Shown piece by piece: positions 1 to 64,000 of a stretch of 64,000 bases of DNA. The stretch comes from Nitzschia sp. DOCU1 (lineage: Eukaryota; Bacillariophyta; Bacillariophyceae; Bacillariales; Bacillariaceae): positions 1,364,001 to 1,428,000 of the forward strand of contig OX595999.1 in assembly GCA_951394045.1 (NCBI GenBank), read 5' to 3'. The notes beneath the pieces were generated by a model. The model ran no database searches, had not been told where the DNA came from, and saw only the letters and a list, made by a program, of their open reading frames with translations. Position numbers and translations under genes: made by a program. Within the stretch, counting starts at the first letter, position 1. Every line of letters begins with the position of its first letter.

Positions 1-1264
1 GCATTTCTCCCAGAGTCACCGGAGTCCATGGATAACCTAAGTAGTGGTGGGTTTTTTGTGGAAGTTTTGGACGAATGCTGATCTTGAAATAATCATTCGT
101 TTCTGTCACCAGTTGCTTCACAAAGCTCAGGGTAAAACCCCCACAAACGCGAAAACAGTCAGTGGGACTGTCAAAAGAATCGGCGACTCCCGGTCGTAGT
201 CCAGTCGGTCCATGATAGTCGTCGGGAGGGTGGTCTTGATGAAGAGTTCCGCCCTGGACTTCGTCGAATCTCCATTCAAGAGCGTCGAGTAACTCTTTTA
301 ATCCCACATCTTGGTTGGCATCCGCCTGGGTCGCTTCTTCCTCTTTGACGTCGCCGTCGCTGTCCTCGTTGTCAAATTCGTCTCGGATTTCCTCCCATGC
401 GTCGTCGTCCTCGTCTACTTCTGAACCATCGTCAGAGTCGGAATCTACCACAGTCTCGACAGATACTGTTGACCTAGTTGATCGATTGTTGATTGTTGCC
501 TGCTGCTGTGAAAGCGACTGGGTCAGCGTCGACACAGAGTCAGCAGCAGTCAACAAGGTAGCACGACGAACGCATCGCAGTGGGGTTGCCATATCGTCTC
601 CACGGTTGGCAGATGGAGAATCACCAGCGGCTGCAGGATTGGCGGCAGTTGCGGCAGGTGGCGGCAAATTGTTGGCAGCAGGTGTCTCCAAATTGTTGTC
701 GGGAGCCGCCAACGAGGAAAATGAGAGGCCCAGAACTTCTTGAACACCCGCAGGCCCCGCCTCGTCATATGCGTCGATGGCAATGTCAAACATTGCCTTA
801 AACTCCGGTGGGTACCATCTCCTAAGGAGATCTTTGTTGATTGTGGGTGGCATGCCGGTGGAATATTTTTCCCAGTCAACACGATACTGGCCACCATTCT
901 TCCGCTTGTTGGGACATTCGGCGATGACTCCTACCAGACATCCATCGATACCATCGATTGGCATCCCAGTGACAGAATATAAAGTAGACCCAGCCAACAT
1001 TTTCTTCTGGCCATATTTGGAACGTTTGCGTGTAGTGGCAGTAGGCTGGCCAGGGACATCAACCGCTTCGTCGGGGGGGGCGGGGGGATCTTGCACTTGA
1101 TCGACTGAATTCGAGACCATTGTCGCGTCTGTAGTAACGGCCCGCCTAATTTCGTCGTTGGGGATCTGCGATGCGTCATAAAGGTTCCTAACTATCTCCT
1201 GTGTGAAGGGAGACACAGAACGAGACCGATGCACAGGTTCTTGGGGGGAAGAAGGAGCCGACAT
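1..1264 (-). CDS. piggyBac-like transposase, N-terminal part (runs off window)
   Basis: An ORF with no stop runs leftward from the ATG at 1264-1262 to the window edge, giving at least 421 codons. The first ~150 residues are polar and contain a basic patch (TRKRSKYGQKK). A 'GQYRVDWEKY' stretch follows, then a long Ala/Pro/Asp/Glu-rich acidic linker. The last ~70 visible residues resemble the start of the piggyBac DDE domain (DDE_Tnp_1_7): a 'GFTLSFVKQLVTETNDYF' helix and then 'YPWTPVTLGEM', corresponding to the family's TN-Y and W-pVt-Ei landmarks. The catalytic Asp residues lie outside the window, so activity cannot be judged. It could belong to a mobile element or be a domesticated PGBD-type host gene. 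Confidence 0.6.
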   Translation of the reverse strand, partial: MSAPSSPQEPVHRSRSVSPFTQEIVRNLYDASQIPNDEIRRAVTTDATMVSNSVDQVQDPPAPPDEAVDVPGQPTATTRKRSKYGQKKMLAGSTLYSVTGMPIDGIDGCLVGVIAECPNKRKNGGQYRVDWEKYSTGMPPTINKDLLRRWYPPEFKAMFDIAIDAYDEAGPAGVQEVLGLSFSSLAAPDNNLETPAANNLPPPAATAANPAAAGDSPSANRGDDMATPLRCVRRATLLTAADSVSTLTQSLSQQQATINNRSTRSTVSVETVVDSDSDDGSEVDEDDDAWEEIRDEFDNEDSDGDVKEEEATQADANQDVGLKELLDALEWRFDEVQGGTLHQDHPPDDYHGPTGLRPGVADSFDSPTDCFRVCGGFTLSFVKQLVTETNDYFKISIRPKLPQKTHHYLGYPWTPVTLGEM

Positions 1265-1741
1265 GTTGGGTGTGGCGAGTTTTTGTAATTTTCATGCCGA
1301 CAGGCGCAACTTTGAGGCGAAAAATGAAGACAAATGCTGAAGATCCGTCGGGAGTCACTGTGACCTTGCCATATCAGAATTTCACGAGCTTTTCAACGGT
1401 GTAAAGTTTAGTAAGTGGGGACAGAGTTAAGTCCGTCTAACGAAAAGGATTAAAAAATGTGACACTATAGTGTCACATTTTAAAAATGTGACACTATAGT
1501 GTCACATTTTACGATTGGAGTTAAAGGATTATGATTGGTGGAATGCATCAAAACCCGCCGTAACGTAACGGGCTTTCGGTCGGCTGTTTAAGGGAACGGA
1601 AAATATCTGGTAGGCAGTTTCTCCGACTGCCGAATACTCGTAGTGGAGGGCCGTGTGTACTACTAAGTAGTCCATTCAAGAAGCGCCAGTAACATTCCCA
1701 ACAACAGGACGGCTGGCGAAGGCGATTACCTATGTCTACCG
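1265..1741. other. Non-coding stretch upstream of the piggyBac-like gene
   Basis: Apart from the double palindrome, I see only short spurious ORFs. The stretch would hold the 5' flank of the leftward transposase gene and the boundary to the neighbouring Harbinger-like element. Confidence 0.5.
1453..1510. repeat. Two tandem 29-bp units, each a perfect palindrome
   Basis: Positions 1453-1481 and 1482-1510 are identical 29-bp units. Each contains the 20-bp perfect palindrome TGTGACACTATAGTGTCACA (1458-1477 and 1487-1506), extended by A/T tails. The pair is bracketed by the 9-bp direct repeat AAAGGATTA (1444-1452 and 1523-1531). It lies about 190-245 bp upstream of the piggyBac-like start codon. 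Confidence 0.9.
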
Positions 1742-3083
1742 TAGTGCCTCGTCGGGGGCGTGCAGCCCACACGGCCCACGCGCAGAGATGTGGAAAACCT
1801 CGTAGAAAATGTACTGGCAGCTACGGGAGTACACCACTACCATCACATTCATCGACATCCGAAGCTACCTTGACACATGATGACAAACCAAAAAACATCA
1901 CGAACCAATAGCCAACGTAGTAAACTAAAGGTATATATGAGGGAAGAGTTATTCATCCTATTAGTTGACGTAGATATCACACTCAAAGTATCAAGCGCGG
2001 TCCACGCCCCACGTGGTCTGCACATACGGAACTGTACAGGCACGTACGCGCGACGATGCTTTTCGACGATTTTTTCGCAAATCCCATTTTCATTCCAACG
2101 ATCGCAGAGCCAAGGTTTTTCAGGACACAGGAGCAACAACAAAAGAAACCACTAACAGGACAGATAGTCAAATGATTTCCTGATGCTCTTGTCCAAAATC
2201 ATGGGTCAACTGTTGCTTAGCATGATACCAAACCCCAACAGTTTTTTTGCACGGCATGACAGCGCGTGATGACTAATTCTAATTCGACTACGACTAGTTC
2301 GAATTGGATCGGGGTATTTGAGTAATTGGACTAAATGTCTGGCGTAAGTTGAGGCTTCGCAGCACTTGAATTTGTCTTCCGACAAAAATCCAATTCGGCA
2401 CATATTCAATAACTATGCTTAGGCCATTTCTATAGGGTCATGGGAAATTGGAACTTCCCGAGGTTTTTGTGTGAACCCTCAAAATTTGGTTTCTATAGGA
2501 CCATGAAAACTGCCCAAAATGGAAATATCAACTTCTTCGACGGGAAATTTTGACTTCCCCTCCGCAAATATGGGTCCAATAATTTTGTGAGGACGCCTGT
2601 GGAAGTTGACCTCTGGAAGTTTGGTAGACCAATGAGATTGCTCTATTTTTGTGACGCCATCAGCAAGGGCCTCGTCACAACTCTACCACTACTACTTACA
2701 AACGATAACGATAACAACAACCACAATGAACTACCAGCTTTGTCTCCGACACTCGCGGAGTTGTTCGTTACCTCAGCACTCTTTACGACGACCAGGGAGA
2801 GATAGACTCCACCATCGGAGATTGCTTGGTGATTCACGTGGGGATGGCGTATGTGTGGGGGAGGCTGGCTGTATCCAAATACTTAAATGGGAAAATCCAA
2901 GCCTATGTAATGGATCCATAAGTTGTCCTAGCGGCCATGATTAACTCCAATGGAACCACACAGTAATTTGGGGGTCCAGATGACGATGCCTCCTTTGATC
3001 AAACCATGCCACAATCTGCCACCTATCGTCAGGAGAAAAGCGTAATCAAACTCAGACAATAGCATACAGAACACCCGGACACT

Positions 3084-4831
3084 ATGGATGCTGACATTGA
3101 AATGGAAGAAGACAACATGTCGACGAATAGTACTTCCACGAGTAGCAATTCGAGAAGTGACTCTAGTGTTTCCATGAGTAGCAATTCGAGTTCAAGTGAA
3201 GCTTCTTTCTCTTCAGACTCTACCCACAGCAGCGACTCTGTGCCCATCACCACCGACCATGGACTTTCCTCTGCTGTTCTCAGCTCGGTCATGGGTGATG
3301 ATTTCATTTTCAATCCGACTGGCGACAATCCGACTGATGTCGATGCTCTTGCAGAAATATGGAAGTTTCTATTTGAAGAAGAGGACCGAGTACTTGCAAT
3401 GATCCGCCAGAACCGTTTGCACGAATTGAAGAGGGCACCACGAGGCGAGGAACGAAAGTAAGTTCATATGAGAGCCAAAGGTCTACTAGTAAATCCACAC
3501 TTACAATTCGCGCGGTGATGCGTGGGGAGGCGAATTGTTGTCCGACCACGACAGACGTCGTGGTCGTTCTGAGGATGACGGGCACCGTTGTGTCCCGTTT
3601 TTTATCCAGGCTGAATGCAAATGTGGCTTGAAACACCACCTTTGTATTGGATGAACAAATGGTTCATCGAGAGGTTGGAGTGAGTCCTGGGAAATTCACC
3701 GTCCAGGCCCTCCATGGTCCCCGGCAGCTTGGCAGGAAAACGTTCGTCCCGAACGTTTCCAGGGTGGAGCAAGCTCAGCGCTGCTCTTTCGCGCACGCGG
3801 CGCGTGACACGGCGCGAAGGCGTCAGTGCCTTCGACGTGACTCTAGCCCAGCTACTGGCCAGACTACTTGGGGCGCCAAGACCTTTCTGCTTTTCTCCCT
3901 GCACGCCTCCCTCTACGAGCGTGTCAAAATAAATCGAGAGGGAAGACAGCTAGTTTGATTCAAGTTGAAGGATGGTAAGCAGACTAGGATGAGAGCCAGC
4001 TGTCTCTCTTCCCTGCGTTGCGCCGGTTTGACGACGGGTCCTTCTAGCCATTCTTGGTTTTCCTCTTCCCCCTGGGAGAGGTTTTTTACCAAGAATGGGT
4101 GAATCCCTACGTCGATGTAGGGATTGCAAGAATCAAACAGGGTCGGAGTGTGCTAGCCCAAAATGCTCTCCCGTGGCTGAGCACTATAGCGCACCACGTA
4201 AATAAGATTTAAAATTGATATTGATAGTAAATCCACACTTGCCTCACTTTCAATTCATAGGCGGGATCCCATGTCTAGTCGTTTCCACAGGTATATTGAA
4301 CTGGCAGAAATAAACAGAGCGGAGGGCAAGTGCGTATGGGACGTGACATCCTACGAAGGAAAACAATTTAGAAACCGATTCAGAGTACCCTACGAGATGT
4401 TTGACGACATCCTCAGAGAGTACAATGAAGTAGACACGCGTTGCCCACAGGATCTATGGGGTCGTAAGAAGAGTGAGCTGTCGTTGCTGATACTTGGAGC
4501 GTTGCGGGTCTTGGGACATTACACACCCTTTGACGGCATCGAAGAGCTTAACGATATTTCTCTAGACAAGAACAACAAATTCTTTAAAGAATTCGTGCAA
4601 TGGTTTGCCAAGACCAAGTACAAGGAGGCCGTCAAGTTCCCTGCTGAAACGGCTGAAGAAATCAATCATGTGCTCTGCCAGTACGAAAAGGTTGGATTTC
4701 CTGGGTGTTTGGGCAGTATTGATTGCGTTCATGTACCGTGGGACTGTTGCCCAGCTGGGCACCGAACCGACTTTAAAACGGTTTGGATAATGAAGCATCT
4801 TTTTTCATTACTTATACTAGGAAGAAGATAA
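3084..4831 (+). pseudogene. PIF/Harbinger-type transposase, truncated, with enlarged intron
   Basis: Exon 1 (3084-3457) encodes an acidic Ser-rich leader, then the 'LHELKRAPRGEERK' motif seen before Harbinger nuclease domains. A GT donor at 3458 and an AG acceptor ending at 4260 join in frame, reading KRDPMSSRFHRY, to exon 2 (4261-4831), for 314 codons in all. Exon 2 has family landmarks: 'YEGKQFRNRFRVPYEMF', 'LGALRVLGHYTPFDGIEEL' and 'GFPGCLGSIDCVHVPWDCC', where SID would be the first catalytic Asp of DDE_Tnp_4. Just after 'AGHRTDFK' the similarity stops and the frame closes, so the second Asp and the Glu are missing and the copy should be inactive. The 803-bp intron is long for this region and is explained by the insertion at 3503-4224. 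Confidence 0.7.
3503..4224. mobile_element. 722-bp insertion in transposase intron with 16-bp target-site duplication
   Basis: The 16-mer TAGTAAATCCACACTT occurs at 3487-3502 and again at 4225-4240, directly flanking the segment. Removing the insert and one copy leaves a 65-bp intron, a normal size here. The insert begins with the hairpin ACAATTCGC/GCGAATTGT (3503-3511, 3530-3538). Further hairpins lie at 3543-3552/3557-3566, 4049-4058/4088-4097 and 4102-4110/4117-4125. Its right end is A/T-rich (about 4200-4224). It encodes no plausible protein. A long target-site duplication plus an A-rich end suggests a short retroposon mobilised in trans, but I could not identify clear Pol III boxes. Confidence 0.7.
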
Positions 4832-5142
4832 TGGCTGGTAGCCGAAAATTCGATGCTTGGGACGTGGGCCTCCCGTAGCTTCTAGTAGCACTTCTACGTG
4901 CGGCCCACGAGGGAATTTATCAATTTCTGGCGAGGACCACTACATTCAGACGGTTGTTTCAGTCTTTTTCTCATACATCTTAACAAACAAGAGTCATCAG
5001 GACCAACTATCATATCTGAATATTCATTCCTGAAAGTTGGAGACGAGAGGATGCGAGACAAGGGTCTCATTCTGTTGCGCGACGAAGCGTGCTCATAGGC
5101 CCACATCGGCCCACGTGGGCCGCGCGCCCCGACGAGGCACTA

Positions 5143-5516
5143 GTAGTCTTACCAGGTACGGTTCGCGCTCTTTGTCTACTATCTAGTACCAGGTAGCAGT
5201 TTCCTCTCATTTGAAAGCTACAGGGCTTTATCTATCATTCCCAAGGCGAATTGAATGATATACCTGATAACAGGGGTACTGTAGTATCGTGCTATGATAC
5301 TATGTCTCATAGCCGCCTTCCCCCAAGACTAATATGATACGGATAGGCAGCAACCGCTACTACTGGTGAAAGTACTATTTCACGACAGTTTACGTTCTTT
5401 CCCAGAAACGTTCTGTTTGAAAGGAATCTTATTCAAGAAGACTATGCTGAAATAATAACCAATCAAAGCTTAGTAGATTTGTTTATAAATTGTAGAAGAA
5501 CGAACAGCTTCGGTTA
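5143..5516. other. Intergenic, between Harbinger-like element and kinase 3' end
   Basis: No ORF of note. A short inverted pair, TACCAGGTAC near 5150 and GTACCAGGTA near 5188, is the only structure noticed. The kinase gene terminates just to the right, so part of this is probably its 3' UTR. Confidence 0.5.
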
Positions 5517-6989
5517 CTACGGGGTGGAAACAAACCAGCTTCCAATGCTGCATTCTTCCAATGTCGTAGTGTTTGTTCGCTCTGACGTCGCACTCGCGAA
5601 GCTAAGCGACTTGTGAAGTAGCAACGGTCCTTGTCGTGTCGCAGTTTCCAATAACAATTGTAACCGAGACCAGCCGCTAGTGCTAGCAGCGTTGGGCGAC
5701 GACGTTGTTGCTGCTGTTTGGTGAAGAGCCGTGCCGATTTCCTTCATATCCAGTCGTTCCAAAGGATCGTAATGCCAGGTATCTTGCAATAGCTGTCGGA
5801 GATCAGGAGGGCAATGGCTCGGAATGTGGGGTCGTTCGTGTTCGTCACAAACTAGCATGCGAAGCATGTCATAGGAATAAAGCTCAAAGGGCTTGTTGCA
5901 AAAGAGCATTTCGTAAAGGACCATGGAAAAGCTGTAGGTGTCTGCTTTTTGGTTGTAACAATGAATGGTGTCCTTGAAGATTTCGGGTGCCATGTAGCGG
6001 AGCGTTCCGACACCGCTCATTTCGTATTGATCAGCATTATTATTAAGATTGCTGGACTCGGGGGGAAGCTCTCGACACAAGCCAAAGTCGAATAGAACAA
6101 TCGAGTCATTCAAAATGCCAATGTTCTCTGGTTTGAGGTCTCGGAAGACGAGTCGTTGCTCGTGAAGATACTCCAGGGCACTCGCGAGCTCTTGAGCATA
6201 CCGCAGCTTGGTCTGCAAGTGGGTAATAGTGCCAGCCTTCTTCTTTTGAGGATTGTACGCTTCTTCTTGCTTCCACTCTTGAATCCTTTCTGCCAGTGTG
6301 CAATCCAATCGATCCATAACCAAAAAGTACCCATCATGCTCTCCATTACCAAGGCCAGTAATGCCAGACTCGGTCCAGCCCCGAAGCTTGATAATGTGAG
6401 GGTGATCTAGGCGGGCAAGAAACTGCGCCTCGGTCACAAGATCTGCCGCGGCCGATTGGAAGCGAAGTCTCTGGGGTAACAAATCTTGGCGAAGGTGCTT
6501 GACGACGAGTCCTTGTTGGATGCACGAGTCAGTCAAGTGGTGGCGGAGCTCTTGGGCACTAGTAGTGGCGTGTGGATGTTCTGGAGCAAAGAAGAAGTCG
6601 GCATCATCGTGCTCGTCTTTCTCCTCCTGAAGAAACTCTAAGGATTCCAGTTCGTAGACTTCGGAGAAGCCACCCTGACCGACTAGCCTTCCGAGCTGGA
6701 GCTCTTCGCGCTTTAGCGGTGCAATGTCCGATCGCACCTCGTGGCATTGTAGGTATGGGGACGAAGCTACCATCTTTTCTACTTCGTGTTCAATGAAGGA
6801 GACAGTTCGATGGGCCAGACTGCGGGCCATAAACGCTTGCTTTCGGCTTCCCATGGTGGTGGAAGTAGTCGTGCGTTGATGAAAAGTGGGGCGACTAGAG
6901 GTTTTTTCAGCAATGGTGGGAAGATTGATGGTGGCGGTCGAGCAGAAACGAAGGGGGGCCCGGTTGTTGGAAGCTGCACCTCTACACAT
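5517..6989 (-). CDS. Serine/threonine protein kinase (TKL-like), intronless
   Basis: This 490-aa ORF has a complete kinase domain at about residues 98-425: glycine-rich loop GQGGFSEVY (104-112), VVK lysine (164), alpha-C Glu in TEAQF (187), catalytic loop FRDLKPENIG (282-291) with Phe replacing the usual His, DFG (301-303) and APE (334-336). The key Lys, Glu and Asp residues are all present, so activity is likely. A ~50-residue acidic insert separates the glycine loop from the lysine strand. The N-terminal ~45 residues before a second Met (6854) are Thr/Ser-rich and may be untranslated or a targeting peptide. It is clearly related to the kinase at 16850-18611, sharing the HLRxDL, HDG-FL and MSGVGT-RY motifs. 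Substrate and pathway are unknown. Confidence 0.85.
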   Translation of the reverse strand: MCRGAASNNRAPLRFCSTATINLPTIAEKTSSRPTFHQRTTTSTTMGSRKQAFMARSLAHRTVSFIEHEVEKMVASSPYLQCHEVRSDIAPLKREELQLGRLVGQGGFSEVYELESLEFLQEEKDEHDDADFFFAPEHPHATTSAQELRHHLTDSCIQQGLVVKHLRQDLLPQRLRFQSAAADLVTEAQFLARLDHPHIIKLRGWTESGITGLGNGEHDGYFLVMDRLDCTLAERIQEWKQEEAYNPQKKKAGTITHLQTKLRYAQELASALEYLHEQRLVFRDLKPENIGILNDSIVLFDFGLCRELPPESSNLNNNADQYEMSGVGTLRYMAPEIFKDTIHCYNQKADTYSFSMVLYEMLFCNKPFELYSYDMLRMLVCDEHERPHIPSHCPPDLRQLLQDTWHYDPLERLDMKEIGTALHQTAATTSSPNAASTSGWSRLQLLLETATRQGPLLLHKSLSFASATSERTNTTTLEECSIGSWFVSTP

Positions 6990-7819
6990 CCTTGCAGATT
7001 ATGATTTTAATGCAACAAGAAAGGAAGGTAGAGAGGATTTCGTGGGACCTCGCGAGGCGTATGAGAATGGATGTATTCTTGCAAAATTGGTGGCAAGCAA
7101 GAGTAGAATGGCGATCGATATAATTGCAGAGAAGGAAACTCCCGAAGGACAGAAGGGAGTTGGAGAGAAATCGTTGAAGCTTTGGCGCACTCCTTTGTGC
7201 CTGAAAGTGTTGTGAAGATTTTTGTTGTGATTGATTTTTTTGGTGACCAGACAAGAAAGGAAAGCGTCGCTGATTCTGGGATTCGGGTTTGCGGGACAGA
7301 AGAAGGGGTTCTTCGTTTCTTCGGAAAGGCCCTGAAAGCGGGAACCTCGTAGAAATCAACGGATTCCGTCTACGAGAGGTTAGCAGAATTCTTGAATACC
7401 GGTTTCTTCAAGGGGCACTATTAAAAAGATATCAAAAGCAGGCGGAACTTCCCGAGGGCTATATTTTAGAAAGCAAACGAACCTTCTCGAATTACCCGGC
7501 AAACGTTTGATCTTTTGCAAGACCGGCCCCTCACTCAAATTCAAGTCAGTCGGGTAAATCCGATTTCTTCGTCGATCGTCGCCAGAACCATCAACTTGGA
7601 GAGGGATTGGCGAAAGCAACTCGCCATGATCCTAGCCTCGTCATGGAGATCTTTCAAAGCTCGATCGTGCATCATTGGATGGAATCAATATATTATCGCA
7701 GTTGGACGGAGTGGCACGGTCGTACCAAAATCTGCAAATTTATTCTTGTTTGGCTAACGAAAGCAGCATCATCGCCAGTTCACGGCACGTTTCCGAGCTA
7801 CTAGAGCGGCATTGATGCT
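6990..7819. other. Divergent intergenic region (kinase / FKBP)
   Basis: About 830 bp separate the start codons of two divergently transcribed genes. It must hold both promoters and 5' UTRs. The ORFs in it are short, overlap on both strands and show no recognisable motif. I see no conserved element. Confidence 0.45.
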
Positions 7820-8524
7820 GTGCGAACCTTGCCAACTACTACTATGAATGCAGGGAGAGTCCGTACGATTGGGGTTTTCTTCTGGACAAGTCTACTGCTA
7901 GTGGCAGATACCATCTCGATTGTTTCTGCCTTAGACGTTCGTCCCACTCGATCTTTTCCTTCTTCCAGCACCGCCACGATCGGCGTCGACCGACGACGAG
8001 TCCTACTGACGACAGCAGGCTTTGTGGCGACGTTGGGCACTGCACCTGTGGTGGGAAACGCCCAAGATGCTCCACAAAAGCTAGAGTTTCGAACCGATGA
8101 ATCCACGGGCGTAATGGTAGCCGATATTCTAGTCGGCAGTAGTGGCAGCAGCCAAGTCGAATCCAATTCCAAGGTGAACCTTCACATTACTGGTCGCTTA
8201 CTGGGTAAGAATGGATGGATTTTTGAAAACAGCCAACAGGACGGCGAGCCGTATCGGTTACAATTGGGCGTCAATGACGTTGTTCCTGGCCTCGAATTGG
8301 GATTGTTGGGCATGAAGGAAGGAGGCAAGAGGCGGATTGTGGTTCCAAGTGAACAAGGTTATCTCACCAAGCAACTAGAACCAATCCCTAGAGATTTTGG
8401 AAACCGGCAACGATTGTATACGACTGTCATGAATTCGGTTCGGGTCGATCGAGAACGAAACCAGCTGGGGTCCGATTTGGCGGGGAAAGTCGTCTTTGAT
8501 GTGGAGGTACTACGAATACGATAA
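7820..8524 (+). CDS. FKBP-type peptidyl-prolyl isomerase, predicted thylakoid lumen
   Basis: The 234-aa protein has an N-terminal hydrophobic signal (about residues 14-37), a Ser/Arg-rich transit-like stretch, and then a twin-arginine-type second signal: DRRRVLL (57-63), a hydrophobic core and a GNAQ cleavage-like site near 80-82. This tripartite layout fits a lumenal protein of a secondary plastid. The FKBP domain (about 95-234) shows VNLHITGRLL, WIFENSQ, GVNDVVPGLELGLLGMKEGGKRRIVVP and a C-terminal FDVEVLRI strand. It would catalyse proline isomerisation and help fold photosynthetic lumen proteins. Several classical FKBP12 active-site aromatics are not obvious, as is common in lumenal FKBPs. 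An alternative start lies at codon 9 (7844). Confidence 0.82.
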   Translation: MRTLPTTTMNAGRVRTIGVFFWTSLLLVADTISIVSALDVRPTRSFPSSSTATIGVDRRRVLLTTAGFVATLGTAPVVGNAQDAPQKLEFRTDESTGVMVADILVGSSGSSQVESNSKVNLHITGRLLGKNGWIFENSQQDGEPYRLQLGVNDVVPGLELGLLGMKEGGKRRIVVPSEQGYLTKQLEPIPRDFGNRQRLYTTVMNSVRVDRERNQLGSDLAGKVVFDVEVLRIR

Positions 8525-8985
8525 CGTCATTAGCGGCTAAAGAATAGCGAAGAAATGAGCCAACTTCATGCTAAAAATGTATGTGCTCAACACGGATAAT
8601 AAAATGAACTAGAACAAGAATGAGCAAGGTGAGAAAACGACGGCATGCAACTATGCACGACGTTAGAGATAGGCATCGATTGATAGGTCCATCAGGTTCG
8701 AATGAATTTCTCTTCAGATGTAGTCAGAGAATGTAGATATTGAACAAGCGTCACTTGGACACGACCCTGTTGCATGCAGCTGCTGGCGCGATTTCTTCTC
8801 AGATTAAAGATTTTTGTACACATTTACGTCGGATCAACACAATGGTTCAGTCCGCCCGACGATACTATCATCAATGAAGAAACAGCATGCCAGCAGGAGC
8901 AGCGCAGCAAATAGTGGTCGCCCTATCGTCTTCACCCTTTCTTTACCAGAGCAAAAACGCAGCGTTACTTACCCATTCCCATAGA
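8525..8985. other. Tail-to-tail intergenic region
   Basis: This holds the 3' flanks of the FKBP gene (+) and the Misato-like gene (-). No ORF, repeat or RNA gene was recognised. A GGTTCGAATGA near 8695 resembles half a tRNA B box, but nothing around it folds as a tRNA. Confidence 0.45.
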
Positions 8986-11109
8986 TCAATAGTCAATGTC
9001 CCCATCTGAGTCGCCGTGCGCCAGCCCACTCCCGTCGGGCGGACGATAGACATCTTGTAAATCCAAACATCCTTCGAGAGCTTCTTGGCAGTCTTCCGCT
9101 TCTGGTAACACGCCATTCAAGACATCCCGCTGATGGTAGCCACGATACCGTGGGCCGAGGACCATTTTCATGTCGGACGAGATTTGCTGGACGTGCGAGT
9201 ATACGCGTGTGGAATTCCCCAAGACGGCAAGAATAGGTTGATCGGCACTGGATAGCAAGGATTTCCAGTAGGCGCCGGCACCTCCACTTGTTGGACTTGC
9301 AAAAGTCAATCGACCCAGCGTCTGGTTCATTACCGCAGCCATGGATCGTTCTGGACGGTACGAAATCCCCATGCCTTGAATGACTGCAGTCAAATAGTGA
9401 GAAAGTGTCTTGGCCGTGGGGTCGTATTGATACCTGGGATCCGAATCGTCCTGGCACAGCACCGGTCGAATGGCCGTACTGAGCGCAAAATGATGGTGCA
9501 AGGAGCGATCCCCAAAGCGCGGATTTGATGAGGATTGAGGCGACAATGAGGCCAGCAAGCCACCACCTTTTGAGCCCTGCATCCATCGCCCGGGAGCCAA
9601 ATCCAACGGTCGATTTCTAGAATGACCATCGTCTCGCACGCGGGCATCTCGCTCCAGACTAGTGCCTGGAAGCAACGCATTCCACAAACGATCATTGTCC
9701 GTGTCCATAGCTGGCGAAAGAGTATCCAGTTCCAGTAACTTGTATTGATTTGATGGTTGCAGGCATTGGATATACTCGGAAAGGGAGAGCCGTTGGGCTG
9801 TGGATCCCCATTGCGCATCGTAATCACCACCTTGGCCCAAAAAAGGCACATTGGTTAGCCCGATCCGTCGAGGTGTCGTGGAAGAAGCTGACAATCGAAT
9901 GGGCAATGTGCAAGCGTCCAAAGCCATGGCCACTTGGGCACTCGCATGAAATAACGAGTTCGAGTTGTCATCGGGAAAGGCCAATGGAACAACCACGTGC
10001 GCGTTTTGTGTAAAATCGTGCAAGGCCAATCCTGAGGAAACGTGTTTTCGAACGCGATTCACATGTGCTGGCTGCCACGGTTGATTTTCCGAATCATCGT
10101 CATCCTGGCCTTTGGCGGTCGAATCAAGTGGATTGGTAATGTGGAAGACCAGGCGACCAGCGCTTTTGGATTCTTGTTGGAGTTCTTGAAGCAGCGCCGT
10201 CGTTAGGCCTGCATACAGACCATATCCCTGTGTAGTAATAAGAAATCCCTGACACGAATCTGACTCTTCGAGTAGTTTGCGCAGTCGATCCAGCAATTCA
10301 TCTTCCATCCAGTCACCGCGTGTGTCCGAGGACTTCTGGTAGCTATCCCAATGAGGTGTTAGATGTGACTGATGCGAATATTCGAGAGCCACTTTGGATT
10401 GTTCTGAATATGGTGGCATCCAATATTCCATCCAAGAGAGTGGTGCAGACTCCAACTCATCCTTGGCTTCCTCGGCAACTTTGTGCAATTGCGCTTGCAG
10501 TGGTTCTAGAGTTTCTCGCTGCCACTTGACGCGTTCTTGTTCCTTTCGAGCCTGCCGCTGCCACTCGTCTTCTCCTTCGTCTTGCTCCTTTTCGTCATCC
10601 AAATCATCCCAATTGACATGCCGGGCATTTTCAGAACTGGCTTGATACGTCGGTAACGTGGCCGCTACTGGCTCTTGATAATAACGAGAATGAGTAGAAT
10701 ATGCCAGAGTCGACGACAGAGAATGGTACTGTTGACCCCATGTACTCGGCTGTAAATGCTGCAATTGCAAAGCGGGATCCAGCGGTTGTATAGCAAAGGG
10801 CAGACTGCTGGAGGCCGAAAATATTGATCCGGCCTCAGAAGGGCGGGAGAGTTGGACGGCCTGGGAAATTTCTGAAGAAACAAAGAAGGTTGTGGGTTCG
10901 TCCACAAGCAAACAACGAGGAACCCAGAGGTTTCGTTCAAGGCGGTGGGTGGTATATGTATCACATCCACCCTCCTCGTCTGTCACTGCCAACCCTTGTA
11001 AATTCAAGGCATGTGCCGTAACGGCGTTGGCCGAAGAACCCAACGAGATCTGAATGATATCGCGTGGTGACGACATGATCTCTACCTCCAAGATATTAAA
11101 TAACGGCAC
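8986..11109 (-). CDS. DML1: Misato/DML1-like tubulin-related protein
   Basis: The 707-aa ORF contains the Misato family hallmarks: an N-terminal tubulin/FtsZ-like strand (PRDIIQISLGSSANAVTAH), 'WGQQYHSLSSTLAYSTHSRY', a family-typical segment (SWMEYWMPPY) and the 'CQGFLITTQGYGLYAGLTT' motif matching the family's GFQ...D-G-F-G helix. In yeast and animals this protein acts in mitochondrial morphology and inheritance. Homology begins at the second Met (codon 12, 11076), which is the better start. The protein is longer than yeast and human members because of an acidic Glu/Gln-rich insert (about residues 165-215) and loops nearer the C-terminus. The C-terminus is acidic (HGDSDGDIDY). The gene is intronless and head-to-head with the SPX-EXS gene. 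Confidence 0.78.
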   Translation of the reverse strand: MPLFNILEVEIMSSPRDIIQISLGSSANAVTAHALNLQGLAVTDEEGGCDTYTTHRLERNLWVPRCLLVDEPTTFFVSSEISQAVQLSRPSEAGSIFSASSSLPFAIQPLDPALQLQHLQPSTWGQQYHSLSSTLAYSTHSRYYQEPVAATLPTYQASSENARHVNWDDLDDEKEQDEGEDEWQRQARKEQERVKWQRETLEPLQAQLHKVAEEAKDELESAPLSWMEYWMPPYSEQSKVALEYSHQSHLTPHWDSYQKSSDTRGDWMEDELLDRLRKLLEESDSCQGFLITTQGYGLYAGLTTALLQELQQESKSAGRLVFHITNPLDSTAKGQDDDDSENQPWQPAHVNRVRKHVSSGLALHDFTQNAHVVVPLAFPDDNSNSLFHASAQVAMALDACTLPIRLSASSTTPRRIGLTNVPFLGQGGDYDAQWGSTAQRLSLSEYIQCLQPSNQYKLLELDTLSPAMDTDNDRLWNALLPGTSLERDARVRDDGHSRNRPLDLAPGRWMQGSKGGGLLASLSPQSSSNPRFGDRSLHHHFALSTAIRPVLCQDDSDPRYQYDPTAKTLSHYLTAVIQGMGISYRPERSMAAVMNQTLGRLTFASPTSGGAGAYWKSLLSSADQPILAVLGNSTRVYSHVQQISSDMKMVLGPRYRGYHQRDVLNGVLPEAEDCQEALEGCLDLQDVYRPPDGSGLAHGDSDGDIDY

Positions 11110-11774
11110 AATCTTTCAAGTCATCTTTATTGACAATCTGATACAGAGATACGAAGAGCTGACGAGGGCGCCTACTTCAATATCTAGAGCAGCAAGTAGT
11201 AAAATGGGAAAGAGAGGCGGGTCGAGAAGAAAATCTACGGCTGCAGAGCTACCGACCGACGTACGGCGGACGGCCCGTATCTTTTCACCGCGCGCCGGGA
11301 GGATCTTTGTCGGAGGAGTCGGAAGATTTTTCCGCCATTTTTGCCACCATGGCGCGAACATGCTGAAGGCGCGCGTTCGATTTCTCGGAGCTTTGGTTTT
11401 CAACCCCTAAAGTTAATGCTACTAACTTACAACGCGACGTCAATCTTGAGTGGCTTTAGGGGTCTTTGGTGTCCGGGTTAGATAGTCGATGCTTGCTGAC
11501 GACACCTCTTGGAAAATGCACCGGCTTTCATGTCCACGATGAGAAAAGTAACTTGTTTCCATATTATATCCATTGAAGACGTCGACCTCTTTTTAAGGCA
11601 AGCTGTAGCGGAATAACTTGGACTTTGTGTCTGCTCTGTGCTGCACTTTGAATGGCCAAGTAGCTATTGGTAGCCCCATCCTGAAGATACAAACAGAGGT
11701 TTCATTCATTCCCACCTGGTACTTGCAATCGAAATAACACCCGATCTTATTCCCTCACACTCTCGCCGATAAAA
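11110..11774. other. Divergent promoter region (Misato-like / SPX-EXS)
   Basis: 665 bp separate two divergent start codons. The stretch 11220-11400 is GC-rich; no coding frame there has convincing composition. No defined binding site was recognised. Confidence 0.4.
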
Positions 11775-14528
11775 ATGGTGGAATTTGGATTGAAACTGGA
11801 GGACAATAAAGTGTCGGAATGGACTGATTACTACTTGGATTATGACAAGTTGAAGGCATTACTCAAGAAAGCCAAGAGTGCTAAAAAGAAATACGACGAT
11901 CAGTCCGCGAAACGACCCGCAGATGCGGCCAAAATTTTGGAGGCTCATCGCGCCGGAAACAAGGAGAGTGTTACCATTACGCCATCGCAATCGTATAATA
12001 GTCTCTCAGCACTAGTTGGAGGATCACCTCCGCGGGACAGTCGACTGGAACAGGTTACGGAGGAGACGTTGGTATCGGAAAAGACGAGTCTCTTGTCGGA
12101 TAATCGAACGCCCACTAGTGCTGGCCAGGGAAGCCTCCAATATGCACCTCCACTGCAACCAAAAGAGAGCAATGTCAGTAAATCGTTTTCACACAAGGCA
12201 TTGTCGGATATCTCGGATTTTTTTAGCAGTGGCTACGAGCGCACTCTTCGAGGATACCTGAAGGAGATTGACGACCTCGATGAGAAATTTGCAGAGTTGA
12301 TCGCAGAGGAACAAGCCAAATGTGTCAAGTTCTACTACGAAAAACTAAATGAATTGGAAAAGCAACTATCCTTCCTGATTGATAGTGTGGCAAGCTCGTC
12401 GGCGTTTCGACGTCAGACGGGTATTGACGAGGAGGATATTCGACGAGGAGCCGTTACTTTGGGACATCATCGGCGTACCTCCAGTGAAATGACGGCCCAA
12501 CAACGCATTGACATTTTCTTCAACAAGCTAAAAACAAATCCACTGATGGAAAAGTTACGCCAAAAGCAAATGATTACCACATCAGTCGCTGCCGCCACCA
12601 AGACGAAAATCACCAAAGACGAAGATTCCGATGACGAAGGTGGTGATCGAGATACAGAAAAGTTTCTGGCCGAAGCGGATTCGATCAAACGTGCCTTGAT
12701 CGATCAATATCGGACCGCCAAGTTGTTGCAAAATTATGCCATTTTGAATTATACGGGCTTTGTCAAGATCATCAAGAAACACGACAAGACTATTCCGGAA
12801 CACAAGGGCCGTTTCAAGAACATTCTTCTACCCGAAAATCTATTTCAGGAGGGCGTAGCTGTTGAAAAGGTAGCAACGCAGTACGAAACCTGTTATGCAA
12901 ATTGGTTTTGTGATGGCGATATTCGTGCGGCCCATGCGCAAATGTTGCCGAAACGAGGAGATGGATTGGAAATGGACTGGTCCCAATTGCGACTAGGCTA
13001 TCGAATGGGGATGTGTGCTGTCTTGGCTTTGTGGGTATGTTGGGATTCGGTATGGGGATTAGTGGCAGACGGAAACACGACAATTGGTGGACGGTCTGCC
13101 TTTCCTGTATTTCGAGCGTGTGGCGGTATTTTGCTATTGCAATGGTTCTGGGGGTGCAGTGTCTTTATTTGGACGCGCCATCGAATCAATTATATTTACT
13201 TGTTTGATTTCAACCCCAAGATTGTAGCAACTCCACTGGGTATTTTCGAAGAAGCCGTGGACAACTCGTTGGTGTTCATGGTGCTCATGCTTTTGTACTA
13301 CAAGGTATGTGAGATCGATGGGATTGGCAAATTCGAGTTTTGTTGCAAGTCGTGAACTAACCTGCTACGACAATATAGTCAGGAGCACACGATATTCCCA
13401 ATATTTTACCCGACGGCGGCTATCCCTTCATCTTGGTTTTATATACAGTATTTCAGCTGGTATTCCCACTACGTAGTCGGATGCCCATGTGGCACGCCAT
13501 TTGGAAAGTGGTTACTGCCCCCTTGCATTCTCCCTCTTTCTTCCATGGCTACATTGGCGATATTTTTACGAGTATGGTGAAGGTCTTTCAAGACATTGCT
13601 TGGACAGTGTGTTGGGTCGCGTCAGGAGACTTTACGAGAAGCGAGAACATGAAGAAGCATACTACATTCCATTGGTCGGCGGCGCATTGGTACAAGAATA
13701 TCTTGATTCCCATTCTCTGTTTAATGCCACTGCTCATTCGATTCAATCAATGCCTTCGACGTTACACGGATACCGGTGATCGCTTTCCACATCTTGCCAA
13801 TGCCGCCAAGTATGCTCTGTCTCAAACCGTCACTTTGTTTGGAGCCTTTCATCCCCTCTACTTGGAGTACAATTCTGAATTGCGAGGCCAAGTCAACTTG
13901 TTTCAAATCTTTTGGATGGTTGTCTTTATTTCAAGTTCCCTCTACAGTTTTTGCTGGGACGTCTTTATGGATTGGGGTTTGGGTCGTCGAGAGTATGGCT
14001 TTTTGGGGCCCAGCCTCATGTATCCTCGGCGCTGGTATTACTTTGCCGTAATGGCTATTGATCTCGGTACGTGGAACACTGGATTGGAGTTGTGTGTCTT
14101 TGGACGTTTGCCTCCTCTTATCATCATCTGGTTTGTTGCTGCTACGGCGTCTAGTCCTACGATTCATGTGGGTATTGACCTTGGTCCCACCCTCGTCGGG
14201 AGCCAAATTTGAGGTTCCCTCCTACTTGACCGCGGTTACCATGATGTTGGAATTGTTTCGCCGTACTGCATGGGGATTTTTCCGATTGGAAAATGAGCAC
14301 CGTTCCAATGCCGCCGGCTTTCGACGCGTCGGATTTGTCCCGCTCCATTTCAATACGGGGCATCATCATGGCTACAAGGACAAAAAGGAAAAGAGTGGCG
14401 TGTCGGTACTACGCGAAGTGGTGCTAATTGCTTTGGTGGTGGGAGGAGTTTGCTGCTGGAGTGTCGTCTCGGCGCAACGGGCCAATAAAGTAATAGCTGA
14501 TATGCAGCAGATGCATATGGAGTTATAA
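11775..14528 (+). CDS. SPX-EXS phosphate exporter (XPR1/PHO1/SYG1 family), 3 exons
   Basis: Exons are 11775-13304, 13379-14066 and 14155-14528, with GT-AG introns of 74 and 88 bp; the joined frame is 863 aa. The N-terminus (VEFGLKLEDNKVSEWTDYYLDYDKLK) is a typical SPX domain, the inositol-pyrophosphate/phosphate sensor, followed by a disordered Ser-rich stretch and coiled-coil segments (LKEIDDLDEKFAELIAEEQ). The C-terminal half is the membrane EXS domain. The third junction restores 'AIDLVLRFMWVLTLVPP', and the signature 'ELFRRTAWGFFRLENEH' follows. The family exports phosphate across the plasma membrane or Golgi and couples export to phosphate status. Read without splicing, the gene falls into three overlapping ORFs. 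Assignment to the family is strong; direction of transport and location are inferred. Confidence 0.9.
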
Positions 14529-14614
14529 AACGACGACGACGACGACATAAAGCTTTCCACCAAACCTACTAATAGAGACAACTTTTCATCACACAACACA
14601 CTCCTTTGCGCAAG

Positions 14615-15832
14615 CTATTTTGTCATAGTCTCAAATAAGACAGCTTGTTTCTCGAAGACTTGAAGGGCATGCTCGTACAGTTCCATATCGAACGCATTAA
14701 CATCAGCAATAGCCTTCCACTCCGGGCTTCCTGGTTGTACACGTGGATGTGCATTGGCATTGGCATCTTGACGTTTGCAGTCGTTCCAATTAGGCAACTC
14801 GTGCCATCTCATGTACCATCCCATTCTCTCCAGGGTCTCTTCCATTCGATCCGTCAGTCCCACCAGCATGTATTCTTCCAACATTTTTTTGGCATAGTCC
14901 AAATCTTCCCGAGTCACCCACTGTGGCAACTGTGAATTTCGATCGGTACGTCCTTGGAAACTCAAGTAGTAAGTCATCCAATTCCGTTCAAAGGTATTGG
15001 ATGCATTCGAATAAAATTCCAATATCGAAGTATTGATCAAATCGGGACGATAGGTTGTTTCCCAATGCGCCTTTTTCAAGTAATAAAACAAACTTTCGGC
15101 ACGTTCGACGGGATGACGAAAGACTCCCAACAAGAGTGCTTTAACATTCACCGGTGGTTCAGGCAATAGATAATGAATCGCATCTTGAAGGAATGGAGTC
15201 GTCAATACCATATCCAAAACTGGGGGGCTCGTAGTAGTGCTTCCTGAAACGCCCTGCTGCTTTGACAGAGCATTGCTCCTAGTGACCATAAAGTCCACAA
15301 ATCCACGATCACGAGCATTGACAAGGCCTGAATGAGTGGAAATTTCCACATTGACGTGTGCGCGACGTTCTTGGGTCTGGACAATTTGGACATGTCCCGT
15401 GTTTTTATTGACGCCCCCTGGCCCTTCATCGACACTAATCAATTCCAGACATTGAATCCACAATTTCATGGATGTTCCACCCGCCTTGGGAATATGCCAA
15501 TACACAGGTACAATGGGTGTTGTTTCTGCCGTGGAATTCCAAATAGAGGCCAGAGACGGCAACAAGATTCGATTCGTCGAGGAAGCAACAGCATGGTCAT
15601 TGGTGGTGCTGGACAGTAAGAAACGCATGGTAGAAAAGATGACGGCAAGGACTACCACGGTAACACCAACGAGACAGCAGCATTTTCGGAGGGAGACATG
15701 CATGCTGTGGCGATGCTTGATGGGGCTGCAGTTACTGTTGGTTGGGTTTGGGAATGTCGACAGTGATGGTGATGATTGTGGTGTTGTTGTGATCATGGAG
15801 CGTCGCCTTGATCTCTTTTGGATCTTGTCCAT
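14615..15832 (-). CDS. Sulfotransferase-family type II membrane protein
   Basis: The 405-aa protein has a basic cytosolic N-terminus, a single hydrophobic signal anchor (about 51-74) and a lumenal domain with two PAPS-binding signatures: the 5'-phosphosulfate loop WHIPKAGGTSMKLW (112-125) and the 3'-phosphate site GVFRHPVERAESLFYYL (236-252). This layout matches Golgi sulfotransferases (Sulfotransfer_2-like), which transfer sulfate from PAPS to carbohydrates or tyrosines. The acceptor cannot be told from sequence; in diatoms sulfated wall polysaccharides or frustule glycoproteins are possible. Its stop lies only ~86 bp from the convergent SPX-EXS gene. Intronless. Confidence 0.75.
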   Translation of the reverse strand: MDKIQKRSRRRSMITTTPQSSPSLSTFPNPTNSNCSPIKHRHSMHVSLRKCCCLVGVTVVVLAVIFSTMRFLLSSTTNDHAVASSTNRILLPSLASIWNSTAETTPIVPVYWHIPKAGGTSMKLWIQCLELISVDEGPGGVNKNTGHVQIVQTQERRAHVNVEISTHSGLVNARDRGFVDFMVTRSNALSKQQGVSGSTTTSPPVLDMVLTTPFLQDAIHYLLPEPPVNVKALLLGVFRHPVERAESLFYYLKKAHWETTYRPDLINTSILEFYSNASNTFERNWMTYYLSFQGRTDRNSQLPQWVTREDLDYAKKMLEEYMLVGLTDRMEETLERMGWYMRWHELPNWNDCKRQDANANAHPRVQPGSPEWKAIADVNAFDMELYEHALQVFEKQAVLFETMTK

Positions 15833-16849
15833 CGTTTTGTGTCATCTATGAGTTGCATGCCTGCTACAACATCTATGGCATGTTTGTGGTGTTATCGATT
15901 GAGCGTGAACTTTTTTCATTGCCGTGTCCATTTTTGTTGCCCACGATGTAGTTGTTGTGGTTGCATGTGGATCGAGAAAGTGCCAATGCGAAGATTTTGT
16001 GTTGCGTGCTATGTAGCTTGGTGTGAAGTACGAAGAGAAAAAGGTCAAAAGCATTTCCCTTCGCGAGGTATCGTGTGACGTCTGTTCTGCGTCTGCAATT
16101 CGTCCGATCCGACATGTTCCAAACAATTCGCTTCTCTTTTCCCAAAAAGGAGAGGGGGAATCTCGAGATTCCCAATCCCCTTTGGCGACTTGCCGGCATT
16201 CGGCGATATCGTGCGAATTCACGTAGTAATTTTACGGCCAAACGATGAGGCTGGCATGCGTAACGTCGATCAATCTTGCTAACCGTCTCCCCCCCAATTT
16301 ACATAAGGAATACCATCCACTATTGGGCATCCGCGGGAATTTACATAAGGAATTTCTGGCGGTATCGGCATCGCGGGCAATCGTATGAAGTATGCCCCCT
16401 CGGCGTTTATCATATTGCTCAACGCATCGATCGCTTTCTTCTTTTTTTTCCAACTCTACGAATACGTGCCGAGTGGCATCCGATGGGAGTCGTGTGTAGA
16501 ATTCGTACCATTGCCCACAGGATGGCGCACCCCTTCCGAGAAATAAACACGAGGTTTTTGTTGTGTGCTTGCTGTTGGAAGGAATCAATCATCCGCTTTT
16601 CAACAAACAGATCGCCATTGCTACTAGCGACGACTAGGTTTCGCCGCTACCACGATACAAAAACTCCCTTTTTGCAAGTGCACCAATACATTACCTGCTG
16701 TAGACGTTTTGCCACGATTAGTCGAATAAGAAGACAAACGAAGCAAGCTGTAATCGAAGCGAAACACATTTCTTTTCTCTCGTAGTTGGAAGGAGACAAC
16801 ACATTCTAACAACATTGCTCGGGTACTAGCAGCAACCACTCATTGTGAT
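15833..16849. other. Long divergent intergenic region (sulfotransferase / kinase)
   Basis: About 1 kb separates two divergent start codons. A 15-bp direct repeat, AATTTACATAAGGAA, lies at 16296-16310 and 16338-16352. ORFs here (for example about 16276-16785) have no recognisable domain and conflicting frames on both strands, so I do not call a gene. Confidence 0.45.
16296..16352. promoter_or_regulatory. 15-bp direct repeat, spaced 42 bp
   Basis: AATTTACATAAGGAA occurs twice (16296-16310, 16338-16352), start to start 42 bp, about four helical turns. It lies roughly 0.5 kb from each of the two divergent start codons. The repeat is plain in the sequence; a regulatory role is inferred. Confidence 0.35.
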
Positions 16850-18611
16850 ATGAAGCAAACTCCTTCTCAAGGCCATCATAGCTCGAGTATTATTATTATG
16901 AACTCGGATGATCATTTGTTATTGCCACCCGATCAAACGCAACAACCACAACACAGTGAAGGCGAAAGATCTACCATTGCCGCTCATGCAGATCCTACGG
17001 CCGATGCTTCCAAGCGATTCGATTCGCAACGCCTGAATGCTTCCAAGGTGGAACCAGCATCCAAAATACACGTGGCAGCCTTGGTGGAACGAGAAGTGGG
17101 CAAATTGACTCGACAAAGTCGCATGTTGTGTGAAGACAATAATAATACTGTGACTCCAGTGGATGGCGGTGGTGGTTGTATTGTAGAAGAGTGTAAATAT
17201 GAACAAGACGATGGGAATCATCATCGAGTGGAAGAACTCGAGCACAAACCCGCCGCAGTAGCCGTAGATGCTGCTGCAAGTCCTAATGGCGGTTTGCCCG
17301 AAGAAATTCCACTCTTTGATCGCAGTGAAATCATGGCATGGACGCTGCTAGGCAACGGAGCCTTTTCCGAAGTCTATCAAGTCTGGGGCTTTAAACTGGA
17401 TGAAAGTTGTACAAGTAATCCCTTTCAGGAAGAAGCTCGAAAGAAACTCAAGGATACGGCCATGGACGAATATCAGCGATGCAACTATGTCATCAAGCAC
17501 TTGCGAGCCGACTTGGTGGGTCCCACCAACGACAAGTCCCGGTTTGTTCATGCAGCTTCGGACCTAGTCATGGAAGCTCTCTTTTTGTCCAAACTCAATC
17601 ATCCCAATATCATCAAACTCCGGGGAACTTCGAGGGGTATTGATAATTTTGGAGGAGATGGTAGTCACGATGGATTCTTTTTGATTTTGGATCGACTCGA
17701 TTGTACTTTGAGTGATAAAATTGCCCAATGGGCACGTCACAATTCGTGCCGGCGCAAAATCTTTTCCAGAAATCTATGGGACTATCAAGAAAAGATTGAT
17801 ATTGCTTTGCAAATTGCTCGTGGCTTGGATTTTTTGCATGATCGCGACATTATCTACAGAGATTTGAAACCAGACAATATTGGAATCCAGAATCGAACCG
17901 TCAAGATTTTTGATTTTGGGCTGTGTCGAGAACTACCGGAAGAGTGTCCGGTAGAAAACAAAGTCTTTCATATGAGTGGAGTCGGAACGAGAAGATATAG
18001 TAAGTGGTGATTGAGAAGCAGCCAGTGTTTGTTGAAGACGATGATTCTAACCACAAGCTCCTCTCCCCATTACAGTGGCCCCGGAGATCTTCTTGACGGC
18101 ACGTTACAACTTGAAAGTAGACGTGTACAGTTTCGCCATTGTGTTGCATTGCATGCTATCACTGGTACGACCCTTTGAAAAGTACAATGCCCAACTGCAT
18201 ACACTGTTGGTGTGCAAGGAGGGTGTTCGACCTCCCATTCCTCATGAATGGCCGGTGGAATTACGAGACTTGCTACGCTATGGTTGGGCGCACAAGCCAT
18301 CGGATCGACCCACCATGAAGGAAGCCCGACAAACGTTGGAACGTTTGGCACAACGTGTCCTAGATGAAGGCGTACCGCCATCTCCCAAACACAGCAGTAT
18401 GGATCCGTTACTGGCACCCCTGGCCGATACGGCCGAGTTTGTGGAACGAGCGTGTTCGCATCCAATTCCTCAAGGTGTCGTCAAAGTGTTACGAACCATG
18501 GAACGACAAGCCATTATTGGAACTGTTTCGGCATATCCTGTCAGCAAGTTTGGACGACCACATCGAGAACATACACAATATCGTCGACATTTGCGATCGT
18601 CGTATCGATAG
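16850..18611 (+). CDS. Serine/threonine protein kinase (TKL-like), 2 exons
   Basis: Exon 1 is 16850-17999 and exon 2 is 18076-18611, with a 76-bp GT-AG intron that splits the APE motif (RRY|MAPEIF); the joined frame is 561 aa. Landmarks are GNGAFSEVY, the YVIK lysine, EALFL (alpha-C Glu), YRDLKPDNIG with Tyr replacing the usual HRD His, DFGLC and APE. All catalytic residues are present. The ~160-residue N-terminus is Gln/Ser/Asp-rich and probably disordered; a second Met lies at codon 17. It is a paralogue of the kinase at 5517-6989, sharing EREVGKL/EHEVEKM before the domain and a long insert after the glycine loop. Without the splice the reading frame stops at KW. Substrate unknown. Confidence 0.87.
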
Positions 18612-18802
18612 AGATATAGACTGCTACTACTACTACCACGTTGGCGCGTTGGATGCGTGCCAGGGACAAATGGGAGCTGTACACAACATATACCACGTTT
18701 ATTATCATTATCCATCCATATTATAGAGTCCACCCTACATTCTATATGTTCTGTAAAAATCCTCGTTTTCTTTAGAAAGCAATCATTCTATTAGTGACCG
18801 TA

Positions 18803-19462
18803 TCATCCATCTGCAGGAATCTCATGTGTTAGTTTGCCTTGCGCATTCTTCCATAGCAGTTGAATGATACCCGTGACTGTCGACGGAATCGTGATGCTGG
18901 GGCTAGTAGTGAGACTATTGTCGGAACTACTATTGGCAACGAACCGAGAACACTCTTTCAAAAGTTCACTGGTGGCTGGTGCCAAGGTCAGACCATCAAT
19001 GCCTTGCAAAGCATGGAGTAAATTGTCGAGTTTGGTCGTATCCATATCTTCGACAATCAGAACCGTGGCCAAATCCGATAATAGATTGGAATGACTTATA
19101 AATCCATTGCCAGTATTCGACTGCTTGTTCAAAACTTCGGCCACGGCCATGGTTACGGCCAAACGTTGCGAGACATTCGCATAACCCGTCAAATGGAGAC
19201 GACGTGGGAATTTGGAAAAGAGAGTTTTCGTTTCCTCCTCGTTGTGGTTGTGAGCCGAATAAGTTGGAGAGGACGAGAATAAGCGAAAAGAAGGGAGACT
19301 TCGCTGTTGATCGGTGTTCAAGTCCAAGACTTGCTGAACGCCGAGTTGCAGGGGCAAAAATGCGGCATTAGCACTCCCAGCCCCAGGAGCAAGTCGTGGA
19401 TGACTCGTCTTGCAGCAAAAAGAAGCTACTAGAGACAATGCCCCTCGAGGTATCTTCATCAT
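18803..19462 (-). CDS. Hypothetical protein, possibly mitochondrial
   Basis: A 219-aa ORF with no family I recognise. The N-terminus is basic and low in acidic residues. 'RLFSSSP' near residue 60 resembles a mitochondrial presequence cleavage site. The middle is Leu-rich and predicted helical (RLAVTMAVAEVLNKQ, KLDNLLHALQGIDGL), and the C-terminus is Ser/Thr-rich ending KLTHEIPADG. There is no transmembrane segment after the N-terminus. It sits tail-to-tail with the kinase gene (about 190 bp apart). The call rests on ORF length and composition only. Confidence 0.5.
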   Translation of the reverse strand: MMKIPRGALSLVASFCCKTSHPRLAPGAGSANAAFLPLQLGVQQVLDLNTDQQRSLPSFRLFSSSPTYSAHNHNEEETKTLFSKFPRRLHLTGYANVSQRLAVTMAVAEVLNKQSNTGNGFISHSNLLSDLATVLIVEDMDTTKLDNLLHALQGIDGLTLAPATSELLKECSRFVANSSSDNSLTTSPSITIPSTVTGIIQLLWKNAQGKLTHEIPADG

Positions 19463-20081
19463 TGGTAAAGGTTGGTTTGCTATAGTTCATATTATGAGAG
19501 GAGTCGATGCATGCCATTTGCGAAGAGCTTCCTTACGAAGCGCCATCGTTGTAGGATTGATTGATGGGGTTCGATGCGAAGCGGATGTGTGTGATGATGT
19601 TCGCTGGAAGGAAGTCCCAGTCGTGCGTGCGTGAGCGACTTTGTGGAGGCAACTTTGATCGGTCGAATGAGTCATTGAATACACAGCTTCATAGGTACTC
19701 ATCGTGAGGATATGCGTAATTGCAGCTACTAGCAAACGCAAAAGCCTACTCGTAGGCGTTGGATGTATAATCTATCCTTCACTTGCGAAATCCTTTATTG
19801 AAATTGTGGAATGCTTTTCTAGGATGGAAAGTGGGAGCCCTACTGTTGATTACTGTAAAATCAGAGGGGAGCAAGGAGAAGAAGCACTCGTTACCACCAC
19901 TGGTAGATGCTGAGAGCAGTGATACGGGCTGCTGGTAGGTGTGGGGGGAACTCGCCTTTTGTGGTCAGCAACGACGGCAACAACTAACACTTGTAGAGCT
20001 ACACCGTAATTAATTATCAGAGACTTGGGTTTTCTATTTAACTGCGACAAAACGTATAGGTACACCGTACCGCGGAGAACG
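19463..20081. other. Intergenic region between two leftward genes
   Basis: About 620 bp with only short overlapping ORFs. It would contain the promoter of the gene ending at 18803 and the 3' UTR of the one starting at 20543. Nothing specific was recognised. Confidence 0.4.
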
Positions 20082-20543
20082 CTATAGATCCACTGGCATG
20101 ACGCCTTTCATTCCCCCCTTGAGCTTGTCCTTATTAACTCTTGGCGATTTGACTGGGCTGCCCTTGCTTTGTTTTGACCGTCGTTGGCGTCTTGGACTTC
20201 GGCCAAAATGATCCGTCTCTTTCCACGCATCCAGATTGGATAGACTCTCCCCAAATACATCGAATCCGTCTTCCAACGATACTGGGTCCGGAATGACCAA
20301 ACTTGGTAGAGTACGAGCTTCCTTGATGGTTTGCATTCGACTTAACGATGAATGGAGGGAATGGCGCCGACGGCTTGGTGACAAGAGAGCCACCTCGTGC
20401 TCGTCCAACAGAGACGACGAGGCTGATGATCCACTTCCTCTCGACGACTGAGAGCTTGACGAAGAAGATAATGATGCTGACATAGACCGGCGGGGGCGGT
20501 CCTCCGATGATGATCCCGCGTCCAAATAGCTTCGAAGCGTCAT
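20082..20543 (-). CDS. Small Ser/Arg-rich hypothetical protein
   Basis: A 153-aa ORF. The first ~50 residues are a Ser-rich low-complexity tract. The middle has 'TLPSLVIPDPVSLEDGFDVF', and the C-terminus is strongly basic (RSPRRQRRSKQSKGSPVKSPR), with SP/RS sites resembling proline-directed or SR kinase targets and a likely nuclear localisation signal. No domain was recognised. It is divergent from the histidine phosphatase at 21095. It could be a genuine small disordered protein or a chance ORF; the patterned phospho-site-like composition favours the former. Confidence 0.45.
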   Translation of the reverse strand: MTLRSYLDAGSSSEDRPRRSMSASLSSSSSSQSSRGSGSSASSSLLDEHEVALLSPSRRRHSLHSSLSRMQTIKEARTLPSLVIPDPVSLEDGFDVFGESLSNLDAWKETDHFGRSPRRQRRSKQSKGSPVKSPRVNKDKLKGGMKGVMPVDL

Positions 20544-21094
20544 GGTATTGGTTGTTTAGATATGATTGTGTTGCGAAGCTGATTCATTCTTGCTTGCCTT
20601 CGGTTTGTGCCATCTTGCTCTTGGTGAAGACCACCATCACTTCCCGTTCGTTTCGGAGTGGTTGTTGGCGGGATCGAATTTTATTCCTTGGAAATCCCCA
20701 TGAAAGAACGCAACGCACCATACCATATATCAAAGTGATTTAGGGGTGCTTCACCGGACTGTAATTTTACATGCCCCACCAAGAAAGAGAAGTGGGCGAG
20801 TTTCGCATAATTCGGCACAATGCTATTGCCCCAAGATTGGGCAATGGAAAAGGCGGCAGGCTCTTACTTAAAGTAGTCAGTTGAGCGGCACTGCTTTTCG
20901 GCCTTGCAATTATGCCCTGCCTATCGACCCATTTGGACTACTTCGACCAGTGTTGCTGCCCCCCGCCCAGGCCCCGCCGCCGACGCCGGATCGATCTTCG
21001 CCCCACCGTTCCGAAAGTTGTGCCGGCGTTTTGACCATGGGATGATCAGGAAGATGACGGCGGGGCAACAATAGTTGTTCGTTGAATTCAAAGA
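20544..21094. other. Divergent intergenic region
   Basis: This separates the small Ser/Arg-rich gene (-) from the first histidine phosphatase (+). It contains GC-rich runs around 20960-21000. No ORF or repeat worth calling. Confidence 0.4.
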
Positions 21095-22060
21095 ATGACA
21101 AAGGTAGAACATGATCAACCTGCATCCGAACCATCAGCTGATAATGTTGAGGATGCTCCAGCCGAAAATCAACGGACTGCCCAGCCGCCTAGCATCATCA
21201 TCGGTCATGATAGTTCAGGTGCAGCAGCCGACGTCGACGAAGCACTGAAAACATCGAACAATAGTCCGGAATGTGGCTTGTCATCCCACGAACCGCATGA
21301 TGATAATGGACTTCACCGACCTCGTATTCTTTACTTGGTTCGCCATGGCGAGGCTGTGCACAATGTACTCGAAGCCCAGGCCCAAGCAGAAGCCAAACTC
21401 GAAGCCCAGGCCCAGAATCTTTCGCCAGAGGAAACTCTTGCTTTGATGGAAGAGCAACGCGAAGCAGTGCTACAAGACGCCTCCCTACGTGATGCACCCT
21501 TAACGGATAAAGGTAGGCAGCAGGCTCGTGAACTTGGTGCTCGATTTCAGGAAATTCTCGACGAAGGCAAGGCGCGTCCGCCGTCCGAAGCCATGGTATC
21601 TCCCCTCCGTCGGACTTTGGAGACGTGTCAAATACTTTTGGATACGATTAATCCCGATATCAAGGCCCATATTCGAATGGAGATTCAAGAACGACAAACT
21701 CAATATCCACCCGATACACCCTCGCGGCGCAGTTCCTTATTTCGATACACGAGCGAATTGGACCGATTTGTCATCAATAATATTGATTCGGTACCCGCCC
21801 CCGACGTGGAAGATGAATGCAAGGCGCGTGAATCCAAAGAAATGTTACGAGAACGAGCCGCGGGGTTTTTCCACTTGTTGATGGAAATGAAACACCGACA
21901 CGTGTTGGTGGTTAGTCACAAAGGCTACTTGAGAGAATTGGAACGGGGTCTGCTTGATCTGCCGGATAGTCCCTTGTTTGGAAATGCCGAATTGCGAGTG
22001 TATCGAGTGGTCTTTACCAAAGGAAAGCGAGAGTTAGCATCGGTTGAACGATTAGTCTAG
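21095..22060 (+). CDS. Histidine phosphatase (phosphoglycerate mutase-like), copy 1
   Basis: The 321-aa protein has the superfamily's catalytic RHG motif in LVRHGEAVHN (Arg83-His84-Gly85) and the second catalytic His in VVSHKGYL (His275), with the 'LTDKGRQQARELG' and 'VSPLRRTLETCQILL' landmarks between them. Such enzymes act through a phospho-histidine; substrates range from sugar phosphates to proteins. An unusual Ala/Gln/Glu-rich insert (EAQAQAEAKLEAQAQ), probably helical, follows the RHG strand. The first ~70 residues are polar and variable. It is a close tandem duplicate of the gene at 22606-23595. Intronless; substrate unknown. Confidence 0.85.
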   Translation: MTKVEHDQPASEPSADNVEDAPAENQRTAQPPSIIIGHDSSGAAADVDEALKTSNNSPECGLSSHEPHDDNGLHRPRILYLVRHGEAVHNVLEAQAQAEAKLEAQAQNLSPEETLALMEEQREAVLQDASLRDAPLTDKGRQQARELGARFQEILDEGKARPPSEAMVSPLRRTLETCQILLDTINPDIKAHIRMEIQERQTQYPPDTPSRRSSLFRYTSELDRFVINNIDSVPAPDVEDECKARESKEMLRERAAGFFHLLMEMKHRHVLVVSHKGYLRELERGLLDLPDSPLFGNAELRVYRVVFTKGKRELASVERLV

Positions 22061-22605
22061 TAAATACTTCCTCTGATTATCTTCGGGGCAACCTTCATAT
22101 CCCTATCGAGAGAGAGTTAGACTACACGAATAGACTTACTAGAAACTTTTCCTACAAACAGATGACTTTCTAGCTAGCTAATAGGAATATCAAAAAGCAT
22201 CTACTATACTTCTTCTCATTCTAGTGGGAGTTTTACGCAGTTGCTAGCATCCAGAGAAATTTGCCACGCGTCTCTATTTGTGCTTGGAGGTCTGCAGGCC
22301 TCCCGGAAAGGTATTAGAATATGCAACATGCATGCAAGGGAATTTGGATACCCAGGTTCCAATCACCACGGCGCAGATGAGACGGAGGATTCGCAGTGTG
22401 ACCCCGAACGAAGGTGGAGGAACATGAAAAGCATATGGTGCGAAGGCGAGGAACCAGGGCGAACAAAGGTGCACACGTCAGCGCGATCCATTGCCCTCTG
22501 CCCGAGACCCCGTGGTTTCATCGGCAACTTGTCGCAAAGCGAGACACCCAGACAACACAAAAAAAAGTGAAGACTCCCCTCTCTGTGGGGGGAACTTTGG
22601 TGACG
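22061..22605. other. Intergenic region between tandem histidine phosphatases
   Basis: An open frame extends leftward from the second gene to 22414, but similarity between the two copies only starts after about 22700. I treat 22414-22605 as 5' UTR/promoter rather than coding. Confidence 0.5.
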
Positions 22606-23595
22606 ATGACAACGATGGCGGGCCACGGTAATACAGCAATTTTCATGCAACAAAGTGCCTCGAAAAATGAACTTGACGAAAGAGCGCTTCAGCTAAAACA
22701 TCACCATTATCAACAAAACGAGCCTCCATCCGAACCATTAGCTACTAATGCTTTTGATGGTCCAGCAGCCGAAAATCAACCAATCGACGGACCCAGCGTC
22801 CTCGGCGACCATATCAGTAATCCGCAATCGGCGTATGATAATGGTCTTCATCGGCGACGTACACTTTACTTGGTTCGTCATGGGGAGGCTGTGCATAATG
22901 TACTCGAAGCCCAGGCCCAAGCAGAAGCTAAACTCGAAGCTCAGGCCCAGAATCTTTCGCCAGAGGAAACTCTTGCATTGATGGAACAGCGACGCGAGGC
23001 AGTGCTACAAGACGTCACCTTGCGTGATGCGCCCTTGACGGATAAAGGTCGACAGCAGGCTCGTGAATGTGGTGCTCGATTTCAGGAACTGATGGACCAA
23101 GGCAAGATGCATCCACCGTCCGAAGCCATGGTATCTCCTCTTCATCGGACATTGGAGACTTGTCAAATCCTTTTGGATACAATCAATCCCGATATCAAGG
23201 CTCACATTCGAGGGGAAATCCAAGAACGACAAACTCAATATCCACCCGATACACCGTCTCCACGCAGTGCGTTATTTCGATACACTAGCAAATCGGACCG
23301 ATTTGTCATTAACAACATTGATTCGGTACCTGCCTCCGACGTGGAAGACGAATGCAACGCGCATGAATCCAAAGAAATGTTACGAGAACGAGCTGCAGGT
23401 TTCTTCCACTTGTTGATGGAAATGAATCACCGACATGTTTTGGTAGTGAGTCACAAAGGCTACCTGAGAGAATTGGAACGGGGTCTGCTTGGTCTGACAT
23501 ATAGTCCGTTGTTTGGAAATGCTGAATTGCGAGTCTATCGAGTGGTCTTTACCAAAGGAAAGCGAGAGCTAGAATCGGTCGAACGATTAGTCTAG
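22606..23595 (+). CDS. Histidine phosphatase (phosphoglycerate mutase-like), copy 2
   Basis: From the ATG at 22606 this encodes 329 aa, matching the 321-aa neighbour. The same frame is open to an ATG at 22414, which would add 64 residues with no counterpart in copy 1. Catalytic features are conserved (LVRHGEAVHN; VVSHKGYLREL), as is the EAQAQ-rich insert. Amino-acid identity to copy 1 is very high from the RHG motif onward and low before it, which suggests a recent tandem duplication with a diverging N-terminus. Differences cluster in the N-terminal tail and near the C-terminus (LGLTYSPL versus LDLPDSPL). Confidence 0.84.
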   Translation: MTTMAGHGNTAIFMQQSASKNELDERALQLKHHHYQQNEPPSEPLATNAFDGPAAENQPIDGPSVLGDHISNPQSAYDNGLHRRRTLYLVRHGEAVHNVLEAQAQAEAKLEAQAQNLSPEETLALMEQRREAVLQDVTLRDAPLTDKGRQQARECGARFQELMDQGKMHPPSEAMVSPLHRTLETCQILLDTINPDIKAHIRGEIQERQTQYPPDTPSPRSALFRYTSKSDRFVINNIDSVPASDVEDECNAHESKEMLRERAAGFFHLLMEMNHRHVLVVSHKGYLRELERGLLGLTYSPLFGNAELRVYRVVFTKGKRELESVERLV

Positions 23596-24152
23596 CACCA
23601 CCGTGACGATCGTTGGAAGGTGATGCTGCGAGCAAATTTGTGGAATAGAAGAATTCCATTCAACTTCTCGTCGTGCAAACAAATGGCATTCTTTACTAGT
23701 AGGAGAGCTATCATGGGTCCTTCATATTTCTTGGTAGATATAATGTCATGTTAGCTATGATAACTTCGACTACCTCTACTAGTAGAAAGGCCGTCAACTA
23801 ATCCAGCCAATCCACAGGTCGAGTGAATTGAAGATAGAGTGTTGATGACGTCACAACGATATGCCTGTCCGCCCGACGTGATTGATTCAAGATTCGACAA
23901 CGCCGACCTATTCTGATTGGGCGAGACCAGAGGGCCACAGCCCGCGCGCATTTTGTCTTCTCGCTTTTTTGGGAGCACTGATGTTTGCAAAATCTCGGAT
24001 TTTGATGGCCAGCATGATCTCATCTCGACATGAGGATACATATATTGATTGATGCTTTGATCTCTATCATTATTTGCGTAACGTTGTCAATAGTGACTGC
24101 CTTGATCGAAACCGCCCCCCCGTCATCGAAGCCTCCCGGAATTTCAAGCAGA
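23596..24152. other. Promoter region of the first SET locus; left arm of a duplication
   Basis: From about 23820 this region is repeated at about 25770 (TGACGTC block, then ATGCCTGTCCGCC and GACGTGATTGA). An ATG at 24030 is in frame with the SET gene, but comparison with the next copy favours 24153. Confidence 0.6.
23846..23853. promoter_or_regulatory. CRE-like palindrome TGACGTCA
   Basis: A full palindromic CRE/bZIP-type site 300 bp upstream of the ATG at 24153. The duplicated copy has TGACGTCG at 25796-25803. TGACGT cores act as CO2/cAMP-responsive sites in a Phaeodactylum carbonic anhydrase promoter; a role here is inferred. Confidence 0.45.
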
Positions 24153-25613
24153 ATGACTGTCCTCACTACTTCTAGCATTGGAGGAAGGCTATTTCTCATC
24201 GTGCTCCAATTCGGCATTCTTTTGTCGGTCGCAGCTCAGGCTTCCGACAGTAGTACCATTACCACTGAAAATACCAGCACAATGGACAATACTAGTACTC
24301 AACAACAGTCAATCGACTTTGGGATGGTAGAATGGGTACGTTCCAAAGGTGGATATTTTAACGACAAGCAGGTCATTCGACGGTTAGATCCCGACGATCC
24401 AACATCGATCGTAGGTATCTTTGCCGTGGAAGAAATTAAGCAGGGTGAATTGCTGTTGCGAGTGCCATGGGATTGTATCATTACTCTCGAAGATGATTAT
24501 GAACCCATAGATGAAGATCTCGAAGATGATACCGGTTTGGAATGTGGAACGGCACGTCATTTAGCCAAGGAAATGCTGCTGGGGAAGGACTCGAGCTATG
24601 CCCCATACGTCTTGTATTTGTTAAATCAGCCAGCTGGTCAACTACCGAGCGCGTGGTCCTTCCAGGGAAAATCATTGTTGCAATTCCTGTTGGGAGGGAC
24701 ACCCAGTGAACCACAAATTCCGCCAGCAGATGCCATGGATTGGATTGACACCGATTGGTATCATAATTGCGATGGTGACCCCACCGACGATTTTGCCACA
24801 CAGGCGGCCATGTTGGTGTTGCAACGTGCCGATGATGAACTCATGGTACCAAGTAAGTAGCTAGTACAGTTATTATGTGTGGGTGGTGCTGCTGTAATGT
24901 TCCATTCCAAACGACAACTCTCACTTCCCTGTTTCCTTCTTGTCCCTATATTATAAGTCTACGATCTTTATAATCATCGAAATGGGCACTACCACAATAC
25001 CATCAGCAAGATCAATATGGACGTGAGTCATGAAATGCGAGCCAAACGAACCATTCAGGCAGGAGAACAGATTCATAATTCGTACAATCTTTGTGCCGGT
25101 TGTGAAGGACGCTGGTCGGATTATGGTACCTCGCATATTTTCAAAGATTATGGCTTTGTTGAACTTTACCCACAACGATGGGTACTGGATGATCCCCATA
25201 TCGAATTTGATTTGCATGAAATTGAAGAAGAAGATGGAAAGGTCCGATATGAACTAGAGTGGAATCCAATTTATCGTCCTCACAATGCATCACCCCACAG
25301 GAGGTCGCTCATGGTGACACGCCTCAAAAGCGAAATCAAGCGGTTGCATCAACTTCGTCAGACCATAGCTCGAGATCCAGATATTCGTGATCATGAATGG
25401 AATCAAGTCTGGGAATATCAAGAAGCTGTGATTCGAGCATTCGCTATGGCCGTCAATCATATGGTGGACAAAGAAGAGGACAAGGTACCAATTTGGTACC
25501 CACGCGATGGGGGAGTCTGTACACTGCATAATTCTTCGTCGTCTGTTTGTGTTGGAGATCACAATGACGATCTTACGGCATCGAAAGAAGATAAGAACAA
25601 TGATGAAACGTAG
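24153..25613 (+). CDS. SET-domain protein, truncated member of fusion family (locus A)
   Basis: Exon 1 is 24153-24852 and exon 2 is 24958-25613 (105-bp intron), joining to 451 aa through MVP|IYDLYNHRNG. The protein has a signal peptide (RLFLIVLQFGILLSVAAQA) and a SET domain of the LSMT/SETD3-6 type: IVGIFAVEEIKQGELLLRVPW, YAPYVLYLLNQP, the YDLYNH motif, GEQIHNSYN (catalytic Tyr) and KDYGFVELYP. It stops at 'EDKNNDET', where locus B continues into the aminopropyltransferase-like domain. Past the stop (25615-25710), degraded sequence still matches that domain's start. The copy has therefore lost the polyamine-enzyme half; whether the SET-only product is functional is unknown. The start was chosen by alignment with locus B (26103). 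Confidence 0.78.
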
Positions 25614-26102
25614 GACATTTGCTTGATGATCTTGGATGATAGATCACGAGTTTGTTCTTGCTATCGACCATACTATCATGAAGTCTTTGTGCATTATCCG
25701 GCCAGGTAGCTGAGACAATGTGGCTAGTTCTTAGCTACTGACCGGAAAACATGAATAAATTCATTGAATTCACCTCTATGATCTAGTCTAGTCGATGACG
25801 TCGCAACAATATGCCTGTCCGCCGGACGTGATTGAATCGACAACTTCGACCTTTCTGATTCACGCATGCACTTCTTCGATGCGGTGGGTCTCGAGTGGGC
25901 AACGTTCAAACCGACATGATGGTGCGAGATGAAGATGTCGCCTTCATCATTTCGTCTCATTGATATCTCTCGATGTGAGATATTGAATGATGTGTTGATC
26001 TCTATCATCATTCGTTAACGTTCTTTGGTCGTGAAGTGATTGCGTTGATCAAAACCCCCGGCTCACCCGTAATCTGCCCCCCTAGTAGAATTCGCAAGCA
26101 GA
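25614..26102. other. Decayed tail of locus A, then duplicated promoter of locus B
   Basis: 25615-25710 resembles locus B at about 27667-27760 (GACATTTGCTTGA and TTCTTGCTATCGACC), but with a deletion and frameshift. From about 25770 the sequence repeats the upstream region of locus A at a constant offset of 1950 bp. Confidence 0.7.
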
Positions 26103-29100
26103 ATGGCTGTTCTTGCTTCTAGCTTTCTGGTCGTCCTCCAATTTGGCGTTCTTTTGTCGGTCACCGTTCAAGCTCACGATAGTGCTACTATTACTAATGA
26201 CAATGCCAGCACATCGGCCAATGCTGCTAGTAGTCCACATCAAGAATCAGTCGACTTTGGCATGGTCGCCTGGTTGCGTTCCAAGGGAGGATATTTTAAC
26301 GAGAAACAAGTCATTCGAAGGTTAGATCCCGACGATCCAACATCGATCGTAGGTATCTTCGCCGTGGAAGAAATCAAGCAGGGCGAATTGCTGCTTCAAG
26401 TGCCATGGGATTGCATCATCACTTTAGAGGATGATTATGAACCCATAGATGAAGACCTCGAAGACCAGACTGCCTTGGAATGTGGCACGGCGCGTCATTT
26501 GGCAAAGGAAATGCTGCTGGGGAAGGACTCGAGCTACGCCCCCTATGTCTTGTACTTGCTGAATCAGCCAACTGGTCAGGTACCGAGTGCGTGGTCTCCT
26601 CAAGGAAAAGAGTTGTTGCAATTACTGCTGGGTGGGACACCATTCGAACCACGAATTCCTCCAGTTGCCGCCATGATTTGGATAGACGAGGATTGGTATT
26701 ATCATTGCAATGGTGACCCCGACGACGATTTTGCGACACAGGCAGCCATGTTGGTATTGCAGCGGGCCGATGACGATCTCATGGTACCAAGTAAGTAGCA
26801 CAGGTGATGGTGCTGCAAATGTTCCACAAAGGACCAGAACTCACTGCCTTCCTTCCTTCCGCCCCACCCCCACCCCCCACGACAGTCTACGATCTTTATA
26901 ATCATCGAAATGGGCGCTACCATAATACCATCAGCAAGATCAATAGGGACGTGAGTCATGAAATGCGAGCCAAGCAAAACATTCAAGCGGGAGAACAGAT
27001 TCATAATTCGTACAATCTTTGTGCCGGTTGTGATGGACGCTGGTCGGATTATGGTACCTCGCATATTTTCAAAGATTATGGCTTTGTCGAACTTTATCCA
27101 CAACGATGGGTACTATATGATCCCCATATCGAATTCGATTTACATGAAATTGAAGAGGAAGATGGAAAGGTCCGATATGAACTAGAGTGGAATCCAATTT
27201 ATCGCCCTCAGAGTGTGTTTCCAGGGAAAGTGATGCTCATGGTGGCACGCCTCAAAAGCGAAATCAAGCGGTTGCATCAACTTCGTCGCACCATAGTTCG
27301 AGATCCAGATATTCGTGATCATGAATGGAATCAAGTCTGGGAATATCAAGAAGCTGTGATTCGAGCATTCGCTATGGCCGTCAATCATATGGTGGCCAAG
27401 GAAGAAGACAAGGTACCCATTTGGTACCCAAGCGATGGGGGAGTTTGTTCGCTTCATAATTCTTCGTCGTCTGTTTGTATTGGAGATCACTATGACAATC
27501 TCATGGCATTGAAAGACGATGAGGACAAGTCAACGTACAGTTACAGCACGGAAGCATGCAATACTACCGAGATTGATTCACAGTTTGATGACTATGAGGT
27601 TATCAGTCAAGTGAATTCGTCCTATCAGCAATTGACCTTTGAAGGGCGGACTCTCTCAGATAAAGAGGACATTTGCTTGACCTTGGATGATACATTACAA
27701 ATTTGTTCTTGCTATCGACCGCACTATCATGAATTCTTTGTGCATTATCCTGTTAGATATCTGGACCAAGTGAAACGGGTACTCTTTGTCGGTGGGGGCG
27801 ATTCCATGCTACTGCATGAGATTTTGAAATATCCGTCCTTAGAAAAGGTAGTTGGTTTGGAACTGGACCTGGTTGTGACCCAAACGAGCTTTCAATACTT
27901 TCATACCCAGCCCCATTTTGACGATTCTCGCGTCGAATGGTGGTTCGGCGATGCCAGTCGAACTCTCGAACTGCTCCCTCGAAACTATTGGGGGTCTTTT
28001 GATTTGGTCTTAGTGGATCTTTCCGAAACGACCGTGGCATCGTTTGACACTGTTGCACTACTATTGAAGCCAGAAGGAATCTTGGTCAAGAATGAAATGT
28101 ATTTGCCTGCCATGGCCAAAACGTTCGAGCACACAATGCAAATAGCCTTTACAAGTCCCAAAGTTTGTCATCAAATCTTGTCCTTGGGCAGTCAAAGCGT
28201 TGATTTCTTGCATACGTCACTCGGAGGAAATCATCACGGCAGTATGGCAACGTTGGTGTTACCACCACAAATGACGGAGGAAACAGCAAACGACCGTTAC
28301 AAGTACATTCATGACTACCACAAAAGAAAAATTCGAAAGACGACAAGGCAGCGTCAAGCCGAAGGCGCTCCTCCCAGCAGTGTTTTGGTCATCGTGAACG
28401 CCGAAGATATTTCCGGCGATTGGGCGACACTTCCGGTCACTCTATCTTTGGCCGTTACCGAGATCGGTTTGACAGTGCTAGGTGGCCAAAGTTGGAGTGG
28501 GGCGAGTGCGAACATTCTACTCCGCGAGGGTTACATTCAACTACAGTACTGGCCCGAGAAAGGATCCGTGGCTTTAGACGTTCTCCTTTTGTCTAAATTG
28601 GACCTACTCGACAAACTGGAACAAGTATTGAGGCAGGGATTGAGGAGCAAATCGTTGTCGTCTTTTCGACTGGTTGTTGATGGCATGTCCGGAACCGAAG
28701 ATGACTATGCATCACCCCGCATTGGCCCTCAAAGTGCAATATCCAAAAACGACGAATGCGCAGCCAATGCTGAGTCTCTATCCAAGTCATCCTCTCCTCC
28801 CACGTTACCTGTATTAGCTGCACATGTGAAAGAAATCTTTTTTACGGATGACAAGTCTGTCCATGTGGGTTTGATCCAAGACGCTCCTGATGCCGAGACG
28901 GTTCGCGCCCTGGAGACTACGGGCTTTTCAGTGCAGACCTTTGCTGCATGCCCCGGTATCCTCGGTGCAAAAGACCCCGTTTCCGAGGCTACCGCCATGT
29001 ATGCGTGCGAAGAATCCATTGCTTTGCAGCTTCAAGAATCGTCAAAGCCAGACCTGCTATTGTTGGATACAACGGTTCCATTGCAAATGGGCCAGATATG

Positions 29101-29902
29101 GCACAGTGTCCTGACGAGGAGTGCGAATCGACATGCCATGTTTCACAATGATACTACTACCATGCGGAAGTTCGCCATTTTGACAGTGGGGAGTCACAAT
29201 GCACCATGGCAATCCAACGTTTTAGACCGTTGTCGCCGTCAAGTTCGTGACGACCCCATCTTTCTCGGCCAGCTGAAGGTCGGTGGCGGCGTTGGGAACG
29301 TCGGTCTCCTAGTAAGCGGCGATGAATCGTTTGTCGCACACCTTATCCAATTGGAAACCAAGCTAGGTGGCGACGCCGAAATTGAAAGCATTTTAGGAGG
29401 CTATTCATCTTCGGGGGCGCCGCATGAACTACTAGGGTCACAAGAATTCCAACCGCAGCACTATGATCGGCAAGCTGCTGCCCGGCAGCTTACCAATCAA
29501 GTCGTCTTGGCACGACAAACAGTGGTCCAATTCATTGTTGGAAGAACTCCTCGAGTGACAAGTGTGCAAGATGTTTTGCTCCTTTGCCTCAAGGAATTGA
29601 ACTGGATCCCTGCCGTCGACGACGGCGATAACGGAGTTTTGCGCGTCGTATCTGGTAGCGATATTGACGGAAATGGTGCCATGTTTGCATCCACCTTTTC
29701 CAAAGGTAGCCTGATGGTAGTTTGGGATGGCCAGAATTCCCTGATTGTGAATTTGATCCTTCTCATAGCCGACGGCGACGCAAAGACAAATGCCGACAGG
29801 TTTCTCTTGAGCCTGTCCAAGCACCTTGGTCGATTTGAAGCCCAATTGCGGCTTCGAAATGATATTCCTCGTGGAACAGGACGTGTCGTTACATTTCCAT
29901 AG
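26103..29902 (+). CDS. SET / aminopropyltransferase-like / SpeD-like fusion protein (locus B)
   Basis: Exon 1 is 26103-26790 and exon 2 is 26886-29902 (95-bp intron), giving 1234 aa. Order: signal peptide (VLQFGVLLSVTVQA); SET domain to about residue 300 (YDLYNH, GEQIHNSYN, KDYGFVEL); a linker; a spermidine-synthase-like Rossmann domain with VLFVGGGDSMLLHEIL (about 530), VVGLELD, FDDSRVEWWFGDA and FDLVLVDLSET (about 600); a SpeD/AdoMetDC-like domain with REGYIQLQYWPEKGSVALDV (about 775), where the self-cleaving Ser of the ESH motif is Gly; a second Rossmann-like stretch (PDLLLLDTTVP, about 950); and a second SpeD-like domain (KGSLMVVWDGQNS, about 1170) ending PRGTGRVVTFP. It lacks the second intron of loci C and E. 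I infer a secretory-pathway enzyme acting on lysines or polyamines. Confidence 0.8.
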
Positions 29903-30340
29903 AGCAGGACGCCGCATCTGTGTCTACTTTTACAATAGTTGTGATAGCATCGATAGCTTCTTGTCCGTCATCGTGACCAAGATCCATCATTGTGCGACCG
30001 AAGTGCGCGAACCGTGTCCAACGGTCATCAAATGAAACGCTCGTTAACTGCAATCTTCTAAATTTCCTCTGGATTGAGTCTTATCCCGCCATTTTTATTT
30101 AGATAAATGGTCGCACAAGGCAGCCTACCGGCATATCACATATGGCATCGTCGCATGCGCATTTCTGTATCGACCACCACACGAAGCGCGGATCCATGTG
30201 ATGGACACATGCACGGTTCGTATCCGCGCAAGGATCATTGCCCACCTTTCATCGAGCAGAGCGACGCATTGTTTTGTGTCCTTAATCTCTTCCCACCCTC
30301 TCGACGGAAGGAGTGACCCTTTTGCATTCATACTTACACC
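29903..30340. other. Intergenic region between loci B and C
   Basis: The 3' flank of locus B and the promoter of locus C. It does not resemble the TGACGTC-containing promoters of loci A and B. No ORF of note. Confidence 0.45.
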
Positions 30341-33300
30341 ATGAGGTTGTGCTGGGGAGCCTTTACGGCATCCGTGCTGCTAGTGGCAGCAGCAACGACT
30401 GTCTCTGCAGCAGCAGCTGCTGCCGAGGACACTAGGGTTTCTGACCATGGCGTTTTTGAGTGGATCGGCAGTACGGACGGTGGGTATTTCCATCCCGATC
30501 AAGAGTTTCGCATGGATCCGGTGAGTGGCGTCGCTGGAATCTTTGCCAAGAAATTTATTCCCAAGGGAGAAGTCTTGTTGTCAGTGCCTTGGAGTTTGAT
30601 CCTCAAGTCCGATGACATGACCGAAGAAGGACAAATGTGCTGTGGTACCGTCAAGACGGTCGCACGAGAAATGAAAAAGGGCAGTCTTTCGGAATTTGCT
30701 CCCTACGCAAGCTACTTGAATTCTCAGCCCGATGATCATGTTCCGAGTGCTTGGAGTGCACAAGGAAAAGAGTTACTTCAAGCATTGGTGGGTGGAGAAG
30801 TGACGGATACTTTGATTCCTCCGGAAGAACCTACCGAGTGGTTGGAGGCGGACTGGTATGGTCGTTGTCGTGGAAGTCGAGCGGACAAGCTGGCAGCCAA
30901 AGCGGCCATGATGGTAGTGCAGCGTAGTGATGATATTCTCATGATTCCAGGTACGCAGAAAAATATGCCTTGTGTGTGTTGTAATTGTGGGGTGATCATT
31001 CTAACACTTTTGTGTCCTTTAGGTTACGACATGTACAATCATCGCAATGGCAAGTATCATAATACCGTGTGCACTACTCACCATGGAGAAAAGCATGTCA
31101 CGGTAGCATCTCGAGACATTCTTCCTGGTGAACAGATCCACAATAGTTACAACCGATGCAAGGAATGTGGGGGCCGAAAGGTTGGATACGGAGCCGCAGG
31201 TGCGTGATGAAAAATTATATCCATTCATCCGTATGACTTTTCACTCTCCTCACTTTTTTGTGACTTTTTGTTTTTTAGAAATTGTGCGTGACTATGGCTT
31301 TGTGGAACTCTTTCCTCAAGTCTGGCACTATGACAATGGCAACCTGCAATTCGAGCTCGACATTGGAGAAGAGGATGGTGGTCTGTTCAACCTCAAATGG
31401 CAGCACGGCCATGTCCCGAACGCGGATGATCGTCCGGGTGCGCTTGTATTTTTGAAACGCCAAATTCGTCGTTTGCGCCAAGTCCGAAATGTCAACTACA
31501 AGGATGGCAATCCAGGCATGACGGAACATGAGTGGAATGTTTCGTGGGCCTTTCAACGGGCCAACATTCAAGCCATGACGGTAGCCATTGGTGCGTTGGA
31601 AGCTATTGAAGCTGGAACATTGTCAGAGAAGGATGTATACACGTCGAATCTTACGGTCAGTGACTTTGAGGAGGACAAACCCCACTACGATGACCTGGAA
31701 TGGGAGTTTGATGATCTCGAATATGTGAACCCCACCTGCAACAATCGAGAGATTATGAAGTTCCACGACCATGCCATTGTGGAAGAAATCAAGACTCACT
31801 ACCAGAAGATGAATTTTGCCATTCACCCCACTACCTTGGATGTGGTCATGGACCTGGATAACATTGTTCAAATTTCGAGCAACTATCGTCCCCAGTACCA
31901 CGAATACGTTACCCATGCCGCCGCCCGTTTCGTTCCAAAGATCAAGCGCGTCATCTTCATTGGAGGAGGAGATTCCATGTTGTTGCACGAAACACTCAAG
32001 TATCCCGACTTGGAACTCGTTGTTGGCCTCGAATTGGACCAGACGGTAACCCGCAAGTGCTTCAAGTACTTCCGTTCGTCTCCTCACTTTGACGACCCTC
32101 GTGTCGAGTGGTGGTTCGGAGACGCTACTAAGAGTTTGCTCTTATTGCCCAAGGAGTACTGGCAGTCCTTTGATTTGGTCCTGGTCGATCTTTCCGAGAC
32201 TGTCATGTCCTTGACGGTCACCAAGGAGCTCGATGTCTTTGATGCTCTCGCCTTGCTTCTCAAGCACGACGGAGTCATGGTCAAGAACGAACTCTACATG
32301 GAACCGTTCAGCGCGGTCTTTGACTACTCTATGGATATTCTGTATGAAAGTCCTGTGATTTGCAGTCAGGTCATTGCTTTTGGAAGCAACAAGGTCAACT
32401 TTGTGGAAGATGAGGTTTACGACCATGGAATTCAGACCTTTTTGTATAAGAATATGCACGACCCCGACACTCGATACCAGTATGCTCATGACTTCCGCAT
32501 CAATAATGCTACCCTGCAGGGAAAATGCGGAAAAGTTTTGAAGAAGGAAGAGTTGGTGGAACAATTCAAGTCAGCGGGTGTCGTGGAAATTGTCGACGCC
32601 GAAATGGTCTCGGCCGCTTTGGACGAAACCCTGATGGACAAGTTCAACAGTATTCTTCAGGGGCAAGGGTTCCAGCCGATTTCCAAACCCGTCTATGAAA
32701 AGGGATTGGGTATTATCGTCATGAAGGAAGGATATCTCATGGTCCGCATGTTCCCCGCCGAAAAGTATTGCAACCTGGATATCAATGTGTGGGGCAGCTT
32801 CCACAAGTTGAAGGTATTGCGTCAAGCCCTAACAGATGCCTTGGGCAGTGGTCTTGTTTCCAACTTTAGAGTTGTTGTCGGAGGCATGTACGGATCAGCG
32901 ACTTGGGAGGAAGATCGTGATATCATTGGTCCGCAGATTATTCAGCCTCGTAATTGCGAGATTCCAATTCTTGCCGAAGCTCCGGATATTGGCAAAGAAC
33001 TGATTACAGCCGCCTTTGATGAAAGTATGAAGCTGGTCAACTCTAACGAGATCACGGCCATTGTTATCTGCGAGAACTCCGACGATTGCTTTGCCCTCGA
33101 GCTCTTGAAGAAATACGACACGGTCCGCAAGGTGGTCAACATTTCGGCCTGCAAAACATTTGTTGCGGGTGACGTAGACTCCCACTACAGGTGTGAAGTA
33201 GAAAAGACGTTAGACATTAAGAAACAGATGGGAAATGACGCGGCTGATTTGATCATTTTGGACTCGAGTGCCAGCAAAGAATTGGTCCAAATTGTGAACA

Positions 33301-34250
33301 GTATCCTCAGCCGAGAGGACTTTCACAAGAACATCATTCGGGAGAAAAATACAGCTATGGTGTGGACTATGGACGCCGAAAAGGAGGAGTACCAGCGATA
33401 CTTTTTGGATCGTTATCGCAAACAACATGCTTGGGATCCCCTGGGCCGTGCCGAATATTGGATGCAAGATGGTACCAAGGCTCTGGAATTCGGTGTAATG
33501 CAGACCGAAGACTACGAGGTCTTTTCCAAATTGTCGACAATGGAAGCCGCACTCAACGAAATGTTCAAGGACAAGGAAAATGTGAAGGTTGAGCTTCGTG
33601 GAATCTATGGAGGACTCTATGAATTCAAGCACAAGTGGAACCCCCCTGAGTTCCTGCAGTCGGACTACGAGACGGAAGATGACTTCAAGCAATACTTTGA
33701 TCAAAAGCCCTTGGCGCGCCACACTATCTTCCAATTGGAGGACGCTGATGCCAACCGGGCCTTTGAGTTCGGCAAAGACGCGCTAAACAGTGTGTTGGCC
33801 AAGTCGCTCGAAGCCGTTCAATTTGAGTGCACTACGCGGTACACCTACGTGGGCGTAGGAGAAGGCGCTGTCATGGTCTGCTTGAATCCCGACAAGGGCA
33901 GCACCATTTTGACTTGGGACGGTCGCAAGCATGTTGATATTAGCTATTACTTGAATGGTGATGCCCATGGCGAACCCGACAAGTTTATTGGCGCCTTTAT
34001 TTATCACACCGGACGCAAGTTGAAGGCTGCTCTCCGCGACAACTTTCCTCGTGGAACGGGACGCGTGATCAACTTTAGAGAAGATATGATGACGCCGGAG
34101 GAATTGGAGAAATTTTATGAGAGCCTGGATGAAAAACTGGAACAAGAAAAGAAAGAATATGAAGTTGACGATGATGAGGAGGAGGATGAAGAAGTAGACG
34201 AGGCTGCGCTCGTTGACGAAGTTGTAGATGATGCCATGTCAGAGTTGTAA
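30341..34250 (+). CDS. SET / aminopropyltransferase-like / SpeD-like fusion protein (locus C)
   Basis: Exons are 30341-30950, 31023-31199 and 31279-34250 (72- and 79-bp introns), giving 1252 aa. It starts with a signal peptide (FTASVLLVAAATTVSAAAAA). The SET domain shows VAGIFAKKFIPKGEVLLSVPW, PGYDMYNHRNG, GEQIHNSYN and RDYGFVEL. The spermidine-synthase-like domain has VIFIGGGDSMLLHETL (about 490), VVGLELD, DPRVEWWFGDA and FDLVLVDLSET (about 560). The first SpeD-like domain has KEGYLMVRMFPAEKYCNLDI (about 747, no self-cleaving Ser). A Rossmann-like stretch (ADLIILDSSAS, about 918) and a second SpeD-like domain (EGAVMVCLNPDKGS, about 1124; PRGTGRVINF) follow. A unique acidic Asp/Glu tail (about 1220-1252) ends MSEL. 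It is the most canonical copy, with the dcSAM-site-like GGGD and D..E residues kept. Confidence 0.82.
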
Positions 34251-35015
34251 ATCCATCACCGGGTAGAATGCATTACCTATTTTTGTGTCTGTTGTTCCAA
34301 CGACGACGTAGCTACTACTGCATCTATCATACGGGCAGTCTGCAGCATTCCCCGAAATGCTACACTCTAGTAGTAGCTTTAATATTAGTTTGAGTTGAGT
34401 TGGTCAATGATGAAACCCCATCGCTGAGGTCCCGCGGCTGCGTATCCTCTTATTTCGTTTTACCCGTCGTTTCGCTGGGCCCGGCCCAGCCAAAAGTTCC
34501 ATGTCTTCTCTCGAAAGTCCGCCATAAACTGCATAAACTGTTTAGCTTGGAAGCGAGGCCACGCTCTCCGAAAATGCGCCCCACGCGATAGCTCGTATTA
34601 TCCACATGGACTACGACTTTTGCATTCAACACGAGTTATGGCGTGGGGCGCATTTTCGGAGAGCGTGGCCTCGCTTCCAAGCGAAACAGTTTACAAGTTC
34701 TGCGGGGCGGAAGTTGCCTCATGCACACAGCAGGACTTCTGGGTCATTGGACGAGTGTGTAGCAGCACAGGTTTTTTCGATGCGGAGTTCTAAAAACCGT
34801 GTGGTCTCAAGAAGCAGCCAGGAGATGCATTGTTCCCTTACCCTGAACAGAATGTAGCTATTGTGTGACCACGACAATGCGATGATGCTAAACAAGGTCC
34901 CTACTGTCATGTAGTCGTCGTGATCCATTCGCATGGGAAGAAAACGACAACCAAAGCCCTCTTCCTCCCACACCCAGGCAGCTTTTGTTCCGCATGGGCA
35001 CGCTGGCTAGCAAAA
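34251..35015. other. Intergenic region containing a long hairpin
   Basis: Between the 3' end of locus C and the 3' end of TRM10. Its only marked structure is the inverted repeat at 34534-34693. No coding potential was recognised. Confidence 0.5.
34534..34693. repeat. Long near-perfect hairpin (63-bp arms, 34-bp loop)
   Basis: The left arm 34534-34596 and right arm 34631-34693 are inverted copies matching at 60 of 63 positions by eye. They share the core GAAGCGAGGCCACGCTCTCC, and the spacer is 34 bp. It could be a foldback/MITE-type element or an expressed hairpin RNA precursor. No target-site duplication was identified. Confidence 0.85.
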
Positions 35016-36140
35016 TCATTTTCTCCCTTCTGCCGCCTGGCCTTGGGTCAAATCTTTCTCTTCCAAACTTTCCTTGAACTTGGCGTCCTTGCGACTCGGT
35101 AATACATCCTGAAACGCTTTGGTCCAATCATTCCCATACTGCCGACATTTCAGAAGAATATCAAATACATGATTGCAAGTCAAGACTTTGGTCGACTCCA
35201 TTTGAGCTAAATACTCGTCGAGTGGTAGCCTGGCCGTGGCAACCCCTAGGGCATTTGCTCGGTCAATCGCTACCCGCTTGAGACGATTCCGATCGACAAT
35301 GCCCCCAATTACATAAATCTTAGCATCTTCTAGCTTGTCGAGGGTTGTTTCGGCGTCGCTAGTCAAGTAGACAATCTTGTTCTTGTTGTTGGATCGTTGA
35401 TGATCGTCTTCTTTTGCTGCTGGATGATTGTAATAATAGTCTTCCAACGACTTGTCTGTACAAGTAAACAGCCGATTCTTCCATTCCGGAAAGCCCGCTT
35501 CTTTTTGTAATAAGGACAGCGTCGTATCACCCACGCTAGTAATAGCCACCAAACAAGGATTCGATGCCCGCTTATTGTAGGAATAACAATATCGGATTTG
35601 TTGTGCCAAACTAGCGAGTTCGCGTGGATTCATGAGCGATTCAAACGAACAATCGACACAAATTTGAAAGGATTGTTCGGCCAATGGTCGTTTGACGGTC
35701 GTCCATAGTTGCTCCAATCGTTGCTTGCGATGTCCCAGTGCCGTTCGTTCGGCCAGCAAACGTTGTTCGGCTTCCAAGTCGCGTCCTGCCGCATTGGCTT
35801 GAGCGTGTCGTTCTTGTTTCTTTTGACGTTTCTTGTCGAGCATCTTTTCTCGTTTCAGCAAGCGTTTGCGTTGCTTTTTGGATAATACTACGGCGTCGGG
35901 GGATGCATGATGATCATCTGATGAAGAAGCTTCCTTCGTTTCAGAATCCCCCATTGCTGGAGACGACGATGATATCGCGGCTTGGTTCGTAGTATTCTTA
36001 TTCAAAGTATCACTGCTGTTTGTGTTGTTTTCGTCGGTGGACTGATCGCGGTCAGGAATTGCCGCCAACATCACCGCCGCTTCGGTGCTGGCGTTCGTTC
36101 GTCTTGCTTCTTGGCAAACATCCTTATCATCATCAACCAT
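35016..36140 (-). CDS. TRM10: tRNA (guanine-9-N1) methyltransferase, TRM10 family
   Basis: The 374-aa protein has an Asn/Ser/Asp-rich N-terminus, then a strongly basic coiled segment (SKKQRKRLLKREKMLDKKRQ) typical of TRM10 tRNA binding. The SPOUT methyltransferase domain follows: QICVDCSFESLM, QIRYCYSYNKR, VYLTSDAETTLD, YVIGGIVDRNRLK and ARLPLDEYL, then LTCNHVFDILL near the C-terminus. Family members methylate N1 of purine 9 in tRNA using SAM. The VYLTSDA...IGGIVDRN block holds the SAM-binding knot and the Asp used in catalysis. Intronless. It lies on the opposite strand within the SET-fusion array and has no evident functional link to it. Confidence 0.9.
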   Translation of the reverse strand: MVDDDKDVCQEARRTNASTEAAVMLAAIPDRDQSTDENNTNSSDTLNKNTTNQAAISSSSPAMGDSETKEASSSDDHHASPDAVVLSKKQRKRLLKREKMLDKKRQKKQERHAQANAAGRDLEAEQRLLAERTALGHRKQRLEQLWTTVKRPLAEQSFQICVDCSFESLMNPRELASLAQQIRYCYSYNKRASNPCLVAITSVGDTTLSLLQKEAGFPEWKNRLFTCTDKSLEDYYYNHPAAKEDDHQRSNNKNKIVYLTSDAETTLDKLEDAKIYVIGGIVDRNRLKRVAIDRANALGVATARLPLDEYLAQMESTKVLTCNHVFDILLKCRQYGNDWTKAFQDVLPSRKDAKFKESLEEKDLTQGQAAEGRK

Positions 36141-36477
36141 CGTCCAAGCCTTATCACTTCAATAAGAACAACATCAACGCAATCAGTTTGCAATCATCAT
36201 CAGGAAGACGCAAACTAAAAGCTCATGGGCGATCCATCGCAGTCTCGCCGGTGGCTCTCGTTGATCCAAATCCAAAGATACGCCGACGAACGTCTTGCCG
36301 TACGGCGAGGTGCTGGATCGTACGTACCACCAATGATAGCCATGAGTCCTATGTACCAGCTTAACCCATGTCAGTTAAGTCGTTGGAGTCGAGTCGCTTC
36401 GTGTGGTTACTGTAGTCTTCCGACGTTGAACGGAACGCAGCGGAGGCAAAACATAACAGATTTGACCATGGCGAGAT
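36141..36477. other. Divergent intergenic region upstream of pseudogene D
   Basis: Separates TRM10 (-) from the pseudogene (+). Parts near 36325 and 36420 (ATCGTACGTAC; CCGACGTTGAACGGA) resemble the upstream region of locus E near 39672 and 39757, so the promoter was duplicated along with the gene. Confidence 0.5.
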
Positions 36478-37590
36478 GCTGTCGATTGTACCTGTGCCTT
36501 GCGGCTTTAGTTACGTCAGGAGCAGTCACTCCCACCCATGGTGGCAGTATTAGTATCGACAGCAGCAATGACGAAACCTGTGACAATGACAAGGTCGTCC
36601 CAGCGTCTTCGTTTTCTCCCCTGGGCCTGGACAATGGCGTCTCACGAAGCAATGCCATCAAGGCAGCCTTTATACCAATCGGGTCGTCCCGATCCCCTCT
36701 GCATACTTTAAACCACCCATCTTCCATCCATTCGAACATTTGATTGGGTGAAAAGTGAATCCATTGAGAATCAACCGTCAGGTCAGGGTTTCGATTATTT
36801 TGAGCCCGTGTTTTGCCCACAATTTCCAGCAACAAGTCCTGTCCGGCTGTCGACTATACCGACGGTATTTGATTATCCTCTTGAAGAATTCGAGCGGGTT
36901 CTTCTTCTTTGACGACATATTCCCAGGGCACGCGACAAAGGACTTCGCCTTTTAAAATTCGTTCCTTGGCAAAGATACTTCTCGAGAGACTCGTGGGGTC
37001 GTTGGGATCCGCATGTCGAAATTCTTGTTTGGGATTATAGTAGCCACCTGACACGACATTGTGCATCCACGACAACCGATGCCTACATTATGATTCCAGC
37101 GTATGATTTTGTAAGTAATGAAGGAGTATTTCCTCGCAGAAATAACCGAGAGAAACTCGATTTCTTTGCGAATGAACGAATGACTGACTTTTTTTTTTCA
37201 TGGGCTATTTAGTAGAATCACCGAAACGGCAAATGACAAAATGCCGCCACCCACCGATTATGCAGATGGGCAACCCCACGAGACGAAAACAAACCGAACG
37301 ATTGAAGCCGGGGAACAAATCTATATTAGCTACAATCGATGTATACAATGTTCGGGCGAACCTCATCGATTCGGTCCGACGAGTTTTGATCATTGGTGGT
37401 GGGGCTTCCTTCATGGTGCATGAAGTAATGAAATACAACTCTACGCTGGAGCTACTGGTAGCCATTGAAGTGGATCCAATAGTGGCACGAGCCTGCCACG
37501 AACGCTTTTACGTGGATCCACGATTTGACGATCCTAGAGTGTAGTAATGGTGGTGTGGATAGTCAGGAGAGACACTCTCCGTCCTTCCAT
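36478..37590 (+). pseudogene. Rearranged pseudogene of the SET fusion family (locus D)
   Basis: The sequence is closely related to locus E. The first ~165 bp (36478-36642) match the start of E, including its signal peptide. Then 36643-37074 matches E 40127-40661 in inverted orientation, with about 100 bp lost inside (near 36855-36880) and a Trp codon changed to TAG. From 37075 the sequence is forward again (TACATTATGATTCCAGC and the first intron), with stops at the Tyr and Trp codons of the following exon (TAGAATCAC; TGA). After CIQCSG (near 37352) it jumps about 750 bp forward to the Rossmann domain start (IDSVRRVLIIGGGASFMVHE). It ends soon after a stop at 37543. It cannot encode the family protein. 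Confidence 0.88.
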
Positions 37591-37838
37591 CCACCATGAT
37601 AGTACGGTTGCGAAGGCATTGCCCAAACAATCTATCCTCGGCGCTTGAGCAAGAAGAAGAAGTAGCAATAATAATAGTCCGCTCGCGAGACACACCGTGG
37701 AAGACAATGCGTGGTACTCCAGATGCTACCAGTTTTATAAACTGTAGCAGGAATGCTGTCAGCATCCGTAGTAGTGTCATGATCTTATTCGTCAAGCAAA
37801 GCGACAAGCTCTATTCGATTACAGGCGTAGTGCATATC

Positions 37839-39464
37839 CTACTGGCACACATTCTCAGCTGCGTCGTTGCGTAATTTCATTATAAAATTGGAAAAGCTTG
37901 ATCCTTTCGCTTTGACAAAACCAATGCTTGCGCATGCAGCAATCTGTTGATCCAAGAAAAGCCCTGGTGTCACGAGATCTGCATAAGGAAAGTTATCGTC
38001 CGTTCTGTTAAGATCTTGAAGTTTCCGTTGAATATCCTTGCTGAACAAGATCTCCAACGTTGTCCCATAAGTTGTAAACAAGGTGTCATTCAGCGACGCT
38101 GCTCTTTTTGTGAACAAATCTTTGGAGTCCAAATAACCCAGATCCGTGGCCACAAAGACCCCGATTCGGGTGTAATTACTACCATAGTTCTTGGAGGCCC
38201 ATTCACGCACTAAACTCGAGATGCTGTCCATTCCATACCGAATGGCATCAGCAACGGCTTCGGGTTTTTTAAAGGGGCCATCAGAACCCCGAATGTGGAC
38301 CGATGCATACGGTATGCCTCCCCAGCTATATTGGTGAAGAATGTGACGTGCCGCATGCCGGAACCATTTGCAGAGGCGGGGCTTGTCGACTGTTGCTTGT
38401 CGGGGTCGGATCCTTGTGGCGAAAGAATAGTTTCGGGGAGAGAAAGCGTAAAAAGAATCCAGCAGGGTCCAGATGGCATAATCCTTCATGGCCCGTCCCA
38501 CACTCCATAGATCCCGCACAACCACGGTGTTGTTCACTTTGCGCCCTTGTTCCACAGTGACAATGGTTGTATCGGAGAGGCCTTCCAATTCTGGCTGACC
38601 TACCACCCAACGAGTATTGAAATGATGGTACTCCGATTCCACCACCCACGAATCCCACCTTGAGAGTGAAGGATAGATGTTCTGATAGAAATCCCGAAAG
38701 TCCACAGTCGAGACGAGCGGCAGTGTAGACTCTATATCCATTGCCATATCCACTCGAAGGTAGAGCTCAGTTTTCAACTTGGTCAGGTAAGCCTTCCTCA
38801 GGTCATAGTCTACATGAAACGTGTGAGTATGATCCATGTTGAGAACATCCCGATAATGCAAATGGTGGTGCGGGACGATGGGCGGCAAAATCAACGTCCG
38901 GTTAGTCGCCCACGCAATAAAGTAGGCAGAATCCAAACAACCGATTTGATTGCCAAATCCTTCTTGGACAAAGTACTGAAGAAATTTGGTGTCGGATGAT
39001 GCTTGGTTTCTGCTGTCATGGTCAAGAGTAGTAGATCCGTGGTCTGTACTTCTTGTGATGCCGGTGCTGTGGAGGGAGACGTTATGATATGGCCTATGGT
39101 GGTCTCGGGAGGCAGTCCTCGGCGTGTTCTTGCTGGTTGAGATTGTGGCGGCTGTGGTGCTGCTGCTGGTACTGGCGGGGGTGGAGTGGGCGGCAAGAAC
39201 GAAATCAAAAAATGGCATTAACTCCCTAACTTGAGAGATGAATATTAATATCGCCATCAGGGGGATCATGCATAGTAGTACCACCAGCAGAAAGCCTTGT
39301 TTGGACGCCATTCTCGATTGTTCGTGTTTCTTTGTTAGTAGTAGGCGCAATGACGCGTATCCTCCTCGTCTCATCCAGCAGGCAATCGGGAAAAAGGAGG
39401 CTGAGCGGGGGCGAAGAACAAGTTTGAGACTCTGGTGGTGCCACTGCACTCTTCGCCCTCCCAA
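37839..39464 (-). CDS. O-fucosyltransferase-like glycosyltransferase, type II membrane
   Basis: The 541-aa ORF has a hydrophobic signal anchor (about residues 57-78). A Met just before it (codon 52, 39311) is probably the true start. The lumenal part begins with a Ser/Thr/His-rich stem. 'FVQEGFGNQIGCLDSAYFIAWATNRTLILPP' resembles the N-terminal motif of GDP-fucose protein O-fucosyltransferases, and 'YASVHIRGSDGPF' resembles the HxR nucleotide-sugar-binding motif. A Golgi/ER enzyme transferring fucose to protein or glycan is the best guess; a broader GT-B fucosyltransferase is also possible. Several NxS/T sites are present. Intronless and on the opposite strand between pseudogene D and locus E. 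Confidence 0.65.
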   Translation of the reverse strand: MGGRRVQWHHQSLKLVLRPRSASFFPIACWMRRGGYASLRLLLTKKHEQSRMASKQGFLLVVLLCMIPLMAILIFISQVRELMPFFDFVLAAHSTPASTSSSTTAATISTSKNTPRTASRDHHRPYHNVSLHSTGITRSTDHGSTTLDHDSRNQASSDTKFLQYFVQEGFGNQIGCLDSAYFIAWATNRTLILPPIVPHHHLHYRDVLNMDHTHTFHVDYDLRKAYLTKLKTELYLRVDMAMDIESTLPLVSTVDFRDFYQNIYPSLSRWDSWVVESEYHHFNTRWVVGQPELEGLSDTTIVTVEQGRKVNNTVVVRDLWSVGRAMKDYAIWTLLDSFYAFSPRNYSFATRIRPRQATVDKPRLCKWFRHAARHILHQYSWGGIPYASVHIRGSDGPFKKPEAVADAIRYGMDSISSLVREWASKNYGSNYTRIGVFVATDLGYLDSKDLFTKRAASLNDTLFTTYGTTLEILFSKDIQRKLQDLNRTDDNFPYADLVTPGLFLDQQIAACASIGFVKAKGSSFSNFIMKLRNDAAENVCQ

Positions 39465-39954
39465 TGACGAACCAGCGTATCCGTTTGCTTTCTATTAGAA
39501 TTGATGATTTGTGAGAGGAAGACATGGAAGTCATAATAGAGCATCTCTCACTCACTTATCCGCGCATGGTGCTCACAAAGAAGAAATCGTGTTGGAACCA
39601 GTAAAACGTGAATGCTGTGATGCATGATCGATGCGCCGGGCTTATGACCCGTTTGACCAATGGGCGCAGGATCGTACGTACTACCATCCAATTTAGCCCT
39701 TGTATTTTGAATCGTCTGAATCGTTTCATGTGGTGGGCTTCGTCTCCCGACGTTGAACGGACCCCAACGCGGGCGCGGCGCCCCGTCGGCACTTCCAAAA
39801 CTTCCGTAAGAATGACTGGTACCTGGTACTACCGGTAGAGCCACGCCGGCGCGGTCACACATTGCATTCAAAGAATCTTTCACCAGTGCAGCCTCTCCTA
39901 TTTGACATTAACTCTATCACCATCATCTCAGGAGACAAAACATAAGATTTGACC
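39465..39954. other. Divergent promoter region (fucosyltransferase-like / locus E)
   Basis: 490 bp between divergent genes. It shares blocks with the upstream region of pseudogene D and has GGTACCTGGTACTACC near 39819. A TTG at 39949 is in frame with locus E, but the ATG at 39955 is the proper start. Confidence 0.5.
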
Positions 39955-42900
39955 ATGGCGAGATGCTGTCGATTGTACCTGTGCCTTGCGGCTGTAGTTA
40001 CGTCAGGAGCAGTCACTCCCACCCATGGTGACAGTATTAGTATCGACAGCAGTAATGACGAAAGTTGTGACAATGACAAGGTCGTCCCAGCGTCTTCGTT
40101 TTCTCCCCTAGGCCTGGACCATGGCGTCTTGTCGTGGATGCACAATGTCGTGCCGGGTGGCTACTATAATCCCAAACAAGAATTTCGACATGCGGATCCC
40201 AACGACCCCACGAGTCTCTCGGGAATCTTTGCCAAAGAACGAATTTTAAAAGGCGAAGTCCTTTGTCGCGTGCCCTGGGAATATGTCGTCAAGGAAGAAC
40301 CCGCTCGAATTCTTCAAGAGGACAACCAACTGGCCTGTGGCATGGTCCGGGAATTAGCAAAGCAAATGACGCTGGGGGCTGCATCCAAATATGGACGCTA
40401 TGTGGAATATCTCAAGCAGCAGCCCGATAATCAAATACCGTCGGTATGGTCCACAGCCGGACAGGACTTGTTGCTGGAAATTGTTGGCCAAACACGGGCT
40501 CAAAATAATCGAAACCCTGACCTGACGGTGGATGCTCAATGGATGCACTTTTCACCCAATCAAATGTTCAGTTGGATGGAAGATGGGTGGTTTAAAGTAT
40601 GCAGAGGGGATCGGGACGACCCGATTGGTATAAAGGCTGCCTTGATGGCATTGCTTCGTGCGGATGACTACATTATGATTCCAGCGTATGATTTTGTAAG
40701 TAATGAAGGAGTATTTCCTCGCAAAAATTGTTGGTTCACCTGTTGCTGACCTTGTTTGTTGTCGTGTACTGCCTTTCCATGAACTATTTAGTACAATCAC
40801 CGAAACGGAAAATGGCAAAATGCCGTCACCGATTATGATGATGGGCAACCCCACGTGACAAGAGCAAAGCGAACGATTGAAGCCGGGGAACAAATCTATA
40901 TTAGCTACAATCGATGTATACAATGTTCGGGGCGGCTCGAAGAAACCTATGGCACAGCGGGTACGTACCTTTGAAGATGACTAGTATTCGAAATGCTGCG
41001 GATGCTGAAGGACGTGAAAGAGAATCTTACAACATTTCGTTTCTGGCGTTCTCTATTTATATAGAGATCTTTCGAGATTATGGCTTTGTCGAAGAGTTTC
41101 CTCAGCGATGGCACTACTACAAATTCAACACAATAGAGTTTGAATTACTTCATGACGAATTGTACGGCTATTACGAAGTCGAATGGGTGAATAGACCAGA
41201 ACCAGGTGACTTGGCAGAAAGGGTGGAACAATGGCTTATCGAACAAGTTATTCGTCTGGAACGTTTGTGGCATGTCAAGTACCAATCCGTCAATCGTGAA
41301 GAGCTTGGTATCCCAAAGGACGAATGGGACAAGGCATGGGTCTTTAGCCAGGCGAATATCGTTGCCATGAAATGTGCTATCAATGCCCTGCGTGGGAATA
41401 ATCGAACGTTGGCGTCCGAATTGGAACTTTCGTCCACAAATCTCTATTACAACTTGGAGAAATTGGAGTATTGGCAAAATGTCGATTCAGGAGCACTGGA
41501 ATGCCGCCTTGAAGAATTTGACAAGTATAGTCCGTCTGACACTGTGTCGTCCTTGATGCAAACGCTCGACTTTTCGGAATTCGACAATAATGGCCGGGAC
41601 GTTTGCATGGACCGAAATCAAGAACTTCATGTTTGTTCCAGCTTTCGACCGTTTTACTATGAACAATTTGTCCACCCTATGGCTAGCCTCATCGATTCGG
41701 TCCGACGAGTTTTGATCATTGGTAGCGGGGCTTCCTTCATGGTGCATGAAGTAATGAAATACAACTTTACGCTGGAGCTACTGGTAGCCATTGAAGCGGA
41801 TCAAACAGTGGCACGAGCCTGCTACGAACGTTTTTACGTGGATCCACGATTTGACGATCCTAGAGTGGAATGGTGGTATGGAGAATCAGGAGAGGCCCTC
41901 TCCTTCCTTCCAGACTCGTATTGGAATTCCTTTGACTTGGTGCTGGTGGACATGACCAAGGCGAACTTTCCAGCCACCTTCCGCAACGGCATGGAATTCA
42001 ATCGTCTTGTCAACGACAAGGGAATTTTCGTGTCCCACAACAACCAGATGGTAGAAATGAGCCGTGCTTTCACTTATGCAGCGCGAATTATATATCAGGT
42101 GATGCCAGGGTGTGCCCAAGCACTTACTTTGGGAAGTCATTCGGTCGATTTTCTTCATGCGACAGCCAAAGACCACGAAATCGAAACGTTTGTGTATGAT
42201 GCTTCATCCATGATGAAGGAAAATCGGATGGGTTTCATTCACGACTTTCAAAAAGGCGGTGTGCCTGCTGCTGCTAAAGTGAAGCGAAAAATCTTCAAAG
42301 TGGTCTCTTCCGACGAAGTTGGAAGCATTCAACTAGTGGAAGTTGCTGGCGTAACTTTGATCAGCCCTAGGGGCATGACGGCAATCATCAAGATTGTTCT
42401 CAACGATCAAGGTTTTACCGAGCCGACACCGATACCCCTTTCGAGTTCTGATTCCGTTTTAGTCATCATGACAGAGGGCTACGTTCTCGCTCGATTTCAC
42501 CCTGTTAACAAGTACGTTGCGTTGGATGTCTATCTTTCAAGTCGAACGTCTGACCTGGATATGCTTAAGAGGGCTCTCGTGGAGAAGCTGGGAACTGCAC
42601 TCTCTACGATACGACTTGTCACCAACGGAATGGAACGTCCTGAAACGATCAGGGCTTTCGGAAAGGAAAGAACCCTGCCTGTAGTCGAGTCTAGCACGCT
42701 CACGACGTTTGCACCTCTAGATGCAGCTACTGTGCCAATACTTTTGCAAGAGATTGGCAACGTTGTGCTTCCGGGACGGAATCATGCCTTGGTCGTATGT
42801 CAGGGAGGCGTGGACTGCCCTCTCGCTCAGAGCGTTAAGGATGCTGGTGTCGCCGGTTCAGTCCACGTGCTAGAAATGTGTCCCGGTCTCCAAGAAACCA

Positions 42901-43874
42901 CAGAGGCGTCTTTGCAGACGGCAATGATTGCATGTGAGACGAACGTTGCATCATGGATTGCAAAGACCATCGAATCGAAAGAGATTATGGTCGATGCCAT
43001 ATTTTTGGATGCGGGTCTCTCTCCCCCTTCTCTGCAAGTTCTGGACGTCCTTTTCAACCTTGATGCTGTCGGTAGTTCTCGTTTCCTTGAGAGGAAAGAA
43101 ATGTACTTGTTGGCTTTGACTTCAGGCGCAGCGGTCGAACATCGCGGATTTGCTGAACGGTTCCATCGAATTGGGGCAGCAAGGAAACGGCCCAAATGGT
43201 GGTTTGCAAAGCCGAAGGAGGCGTCCGTCAAGGCAGAATTTCAAGTTGTTGACGAGAACAAGGCCTCAAATTCCCTCATTAGTCTGGTAGTTCAGGGAAT
43301 GGAGAACACGAAGACTTCATTGTTGGGTCTGGAGACGGATCTCTCCAACAAACTCGGCAGCAAAATGACTGTGCGAATTCAGCATTTGCAAGGAGGACCC
43401 CGCGAAAGGATCCCAGTACGCGCTAGCCATGTTCATTCCGACTACGAGCCCGAGGATGGCCCTATGCTTCCAGGTCATGCACTCGGGGCCCAGTCGTTTT
43501 TCCAAGCTGACAAGGCGGATGAATCGCAAGTCGGTATCATTACTATGGATTTGTTGTTGGAGGCCGTTCTCGAAACGTTTGCAAGACTAGATTATGTGTA
43601 TCCTTCTCATCAAATCGTAAACGGGAATACTGCAGTCTTTGAATTCGACATGGGACACCTTGTCGTTTCTCGATTTCCCAACGAAAGGGTTGATTTCAAC
43701 ATGTTTCATTGGTGTCCCGACGACGAATGCGTATCTGATGATCTGAAGGAGTTTGAGAAAGAGTTGTTTTCGCAAATCCAGGATCTCGTTCTTTTTTCCT
43801 TTGACATTATTCCGCGTGGACCTCACAAGGTCGTGGATTTTTATGCCATGGTGGAAGAAGAAGATGAGTCTTAG
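39955..43874 (+). CDS. SET / aminopropyltransferase-like / SpeD-like fusion protein, divergent (locus E)
   Basis: Exons are 39955-40695, 40792-40960 and 41065-43874 (96- and 104-bp introns), giving 1239 aa. The first intron sits 11 bp later than in loci A-C, between YDF and YNH. Signal peptide: MARCCRLYLCLAAVVTSGA. The SET domain is intact by motif: LSGIFAKERILKGEVLCRVPW, YNHRNG, GEQIYISYN and RDYGFVEEFP. The spermidine-synthase-like domain has changed key residues: GGGDS became GSGAS (about 523), GLELD became AIEAD, and VDLSET became VDMTKA (about 593). SpeD-like domain 1 has TEGYVLARFHPVNKYVALDV (about 773) and domain 2 has GHLVVSRFPNERVDFNMF (about 1166; IPRGPHKVVDF). The SAM-like site may not work, so it could be a pseudoenzyme partner or have another substrate. 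Confidence 0.78.
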
Positions 43875-43999
43875 CAAAACCAAGGTACACTGAAGGAATA
43901 GCATTCCAGTCCGACTATCTTTTATAAGACTATAGCATCCATTTATTCCTTTCTTCGTTTGAATAACAAATCTTCAACTCGCTCATTTCGTTTCTTCGA

Positions 44000-44713
44000 T
44001 TACTGAACATTGTCGGCCTGCTTTTCCACTTGGACCATGTTGCATACAATGGCGACGAGGCAGTGCAAGGCAATGTCGGTTCCCTTGGCCAAATGCATCT
44101 TGAGTTGATGTCGACGCTGGGTATGCTCCCACACCCACCAACCGGCAAGCGGAGGATGCAAGGCATTGTCTAGCAGCACGGGCGTTTGTGGGGTCGGCAC
44201 ATAGGATTGAAACTGGGCCGTGATACTTCGGATTTCTTCACATCGCAGAATTGGATCCAGAGCCGGTCCACTGATTTCTCCCTTTGGATCAGATTCACCC
44301 GGAGCATACAAATGGACTTCTCCCCGATATTTATTCCAAATAATATCGATTCTAGCTTTTCTATAAAGACCGTCTGATGCTGCCTCTTGACCCTCCCAGT
44401 TGGCTTCATACGAGAAAATGTTCCATTCTGCCCTAGCCAAGTCGGTTTGGACGCAAAATAGTTTCTTACCACTAGCATCGAGCAAGTCGAACCACTTGGT
44501 CGTTCCTTCAATGCCTTTGGAGGTATACAATAGTTCATCCGAATCGTCCCTAATTTCAAAATCTCGCTGATTGACTAAGTTGTACTTTTTGAGCGTCAAA
44601 ATCGAGTGGCAGCTGGTCGGTGGACGTTTATCAATCGTCTGGTCGGCTTCGTGCAAGCCTCCATCACTCTTATCCCAGTCGGTATCGGCAAAATGAGAGG
44701 TCGCCCCGCCCAT
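44000..44713 (-). CDS. LURP-one/tubby-like-fold protein, possibly N-myristoylated
   Basis: The 237-aa protein begins MGGATS, which suits N-myristoylation at Gly2. 'LTLKKYNLVNQRDFEIRDDSDELLY' and 'KWFDLLDASGKKLFCVQT' resemble the repeated strands of LURP-one-related (DUF567) and scramblase-like proteins, which fold as a 12-stranded barrel around a helix. Later strands (ARIDIIWNKYRGEVHLYAP) fit the barrel. The C-terminal helix (IALHCLVAIVCNMVQVEK) is hydrophobic and could be the central helix. Plant members act in defence, but function here is unknown; membrane association by lipid anchor is inferred. Intronless; its stop lies about 125 bp from that of the convergent locus E. Confidence 0.5.
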   Translation of the reverse strand: MGGATSHFADTDWDKSDGGLHEADQTIDKRPPTSCHSILTLKKYNLVNQRDFEIRDDSDELLYTSKGIEGTTKWFDLLDASGKKLFCVQTDLARAEWNIFSYEANWEGQEAASDGLYRKARIDIIWNKYRGEVHLYAPGESDPKGEISGPALDPILRCEEIRSITAQFQSYVPTPQTPVLLDNALHPPLAGWWVWEHTQRRHQLKMHLAKGTDIALHCLVAIVCNMVQVEKQADNVQ

Positions 44714-45584
44714 GGTTGTAATTTATTTGTTTTGTTTCTAGGGTAATTTGTTGTTTGGTCGAACGCCAATCGTTGGGGTGTTGCGTGTCGTGTCGAGAGA
44801 GTTTCTTCGTTTTTGTGATATGTGTGGTGAGGTGGTGGGAATCTTTGGACGGACGGTTCTCAGCACCAAATCTCGTGTTGTCACCATCACTACGTACGGG
44901 ATTTCACTCGCTGGGGTGTGTGGCACCAGTGTTCTCGTTTTTTGGCGCGCTCACTAGAGTTCGCATTATTGAAAGGTTGAGCGAGCATGGTCGCCTTCGT
45001 CCGTCTATTTTCCACTATTCAATCTTGATTGTCGATCATCCAACGGTTGAACTACATAAGGAGCCTTCGGCTTTTGGATCGGCATGGACGAATACTGCCA
45101 ATGTCATTGTTGATGGTTACTACGCGCAACGGCTCTGTTGCTTCTAAACGAGAAGCCAACATCCACCATATGATGGTCGGCACCACTCAACAAGCGCCGC
45201 CGGCTCAGAGGTACTAGTCTCAGCATGATTGCGAAACGAAATGAGCAGTTTCGTATCACACCGTCTTGGAGGGAATCTAAGATTGCTACTACTGAATGAT
45301 CGACGACTTTCCCCATGTCTACTAGAGAGTAGAGTAGCGAGTTGCTGTCGCGCCTCCGTCTTCACACTGATCCACCGCCAATCAAACGCGGTTGACTTCT
45401 TCGATCACAGAATAACTAGTGCAATGCCTATTGCAGGAGGATATATGCGTACATAGAATCCCGAACCACCGGCGAGAATCCAAAAAATGAATGGTGGCGG
45501 CAGTTTTATTTCTTCTTTCGATCGAAACTCTTTGAGAGTTGTTGTCCTTTGGTAGTGATCACTTTTTGTTGTAGGTCGAAAGTC
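44714..45584. other. Long divergent intergenic region (LURP-like / helicase)
   Basis: About 870 bp. ORFs up to ~130 codons occur, but their frames conflict and carry no motif. A TTGTTGTAG|GTC at about 45566-45575 resembles a 3' splice site just before the helicase ATG, so a 5' UTR intron is possible. Confidence 0.4.
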
Positions 45585-47516
45585 ATGGGCAAGCGAGGTG
45601 GTCGAAGAAGAAAACGTGCTAGTCAGTGGGAGGCCACTGCTGCCAACGATGCAAGTGATGATCCCACCACGCAATCGAATAATAAGCGCCCCAAACTCGA
45701 CGACCCGAAATCATCCAAAGCTGCAAACGATTCTTTGAAGAATGGAATTTTGGAGGACCGTGTCGAAGCAGCATTAATGGGCGTGGAATCATCAAAAACT
45801 GCATCGCTTCCACCGCCAATTTCTTGGGATGAAAAGGAGGGTCTAGTTCTTGTTAACAGCAACAAGTCGCTGGAAGCCACGAACCATCACCAAACGCGTC
45901 TTTCCGCGGTTTGGAAGTATCTAGCTCACAATCATCACAACAAGGGACAAAACGAACCATGGAAACCTTCTGAAATTCAACGGCACTTGTGGTCAATACT
46001 CTTGGAATCTACCTGGAATACCATTGGTGTAGCGTCGACGGGCAGCGGCAAAACGCTAGCCTATGCCATTCCGACGGCCTTGTCACGAGGCTCTGTTCTA
46101 GTTTTGGTACCCACGCGCGAGCTTGTCGTACAGGTGTGCAAAGTCTTTCAAAAAGCCGTCAAAGCTATCCGGCACGATCAAAAACAACTAAAGAAACAAC
46201 AAGAGGAAGAATCCGGGGGTCGGGCTGGTGTTCCTTCCATTCCTATTGTGACCATTCACGGAGGGACGAGTCGGGCTCCACAGCAACAAGGTTTGGAAGA
46301 TGCCGCCACTGCAGAAAAGTGTATAGTTGTGGCGACGCCAGGTCGATTCTTGGATCTAATCAATGACACGGAACAGCCTACTCGACTACTTCCTGTCTTT
46401 CAATGGATAGTGTTGGACGAAGCCGATCAATTGGCCAAGGATGGAGATTTGGGCCCTCAAGTGGAAGAAATATTGAACGCGACCCGACATAAACCATCTA
46501 CTAGTGCGGGTGATGGTGAGGCCACTCGGTTGGTATTGGTATCGGCGACGTATCCCGAACGGGCTCGACCGAGATTCCTCGAGTGGGTCGGAACGGAACA
46601 TGCTTTAGTACAAGTCAATCATGTACAGAATCAGTCGTCGTCAACAACGACAGAGTCAACGACGGCACTATCATCAGACAAGGAGAAGTCTTGTGGAATG
46701 CCCGTATCTCAAGGCGATCCTAGCGACGGCAAGATCGATAAGCAGGCGCATGCTGATAGCTTTGCCCGGATTCCGCCGCATTTGGAACAAATCTTGCATG
46801 TTTGCTCCGAGCACAAAAAGCCTCGCAAACTCCTCCATACCCTCCAACAAATCTACAAGAAATATCCCAATCAAAGAAGTCGACCACTTGGTATTGTATT
46901 CGTTTCCAAAATTGAAAAACTCAAGCACATTTCCAAGTTGCTCGACAAGGAAGGCATTACCAATGTGACCTTGCACAGTCAACTTCCATCGACCCAAGTC
47001 CGGCAAGCCAACTTGGCCCAATTTGCGTGTGGTCAAAAGCCGCTGCTATTGGCCACGGATGTGGCAGCTCGGGGCATTGATATTCCGTCTGTACTGTTTG
47101 TCATTCAATACGATTTTCCAGGAAATCTCCAGCAATACGTGCACCGTTGTGGCCGAGCCGGGCGATCGTTGGCTCCAGCCGATGCGAGCAAACCCAAGCC
47201 TACTATCTACTCCTTTTTTACACGAAACCTTCAGGCCATGGCACCCGATCTCGTACGACTCTTAGAAGTGAACAATGCCTGGGTGGATCCCAATTTACGA
47301 GCTTTGGCTCAGGGCGAGGCCGGTGGCAAGTCAACCAAGAAAAAGAGAAAACATGACCCAAAGACTGACGTGGAATTGAAAGCAAAAGATAGCGACGGCG
47401 AAGGGGACGATGAACCCGAGGATGATTTTCCAGAACTGGCTCCGAATCGAATCGTTCTGAAGCGAGCTAGTCATGTCAGCGACGCGTCCTCGGGAGACAG
47501 CAGTGACGACGATTAG
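45585..47516 (+). CDS. DEAD-box ATP-dependent RNA helicase
   Basis: From the ATG at 45585 (MGKRGGRRRKRASQW) the protein is 643 aa; the open frame extends 12 codons further upstream without homology. All core motifs are visible: Q-motif region (PSEIQRHLW), motif I ASTGSGKT (about 148-155), Ia VPTRELV, Ib ATPGRFLD, II DEAD (about 278-281), III SAT (about 319), IV GIVFVSK, V ATDVAARGIDIP and VI HRCGRAGR (about 518-525), with Cys in place of the usual Ile/Val. The basic N-terminus and the Lys- and acid-rich C-terminus suggest a nuclear or nucleolar protein, probably in ribosome biogenesis or RNA remodelling. The exact orthologue was not determined. Intronless. Confidence 0.88.
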   Translation: MGKRGGRRRKRASQWEATAANDASDDPTTQSNNKRPKLDDPKSSKAANDSLKNGILEDRVEAALMGVESSKTASLPPPISWDEKEGLVLVNSNKSLEATNHHQTRLSAVWKYLAHNHHNKGQNEPWKPSEIQRHLWSILLESTWNTIGVASTGSGKTLAYAIPTALSRGSVLVLVPTRELVVQVCKVFQKAVKAIRHDQKQLKKQQEEESGGRAGVPSIPIVTIHGGTSRAPQQQGLEDAATAEKCIVVATPGRFLDLINDTEQPTRLLPVFQWIVLDEADQLAKDGDLGPQVEEILNATRHKPSTSAGDGEATRLVLVSATYPERARPRFLEWVGTEHALVQVNHVQNQSSSTTTESTTALSSDKEKSCGMPVSQGDPSDGKIDKQAHADSFARIPPHLEQILHVCSEHKKPRKLLHTLQQIYKKYPNQRSRPLGIVFVSKIEKLKHISKLLDKEGITNVTLHSQLPSTQVRQANLAQFACGQKPLLLATDVAARGIDIPSVLFVIQYDFPGNLQQYVHRCGRAGRSLAPADASKPKPTIYSFFTRNLQAMAPDLVRLLEVNNAWVDPNLRALAQGEAGGKSTKKKRKHDPKTDVELKAKDSDGEGDDEPEDDFPELAPNRIVLKRASHVSDASSGDSSDDD

Positions 47517-47885
47517 ATCTATTAGGAGTGCCGGGTCCTTTCCAGCCCATAGTAGCTACGTACAGTTTGAAGGTTCCATAGTCGCAACAGAGCGAGTCAT
47601 CAGCTACGCGTCAAGTACCCTCACACTTCTCCATCAGCCAAGGTCAGTATTGATCTAAGTACAGTAGATACACACAGACATAGTGAGAAAACTTCAAACG
47701 TGCGAAATATATATCAAAGGATGACGTCATGAGGTGAAGTCGGTCAGCACCGCCACCGAGCCAATTTCTCACCACATATTTCCGCGGAAAGGTGAAAGAG
47801 ACCACGGGGTTGTAGAATCTCGGTTCCAGAAACCATACTTTGCACCGACGCCTACCCTATGATAGAATAGAACAGAAGCAAAACC
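47517..47885. other. Intergenic region with CRE-like site
   Basis: The 3' flank of the helicase and the promoter of the HAD hydrolase. Its notable element is TGACGTCA at 47722-47729. Confidence 0.5.
47722..47729. promoter_or_regulatory. CRE-like palindrome TGACGTCA
   Basis: A full palindromic bZIP-type site 156 bp upstream of the HAD gene ATG at 47886, within ATGACGTCAT (47721-47730). Regulatory role inferred from motif and position. Confidence 0.4.
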
Positions 47886-48848
47886 ATGATGAACAATTCT
47901 CCTGTATTCGTGGTCAAGCCAGCATTTCAGAGCAATGTAGGCCCCACCAAATCTCTGGGTGTAGTGAACAAACAACACACCACCACCGGCCGAAAGTATC
48001 GAATGGTGGCGTTGGATCTTGATGGAACCCTTCTGAATTCCAAGCATCAAATATCAGATGTGCAAGTCGAGTATCTCCAAAGCCTGTACCGACGTGGATT
48101 CACCGTTTGTATCGCTACTGGGCGTGCGGCACCCTCAGTCTACGAGCATGTGCAAAAGTTGAACCTTCCTGATCCTATTCCGGTCGTTTGTTCGAATGGA
48201 GCACGAGGATTCCGAATCGACGCCAAGACGCTCCAAAAAGAAGAACTATTCTATACTCCAGTGCCGAAAGACGTTGTTTACGAAACGATTCGTATCGCGG
48301 AGCAGTGTGGATTTGCGGTTCAGTACTATCATGACGAGTTCATCTACGTCAACTCTTCCAAGCCGGAACATGTTGCCATTACGAACAAGTACAGTGAATT
48401 GACGGGAAGTCAAATTTTGCCAGTCACGGACAATTTTGAGTCCATGTTACGCCAAAATCAACTTCCTTCGAAACTACTGGTGCTATTTAACGAGTCCAAG
48501 TTGGAAGAAGCTGCGCACCAGTACACTTCCAAGTTGTCCGACAAGGCTACCGTCGTCATGGGCGCCTTTGACTGGTTTCTCGAAGTTCTCAACCCTCTGG
48601 TTCATAAAGGTCACGGTCTATCTGCCATGTGTCAAGAACTAGCTATACCTTTGGAAGAATGCATTGCCATGGGGGACGGGTCGAATGATCTGGAGTTTCT
48701 CGAAATGGCTGGATTGGGGTTGGCCATGAAGAATGCCAAGGAAGTGGCCAAGAAACGAGCCAGTTGGACGATAGAGTGGAACAATGATGAACACGGGGTG
48801 ATGAAAGCACTTCAACGATTAGAATTGGGAGGGAAACTAGATGTTTGA
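47886..48848 (+). CDS. HAD-superfamily phosphatase, Cof-type (copy 1)
   Basis: The 320-aa protein has HAD motif I MVALDLDGTLL (nucleophile Asp44, acid/base Asp46), motif II CIATGR, the type IIB cap (VPVVCSNGAR through NPLVHKGHGL, with the Lys of motif III) and motif IV MGDGSNDLEFL. These match the Cof/YbjI-like family, which dephosphorylates sugar phosphates, FMN or PLP. The ~38 residues before the domain may be a leader but are not a clear targeting peptide. A paralogue lies tail-to-tail at 49254-50345. Intronless; substrate unknown. Confidence 0.88.
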   Translation: MMNNSPVFVVKPAFQSNVGPTKSLGVVNKQHTTTGRKYRMVALDLDGTLLNSKHQISDVQVEYLQSLYRRGFTVCIATGRAAPSVYEHVQKLNLPDPIPVVCSNGARGFRIDAKTLQKEELFYTPVPKDVVYETIRIAEQCGFAVQYYHDEFIYVNSSKPEHVAITNKYSELTGSQILPVTDNFESMLRQNQLPSKLLVLFNESKLEEAAHQYTSKLSDKATVVMGAFDWFLEVLNPLVHKGHGLSAMCQELAIPLEECIAMGDGSNDLEFLEMAGLGLAMKNAKEVAKKRASWTIEWNNDEHGVMKALQRLELGGKLDV

Positions 48849-49253
48849 TCCTTCTCAAGGCGGTGGCAACTCTGCTGACTTATGCACTTCCTTCGGCTTG
48901 TGACGGCGTTTCATGGCACGGTGTCATCTGTTCCAATTTTCTCCTTCTGCCAGTCATTTAGCAGCAAAGGGGAGTTAAGAAGTAATAATCGAGCGATCTA
49001 GTCAAACTAAATTTGCCTATGTCTAAAACTGCATAGTTGGCACGTTAGGCCAACACGAGCCCTTGCAGCATTTGCTGCTCACAGAGAACCCTTGCTTGAA
49101 AGAATTTCCATGGATGGCATAGGATGACGCACGGGCGTAATGTTTGGGCAGTTTTGTTGATATGATCAAGGGCGACTGAAGCGACCTGCATGATACCAAA
49201 ACGTCGCGATCGAGCACATGGCACTGTTGTCAACGAAACGGGTATTGTAATCC
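48849..49253. other. Intergenic region between convergent HAD genes
   Basis: 405 bp holding both 3' ends. Only small overlapping ORFs; no repeat or RNA gene seen. Confidence 0.45.
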
Positions 49254-50345
49254 TTAAAGCGAAAAGGGGCTGATTGGTGATGTGCACGTGCATATAGTGC
49301 TCGTGAAGACTCGGATTTTATCTGGTGAAAACCAGTTGGTTGAGGTCTCTCGCAGCGGTACCCTCGCTCGGTCCTCCAAAGGCAACAAATCCAAATCTTC
49401 CAAACATTCCAGTGTCTTGACGACCCCATCTTGATTATTCGTCCATTCAGTCACCACATCGGCTGCCTGTCGGGCTCGATCCGTTCCGTTTTTCATGCAC
49501 ACGCCGAGCCCGGCAATTTTCAGAAACTCGACATCATTGTCGCCATCGCCAATAGCAATACAATCCGAAACGGAGACTTGAAGCTTGTCACACAGATTTT
49601 CGAGTCCCGCGCCTTTGTTGACGTTAGCACCAAGGAGTTCGATACAGCACATTCCATGTAGAGGGGCCACGCCCAAGTCATCCTGTAATTTCTTGGTCAA
49701 GACGTCCAAAGCCTTTGCAAAGCCGCCACGACTCACAACGAAGACAACCCGGTGTGGATGACATTTCATATCACTTGGACGGACGGGATTCTTACAAATC
49801 ACCACTTTGGATTTGCTCATGACTTCAAAGTTTTTTATCATACGAAGTTGTCGCGGTCCTGAGGGGTGAGCCCAAATAGTATTCTCATGGTACCACAAGG
49901 GAAGATATCCTCGTGCCTTAGCAATATCGAAGACTCGGTGTGCGACATCCATGGGAAGTGCATGAGAAAATAAATGTTCGATGGAGCAATCGGGGCGGAC
50001 GAGCACACCCAGAGATCCATTGGCAGCAACAAGTGGAAAAGGATTCTGGAGACCCAGGCGCTGAACGTGGGGAAGAACGGATTGTATTGATCTGCCTGTA
50101 CAAAATGCAATAGGGACTCCTCTCCGTAATAAGCTTTGAAGATGGGAAACAGTTGCTTGTGACATTTCGCGGCTTTTGGACTCCAACAGAGTTCCATCCA
50201 AGTCAAGCGCGACCAGTCGGTAGCGGCTGGATCCGACACGGACGAATTTTGCAACGGCATCTCTGTTGTTATCATCGCCCGAGCGTTTGTGAATATGTGT
50301 AGCTTCCATTGCGACACCTGATGACATTACATAACGTGCCATCAA
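49254..50345 (-). CDS. HAD-superfamily phosphatase, Cof-type (copy 2)
   Basis: The 363-aa protein has motif I LVALDLDGTLLES (Asp48, Asp50), motif II AFCTGRSIQSV, the cap with LGANVNKGAGLENLC and motif IV IGDGDNDVEFLKIAGLG. All catalytic residues are present. It is clearly homologous to copy 1, with the same domain order and VTEWTNNQDGVVKTLECLE in place of TIEWNNDEHGVMKALQRLE. It carries a ~45-residue C-terminal extension (about 318-363) absent from copy 1. In-frame Met codons at 1, 2, 7 and 13 make the exact start uncertain. The pair probably arose by an inverted duplication. Confidence 0.87.
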   Translation of the reverse strand: MMARYVMSSGVAMEATHIHKRSGDDNNRDAVAKFVRVGSSRYRLVALDLDGTLLESKSREMSQATVSHLQSLLRRGVPIAFCTGRSIQSVLPHVQRLGLQNPFPLVAANGSLGVLVRPDCSIEHLFSHALPMDVAHRVFDIAKARGYLPLWYHENTIWAHPSGPRQLRMIKNFEVMSKSKVVICKNPVRPSDMKCHPHRVVFVVSRGGFAKALDVLTKKLQDDLGVAPLHGMCCIELLGANVNKGAGLENLCDKLQVSVSDCIAIGDGDNDVEFLKIAGLGVCMKNGTDRARQAADVVTEWTNNQDGVVKTLECLEDLDLLPLEDRARVPLRETSTNWFSPDKIRVFTSTICTCTSPISPFSL

Positions 50346-50964
50346 GGTTAGTCCAAATGCTTCTCGGTGCTATTTCGCGATTTTCCCACCATTTCGAGCT
50401 TTCAAGAGGAGATGCTGTCATGATCCTTTCCCTTTGGCTCGTTGCTTTCCTCATCCGTCCGTGATACGCGGTTTATTTATCAATCTCGCTCACCGTTGGA
50501 GGTGCTCGAGATTCGCCGGCTGGCGCGGGTTTCCGCATCCACAGACTTTATGCCCTTCCGTCTGCGATCGCGATCACCAGCGTTGGCGAATCCAACTCCA
50601 TGTATCACGAAGATGTAGATCCTACAGGGATTCTCTCTCTCTCTAATCATCCTCATTAATTAGAGGCTTTTGCGAGTGCGCCGTGACCCTCGGATTGAAG
50701 CGATATATATAATTATTCAAATATGGATAAACGTTTTCGCTAAGCAAGCATTCATATGTTACATCAAAATGTATATTTCGAAATGTTCATGTGCATGCCT
50801 TTGCCATTCATCGCCGGTTCGTTCGCCTTGGCCCACATTTTGCCACCGACAGATCAAAATTTGCGATACTGCGACAACCATTCACATTCATTTTCATAAT
50901 CTCTTCACTTTGACAACGCCCTGTCAATATTTCATCAACGAGATCCAACCAAAAGGAGTCCAAC
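50346..50964. other. Intergenic region upstream of a small gene
   Basis: About 620 bp holding the promoter of HAD copy 2 and that of the gene at 50965. It is pyrimidine- and A/T-rich in places (TCTCTCTCTCTC near 50632-50643). No gene was called; a minus-strand ORF from 51428 into this region is treated as antisense shadow. Confidence 0.4.
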
Positions 50965-51432
50965 ATGTTTTCCAAGAAATCTTCGAAAGAATCTGTGTCC
51001 CAGTCAGAATCGCAAGTCACTCTTGTCGCCAAGGATTCAGTTGACGTCATTGATCGATTCTTTGGTTTCACAGAACGAATGGTGTGCTCCGCTGACAAAA
51101 CAACGAACGTTATTCTAGATCCAGTTCTTTTGCAAAAAGAAGAAGAGAGTGGCTTCATCTGTGGCAAACGAGAGCAGACTGCCGATGATGAAGTTTTCTT
51201 TGCCGGCATGTGCAACCTCATGGACAAGATTACCGAGGAGGCCGGGTTAGAAAAGAAAGGAAGTGAAGAGTCTGGAAACACGGAAATCGAGACTATGGAT
51301 GGAACATCGGTCCAAAAGCGATCCAAGAACAAGCGTGGACTACTTGCAGTTTTCGGATTTTTCGCGGCATTCATGGGCTGCAATGGGAGAGAAGAAGTGG
51401 TCCAGAGCGTGATTCTAACGGAGGCCAACTAG
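50965..51432 (+). CDS. Small hypothetical protein with C-terminal hydrophobic segment
   Basis: A 155-aa ORF. The N-terminus is Ser/Lys-rich (MFSKKSSKESVSQ). The middle has 'SVDVIDRFFGFTERMVCSA' and 'FFAGMCNLMDKITEEAG', which look amphipathic. The C-terminal part has RSKNKRGLLAVFGFFAAFMGC, a basic stretch before a short hydrophobic helix that could anchor to a membrane. No known family recognised. A competing 206-codon minus-strand ORF overlaps it, but its composition (Ser/Arg/Thr-rich) looks less protein-like. Confidence 0.45.
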   Translation: MFSKKSSKESVSQSESQVTLVAKDSVDVIDRFFGFTERMVCSADKTTNVILDPVLLQKEEESGFICGKREQTADDEVFFAGMCNLMDKITEEAGLEKKGSEESGNTEIETMDGTSVQKRSKNKRGLLAVFGFFAAFMGCNGREEVVQSVILTEAN

Positions 51433-52087
51433 AATGCCGCGGTTCAACATCATAACATCATCGGGGCCTGATACGTTGCGATCTGCCCGTGTCCATCGGC
51501 TCCGCTCCCAACCTGACCTGTATTTTAGTAAGCTCTTATTTTATTACCCACTAGTCGACCCACTAGTCGACCCGACTAGATTTATCACCATATTAGGTAT
51601 TTCTCCAATTTTGTATCTCCACTTTCTTTGCCTGTGGCTACCTTTGCTGCGATTTTTTGCTGCTTATCACTTTGCCTCCTTTGGGAGCAGAAGGGACCTT
51701 TGAACCCCATTCTGCCCGTCCATTGTCTGTGATGCGATAGGAAGCTTCGTTTGTTAGAGGCAATAGTGCGGGTCCTGACTTTTCAAGGAAAAACCACGGA
51801 CTCGGGAAGATATCGGTATAGTAGTAGAACCACTTTCCTGTCTCAGACTATTAGTACCGCGGACGCAAGCAACAATAGCTGGCAAAGAAACGATGAAGTC
51901 GTTCTGGTCGATTCCTTGCGATGACGTGGCATCGGCACGAATTCTTCTAAAGCGAAGCGACGCTAAACGCACCACATCATCCAAACTACGACCGCAATCT
52001 GACCACGATGGCTACGAATGCATCACGCACGAGATAAGAAGCAAGAATGGACCTTTGGACCATCATTCTTCTCATTATATCATAGAC
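51433..52087. other. Intergenic region upstream of selenoprotein gene
   Basis: Contains a 12-bp unit, CCCACTAGTCGA, repeated twice (51547-51570). An open frame from 51893 runs into the selenoprotein gene, but the ATG at 52088 begins the signal peptide. Confidence 0.45.
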
Positions 52088-52954
52088 ATGAGGTTAACAT
52101 CCTCGGCCCTTGCCGCAGCTGCCTTTGCAGTTGCGGCGTACAGCGCCAGCGCCTTTCAACCTGTCTCTTTGTCTGTGGGGCACCATGCCTCAACTTTTCA
52201 GCCTGCTCGATTCAATGCTGGGTTGACAACACTTGCCAGCACGACATCTACCGATGAGAGTTCACCCTGTGCCATGCCAAACGATGTAATTCCCGAAAGT
52301 GTTACTGCCCGAGCTCTCCGCTCTGCCGTCTTGACGAATGCCAATGGCGATTTGGTCCGTTTGGACGAGAAAATGGGCCCCGGCACCTCGGTTGTCATTT
52401 TCCTCCGACACTTGGGCTGACCCTACTGCTGGAGTTACGCCAAGGATTGGTGTGAGCTCCAGCAATCCAAGGAGATGGATGGCATCTCTGGTCCGATTTT
52501 TATTTCCATTGGAGATGCAGAAAAGTTGAATCTGTTCTTGGAAAAGAATCCCTATGTAGATCGGGACAGTGTCCTGGTGGATGGATACGACTTTGACGCC
52601 TACAAGGCGGCCGGCTTTGGGCGATTTGATGAACAAGATAAAGAAGTTGCCAAGGAAGCTACCAAACAAATGAAAGCGCCCGCCATTGGTCTCAAGGGTT
52701 CTTGGGACTACATTACAAGCGCCGGCAAGCTGGCCCCCATTCCCAAGGATATGAAATTTGGGGAAATTCCAGAAGGAGTCTTACGATTGGGAGGTACATT
52801 TGTGGTCAATGGTAATGAGATCAAGTATCGATGGAGTGATCGATTACCTGGCGACCATCCCGATATTGAGCAAGTGTACCAAATCGCCAAGGAAGAATCC
52901 AGCAAGAAAAAGGCCCCATCCATGTTCCAACTGCCCAATTTTTTCAGCCTTTAG
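52088..52954 (+). CDS. Plastid-targeted PRXL2/AhpC-TSA-like selenoprotein (in-frame TGA = Sec)
   Basis: From the ATG at 52088 the frame encodes 288 aa, interrupted only by TGA at 52418-52420 (residue 111). The TGA falls exactly at the redox-active position of the thioredoxin-fold motif, giving LGUPYCWSYA, i.e. U-x-x-C where relatives have C-x-x-C. Open frame and family similarity continue without shift on both sides (VVIFLRH before; GPIFISIGDAEKLNLFL, SVLVDGYDFDAYKAAGFGRF and RLGGTFVVNG after). The N-terminus (MRLTSSALAAAAFAVAAYSASAFQPVSL in its first 28 residues) has a signal peptide with the diatom plastid-import Phe at its cleavage site (SASAFQP). It probably reduces peroxides or thiols in the plastid. 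A SECIS-like fold lies 74 bp past the stop. Confidence 0.85.
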
Positions 52955-53021
52955 AAGCTTCCGGGTATCGTCATGAGGGAAGATAGAAGATACAGACTAC
53001 GTATCGAAAGAGTTGCTCAGA

Positions 53022-53073
53022 GTGTAAATGACGCTGGTGTCGTGATCATAGATCTTCACCGGCTGAACGGCAC
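53022..53073 (+). promoter_or_regulatory. Candidate SECIS element
   Basis: In the 3' flank of the selenoprotein gene: lower helix GTGT (53022-53025) with GCAC (53070-53073), ATGA (53028-53031), stem GCTGGTG (53033-53039) with CACCGGC (53057-53063), then TGAA (53064-53067). The 17-nt apical region can form a small GATC/GATC stem but lacks the canonical unpaired AA, so it is only SECIS-like. Confidence 0.35.
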
Positions 53074-53158
53074 AATGACAACGCTTGAGATACACCTGCT
53101 GTATCATTCTAATTCGATGAAATAGGCCATACTGCATTATTTTTTGCGACACGATTCG

Positions 53159-54421
53159 CTAGCTTTTATTGACTGCCTTTTGTCCCTTTGTCTTGTCGAT
53201 GAGTCTCTGGAACATGGAATGGATCCTTGCCGTGGCCTCGCTGGTAGTCATGGTGGACGACCCATGTGGGTCATTGAATTCCGCGTTCATATTTGTAAAG
53301 ACCGACTCGAGGGGTCGTAGGAAAAAGGGTGCACTCAACCGTGGCTCTTGAGAGGTTGGTAAGACTACTCGATGAATACAAGCTTGTACGGCTTGATTTG
53401 TTAGTAATTCCATCCATTTTCCTGCCAAAACCACCACATAACGGGTCCTCGGTGACGGCAACTCTTGTACAAGTGACTCGGGTGCAATCCATTTTTCCGA
53501 CCGAGGGGTCCATAATTGCAAGCCAGGAGTAGCACTGAGTGGAATGGATGTCATCAATGTCCAATCGGTATGTGCCCGTAATGATTCTTTGAGATTGCCT
53601 GTTTCGTCTGCACCTGTCAAGATGTATCGTGACAAGCGATGGTTGGCACTTGCAAAGCGTGTGCTATTACTATGGAATAGACCATCCATCACCCGTTGCA
53701 TGACCTGGGGTTCTTGTTGCAAGGCTCCCGCCGAGACCGCCACTGCCACAGTTGATGCTATCTGGGCCAACTCTTGAAAGGAACCCGCCACTCCACGTTG
53801 TGACCTAGCCGAGTTTCCCAAAAGATCTTGAATGGTTGTTGGAAGAATGACATCTTGGGGAGTATTATAGGTTTGTACAAATCGGTATCCCAAATGTTCA
53901 TCAGACTCGCCTTCCCTAGGAATCGCTTGATGGTGCAACTCGCTTTCGGGAATGCTGTCGCTAGCAAAGAATTTCTCTAATGACCACCACATGTCTCGGA
54001 TCAACGACTCTTGATCTTCGTCCAACTCCAACACCAGATAATTCCCTGTCAATGCAAATTGCTGAGCCAAGTGAAAACGTTCTTCCATGGTGGACTCGGT
54101 ACATGACGTCAAACGTTCCAGTTCGGCCCACGAGACAATGGGACGCAGAACTTGTTCTGCTGAAATGTCGTTGGCAAGTTGATCGAATCCTTGCTGGTCA
54201 GCTTTTGCGATTCTCTCTGACACATGATCTTGAAAAATTTGAAATGGAGTCTGAACTGTTTGCGCTGTGGTCTCGGTATTCTCGGCGGTACTCGACACCC
54301 TGGGACTTGGAACCCTTCTTGGCGGCATCAGTCGCCCGCCGCCCACGTGAACGCGGCCGAATCCAGCCGCAAGAGAAATGCATGATGCTACTATTAAGAA
54401 CCAACGAGACATTGCTTTCAC
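53159..54421 (-). CDS. 2-oxoglutarate/Fe(II)-dependent dioxygenase-like protein
   Basis: The 420-aa protein has a hydrophobic N-terminus (WFLIVASCISLAAGFG), likely a signal peptide and possibly a plastid presequence with Phe at the cleavage site. The C-terminal half has the iron-binding triad of the isopenicillin-N-synthase-like family: HTD (His284, Asp286) and His350 in CIHRVVLP, followed by RLSAPFF, where Arg361 and Ser363 would bind 2-oxoglutarate. The N-terminal half fits the DIOX_N region. The family hydroxylates or desaturates small molecules; the substrate here is unknown. Intronless and convergent with the selenoprotein gene. Confidence 0.75.
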   Translation of the reverse strand: MKAMSRWFLIVASCISLAAGFGRVHVGGGRLMPPRRVPSPRVSSTAENTETTAQTVQTPFQIFQDHVSERIAKADQQGFDQLANDISAEQVLRPIVSWAELERLTSCTESTMEERFHLAQQFALTGNYLVLELDEDQESLIRDMWWSLEKFFASDSIPESELHHQAIPREGESDEHLGYRFVQTYNTPQDVILPTTIQDLLGNSARSQRGVAGSFQELAQIASTVAVAVSAGALQQEPQVMQRVMDGLFHSNSTRFASANHRLSRYILTGADETGNLKESLRAHTDWTLMTSIPLSATPGLQLWTPRSEKWIAPESLVQELPSPRTRYVVVLAGKWMELLTNQAVQACIHRVVLPTSQEPRLSAPFFLRPLESVFTNMNAEFNDPHGSSTMTTSEATARIHSMFQRLIDKTKGQKAVNKS

Positions 54422-54792
54422 ATGCCCCTAAGGCCTGGCGTCCTGCTGGGAGGGTCAACAATCATAATGTCTCTTGCGTCGAACGTCATCATGGTGGTGG
54501 AAGGATCGGCGGCGGCAATTTTCGCATGCTCTAGTGAAGGATTTCGAATCTTGGATGTTGTCGTGTGAGTCGAATCCCTAATTGATACTTCCGTCGTCCG
54601 TATGATTGACTGGACAGACTCATCGGCAGTCACGAATCAAACGCGAATCACGGTTTCGAAAAAACTACACGAAAACGATCGTGCAACCTTGCGCGCATGA
54701 CAAAACCATTCTACTAGTACCAACCATACTCTCTTCCATTACTCGTACATCATTCCAATTGTCATTTTCACCTGTATTATATTCTATCCATC
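54422..54792. other. Divergent promoter region
   Basis: 371 bp between the dioxygenase (-) and the cysteine-rich membrane protein (+). No gene; no motif singled out. Confidence 0.4.
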
Positions 54793-57453
54793 ATGCGGGT
54801 TCTAGCCTTGTTGCTGCTGCTGTGGCTTGTCGAGCGCAATGCTGCGGCTAATGACAACAACAATGATGGCCCCCCGTCGTCATCTCCTTGTCCCTCTCGA
54901 GTACCCTCGGATCAGACATGCCCTCAAGGATGCTACCAAGCCTCTGGAAAAATGAATTCGGACGGTTCCCGACCTTGTGAACCGGTTGGAATTGGAAATT
55001 ACAGCCCTGGTGATGATAATCGTCGATATCCCTGCGAGTTTGGAACGTATTCTTCGCACAATGCTGCGAATGCCTGCACCCATTGTCCGGCGGGCTTTTA
55101 TTCTTCCTCGGCAGGAGCATTTGAATGTGAGATTTGTCCTTTGGGGACTTACTCAAATCTGCCTCGATCCATCTTTTGTTCGCCATGTGATCCAGAATTT
55201 TATGATGGAGATGGCGCCAACGCGATTCAAGTGTGGGACGGCAAGGTCTATTGCGATTTTACCACACCATCGCAGACGGCACAGACCAAGACGACAGGTG
55301 CATCTCCCACCATGGCTCCATCCTTGGAGAGTGCCAACTTGCCCGTCACTCCACCACCATCGGATGCGACCGTCGTAGAAACCATTGCCAAGTTTGGTGC
55401 GACCAATGAATTGCAGGACGAGCAACCTGAAGAAGACGAAGAAGACGAATGGTGCTTGAAAAGTGAATATGAATGGCACGATGAATGCACCACGTGTCCT
55501 TCCACTCTTCGGTCCATTCTACATCCCCTTTGGATGGTAACTGTGCTTGTTGCCACGATTACGGCTCTGGCTTGCTTGCCAACGAGTTCGGCTGCCATTG
55601 TCTGGATGGGCATTGAGTACTTGCAGCTGGCCTTCTTTTTGGGTCTGGTTCCCATGCACAATGTGGAACGCCACTTTATACTCGAACATTTACGCCGATG
55701 GATACTTTCCGTCTTTGCCATGGACTTGGATGCAGGCCTGGCTTGGCAGTGTATGATGGGACTTTCGGCGTCTGTGGATCACATGTTTGTCTTGCTACTT
55801 CCCATGGTAGTGGCATGCTTGGTTTGGATCATTGTCCAAGCTTTCCCCAGGGCGTCTCCACGTGTTGGAAAGTGGATTGCGATTGGCTTTAGTCTTGGAC
55901 ATTTCAAGTTGGTGCTTACGTCTTTGGAGGCCCTTCACTGTTCTGGAAACGATTGGTTTTGTCGAGATCCCTTGTTGTCGTCGATTGTTGGTGTCATTGG
56001 ACTGGCCTTGTACGGTGCCATTTCTCCATTTTGGATATTGTGGACTCGATATCGACATTTCAAGGCGTCGTCTTTGGAAGAAATCGACATGGCATGGAGT
56101 CGTGACCTAGGTTTTGAGCATTGTTGGTGGTGGCCTGGATTCTGGATATTGCGACGAAGTCTCTTGGCGACACTTCCCGTCGTGCTGCTGGATCAGGCCT
56201 CGTGGATATTGACCGGCTTCTTGGTCGCGCTCATGGCCTCCGAACTTGTTCAACGCTTTGCATCGCCATTTGCCACGGATTCTTCCGACGAACTTTCCAA
56301 TCGATGGTTCCGCCTGGCCACTGTCGACACAGTTCTTCAGGCATCCATCATTGGCTTGACGGGTCTGAGCTTTCTGGCCTTGGCCATGCCTCCAGAAACA
56401 ATGCGCGCTGATGGTGTCGTCATTGCAATTTTATTCTTGACACTTTGGATTCCCAGTGTGGCATATTGGATGGCCGCCATGATCTACTCGTATCTTCACT
56501 TCCAATTCGAAGACGAAGCCGACCAAGTAGAAAGTCAAGATGACGCCAAGTCCAACACGTCTGCTTCGACTACTTCCAGCAGTCGGCAACGAAAGTATCA
56601 CTCCAGAGAAGCTGCTCCTCCAACGACTACCAATGTGACTACCAAGTCGAAACCATTTCCTCCTCCAGCCCCGCCTTCCATCAACAATGTGGAGGATACA
56701 GCGCTTCATCACAGTCTTTCTCTCATTCCCAGTACGGGACCAGGAGATGACTTGGATATTGAAACTATCTTGGCCGACCACGACGAAGAAGAGGCAGATT
56801 TGCCAACTTGGCGAAGATCCGAAGCATACTCCCAGTGGGTCGGAACGGGAGACTTGGCCATTCGAAGCGTCCTTCGGAATCGCCCCATTGCTACATCGTT
56901 GCGCAGCGAAGACGATGGCTACCTTCCACCATCGTTGCCGTCTCAAGATGGCACTCTTATGCCTCCACCACACCTTGGCTATGATAATGATGACACTTCT
57001 ACCTTGACGGATAACAATACGTATGCCAGCAGACCTGCACCACGGCAACACTACCATACTATGCGTCCACGTCCCTTGGAGTATCATGTGGCACCAGATC
57101 CAGATGCCTCGTCCCTGATGGAATCTTCGGGTGATGGGACTCCAATGATTTTTTCAGATGACAATGACGATGAAGGGGCCATGGAATATTATGTTTCCCA
57201 TCACTACCACCATCATCACCATAATCCTCCTGGCCAAGACTATCATGCCAAGTACGACGACGACGATTCTGATGATGTCACTGAAGTTTGGATCGACGAA
57301 GCCACTGGATTGCCGGTAGTTGATAAGCAGCCGGGAGAATGGGCCGATGTCATGACGGGAAAACCCGTAGACTCTGTCTCGTCGTCGTCGTCAACTTCCT
57401 CCTCTCGATCCTCGAAAAAGAACCGTTCTCGATCTTCGCGCAAGAGCAGCTGA
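54793..57453 (+). CDS. Cys-rich (GCC2/GCC3-like) multipass membrane protein
   Basis: The 886-aa protein starts with a signal peptide (VLALLLLLWLVERNAAA). Residues ~34-155 form a Cys-rich extracellular region with repeats of the ephrin-receptor/GCC2-GCC3 type (CPAGFYSSSAGAFECEICPLGTYS). A Pro/Ser/Thr linker and a second CxxC site follow. From about residue 245 to 590 there are roughly eight hydrophobic segments (for example LWMVTVLVATITALACL, VVACLVWIIVQAFP and GVVIAILFLTLWIPSVAYW). The last ~290 residues are a cytosolic disordered tail rich in Ser, Asp, Pro and His, ending in a basic Ser/Arg cluster (SRSSKKNRSRSSRKSS). A receptor or sensor role is possible; no enzymatic domain seen. Intronless. 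Confidence 0.72.
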   Translation: MRVLALLLLLWLVERNAAANDNNNDGPPSSSPCPSRVPSDQTCPQGCYQASGKMNSDGSRPCEPVGIGNYSPGDDNRRYPCEFGTYSSHNAANACTHCPAGFYSSSAGAFECEICPLGTYSNLPRSIFCSPCDPEFYDGDGANAIQVWDGKVYCDFTTPSQTAQTKTTGASPTMAPSLESANLPVTPPPSDATVVETIAKFGATNELQDEQPEEDEEDEWCLKSEYEWHDECTTCPSTLRSILHPLWMVTVLVATITALACLPTSSAAIVWMGIEYLQLAFFLGLVPMHNVERHFILEHLRRWILSVFAMDLDAGLAWQCMMGLSASVDHMFVLLLPMVVACLVWIIVQAFPRASPRVGKWIAIGFSLGHFKLVLTSLEALHCSGNDWFCRDPLLSSIVGVIGLALYGAISPFWILWTRYRHFKASSLEEIDMAWSRDLGFEHCWWWPGFWILRRSLLATLPVVLLDQASWILTGFLVALMASELVQRFASPFATDSSDELSNRWFRLATVDTVLQASIIGLTGLSFLALAMPPETMRADGVVIAILFLTLWIPSVAYWMAAMIYSYLHFQFEDEADQVESQDDAKSNTSASTTSSSRQRKYHSREAAPPTTTNVTTKSKPFPPPAPPSINNVEDTALHHSLSLIPSTGPGDDLDIETILADHDEEEADLPTWRRSEAYSQWVGTGDLAIRSVLRNRPIATSLRSEDDGYLPPSLPSQDGTLMPPPHLGYDNDDTSTLTDNNTYASRPAPRQHYHTMRPRPLEYHVAPDPDASSLMESSGDGTPMIFSDDNDDEGAMEYYVSHHYHHHHHNPPGQDYHAKYDDDDSDDVTEVWIDEATGLPVVDKQPGEWADVMTGKPVDSVSSSSSTSSSRSSKKNRSRSSRKSS

Positions 57454-57524
57454 CGAGAGACTCCTTGATACCGAGTGAAAGCGTCCAACATTGTGCTGAA
57501 TAGCCCAGTCAACACAAATAGCAA

Positions 57525-58886
57525 CTACTCCTTCTTTTCTTCATGATCCATTTCAGATGTAGCCACTACCACGTCTATGCTAGACGATTCCTTGTCATTG
57601 GTATCGGTCGTTTTGAGGCGTTTGACAGCTTTTTCCTCGTTTGTTTCGTTGTCGTTGCCGTCGGCAGGCCGTTTCGACAAAAAGTAAGAATCTTCATAGC
57701 GATGTTCACCCGTGACCAAGGCCGTATCCGCACTATGTTCCACTCCAATTTCTGATTTTTGGACCAGACCAAGTGCAGCCTTTCCAATTCCTTTCCATTC
57801 TAGATTCCACACTTTGAAGATTTGTTCCATGCTGGTGCAGTTGCACGTTTTGCCAATCGTCTGCCCTCCCGGGTACACTTGCGGCAAAAAGGGAACCCGT
57901 GGAATGGGCGTCCGTCGATTGTTCATCATTTCACATACCACATATTTGGGATTTTTAAAATGTGTATCATAGCGTGCCGCGTGCTGCAAGAATCTTTGAA
58001 TCACCAAGGTTTTGTCTTGTAGTGGTTGATCAAGGGGGCGGAAAATGGACGTGTTGTACAGGGCGGGTCGTCCCAGCAAAATCCCACTCGCCTTGGTCTT
58101 TAATTGCATTTCTTGTAATTCCTTTCGATCGTAAAAGTCGCCATTCAACAAAAAGGGGAAGTCGGGATGCTTCAATCTTAGAGTGGCCATGACTTGTTCC
58201 AACGTGGCCCAATCGGCAGGTTCCGTCGCATCATGTCCTACTCGTCGGGCGTGAATGGCTACTGCATTTGCACCTGCTTGTATCATTTGTTCCACAAAGT
58301 CCACTGTATCCTCTGCGGTCTTTAATAATCGGATTTTACACGAAATGGGTCGCGGAATGTGATGCCGCAACGTCGAAATGATGCTGGCAGCCCGTTTGGG
58401 ATCACTGAGTAAGGCACTGCCCATGCCGCCACTGACACTAAACTTTTTGGGACACCCCATGTTAATATCAATGGCGGCAAAGTCTTGATAGACATTTTGA
58501 GCGGCTTGTAGAGCGAGATCCGGCTCTCCCGTTCCCAATTGACACACCAACTTGTGTTGTTCCACAGCCGGATCGATGCGCACAATCAAGCAGGGCCGTT
58601 GTTCTCTCAAGAGTTTTCGTTGAACTTTTTTGGAAAAGTTGGAAGTATCTTTGACGTAGTCAATCGTTCCTAACACTGGGTTCTCTTGGCGCACGGTTTC
58701 GCTGAGACTGCGATCGACCAATTCTTCGCTGTACACCAAATCGGCGCCGTATTCCAAGGCGAGCACTCGGAGGGGAGTGGTGGAAGCGCGGACCATGGGG
58801 GCAAGGGCTTTGCCACGATACAGTTGATTGGCTTTTTCTTGAACATCAAACATGGTTGAAGGAGAAGAAGATGATGATTCTGCCAT
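57525..58886 (-). CDS. DUS2: tRNA-dihydrouridine synthase (DUS2-like)
   Basis: The 453-aa protein has the FMN-binding TIM barrel of the Dus family: GKALAPMVRASTTPLRVLAL, the 'DINMGCPKKFSVSGGMGSALL' active-site block with the catalytic Cys in GCP, CKIRLLKT, AVAIHARRV and FLLNGDFYDR (motif read from separate strands), and GILLGRPALYN. The barrel resembles eukaryotic DUS2, which reduces U20 in tRNA. The C-terminal ~150 residues have a 'WNLEWKGIGKAALGLVQK' helix and a Lys/Glu-rich tail without an obvious double-stranded RNA-binding domain. Its stop lies about 71 bp from that of the convergent membrane-protein gene. Intronless. Confidence 0.9.
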   Translation of the reverse strand: MAESSSSSPSTMFDVQEKANQLYRGKALAPMVRASTTPLRVLALEYGADLVYSEELVDRSLSETVRQENPVLGTIDYVKDTSNFSKKVQRKLLREQRPCLIVRIDPAVEQHKLVCQLGTGEPDLALQAAQNVYQDFAAIDINMGCPKKFSVSGGMGSALLSDPKRAASIISTLRHHIPRPISCKIRLLKTAEDTVDFVEQMIQAGANAVAIHARRVGHDATEPADWATLEQVMATLRLKHPDFPFLLNGDFYDRKELQEMQLKTKASGILLGRPALYNTSIFRPLDQPLQDKTLVIQRFLQHAARYDTHFKNPKYVVCEMMNNRRTPIPRVPFLPQVYPGGQTIGKTCNCTSMEQIFKVWNLEWKGIGKAALGLVQKSEIGVEHSADTALVTGEHRYEDSYFLSKRPADGNDNETNEEKAVKRLKTTDTNDKESSSIDVVVATSEMDHEEKKE

Positions 58887-59538
58887 GGTCCAAACAGTCT
58901 GATTGTAAGCCTATCTCAATCGCTGTTTTCGACCAAAGATTTAAATGGCCACGAACGTGTCGGTTTGCGGCATCAAAAATGGCGTGAATTGCCTGTCACG
59001 AGGCGAGTCGGTCGTCACAGTTTCCACTTATTAAAGAGGTCGTTGGAGTCAACCACGGTGTGAACAGCCAGTCGGTTTCGGGAATGCTCCCTACTGCTAC
59101 AGAGAGCCTTCATGATAGACGCAGTAGTCAAAGAGGCCAGTGTTGCAAGTCGAAGCATTGTTCTCTCTATTGGAAGAAGATTGCTCGTGTAGTAGCTACC
59201 GACATTTTGGGTAGCTTTCCAAGAGTCGAAGGAATCAGTCCTTTGGGAGACATGCGCGCGCGACTCGCGAGCCGAAACAACTATTGGGGTCGCTCCAGTC
59301 CATCTTTGGCGGGAAACCAACAAAATGCGGTTTTGGACCGTTGGGCGAGTGCCCCCAAGCCGATCTTTGCAACCCCCACACGCCTTTCGTATGATCGATC
59401 GAAGATGGCGAAGGAACGATGGGGCGACCCGATCAGTCTTTGTCAGCATTTGGAGCCATCGATTCACTCTGTGCTACTAGCTACAGAAAACGACAACGCA
59501 ATCTCCTAGGCTACACGTATTAGGGTGATTGAACCACG
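58887..59538. other. Divergent region with two competing unassigned ORFs
   Basis: Two opposed ORFs of about 150 codons overlap here (59060-59509 on + and 59015-59467 on -). Neither has a recognised motif, and I cannot tell which, if either, is real. The rest would be promoter for DUS2 (-) and the SET-like gene (+). Confidence 0.35.
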
Positions 59539-60438
59539 ATGCGATCGAGACCGCAACGACCAACCTCCTTTTTCTTCGGGACGATATTGCTGCTGTTGTT
59601 CTTGACACCGACAATACAGCAAGAAGAATCCAAAGAAATTGACGATGATGCTTGGATGAATTATGACACGCAAGAAATTTACAACGCCTTGAATTGTGAG
59701 CAAAATCGTCTCGAGGAAGGAGGAAAATTGACCATTCACACGCAAGAGACCTGGAAACTCTTGCAAGACACGTATACCAAAGTGGTCGGTGAGGACACGA
59801 GCTCGCTACCCAAAGGAGGATTCTTGGGAATAGATGGCTTTTACGTAGGCTACACAATCGAACATGGCGAGCATGGACGTGGAGTGTTTGCGAAGCATCC
59901 CATTGAAGAGGGAAGATTGGTATGGAAATCCATTCAAACGGCACGGTTTGATTCTGGCGCAGATTACCGACGCTATCTAAAGGCGTTGCCCGCTCCATTG
60001 GCATGCGATGTGTTGGATTGGGCGTATACGCGAGTGGAGGATTTGGAAGAAAATGATGACGAGCCACGCGTAGTGATCTGTGTAGATTTGGATCCTGGAA
60101 GTTTTGTGAATGAATGCCCTACGGAGGAAGAATGCAACTTGGTAGTCACCGTCCCACGGGACACCGGGTGTCGTTTGGACTTTCAGGCGACGCGAGACAT
60201 CGAGTCACGGGAAGAGTTAAGGATTGACTATGCTTTTTCGGAATTAGGTCCTGGATGGGCGGCACTCGGACTGAGAAATGACGTACCCCCATTAACAATT
60301 AGAGTGGTTGAATTCGATGGTGATGATTATGATGTTGATGAGGCCGAAGAAGCCGAAGACGAATCAAATGATGAGGACGACTTTTGGCCGACAACGTCGG
60401 GCCGAAAACTTGCGAGCGATGAACACGATGAATTCTAG
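59539..60438 (+). CDS. Secreted SET-domain-like protein
   Basis: The 299-aa protein has an N-terminal signal/anchor (FFFGTILLLLFLTPTIQ). The central region shows SET features: HGRGVFAKHPIEEGRLVW (about 112-129; the 'GrGvfA...I..G' start) and 'RDIESREELRIDYAF' (the 'I..GeEL..dYg' end), with an atypical middle that lacks a clear NHs motif (SFVNECPTEEECNLVV instead). The C-terminus is very acidic (DDYDVDEAEEAEDESNDEDD). It may be a divergent or inactive lysine methyltransferase in the secretory pathway. It is not closely similar to the SET domains of the 24-44 kb array. Intronless. Confidence 0.65.
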   Translation: MRSRPQRPTSFFFGTILLLLFLTPTIQQEESKEIDDDAWMNYDTQEIYNALNCEQNRLEEGGKLTIHTQETWKLLQDTYTKVVGEDTSSLPKGGFLGIDGFYVGYTIEHGEHGRGVFAKHPIEEGRLVWKSIQTARFDSGADYRRYLKALPAPLACDVLDWAYTRVEDLEENDDEPRVVICVDLDPGSFVNECPTEEECNLVVTVPRDTGCRLDFQATRDIESREELRIDYAFSELGPGWAALGLRNDVPPLTIRVVEFDGDDYDVDEAEEAEDESNDEDDFWPTTSGRKLASDEHDEF

Positions 60439-60637
60439 TCGGAGACAAGGAGCCAAGCGCGAGAATTGATTCACTTGGATCAACGTTGCAAGGTTAACTG
60501 ATATCTATTATTCCGAGCCTTCTTGGTGGTTCCCACTACAAGAAAACGCGGGTATCCCCTATGAGCACTAGCTTTTAAATTTTGTCCCAGGAACCGTGCC
60601 TTGATTATGTAATGTCATAATCATAGTACCGACTTCC

Positions 60638-61990
60638 CTAAAAGATGCCGAGCTGTATCTGGTCAAGCCATTTTAGATACTGAGCTGGCCCGGTCAACCC
60701 CAATTTGACAGGATGGTAGGCTTGCCAGACAAAAATTTTATCGTCTTCCTTGTCATCGTCGACCATTTGTTGCCGCCGCTCTTGTTGTTCCTCGAAGCAG
60801 GTTGCCATGAAGCGTGGCGGATCGGGTCGTATTTCGCCATCCCAGGAAGTACAGAGCGATAAGGAATCCATCTGGATGACGGGAGCTGGATGCTGGTGAT
60901 GAGGCTTTGTCATCCATTGGAGAATGGTGGGAATGGCGCATTCCAGAAAGACACGGTGGGCGATATGAGGCCTTGCGGCTTGAGCGAATCTTTGGGCCCA
61001 CTTGGTAGGCACTAGCAGTATATCCGATTGCATGGGACGCGGAAATGCAAAGGTAGAAGTACTAGGAGCATAGTACGATGATGCGTCGTATGATTCGTCC
61101 TTCTTGTTCCAGAAAGTATCGTTCTGAATCATGGCAATACGTTGATTCAAACATTGTTCGTTCTGACTCCAGTGGGAAAGTTTCTGGAGCAAGGCATCCT
61201 TGGATGCAAATGTCAGAATGGAGGAATCGTCGCCGTCCTCATCGTTCATGGTATACTCTAGTCGCTGCTTCTTGATAGTACTTGATGACCGCCCCTGTTC
61301 GTCCTCCCCCTGAATGACGGATATGTTGTAGTGTGTTCCTCTGCGTCCAAATGTGGCCAAAATCCGATCGGTCGGCAGCTGCAGGAACGTTTCATTATCA
61401 CCACCAGTATCGGTTCCTTCGACGGCGTGCTGCATTGCTAGGTGCGTCAAATTCAAGAGTAGATCATCGTGCATATACAAGACTGCTTCGATGCCCGAAG
61501 AAGAAGAATGTTCATTCTCTAAAAGAACATGCATCAGATGTTCATACGGAGACACATATCCATTATCTTGTTGGGCAATGCGATAAGAAATTCCTGCTGA
61601 TCGCAAAACTGCAGCACCATGGTTGGAAAAGGGCCCGGTCACGACAATCTTGGAAAAGTAGCGACTCCATATTTCTACCCATTCTTTCACAGACCCAATC
61701 TTGGGTACAGAATTGAAGTGTCCCATGAGTAGCACATTTTCCACTGGGAGCTTCAACCCCTGACGAGTTGGGGGGTCTTGTTGCCGCTGCCGCTGCTGCC
61801 GTTGTTGTGTATCGCAATCATCACCGATGAACGTGCTTATGTTGTCCTCTTTTGTTGGATACTCTTGCAATGCCCCAGCACTACCGGTAGGCCACCGCTC
61901 CGTCGTGTAGAAAGAGCCCAAGGCGCCTAGCGTTAGTATCAAGGCTATCGCCACTAGGCTAGAGCGTCTTCGTTGCTTTGTGGTTACCAT
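60638..61990 (-). CDS. Type II membrane protein, possibly glycosyltransferase-like
   Basis: The 450-aa protein has a basic N-terminus (KQRRR), a signal anchor (about 11-28) and a Gln/Arg-rich stem (RQQRQRQQ). The lumenal domain has 'VLLMGHFNSVPKIGSVKEW', 'IVVTGPFSNHGAAVLRSAG' and 'AVLYMHDDLLLN' (HDD at 174-176), the last resembling the metal-binding DxD step of GT-A glycosyltransferases. Later it has 'RPMQSDILLVPTKWAQRF' and 'VFLECAIPTILQWM'. I recognise no named family; the layout and HDD motif suggest a Golgi transferase of unknown specificity. It contains NxS/T sites. Intronless. Confidence 0.5.
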   Translation of the reverse strand: MVTTKQRRRSSLVAIALILTLGALGSFYTTERWPTGSAGALQEYPTKEDNISTFIGDDCDTQQRQQRQRQQDPPTRQGLKLPVENVLLMGHFNSVPKIGSVKEWVEIWSRYFSKIVVTGPFSNHGAAVLRSAGISYRIAQQDNGYVSPYEHLMHVLLENEHSSSSGIEAVLYMHDDLLLNLTHLAMQHAVEGTDTGGDNETFLQLPTDRILATFGRRGTHYNISVIQGEDEQGRSSSTIKKQRLEYTMNDEDGDDSSILTFASKDALLQKLSHWSQNEQCLNQRIAMIQNDTFWNKKDESYDASSYYAPSTSTFAFPRPMQSDILLVPTKWAQRFAQAARPHIAHRVFLECAIPTILQWMTKPHHQHPAPVIQMDSLSLCTSWDGEIRPDPPRFMATCFEEQQERRQQMVDDDKEDDKIFVWQAYHPVKLGLTGPAQYLKWLDQIQLGIF

Positions 61991-62497
61991 GGCACTATTG
62001 TCATTCCAAGATTAGCGCCACTTGTTCCAAGATAATGAGGCCTTGAGGCAAGAATTTGTTTTGTTTTGTATGGTGGTACTGACCACTTTTGCGATGGCGA
62101 ACCTCCGTGTATTTTGTTGCCGAGAAAAGTGCCCTGTATCGTACAAACCACGCAACCACGCAAGTTCACACGAGGTATTTATGTCAGTGAGAAATGACGA
62201 CTAATAGTTGTGCAACTCCGCGCATTGATGAAGAATGACCATCGCACGAAGTTCTCTGATAATGGGCATATATTTTCGAGACTCGAAAGATCCTCGTATT
62301 TATTGGACAGGTACGTCCGTCGCCACGCAGGTTGTTAAATGAAGCTCTCCTATTTTCCAGCCAAACATCTTCAAACAAAACCACCAAAGATCCATCGGCT
62401 TCCGATGGGCTACGTACGCTCGTGGCCATCCTCCAAGAAGATATTGGCGCCGTTAGTTTCAAAGGTGATTTCCACTTTGTGGGGACTGACCTCCCAG
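61991..62497. other. Intergenic region
   Basis: About 500 bp between two leftward genes: promoter of the type II membrane protein and 3' flank of the trefoil-like gene. Short overlapping ORFs only. Confidence 0.4.
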
Positions 62498-63785
62498 TTA
62501 CGTCCGCATCATCTTCGTCCTCTGAAGGGGGTTCAATGGGCTAGCAACGCCAGTTGGCAAGGGGCGACGCAGGGAGGGTGGAATGTCAAACGTTCGCTCG
62601 AAAAGCTGCTTGTGTCCAATCGAGGAGTCTGGGGCGTTTTGACGGACACTGGCCGGCAGCATCCAAGGTGCAAGTCCTAGCAAGATGTTCGAGCCAAAGC
62701 CGGCGTTTGGTCGGATGTCCCGATTGACTGGAGAATCTGTGGTTAGTATCAGCTGATCACGGTCATTATAGCCAAGATACTTGTTGGAATTCGCTGGCTT
62801 GATCCTAAATCCAGCCCGGTTGTATTCGAGAAGGATTGGATTGGTACCGGAGGGCACAGCTCCCCAGTCCCGTCTTACAACCATGGCTCTTCCGTTGGAA
62901 CACACTTGAATTGTAAGTTGTACCCACTTATTCGAAGTTCCGGCGTAGAACTGGCACTCGTGCACTGGATCAAGGGACCTAAGAAAGGCGTCTCCAACGG
63001 CATTCCCTTGGTTCCTCGCGACAAGTTTGCCTTGCACTTTGCCAAGGTAAAAGCCTTGCGGACTGGACTTGATTCGGACGCCACGAATGGCATTTCTGAT
63101 GATAGGCCATCGGTGTGAATCCGTTGCTGCATAGTCTTCCAAGTTCACATGCTCGTTGACAAGGGTCAGGCAGGTTTTGGAGTCATATGAACAAATTTCA
63201 ACTGATCCGTCGCCGCACTCGACAAGACGCCAACTTGTCGTAGAAGACCAACAAGGGGGTATAGTTGAATCGACTGAGACAAAACCAACCTGATTCTCTT
63301 CATTGCCTGCCAATGTGAGACGAGTGTGGTCAAGCCGACAGCTTATCAGGCACAATTCGCCACCGACAAATCATATTTTCCCACTGGCATTCTTTGGGGA
63401 CTCCTTCACCATCATCAAAAGGCACGACATCGACATGCCCGTTCGATGAGCAGGCGAGACGGACTCGGAGAGCTGGGCACTGGATCTCAACTGTACCTGG
63501 GGCATCTGGCCTGGGGGAAATAAGTTTCATCAACCAGTCATCATGGCAAAGAAAGGAAAGTCCCACATCTTGCCAGTTCGGCCCGTACGCCAAAGACCGC
63601 TCATTGTCGTGCCGGGTAATTGTATCGTTGCGCAGTATCCACAACGCATCAACATTACAAGTTACACTTGTCGAAATAGTTCCGTCCTCGTGAATGGCTA
63701 TATACAGTGCAGTCGAATCCGACTCTAGATAGCATCTCGGCTCGAGGTCATAGCTGGGAATACAAGTAACCGCAGGTTGGGCCAT
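62498..63785 (-). CDS. Beta-trefoil-like protein with apparent frameshift
   Basis: Two overlapping leftward ORFs look like one gene. The first (63785-63330, 151 aa, MAQPAVTCIPSY start) ends RWRIVPDKLSA. The second, in another frame, is open from about 63370 to 62498. Both are rich in short strands spaced by W-R-I/V and Y-L motifs (CRWRIVPD; SWRLVECGDGSVEI; FRIKPANSNKYLGYNDRDQL), suggesting repeated beta-trefoil units of the ricin-B/fascin-like fold. The switch needs +1 of offset. I found no intron of normal size with the right length (1 modulo 3) and good splice signals, so a sequencing error, a frameshift mutation or a missed intron are all possible. The last ~60 residues are basic and disordered. 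Function unknown. Confidence 0.5.
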
Positions 63786-64000
63786 TGTCGTTTTGGCTCA
63801 AAAGTTGGGATGGTCCAAATGTGGGCAAAGTGGCTGCTTTTTCAATTGTGTGCTGGGCCGGTACGGGTGAAAATCTCAATTGTCGAATTGTAGCTTTTCA
63901 CGACGGCCCACTACAAAAGATCGGACACTCTCCCCATTGGTGGTTTGAAATGTTCATTCTAGCGATTGTAATACCATGTACTGTCAATTATTCTTTGAGG
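63786..64000. other. Upstream flank of the trefoil-like gene
   Basis: A short non-coding end piece; presumably promoter of the leftward gene starting at 63785. Nothing further seen. Confidence 0.4.

Follow-up and report, generated by a model that had tools for sequence, protein, structure and literature searches.

The window analysed here, a stretch of 64,000 nucleotides, is C15:1364001-1428000 in an assembly of 63 contigs and 52 Mb. It contains five related loci, A to E, whose presence on the plus strand was confirmed:

24153..25613, plus strand: locus A; exon 1 24153-24852, intron 24853-24957, exon 2 24958-25613; SET-only ORF, 451 aa
26103..29902, plus strand: locus B; exons 26103-26790 and 26886-29902; 1234 aa, SET + PABS1 + SpeD1 + Rossmann + SpeD2
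27599..28303, plus strand: PABS1 of B; GGGD, E.D, GDA, DLSET and YHE kept
28391..28765, plus strand: SpeD1 of B; Gly in place of the pyruvoyl Ser (REGY)
29486..29899, plus strand: SpeD2-like domain of B
30341..34250, plus strand: locus C; exons 30341-30950, 31023-31199 and 31279-34250; 1252 aa
30341..31750 (end approximate), plus strand: signal-peptide-like start of C, then its SETD3-like SET domain, whose C-terminal part is helical; SET fold from homologue P0067
31776..32480, plus strand: PABS1 aminopropyltransferase domain of C; motifs kept; fold from homologue P0067
32589..32963, plus strand: SpeD1 of C, AdoMetDC fold; Gly in place of the pyruvoyl Ser (KEGY)
32982..33608, plus strand: second Rossmann domain of C, PABS2-like; PABS motifs not seen
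33690..34088, plus strand: SpeD2 of C, the other lobe of the AdoMetDC-like pair; pyruvoyl position aligned with Lys
35016-36158, minus strand: tRNA m1G methyltransferase gene between the loci
36442..37589, plus strand: locus D, ATG at 36468; incomplete and scrambled copy of E
37839-39491, minus strand: ORF of 550 aa lying between D and E; no Pfam match, by eye a possible glycosyltransferase
39955..43874, plus strand: locus E; exons 39955-40695, 40792-40960 and 41065-43874; 1239 aa
41532..42233, plus strand: degenerate PABS1 of E

At the level of gene structure, GT-AG introns give the listed products of A, B, C and E with zero internal stops; the fusion genes B, C and E are intact and their introns canonical, and the presence of introns identifies the DNA as eukaryotic. 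A preliminary description of the region had placed the starts of A, B, C and E at 24153, 26103, 30341 and 39955, which are exact ATGs, and the end of E at 43874, which is also exact. The single orientation that it proposed for the five loci holds as well, while its start for D (36478) has to be moved to the ATG at 36468. A strictly tandem layout was ruled out, since two minus-strand genes or ORFs intervene. Immediately upstream of A lies a tandem pair of histidine-phosphatase genes (PF00300; 21086-22060 and 22402-23595) with 89% identity over 761 nt. Scanning the window for Rfam families and tRNAs gave no matches, and in a six-frame search of the window for a linked substrate one stretch passed a Ser/Lys filter, but it does not resemble a gene.

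The domain identities and order that had been claimed for B, C and E were borne out by motifs and by predicted folds. The predicted structures begin with a SET domain of the SETD3-like kind and an aminopropyltransferase (PABS) domain, followed by two AdoMetDC-like domains with a Rossmann domain between them, so that the spermidine-synthase and SpeD folds on which the earlier proposal depended are both found. In Pfam searches, PABS scores above cut-off in B (E 7e-15), C (6e-18) and E (5.4e-10), and SET does so in C (5.7e-9), its matches to the split SET exons of A, B and E falling below threshold. Matches to AdoMet_dc are weak in B (5e-4) and E (0.07) and absent in C; in the genome scan with this model B passes (25.3 bits for a cut-off of 25), E lies below and C is absent from the list. 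The SET domains of B, C and E retain both the Asn-His and the Tyr motif on the fold typical of SETD3/LSMT enzymes, and SETD3, Rubisco LSMT and SETD6 are weak sequence relatives (E 0.003-0.02). The C-terminal SpeD and Rossmann domains of C are recognised only by their predicted folds, in which the two AdoMetDC-like lobes jointly match the two-lobed human AdoMetDC; the AdoMetDC fold of class 1b decarboxylases is thus present. At the sequence level, phmmer against the PDB returned chance matches only for the C-terminal piece of C, and hhalign detected no homology between SpeD1 and SpeD2 or between PABS1 and PABS2. The alternative that the domains belong to separate transcripts is countered by three MMETSP-sourced entries from other organisms (P0040, P0177 and P0182), in which SET and PABS share one ORF, in line with the preliminary description.

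Several family members depart from this plan. Those on contigs C11, C6 and C9 of the same genome (L013-L017) carry an extra ~125 aa before SpeD2, which by eye form two small repeated barrel-type units and gave no Pfam match in L014, the sole ORF scanned. P0127, from Odontella aurita, reaches 1688 aa with ~350 additional C-terminal residues that look Rossmann methyltransferase-like by eye and receive no Pfam call. A PF01549 domain appears in the precomputed annotation of three listed members (P0150, P0166 and P0168), and P0143, a family member from Seminavis robusta, bears the NCBI record name 'Putrescine N-methyltransferase'.

Conservation was followed in an alignment of 222 rows, comprising 210 distinct database proteins and 12 genes of the own genome. 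The database proteins came from three homologue lists (the best 120 of 617, all 13, and the best 120 of 301), each drawn from ~7990 scored candidates. P0001, 99% identical to C and possibly from this species or one sister to it, does not count as an independent row; locus A was omitted both here and from the motif alignment of the window genes, and each of the nine own-genome members located elsewhere entered with its longest ORF only. Domain pieces could be cut from own genes for SpeD1 in 10/12 cases and for PABS1 in 11/12, 10/11 of the latter being used for the PABS1 alignment, and SpeD2 was aligned from 7/12 pieces.

In this alignment the GGGD, E.D and GDA motifs of PABS1 and its catalytic Asp are nearly invariant throughout the main family, and they align with those of Plasmodium spermidine synthase. 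B and C keep all four of these aminopropyltransferase features and E does not. NCBIfam searches repeated only the PABS assignment, below cut-off, the best score being 95 bits for an equivalog cut-off of 260 in spermidine synthase/polyamine aminopropyltransferase. Judged by sequence, PABS1 is a divergent relative of these enzymes and not an equivalog. In the Rossmann domain after SpeD1, no PABS motifs were seen when the alignment was read by eye. The motifs of E are broken (GSGA, GES, DMTKA and YYE, with TEGY in SpeD1), and its five nearest relatives, P0121-P0125, have altered GGGD and DLSET motifs as well; E and these five proteins form one clade with FastTree support of 1.0. E is therefore part of a kept pseudo-aminopropyltransferase line and not a lone decaying copy. 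Equal activity of all copies, as implied by the preliminary description, is consequently not sustained. The own gene on contig C6 has GGGT in place of GGGD.

A different fate has befallen the SpeD domains. The position of the pyruvoyl serine in SpeD1 is occupied by Gly in 222/222 rows, and the ESHxSxHT motif occurs in 0/210 homologue proteins. At the positions of His68 and Cys83 of Thermotoga maritima AdoMetDC, which we take to be functional, SpeD1 has Arg in 205 rows (His in 8) and Trp in 214 rows, respectively, of the 222. The register was obtained with HMMER, which sets Ser63 of the T. maritima enzyme opposite the invariant Gly in a weak match (E 0.14; 1tlu and 1tmi), the second of these structures being, according to its title, an S63A mutant that does not process. 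It was confirmed in three MAFFT modes with four intact SpeDs of the same genome, where Gly stands opposite Ser in 10/10 own-genome SpeD1 rows. In SpeD2 the aligned residue in seven own-genome rows is K, K, M, K, Y, L and S (Ser in 1/7), and none of the seven has an ESH motif. The pyruvoyl Ser that defines class 1b decarboxylases (S63 in T. maritima) is therefore lacking, and the SpeD domains of the family are, on these aligned residues, dead. With the serine gone, the SpeD pair should not decarboxylate SAM, which removes the step on SAM that had been ascribed to it in the array proteins.

The same genome nevertheless encodes other candidate sources of decarboxylated SAM (dcSAM). Six further SpeD genes adjoin PABS in a second fusion type, SpeD-PABS (L032-L037, on C1, C7 and C6). 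In 4/6 of them ESH(V/I)SFHTW...CG is kept (C1:267k, C1:762k, C1:927k and C7:2554k), and SpeD looks altered in the other two (DAQ and ISG at C1:887k; MGHISIHAW at C6:2062k). A class-2 AdoMetDC gene is located at C2:3613k. With intact SpeD-PABS genes and a class-2 AdoMetDC in its genome, the cell can make dcSAM, but, on this evidence, not by means of the window proteins. Several of the SpeD-PABS genes have a membrane-anchor-like N-terminus by eye. Their C-terminal extension is weakly SET-like (Pfam E 0.069 in 1/6 pieces); PDB profile searches of this tail yielded nothing meaningful and no PF00856 match is listed there.

Regarding the origin of the array, 12 members with open main exons were found in the own genome, namely B, C and E in the window, two on C16, two at C15:1.69 Mb, three on C11, one on C6 and one on C9, in addition to three truncated or broken members (A, D and C9:368k). 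A cluster of SET-domain matches also lies at C6:284k-303k, and its 297.5-302.5k part resembles the SET region of the fusions. C shares 34% identity with B and 29% with E. In a FastTree tree of 221/222 rows, built after removal of a row with >35% gaps, the distance to the nearest database protein is 2.09 for B, 0.03 for C and 1.64 for E, as against 2.52, 1.41 and 3.65 to the nearest own gene; deep nodes are poorly supported, that of B+C at 0.0. Recent local amplification of B, C and E was rejected on the basis of these low identities and of the closer database proteins.

The recent copies are A and D. Locus A is 84% identical to B over 1.4 kb and retains an entire SET ORF with a signal-peptide-like start, followed by a PABS remnant of ~110 nt (about 25612-25722). 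Relative to B, the SET part of A has a dN/dS of 0.18 (0.23 for all codons, bootstrap 0.16-0.33), which speaks against its dismissal as plain junk and indicates that A was constrained during much of its life; it may remain functional as a SET-only protein. Locus D consists of five pieces of E, four of them 91-96% identical and one 81% (37078-37356). Its segment 36643-37075 is a mid-SET-exon piece flipped in place relative to E, whose breakpoints correspond to approximately E 40129 and 40660-40663 and which lacks ~96 nt. D then jumps from E position 40931 to 41681, most of the gene being absent, and its dN/dS with E is 0.41, on 277 codons only. Taken together, the tree distances and the state of A and D describe an array made up of long-standing neighbours and two recent duplicates, of which A is truncated and D broken, instead of the 'local expanding array' first proposed.

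The readable organism names among the listed homologues are all diatoms, many rows being nameless and several names cut. They comprise Pseudo-nitzschia, Nitzschia, Cylindrotheca, Odontella, Corethron, Chaetoceros, Attheya, Seminavis, Phaeodactylum, Fistulifera, Entomoneis and Epithemia. Pattern-limited scans for a bacterial or viral source gave no confirmed relative in genome contigs (60 pattern stretches) or viral contigs (70 pattern stretches).

A hydrophobic start was detected in 84/110 proteins as against 50/2200 internal 40-mers; the set consisted of 106 homologues of 1170-1320 aa together with A, B, C and E, each of which passes. Silaffins enter the ER, and the lysines of silaffin-1A1 are described as all di- or trimethylated or bearing N-methylated propyleneimine chains (PMC4557024), a chemistry that a secreted SET plus aminopropyltransferase protein would fit. 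The reading that best explains these data, to which we give a probability of about one half, is that the family represents diatom secretory-pathway enzymes modifying amines for silica formation, with a non-catalytic SpeD pair and dcSAM provided by other enzymes. The SETD3-like SET domain would N-methylate an amine, probably lysine, and PABS1 would move aminopropyl units from dcSAM onto the amine acceptor, the two domains jointly building or finishing N-methylated oligo-propylamine chains; of the possible acceptors, silaffin lysines seem to us likelier than free polyamines. The C-terminal AdoMetDC-like lobes would pair within one chain, with the degenerate Rossmann domain between them, and act as scaffold, dimeriser or regulator, while dcSAM would be supplied by the four intact SpeD-PABS genes and the class-2 AdoMetDC. 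E-type members, which have lost the PABS motifs, would probably be methyltransferase or regulatory partners. Of the link to diatom polyamines and silica suggested in the preliminary description, the general idea is plausible and similar fusions are known in the literature; the SpeD step on SAM falls away.

A possible though less probable alternative is that identical enzymes act on free polyamines only, producing long-chain molecules based on putrescine or ornithine, with SET methylating the free chain and no protein as substrate. PABS relatives of known function act on small amines, which counts in its favour. Free and usually N-methylated long-chain polyamines (LCPAs) are reported from diatoms other than C. 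fusiformis (PMC3820600), diatom aminopropyltransferase (APT) fusions have been called likely LCPA enzymes (JBC 2025, PMC12803844), and a salinity study of Skeletonema suggests that SET-domain proteins may methylate putrescine (PMC11554505). However, SETD3-type SET domains are protein methyltransferases, and a protein-lysine acceptor would be the simpler account of the fusion. Somewhat more doubtful still is a specific version of the silaffin proposal, a secreted machine made of one polypeptide in which SET and PABS1 would alternate on the same silaffin lysine chain, held by an obligate, catalytically dead AdoMetDC pseudo-dimer that would guide or gate this chain as it grows; the sister clade of E, with its pseudo-aminopropyltransferase, would then be a methyl-only partner that sets or ends chain length. 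It is improbable that the proteins are secreted or endomembrane SET methyltransferases unrelated to silica that use the polyamine-enzyme modules as ligand sensors: the lack of catalytic motifs in both SpeD domains and the second Rossmann domain, and the loss of PABS motifs from a whole clade, would suit such sensors, but the near-invariance of the PABS1 catalytic residues in the main family argues against them, as does the diatom-only set of readable names among the listed matches, which suits silica. Finally, a self-contained machine in which SpeD decarboxylates SAM and passes dcSAM to PABS for polyamine synthesis, an idea published for diatom SAMDC-APT fusions and repeated in reviews (PMC6356823, PMC3820600), agrees with the AdoMetDC fold matched across two lobes and suits the SpeD-PABS genes with intact SpeD, but is made very improbable here by the universal Gly of SpeD1 and the lack of ESHxSxHT.

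The origin of the N-methylated propylamine chains on silaffin lysines, or of free LCPAs, is not settled in the literature covered. Splitting the fusions with intact SpeD from the family with changed SpeD tells dcSAM makers from dcSAM receivers. Assays giving the array proteins SAM alone would fail for a trivial reason, and the E clade provides a control in which the motifs are naturally dead.

Searches of the literature retrieved no paper joining SET domain, diatom and aminopropyltransferase, or one on diatom AdoMetDC, pyruvoyl and aminopropyltransferase. The fusion architecture is known in kind. Reviews citing Michael 2011 (FEBS Lett) mention that diatoms have AdoMetDC-APT fusions, some of which include a histone N-methyltransferase domain (PMC6356823, PMC12029483, PMC3820600). 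As portrayed there, those fusions join the same kinds of domains and have a proposed LCPA/silica role, whereas the array genes show the order SET-PABS-SpeD-Rossmann-SpeD and have lost the SpeD catalytic serine. Diatom-specific SET protein methyltransferases (Nemoto 2020, Mar Biotechnol) are cited as suggested regulators of cell-wall proteins and LCPA functions (PMC11554505, PMC11151724), a likeness to the role considered here; the citing studies report twelve SET-domain genes down under salinity in Skeletonema (PMC11554505) and methyltransferase genes responding to silicon in N. closterium f. minutissima (PMC11151724). For Nitzschia inconspicua, JBC 2025 gives a count of 32 APT fusion proteins beside eight standalone APT homologues, and it says that diatom aminopropyltransferase fusions still need study (PMC12803844). 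The invariant loss of the serine, the paired lobes and the pseudo-aminopropyltransferase clade may be new, the main doubt being the full texts of Michael 2011 and Nemoto 2020.

With SETD3, Rubisco LSMT and SETD6 the array proteins share the SET fold and, in B, C and E, its Asn-His and Tyr motifs, to which they add a signal-peptide-like start and the fusion to polyamine-enzyme domains. They differ from class-2 AdoMetDC (human, 1msv/1jl0) and from trypanosome AdoMetDC/prozyme (5tvm) in lacking the conserved pyruvoyl serine and in carrying a Rossmann domain between the lobes. The top Foldseek match of the C-terminal half of C is human spermine synthase (3c6k/3c6m), in which a dead AdoMetDC-like domain is likewise joined to an aminopropyltransferase fold, and this dead domain is described as essential via dimer formation (PMC12803844). 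The array proteins have the same succession of SpeD and Rossmann domains, the latter without PABS motifs by eye, and do not qualify as spermine synthases of the human type. Unlike that enzyme, they possess two paired SpeD-like lobes per chain with a degenerate adjoining Rossmann domain, and their motif-bearing PABS and SET domains sit upstream.
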